5,122 nt of DNA from Methylobacterium sp. (GTDB lineage: Bacteria; Pseudomonadota; Alphaproteobacteria; Rhizobiales; Beijerinckiaceae): the NCBI GenBank assembly GCA_021154065.1, contig JAJKJG010000327.1, forward strand, positions 1-5,122. Direction: 5' to 3'. The position numbers and the translations under genes are program-made. Position 1 is the stretch's first letter. The number at the start of each line of letters is the position of its first letter. The notes below the pieces were generated by a model. That model was not told the origin of the DNA and did not search any database. It saw only the letters and a list, made by a program, of their open reading frames with translations. Shown one piece after another: positions 1 through 5,122 of the stretch.

Positions 1-607
1 GGAGAACCGCGGGGATTGCCTCAAGGATGAAGAGCCACTGCCACCCGTGCAGCCCAAGGGCACCGTCCAGCTCAAGAAGCATGGCCGAGAGCGGCGAGCC
101 TAGGAAGCTTGAGATCGGGATGGCGACCATGAATGTCGCTACGACCCGCGCGCGGTATCGCGCGGGGAACCAGTACGTGAGATAGAGGATCACGCCAGGG
201 AAGAAGCCTGCTTCCGCCGCCCCAAGGAAGAAGCGGCCTAAGTAGAATGAATAGGGGCCGGCCACGAAGGCCATGCCGATTCCGACCAGGCCCCAGGTGA
301 TCATGATACGCGCGATCCAAAGGCGCGCGCCCACTTTCTCCATCGCGAGATTGCTCGGCACCTCGAAGAGGACATAGGCGACGAAGAACAAACCGCCGCC
401 GATCCCGAACATCGCCTGTGTCAGGCCGAGGTCCCGGTTCATGGTCAGGGCCGCGAAGCCCGCGTTGACCCGATCGACGTAAGCAATGAAGTAGCAAAGC
501 ATCAGGAACGGCACGAGCCGGACCATGACTTTCCGCATCGTAGCAGACTCGACCTCCGAAACCGGCTCGGCTAGTGCTCCAGATGCTGTGTTCGAATAGG
601 CGGCCAT
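1..607 (-). CDS. MFS transporter, ACS (anion:cation symporter) family, N-terminal half (runs off left edge)
   Basis: An open frame starts at an ATG at 607-605 and continues without a stop through 202 codons to the window edge; ACS transporters are usually about 420-450 residues, so about half is visible. It is an inner-membrane secondary transporter, and the family typically imports organic anions such as tartrate, phthalate or hydroxyphenylacetate by cation symport. Hydrophobic segments lie near residues 31-50, 67-87, 99-117, 120-142, 155-178 and 189 onward, matching TM1-TM6. YVDRVN (43-48) closes TM1, and GRFFLGAAEAGFFPG (124-138) followed by YWFPARYRAR (145-154) is the typical ACS signature around TM4 and the next loop. 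A good Shine-Dalgarno sequence supports this start; M24 is a weaker alternative. The gene is divergent from the two-component operon. Family assignment is firm; the substrate is not readable. Confidence 0.9.
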   Translation of the reverse strand, partial: MAAYSNTASGALAEPVSEVESATMRKVMVRLVPFLMLCYFIAYVDRVNAGFAALTMNRDLGLTQAMFGIGGGLFFVAYVLFEVPSNLAMEKVGARLWIARIMITWGLVGIGMAFVAGPYSFYLGRFFLGAAEAGFFPGVILYLTYWFPARYRARVVATFMVAIPISSFLGSPLSAMLLELDGALGLHGWQWLFILEAIPAVL

Positions 608-612
608 GCTTG

Positions 613-620
613 CTTCTCCC
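613..620 (-). promoter_or_regulatory. Shine-Dalgarno sequence of the MFS gene
   Basis: On the minus strand GGGAGAAG ends 5 bases before the ATG at 607, a purine-rich match to the 16S anti-SD. It favours this start over the in-frame ATG 23 codons further in. Confidence 0.6.
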
Positions 621-759
621 TCAAACGCTTCAGATCGGGAGGCGCCTCACCTCGATGCGTCCCGACCGTTACCGGAGCCGCTTGCGATCAAGCAGCTCTT
701 GCGTGGCACTGTTGTCTGCGGGGAGGGCCGCCGTGATGCAGGTTTGCAATGCGGCAGGC

Positions 760-778
760 GAGCGGGCGTTCGCCGCTC
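760..778. repeat. Short inverted repeat in MFS upstream region
   Basis: GAGCGG (760-765) and CCGCTC (773-778) are perfect complements separated by 7 bases. The site lies about 150 bp upstream of the MFS start, so it is either in the leader or near its promoter. A 6-bp GC-rich palindrome is not rare in DNA of this composition, so its function is uncertain. Confidence 0.3.
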
Positions 779-809
779 CACGTTCCTCCCCGGACCTCAG
801 TCGTTCGAT

Positions 810-827
810 CGTCCCTTTTGCGGGACG
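810..827. repeat. Inverted repeat CGTCCC-N6-GGGACG
   Basis: CGTCCC (810-815) and GGGACG (822-827) flank the 6-base loop TTTTGC. After one T-T mismatch the pairing continues for two more base pairs (807-808 with 829-830). It lies 23 bp before the direct repeat and is followed by the AT-rich patch. It could be an operator palindrome for a dimeric regulator of the MFS gene, or a hairpin in the MFS leader. No gene on the plus strand ends upstream of it, so a terminator role is unlikely. Confidence 0.35.
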
Positions 828-849
828 TTCAAATTTCTCTTAATCCATG

Positions 850-868
850 AACCTGACGCCAACCTGAC
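850..868. promoter_or_regulatory. Tandem 8-bp direct repeat with 11-bp period, candidate OmpR-type regulator binding site
   Basis: AACCTGAC occurs at 850-857 and again, identical, at 861-868, giving repeats one helical turn apart. This matches the head-to-tail half-site geometry bound by OmpR/PhoB-family dimers, for example the PhoB box of 7-bp repeats with 4-bp spacers. A weaker third unit, TTTCAGG at 873-879, keeps roughly the same register. It lies about 150 bp upstream of the response regulator start and about 245 bp upstream of the MFS start. The geometry is seen in the sequence; that the neighbouring regulator binds here is inferred. Confidence 0.55.
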
Positions 869-921
869 AAACTTTCAGGGGTGAGCCCAAGATCGCAGTC
901 GGGGTCTCGGGAGCGCCGCTG

Positions 922-950
922 TTGGGGGTTGATCGATGATGGTCTAGTCT
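922..950 (+). promoter_or_regulatory. Weak sigma-70-like promoter candidate for the sensory operon
   Basis: TTGGGG (922-927) and TAGTCT (945-950) are separated by exactly 17 bp. Each hexamer matches only three consensus positions, but spacing and place are right: a transcript would begin near 957 with a leader of about 60 bases. An alternative is an activator-dependent promoter in which the direct repeat replaces the -35 box and CAAGAT (888-893) is the -10. The two cannot be separated by eye. Confidence 0.25.
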
Positions 951-1016
951 GGGGAGCTAGCACCCCACCGACGCATCAGGCAGCGTGAGCGGTGCTCGGG
1001 ATTGAAGACGACGGCT

Positions 1017-1694
1017 ATGCGCGTGCTGCTCGTCGAGGATACGGAGGATGTCGGGGAAGCCATCGTGGCTCGCCTGCGGAAGATCGGCTACGCGGTCGAT
1101 TGGGAAACGAACGGCGCCGCGGCCGATGACATCCTGGGCTATGAAGCTTACGACCTCGTCATCCTTGATCTCATGCTTCCCGAGGTCGATGGCTTATCCA
1201 TCCTCAAACGGCTGCGTCAGCGCGGGTCATCCACGCCCGTCCTCGTGCTGACGGCGCGCTCCGCCATCGGTGATCGTGTCGACGGGTTGGACCTCGGGGC
1301 GGACGATTATCTGGTCAAGCCGTTTGACTACCGCGAGCTGGAGGCCCGCGCGCGCGTCCTCTTACGAAGAGGCGGGTCCGGGTCTCCCACCAACACGCTG
1401 GCTTGCGGCGACATGGTCCTCGATCGCTGCGCTCGATCGGTCCTGGTGAGGGGAGCGGCTGTCGAGCTGACGCGGCGCGAATTCGCGCTGGTCGAGGTTC
1501 TGACCCGACACCCCGGCCGGGTTTTCGGCAAGGACGAGATCATGGCGCAGCTTTTCAGCTTCGACGATGAGCCGCCGACCGAAAATGCCGTCGAGCAAGT
1601 CGTCGCCCGGGTCCGCAGAAAGCTCGCAACATCCGGATCCAAGGCGGAGATCCGTACTCTTCGCGGGCTTGGCTATCAGATCGTCTGTCCGTGA
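1017..1694 (+). CDS. OmpR-family response regulator, TctD/QseB-like
   Basis: A cytoplasmic DNA-binding regulator of 225 residues, the usual length for the TctD/QseB group. The receiver domain (1-118) has acidic pocket E7-D8, phosphoacceptor D51 in ILDLMLP, switch T79 in VLTAR and K101 in YLVKPF. The C-terminal winged helix (about 128-223) has the typical ELTRREFALVEVL, the ENAVEQVVARVRRKL recognition-helix region and the ending RTLRGLGYQI. The ATG at 1017 gives the standard MRVLLVED beginning and has GAAG 9 bases upstream; an in-frame TTG at 1002 would add five non-conserved residues. Its TGA overlaps the kinase GTG by 4 bp (GTGA), implying translational coupling and a cognate pair. The likely role is activation of this operon and possibly of nearby transport genes through the upstream 11-bp-period repeat. 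No catalytic residue is missing. Confidence 0.95.
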   Translation: MRVLLVEDTEDVGEAIVARLRKIGYAVDWETNGAAADDILGYEAYDLVILDLMLPEVDGLSILKRLRQRGSSTPVLVLTARSAIGDRVDGLDLGADDYLVKPFDYRELEARARVLLRRGGSGSPTNTLACGDMVLDRCARSVLVRGAAVELTRREFALVEVLTRHPGRVFGKDEIMAQLFSFDDEPPTENAVEQVVARVRRKLATSGSKAEIRTLRGLGYQIVCP

Positions 1695-3205
1695 GAGCGA
1701 TGTCGGTCCGCCTCAGCGGTACGGATCCGGCAAAACGGCGGAGTGGTCGCCGGCAGCCATCACTGTTCGCTCGCCTCCTTGTGGTGATTGCGACCGTGTT
1801 CGGCGTCGGCGCCGGCATCTTAGGGGGAGCCGCCTGGATCTATGCTCGTGTCGCCGCTGACGAGGCCTACGATCGCCTGCTCGTCGGTGCGGCGTTCCAG
1901 ATTGTCGACTCCATCAGCGTCCCCGAAGGCCGGCGGGCTGCCATCGATATCCCGGTTGCCGCGTTCGAAACGCTTTCACTCGCGCCACAGGATCGCGTGT
2001 TCTACCGCGTCATAGGTCCGAGCGGCGCGACGCTGACGGGCGATGACGATTTGCGCGTGCCGTCGAAAGCGACGCCGGAGCGGCTGGCCTCTGGACCGCT
2101 CGTGCTCGACGACCGCTACAAACAAACGCCGGTTCGAGTCGTCGCGGTCGGTCGCTACCTCAGCGATGCGGACGTTCCCGGCTGGGCGATTACGCTGGTC
2201 GCCCAGAGCCGTGAAGCCCGATCCGCTCTGGCGCGCGATCTCACGGGTAAAGCGCTCATTCTGTTGCTCGGCATGAGCGCCCTTGGCATCCTGTCCGTTG
2301 CGGTTGCGATCCGGCTTGCGCTTGCCCCGTTGTCACGCATCGAAGCTGCGCTGCTCAAACGCGATCCCCACGATTTGCAAGCTCTCGACGTCGAGACACC
2401 ACGCGAGGTGGAAGCACTGATCACCTCCATCAACGGGTTCATGGAGCGCCTTGCGGGTCGGATCCGGGTCATGCACCGCTTCATTGCCGATGCCACCCAT
2501 CAGATCCGAACTCCGCTGACCGCCCTTGCGTCCCAAGTCGACTTGCTGCGCGACGAGCCGCACGAGGAGCGCCGCGCCCGGCAGATCGAGCGGTTGCAAG
2601 AACGGACGTCGGAATTGGGCCGGCTCACCAACCAGGTCCTCAGTCACGCGATGGTGATCCATCGCAGTGAAGCGGTCATGTTCGAGAGGGTTGATCTTGT
2701 GGCCGTCGCCCGCCGCGCGCTCGCGGAAGGCGTTCCGCTTTCGCTTGAGCGGTCGCTTCACGTGGACTTCAACGCACCCGCTGAGCCTGTCTGGATCCTT
2801 GGCGATCCGGTCAGCTTGCGCGAGGCGATCACCAACCTCGTCAACAACGCGGTCCAGCATGGAGCGCCAACGCGCCTGGTCGTCACGGTCGAAGGCGACG
2901 AGACCCGTCGCTGGGTCGAAGTCGCGGACGACGGCCCCGGCATACCACCGTCGGACTGGTTGACCGTGCGCAAGCCTTTTGAACGGCTCAAGCAGAGCTC
3001 AAAGACGATCGGGTCCGGGCTCGGCCTTGCGATTGTGGATGATGTCGCGAAGGCGCACGATGGTGCCGTGTCATTCAGACAAGGCGAAACAGACGCGGCT
3101 GGCTCGACGGGGCTGTTTACAGTCACACTCTCCTTCCCGGCCTCCGCGCAGCCGACCTCGGTCGCAAACGCTGGCGTGGTGACTGCGATGAGTTCGCAAC
3201 CATGA
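1691..3205 (+). CDS. Membrane sensor histidine kinase, TctE-like (2CSK_N-type sensor domain)
   Basis: 504 residues from a GTG that overlaps the regulator stop; ATG at 1700 is a close alternative. TM1 spans about 26-50 and TM2 about 186-208, enclosing a periplasmic domain of about 135 residues. Its features EAYDRLL (58-64), DIPVAAF (86-92), DRVFYRV (101-107) and a GATLTGDDDL segment are typical of the TctE-type two-component sensor N-terminal domain. A HAMP-like linker follows (about 208-262), then the dimerisation helix with phosphoacceptor H270 in HQIRTPLTAL, N box NLVNNAVQH (382-390), G1 box DDGPGIP (413-419), F-box-like KPFERL and G2 box GSGLGLAIV (441-449). All catalytic elements are present. 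The H+1 position is Q, not the commoner E/D. The last 20 residues form a low-complexity tail. It probably autophosphorylates, phosphorylates the upstream regulator and receives its signal from the co-encoded periplasmic protein. The ligand is unknown. Confidence 0.94.
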   Translation: MRAMSVRLSGTDPAKRRSGRRQPSLFARLLVVIATVFGVGAGILGGAAWIYARVAADEAYDRLLVGAAFQIVDSISVPEGRRAAIDIPVAAFETLSLAPQDRVFYRVIGPSGATLTGDDDLRVPSKATPERLASGPLVLDDRYKQTPVRVVAVGRYLSDADVPGWAITLVAQSREARSALARDLTGKALILLLGMSALGILSVAVAIRLALAPLSRIEAALLKRDPHDLQALDVETPREVEALITSINGFMERLAGRIRVMHRFIADATHQIRTPLTALASQVDLLRDEPHEERRARQIERLQERTSELGRLTNQVLSHAMVIHRSEAVMFERVDLVAVARRALAEGVPLSLERSLHVDFNAPAEPVWILGDPVSLREAITNLVNNAVQHGAPTRLVVTVEGDETRRWVEVADDGPGIPPSDWLTVRKPFERLKQSSKTIGSGLGLAIVDDVAKAHDGAVSFRQGETDAAGSTGLFTVTLSFPASAQPTSVANAGVVTAMSSQP

Positions 3206-4347
3206 TTGTGCGTCACCTTAAGTCCTGCGTTGTTCAACTCGCCGCATCACTCCTCGCCTTGGTTGTCGTGCCTGCGGCGGGAGAAAGCCGAGAAGAGGTC
3301 CGGTTCGCAGCACCGACGCCGGGGGGAAATGTCGTTCTCGCCATCCACGCAGCCACCGACATTGATGCTCTCGAACCGTTGATCCGCGACTTCCAAGCGG
3401 CGTCTGCCCCGGACGTAACCGTCACGTACACGGAGTACCAGACGAACGATCTCTTTGCGGTTGCGCGAGACGACTGTCTCCACAGAAGCAATACCGGAAG
3501 GAGTTCGGCTCAAATCGATGTGATCATCTCGTCGTCCGTCGACCAGCTTGTTAAACTCGTCAATGACGGCTGTGCTACGCCTCATCGTTCCCGCGAAACG
3601 GCCGCGGTGCCAGACTGGGCCAAGTGGCGCGATGAGGTTTTCGGATTTACGTTCGAGCCTGCGCTCATCGTCTACAACCGTGATTTGGTCCCATCTCATC
3701 AGGTCCCGCGTACCCGCGTAGAACTCGTTGAGCTCTTGCGGTCCCGGCCCGAGCTCTACGCTGGCAAGGTCGTAACCTACGACGTGACACAATCCGGGAT
3801 CGGCTATCTCTTCGCCTTCTACGACGCATACAGCGGCGCCACGACGTATGGGCGTTTGATCGAGGCCCTTGGTCGGGCGCGCGCGGTCGTTCGCCCGACG
3901 TCGGCCGACATGGTTGCCGACATCGCGGGGGGACGCTTGCTGATCGGCTACAATGTCCTTGGGTCCTATGCCTATCGAGCGCTGCGAGATGGGGCCCCGA
4001 TCGGGATCGTCGTGCCGCGGGAGTACGCGCTCGTTCTGAGCCGCGGGGTGATGATCCCCGTTGGGGCCAAACAGCCGGAGCTGGCGGGACGCCTCCTCGA
4101 CTACCTTCTCTCATCCAGAGGTCAACAGAAGGCGAGCGCGGGAGCGTTTCCCTTTGGCTTTGATGCACCCTTGCCGCCGGACATCGACGGCCCCGTGATG
4201 CTGGCGCGCTCGAGTCTGTTTCGCCCGATCAGCATTAGCGTCGAGCTTCTGGCCGTGCAGGATCGCGCGAAACGCGAGAGGTTTCTGACAGAGTGGGGAC
4301 GCTCACTCGCCCCTGTTGCCTCTGCCCTTGACTTGAACACGCCTTAA
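3202..4347 (+). CDS. Periplasmic solute-binding protein, iron-type ABC SBP family, probable sensory component
   Basis: 381 residues with an export signal: basic start MIVRHLK, hydrophobic stretch about 9-26, likely cleavage after A25-A26-G27. The mature protein resembles iron(III)-type (class II) binding proteins such as AfuA and PgtC: an opening strand VVLAIHAATDID, then VTVTYTEYQTND, a DVIISSS core strand, GFTFEPALIVYNRDLVP marking the crossover to the second lobe, KVVTYDVTQSGIGYL, and MIPVGAKQPELAGRLLDYLLSSRGQ near the end. C92 and C124 are the only cysteines after the signal peptide and could form a disulfide. ATG overlaps the kinase stop as ATGA, so it is co-translated with the regulator pair. 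No permease or ATPase follows; the next gene is convergent. The best inference is a dedicated ligand sensor for the kinase, though it may also serve a transporter encoded elsewhere. The ligand is unknown; a phosphorylated or organic anion is possible from the AfuA/PgtC resemblance. Confidence 0.85.
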   Translation: MIVRHLKSCVVQLAASLLALVVVPAAGESREEVRFAAPTPGGNVVLAIHAATDIDALEPLIRDFQAASAPDVTVTYTEYQTNDLFAVARDDCLHRSNTGRSSAQIDVIISSSVDQLVKLVNDGCATPHRSRETAAVPDWAKWRDEVFGFTFEPALIVYNRDLVPSHQVPRTRVELVELLRSRPELYAGKVVTYDVTQSGIGYLFAFYDAYSGATTYGRLIEALGRARAVVRPTSADMVADIAGGRLLIGYNVLGSYAYRALRDGAPIGIVVPREYALVLSRGVMIPVGAKQPELAGRLLDYLLSSRGQQKASAGAFPFGFDAPLPPDIDGPVMLARSSLFRPISISVELLAVQDRAKRERFLTEWGRSLAPVASALDLNTP

Positions 4348-4359
4348 CGTAAACGGATC

Positions 4360-4373
4360 GGTGAGGGGTCACC
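4360..4373. repeat. Short hairpin GGTGA-GGGG-TCACC after the sensory operon
   Basis: GGTGA (4360-4364) pairs with TCACC (4369-4373) across a 4-base loop, 13 bases after the binding-protein stop. There is no downstream T-tract, so it does not meet the form of an intrinsic terminator; it may mark or protect the mRNA end. Confidence 0.25.
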
Positions 4374-4447
4374 CGGGACGATGCGGGCAGGGTCCGAGAT
4401 TGCCCGACGCACGTCCATCGCGGGCTCAAGCGCCTCAATATGCGCAT

Positions 4448-4476
4448 GATGGCGGTGAGATGGAGCCTCAGCCATC
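4448..4476. repeat. Imperfect inverted repeat between convergent genes
   Basis: GATGGC (4448-4453) and TGAG (4456-4459) pair with CTCA (4467-4470) and GCCATC (4471-4476): ten base pairs with a 2-base bulge and a 7-base loop. The symmetrical position between convergent genes suggests a bidirectional 3'-end structure, but neither strand has a following T-tract. Confidence 0.3.
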
Positions 4477-4538
4477 GATCCACGCGTGACCCGGCCCAAG
4501 CGCTGTTCTTCCACAGGACGCCTGTCGCTCAGAGGAGG

Positions 4539-5122
4539 CTACTGGGGCGGCCACAGAGGCGCGACCGTCGCGTCCCCTTGACCGCTCCTCGCGAGCGCTT
4601 CGGCGACGAAACCCGAAACCTTCATCTCCTCGACGAATTGGCGGAGGTAGCGGGTTCCGGCAACCCGGCCTTTCGGCGTGCCCATCGCCTGCTCGATCGC
4701 CATGAACCGGCCCTCCAGCACGCGCACGTTCGGGTGCGTCTTCGCGAACGCCAGAAGCTGCTGCCTCACCCCGGCGGCGGCGTCGAGTTTCTCGTTCAGG
4801 AATAGCTCAATAGCTCCTGGCGAGGTTGGGGCATGGACGAGTTTTGCCTGCTTCAGGGTGCGCGAGAGATAGAGGTCGTAAGCGGCATTCTTGCCGGCCG
4901 CGATGCGGACACCCGCGCGATCAACATCCTCGATCGTCTGCAACGGGGAGCCGGCAGGCACGAGGTAGCCGCCCTCGATCAACACGTAAGGGGCCGTGAA
5001 AGCGATTTCGGCAGCACGCGCCGGATCGATCGCGAGAAAGGCGATGTCCCACCCGCCCGTTTTGAGCGCGTCGAAGACCTTCGCGGCAGCATCGAAGGCG
5101 ATGAGCTCGACAGGTACGTCCA
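4539..5122 (-). CDS. ABC-type periplasmic substrate-binding protein (SBP_bac_3-like), C-terminal part (N-terminus beyond right edge)
   Basis: The frame enters at the right edge (first full codon at 5120) and runs about 193 codons to a TAG at 4541-4539; family members are about 250-280 residues, so some 60-90 including the signal peptide are missing. Features of polar amino-acid-type binding proteins are clear: VFDALKTGGWDIAFLAIDP, then EIAFTAPYVLIEGGYLVP, the hinge-following TIEDVDRAGVRIAAGKNAAYD, and YLRQFVEEMKVSGFVAEAL near the end. A GTG at 4985 lies inside the protein and is not the true start. It is unrelated in fold class to the SBP of the sensory operon and is transcribed towards it. 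It would deliver a small solute to an ABC importer; permease and ATPase genes may lie beyond the edge. The substrate is not determinable. Confidence 0.85.
   Translation of the reverse strand, partial: DVPVELIAFDAAAKVFDALKTGGWDIAFLAIDPARAAEIAFTAPYVLIEGGYLVPAGSPLQTIEDVDRAGVRIAAGKNAAYDLYLSRTLKQAKLVHAPTSPGAIELFLNEKLDAAAGVRQQLLAFAKTHPNVRVLEGRFMAIEQAMGTPKGRVAGTRYLRQFVEEMKVSGFVAEALARSGQGDATVAPLWPPQ

Follow-up and report, generated by a model that had tools for sequence, protein, structure and literature searches.

The question raised by this locus is whether an exported solute-binding protein (SBP) encoded directly behind a sensor kinase serves the uptake of its ligand or the sensing of it. The window, which is the whole stretch of DNA analysed (5,122 nucleotides), carries three plus-strand genes in succession: an OmpR-family, TctD-like response regulator (RR; 1017..1694; PF00072, E 4.9e-27; PF00486, E 1.5e-18), a TctE-type sensor histidine kinase (HK; 1691..3205; PF08521, E 4.3e-31; PF00512, E 1.6e-11; PF02518, E 4.9e-20), and an exported SBP of the MctA (metal-citrate)/3c9h type (3202..4347; SBP_bac_8, E 1.9e-11), for which the role of a ligand-loaded co-receptor is proposed. 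The original prediction of an OmpR-type regulator, a TctE-type kinase with a periplasmic domain, and an exported SBP in overlapping genes with no ABC partner was confirmed by ORF calls and Pfam, and no permease or ATPase gene was found by these means within the 5,122-nt window. The RR starts with ATG at 1017, and an in-frame TTG is also present at 1002. The HK starts with GTG at 1691, overlapping the RR stop (GTGA); because ATG at 1700 is an alternative HK start, this overlap is likely rather than proven. The HK stop and SBP start share an ATGA (3202..3205, plus strand), an arrangement of translational coupling, and a start codon lies exactly at this overlap in 77 of 80 close relatives (best 80 of 286) and, in the wider set, in 32 of 44 unfused relatives with the same-strand arrangement, a few genomes being common to both sets. 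Since the start codon is kept at this exact place, the HK/SBP overlap is not due to chance.

Two features upstream of the RR were not mentioned in the original prediction. The first is a divergent MFS transporter gene (2..607, minus strand; PF07690, E 1.5e-23), of which the N-terminal 202 aa are present before the window edge; the second is a predicted response-regulator box (842..871, minus strand), an 11-bp direct repeat with the core GTCAGGTTGGCGTCAGGTT that points towards the MFS gene. Downstream, the end of a convergent gene (4539..5120, minus strand; PF00497, E 1.6e-6), also cut by the window edge, encodes an SBP_bac_3-like binding-protein fragment that is probably not part of the sensor system.

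The RR consists of Response_reg and Trans_reg_C domains (Pfam), and NCBIfam TctD was its second-best match (E 5.1e-60) at 202.8 bits; as the cut-off is 337, the RR is regarded as kin of TctD and not as a TctD equivalog. The HK contains two membrane segments (hydrophobic residues 29-47 and 189-207), a 2CSK_N periplasmic sensor domain (PF08521; residues 41-184, 1811..2242, plus strand), HAMP, HisKA, and HATPase_c. The pair thus has the architecture of the TctD-TctE family, with the HAMP domain scoring 20.8 bits, under the cut-off of 25. An AlphaFold2 model of the HK (mean pLDDT 84.9) matched kinase cores in Foldseek and was uninformative for the sensor domain. Kinases of the TctE class may bind citrate themselves.

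The SBP has an N-terminal hydrophobic segment (residues 9-27) that resembles a signal peptide, and matched SBP_bac_8/1/11/6 in Pfam; the TctC domain (PF03401) gave no match at E <= 0.01. The TctE-type sensor is paired with an SBP outside the TctC family, one that is MctA-like instead of AfuA/PgtC-like. Among solved structures, the best sequence matches were 3c9h (E 8.3e-49) and MctA (7f6e, E 8.9e-30), and a Foldseek search with a structure model of the SBP (pLDDT 89.9) returned 3c9h and MctA at ranks 1-15, with MctA at E 4e-28 to 4e-26 and TM 0.81-0.85 by target length. MctA is the nearest solved SBP with a named ligand, metal-citrate; its ligand and transport role were taken from PDB titles (7f6e-7f6u). 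The earlier description of an iron-type, AfuA/PgtC-like protein accordingly holds at the level of the fold only, and as a family label it is outranked by 3c9h and MctA in both sequence and Foldseek comparisons. Automatic annotation names many relatives 'iron(III) transport system substrate-binding protein'. A true SBP-kinase co-receptor with a sugar phosphate or ferric ion as its ligand (AfuA/FbpA-like) would agree with these names, with the common fold superfamily, and with the presence of AfuA, HitA, and FbpA-type proteins among the lower Foldseek matches, but is considered highly improbable, as 3c9h and MctA lead AfuA by at least 10 orders of magnitude in Foldseek E-value and clearly by sequence, and tricarboxylate transport genes are frequent neighbours.

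Alignment with MctA showed that four of the six mutated MctA residues are identical in the window SBP, where D53, S111, S198, and Y256 correspond to MctA D28, S79, S164, and Y221. These residues are kept in 94, 90, 94, and 93, respectively, of 94 close trio SBPs (window included). The window SBP has Ser at the MctA Thr199 place and Ala at the MctA Ser26 place; the Thr199 place is Asn in 26 of the 94 close trio SBPs, and 8 of the 17 divergent-type pairs carry Ala at the Ser164 place. The variation at Thr199 could fit a regulatory SBP that stabilises or inhibits the kinase with no small ligand at all, but the near fixation of the D, S, S, and Y places, as for a working binding site, makes such a protein barely credible. 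The SBP probably binds citrate or a related acid in the periplasm. Because it is related to MctA, its pairing with the kinase would represent a second SBP family for what is apparently the same citrate-type signal as that of TctC/BctC.

Conservation of the arrangement was assessed in two sets. The close-relative set comprised the best 80 of 286 relatives (307 pattern matches), and in these 80 loci the kinase gene immediately precedes, on the same strand, 80 of the 85 SBP-family genes; the remaining five are four ABC-type paralogues and one gene (L034) with no kinase in view. The wider sample of 297 genomes, with at most six candidates scored per genome, yielded 86 matches, namely 82 with wide context, three in short loci, and one fragment (contig C122, G299) that was left out. 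In the 82 loci with wide context, the kinase is just upstream of the SBP gene in 44 and fused to it in 12, the RR-HK genes are divergent in 19, a permease gene is next in 3, and 4 are arranged otherwise; the three short-locus genes also have a kinase directly upstream. Automatic locus classes were corrected by hand for L192 and for one gene of L176 and L072. As the two sets overlap slightly (L003 lies in G001; L071 and L185 are apparently the same contig), their combined counts are not entirely independent; with this proviso, ABC-type members make up 7 of the 167 classified. Regular company of a cognate permease and ATPase would have contradicted the co-receptor proposal, and a permease adjoins the SBP gene in only the 3 of 82 cases given above. 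An ABC transport role for the trio SBP was rejected, since permease and ATPase genes are lacking beside it and the ABC-type relatives are few and form a separate clade. The SBP gene thus accompanies that of the kinase, and the association is conserved, as in three-component systems of the BctC-BctDE kind. TctA lies no more than 8 kb away from 45 of 81 close SBP-family members (from the best 80 of 286) and 61 of 82 wider ones.

Gene adjacency alone can mislead (PMC11113362): an sbp gene next to a kinase gene need not be its partner, and the portion of that source available reports an absence of binding for AgtS and AruS. In Labrys, Devosia, and Inquilinus, kinase and SBP form one protein of ~830 residues, with two membrane segments, the kinase, a third hydrophobic segment, and a C-terminal SBP. 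Besides the 12 genomes of the 297-genome sample with such a fusion, all of the protein-database matches listed (120 of 639) are fused; the 132 fused proteins analysed comprise these 120 entries and 12 derived from the loci, at least one being identical. The occurrence of the fusion in many relatives strongly suggests that kinase and SBP sense together. By a more tentative reading, to which we give somewhat less than even weight, a citrate-type receptor kinase would have the SBP as its ligand-specific subunit, which in Labrys, Devosia, and Inquilinus would have become a covalent C-terminal periplasmic domain of the kinase, either a tethered cis co-receptor or part of a polyprotein with 1:1 output from which signal peptidase frees it. 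If so, the fused or cleaved form would be a receptor-kinase topology of which no announcement was found in the literature searched.

A competing explanation is a plain TctDE system, in which the carboxylate is detected by the sensor domain of the kinase itself, the SBP being no more than a co-regulated scavenger handing its ligand to a TctAB, MFS, or ABC transporter. It accords with P. aeruginosa, where TctDE controls tctCBA and the available text of PMC4513871 mentions no such SBP, with the 19 of 82 sampled loci that have a divergent SBP gene, which in several of them heads a tctCBA operon (L136, L139, L149), and with the transport role of MctA given by its PDB titles. This explanation is nevertheless judged unlikely in view of the 44 coupled and 12 fused SBP genes among the 82, the uniformly fused database matches listed, and the target transporters themselves, several of which come with an SBP (TctC, MctA-like) or belong to families that work without one (2HCT, MFS).

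An SBP tree was built from the window, the wider sample, 14 random close trio SBPs, and 10 of the 120 fused database proteins. The seven ABC-type relatives grouped in a single clade, separate from the SBPs linked to sensors; MctA itself was outside the tree set, and two of the seven were compared with it. Fusion required two changes of label on the tree, each imposed by supported branches, the second origin (L132) being a long branch. When 276 kinase-SBP pairs (97 effective sequences at 80% identity) were subjected to direct-coupling analysis, without a shuffled-pairing control, the top inter-protein couplings were concentrated in a few columns and gave no usable contact signal. The mirror-tree partial correlation over 76 trio pairs was 0.40 for sensor-SBP versus 0.65 for kinase-SBP, and over 58 fused pairs the two were about equal, so that no specificity for the sensor domain was found. 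The original proposal of a kinase co-receptor has gained strong indirect support from adjacency, fusions, and the single clade of ABC-type relatives, while the protein assigned to that role has been revised to an MctA relative.

The predicted box, an 11-bp direct repeat (TGACAGGTTnnTGACAGGTT) upstream of likely target genes, was first seen in 101 upstream regions including that of the window, and the matrix was trained on the other 100, with the window excluded. The window box scored 24.4 bits, against 12.4 bits for the next best site in the window, and lies ~235 bases before the MFS start, or 304 if a later start is used. Scores above 12 bits were obtained in 66 of 100 training regions versus 1 of 300 shuffles. 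Outside the training set, the box was found in 14 of 19 divergent-type loci, where TctC was in every case the nearest labelled gene, in 6 of 7 ABC-type genes, and before the remote tctCB in all 13 Phyllobacterium-type genomes searched; in 19 of 80 close relatives (best 80 of 286) it was not found within 3.5 kb of the SBP. Likely targets preceded by the box in relatives are TctCBA, 2HCT, MctA-like ABC operons, and citrate-lyase-like genes, and Pfam searches of representative target genes gave TctC, TctB, TctA, 2HCT, and a citrate-binding ATP-grasp protein. In the window, the MFS gene occupies the place that tctC(BA), 2HCT, or other transporter genes hold in relatives. The tricarboxylate transporter link is thus seen in relatives, whereas the window neighbour is not a known citrate carrier; its best NCBIfam matches, HpaX and 2A0114, were both far below cut-off for this N-terminal fragment.

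The gene anatomy, the conserved arrangement, the fusions, the relation to MctA, and the repeated finding of the box ahead of genes for citrate-type transport and metabolism, all obtained by computation, are best read as a variant of BctC-BctDE that controls uptake and employs an unrelated SBP family. We consider it likely that the three genes encode a three-component system, dependent on the SBP, whose signal is a citrate-type carboxylate, perhaps in the form of metal-citrate. Through the overlapping genes the SBP would be made in step with the kinase, and it would bind its ligand in the periplasm; the loaded SBP would then dock on the 2CSK_N domain and alter kinase activity, after which the TctD-like regulator would bind the direct repeat at 842-871 and switch on the divergent transporter gene, whose product may carry the same ligand. 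Few SBPs that activate a sensor kinase have been characterised, about 10 according to the part of PMC9602780 available. The present family is widespread: its coupling is conserved, a solved relative indicates the class of ligand, and an operator and target operons are predicted; its natural fusions fix the partner, making activation of the kinase by the SBP directly testable in one polypeptide.

Among known systems, BctC-BctDE of Bordetella pertussis likewise combines a TctDE-type pair with an SBP needed for the citrate response and controls a TctCBA-type transporter (PMC5812351, PMC9602780, as far as available). BctC, however, belongs to the TctC family and is itself a transporter component, whereas the SBP described here is of the MctA/SBP_bac_8 kind and is encoded with the kinase, and in relatives the target operon has its own gene for TctC. 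TctD controls (opdH-)tctCBA in P. aeruginosa (PMC4513871) and acts similarly in Salmonella (PMC5812351), but a dedicated SBP is not mentioned for either in the available text of these sources, nor is an SBP partner of P. aeruginosa TctDE in that of PMC6403454. MctA shares pocket residues with the window SBP but is, by PDB titles, the SBP of an ABC transporter, whereas the window SBP has no adjoining permease or ATPase. In Pseudomonas syringae, AatJ and AauSR similarly represent an SBP and a two-component system needed for a nutrient response, although AatJ comes from an acidic amino acid ABC transporter locus (PMC7386598, available part). CuaD-CuaSR of Ruminiclostridium cellulolyticum also has a second SBP beside the two-component genes, used for sensing and distinct from that of the transporter, but is clostridial and responds to cellobiose, and the available portion of PMC10384115 mentions no fusion. 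Kinases of the BvgS/EvgS type, like the fused relatives, join kinase and SBP-fold domains in one polypeptide (PMC8534201, available part); there the SBP-like domains form the periplasmic region, whereas in the fused relatives the SBP forms the C-terminal part, following the ATPase domain and the third hydrophobic segment.

The regulator-kinase-SBP system is real and widely conserved. In the window, gene calls and domain matches placed an OmpR-type, TctD-like regulator gene (1017-1694, plus strand), a TctE-type kinase gene (1691-3205, plus strand, read from a GTG start at 1691), and the gene of an exported solute-binding protein (SBP; 3202-4347, plus strand), and thereby bore out these three genes and their domain content as originally predicted. 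The ATGA overlap between the kinase and SBP genes is clear; the GTGA overlap claimed between the regulator and kinase genes stands only if the GTG start is used, ATG 1700 being an alternative start. Upstream of the trio lies a divergent MFS gene (2-607, minus strand; Pfam), and downstream, in convergent orientation, a domain match identified an SBP_bac_3-like fragment (4539-5120, minus strand), family-3-like (EhuB- or SsuA-like), with no partners in view within the window. The window SBP is 100% identical to P0001, a database protein whose record gives a Microvirga sp. MAG as its source.

A profile from an alignment of 31 SBPs was used to scan a genome collection, which gave 286 relatives, and the best 80 loci were kept as the close set. 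A TctE-type kinase gene was directly upstream on the same strand for 80/85 SBP-family genes in these loci, and a start codon occupied the place of the 4-bp kinase/SBP overlap in 77/80. The remaining five genes were four ABC-type paralogues (loci L024, L066, L072, and L076) and a trio-type SBP gene of Phyllobacterium sp. YR531 (L034, 2-3427), for which no kinase turned up in the 2.3 kb that separate it from the upstream end of its contig. In a wider sample of 297 genomes from one order, a match threshold of E <= 1e-40 gave 86 matches in 80 genomes; 13 of the 297 had a close match (at least 488 bits), and the other matches scored 396 to 197 bits. Among the 82 members with wide context, counted after hand correction of some automatic classes, the kinase gene was just upstream in 44, fused to the SBP in 12, and, as part of a regulator-kinase pair, divergent from the SBP gene in 19, with four other arrangements. 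An ABC permease gene adjoined the SBP gene in just three, in agreement with the original view of a trio that lacks ABC partners. In a maximum-likelihood tree of 110 SBPs, the window SBP clustered (support 98/84) with five trio SBPs, including two Microvirga proteins, and seven ABC-type SBPs formed one side of a branch (support 100/94). The fused state required two changes, both forced by supported branches, of which the second origin (locus L132) is a long branch and calls for caution.

The 12 fused genes are single open frames of 793-847 residues, depending on the chosen start codon. A protein search with one of the products scored 8000 candidates, of which 639 qualified as relatives (E <= 1e-60). 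The 120 top-ranked of these were all fused (803-867 residues, with 2CSK_N, HisKA, HATPase_c, and SBP_bac domains), their named sources including Labrys, Devosia, Inquilinus, Pseudoxanthobacter, and Pelagibacterium. A hydrophobic segment separated kinase and SBP in all 132 fused proteins examined; an [AV]xA motif coincided with its end or followed no more than 18 residues later in 119, and a Met occurred at its start or up to 20 residues before it in 55, being absent in 77. From these counts, the former SBP signal peptide seems to have become a third membrane segment (N-inside, C-outside) or an internal cleavage site. At most of the 12 fused loci with DNA, a separate SBP may arise from an internal GTG or TTG start, in-frame candidates being present in 10, five of these with a Shine-Dalgarno-like stretch.

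Upstream regions have in common an 11-bp direct repeat with consensus TGACAGGTTnnTGACAGGTT, a predicted operator of the regulator. The best dyads occurred in 38/101 non-redundant upstream regions versus a maximum of 7 in five shuffled sets. The derived matrix exceeded 12 bits in 66/100 training regions versus 1/300 shuffled ones, and all 66 boxes pointed away from the regulator gene. Across 2.64 Mb of related loci, 138 sites scored above 14 bits versus 6 in a reversed control. A site was within 3.5 kb of the SBP gene in 61/80 close trio loci; for the wider sample, the counts were 33/44 among loci with the kinase upstream and 7/12 among fused loci. Outside the training set, the window has a box at 842-871 (24.4 bits; next best 12.4), divergent-type loci had one in 14/19, with TctC as the nearest labelled gene each time, and ABC-type SBP genes had one at 6/7. 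A conserved TA seven bases past the second repeat in related loci suggests that this repeat would fall within the target promoter's -35 region.

By matrix scan, no box above 14 bits was found in 17 close loci, 16 Phyllobacterium-type and L079. Searched with a strict pattern, three of five Phyllobacterium genomes from these loci yielded sites. In each of the three, one site immediately preceded a tctCBA operon remote from the trio, and one of the three also had a second site (L205) that was not before a Tct gene. The pattern was then adjusted to the Phyllobacterium variant and applied to ten genomes (two earlier misses and eight new), and a site lay directly before tctC-tctB in all ten. The box-before-Tct prediction for Phyllobacterium-type genomes without a local box therefore held in 13/13 genomes searched, of 16, L063, L028, and L034 being outside the search. 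Read backwards as a control, the adjusted pattern matched in 4/10 genomes, with one to three matches in each, so a single site outside a tctC context carries little weight; the 11 other matches in the ten genomes were followed by no Tct gene within the 1.5 kb viewed. In the L079 genome, the strict pattern matched in front of a further regulator-kinase pair that belongs to the same broad class (L204, 2999-5415; regulator 197 bits, kinase 82 bits), with no nameable transporter operon there, hinting at cross-regulation or a common box.

The position immediately upstream of the regulator gene was taken by a divergent TctC-type gene in 40/82 cases (cluster 5, 33; cluster 16, 7; assigned by Pfam on one representative each), and TctA was within 8 kb of 45/81 close and 61/82 wider family members. 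Elsewhere this position held a 2HCT carrier (L018 by Pfam, L064 by cluster), an NMT1-type ABC operon (Methylobacterium L008 and L022; Pfam), or citrate-binding ATP-grasp and CoA-ligase-like genes (L001 by Pfam, L002-L004 by cluster). The last pair, of 428 and 900 aa and at about 2600-6700 on the minus strand, lies under a box and, by Pfam on L001 only, resembles a split pair of the ATP-citrate-lyase-like or citryl-CoA kind; in these four loci, additional boxes precede a small gene (c38) and other members of Tct-type clusters. In Microvirga tunisiensis (L005, 18-10044), two tandem trios flank an NMT1-type ABC operon preceded by a box.

The nearest solved proteins by sequence were 3c9h (Agrobacterium, ligand not named) and 7f6e-7f6u, which also took ranks 1-15 in a Foldseek search with the window SBP model (pLDDT 89.9). 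According to PDB titles, 7f6e-7f6u are MctA, an ABC transporter's binding protein for metal-citrate, and include the mutants S26A, D28A, S79A, S164A, T199A, and Y221A/F. In alignments, the difference between the S26A chain and wild type falls at chain index 28, so the index runs two ahead of the residue number, which places window A51, D53, S111, S198, S234, and Y256 at S26, D28, S79, S164, T199, and Y221, respectively. These six MctA residues presumably line the pocket, since they were mutated in the structures. Over 94 SBPs of close trios, that of the window among them, the D28-type Asp was kept in 94, the S79-type Ser in 90, the S164-type Ser in 94, and the Y221-type Tyr in 93; the T199 place was Thr (57), Asn (26), or Ser (11), and the S26 place was Ala in 70. 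Cys 92 and Cys 124 are fixed in all 94, and a vicinal Cys-Cys at 232-233, just before the T199-type position, occurs in 90, the window having Pro-Thr there; all four are mostly absent from fused and divergent SBP types. In Mesorhizobium L066 and L072, the trio is followed by a second SBP gene (E 2.6e-78 to MctA in L066) and then permease and ATPase genes, so that a predicted MctA-type importer adjoins the sensor trio.

Kinship, fusion, and the operator point to a signaling chain in which ligand would load the SBP, the loaded SBP would dock on the kinase, the regulator would become phosphorylated, and a carboxylate transporter would be activated. Citrate is a less certain ligand for the window than for the family, because the predicted target here belongs to the MFS family and is no recognised citrate transporter.

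Among the papers listed in literature searches, judged by title and abstract opening and with most subscription papers out of reach, none reported kinase-SBP fusions of this topology or a TctDE partner SBP of the MctA type. The passage seen of a review table (PMC7020829) lists TctE/TctD with TctA, TctB, and TctC in rhizobia and names no SBP partner, and the accessible part of PMC11113362 cautions that gene adjacency by itself can mislead. The system is a variant of the known SBP-linked two-component kind, with relatives of unusual fused form. As far as the accessible texts describe them, in GltB with GtrS-GltR, too, an SBP acts on a two-component system; BctC-BctDE is the closest known system, BctC being the transporter's own TctC-type SBP, and CuaD-CuaSR is closest in logic, in that it likewise has a dedicated second SBP.
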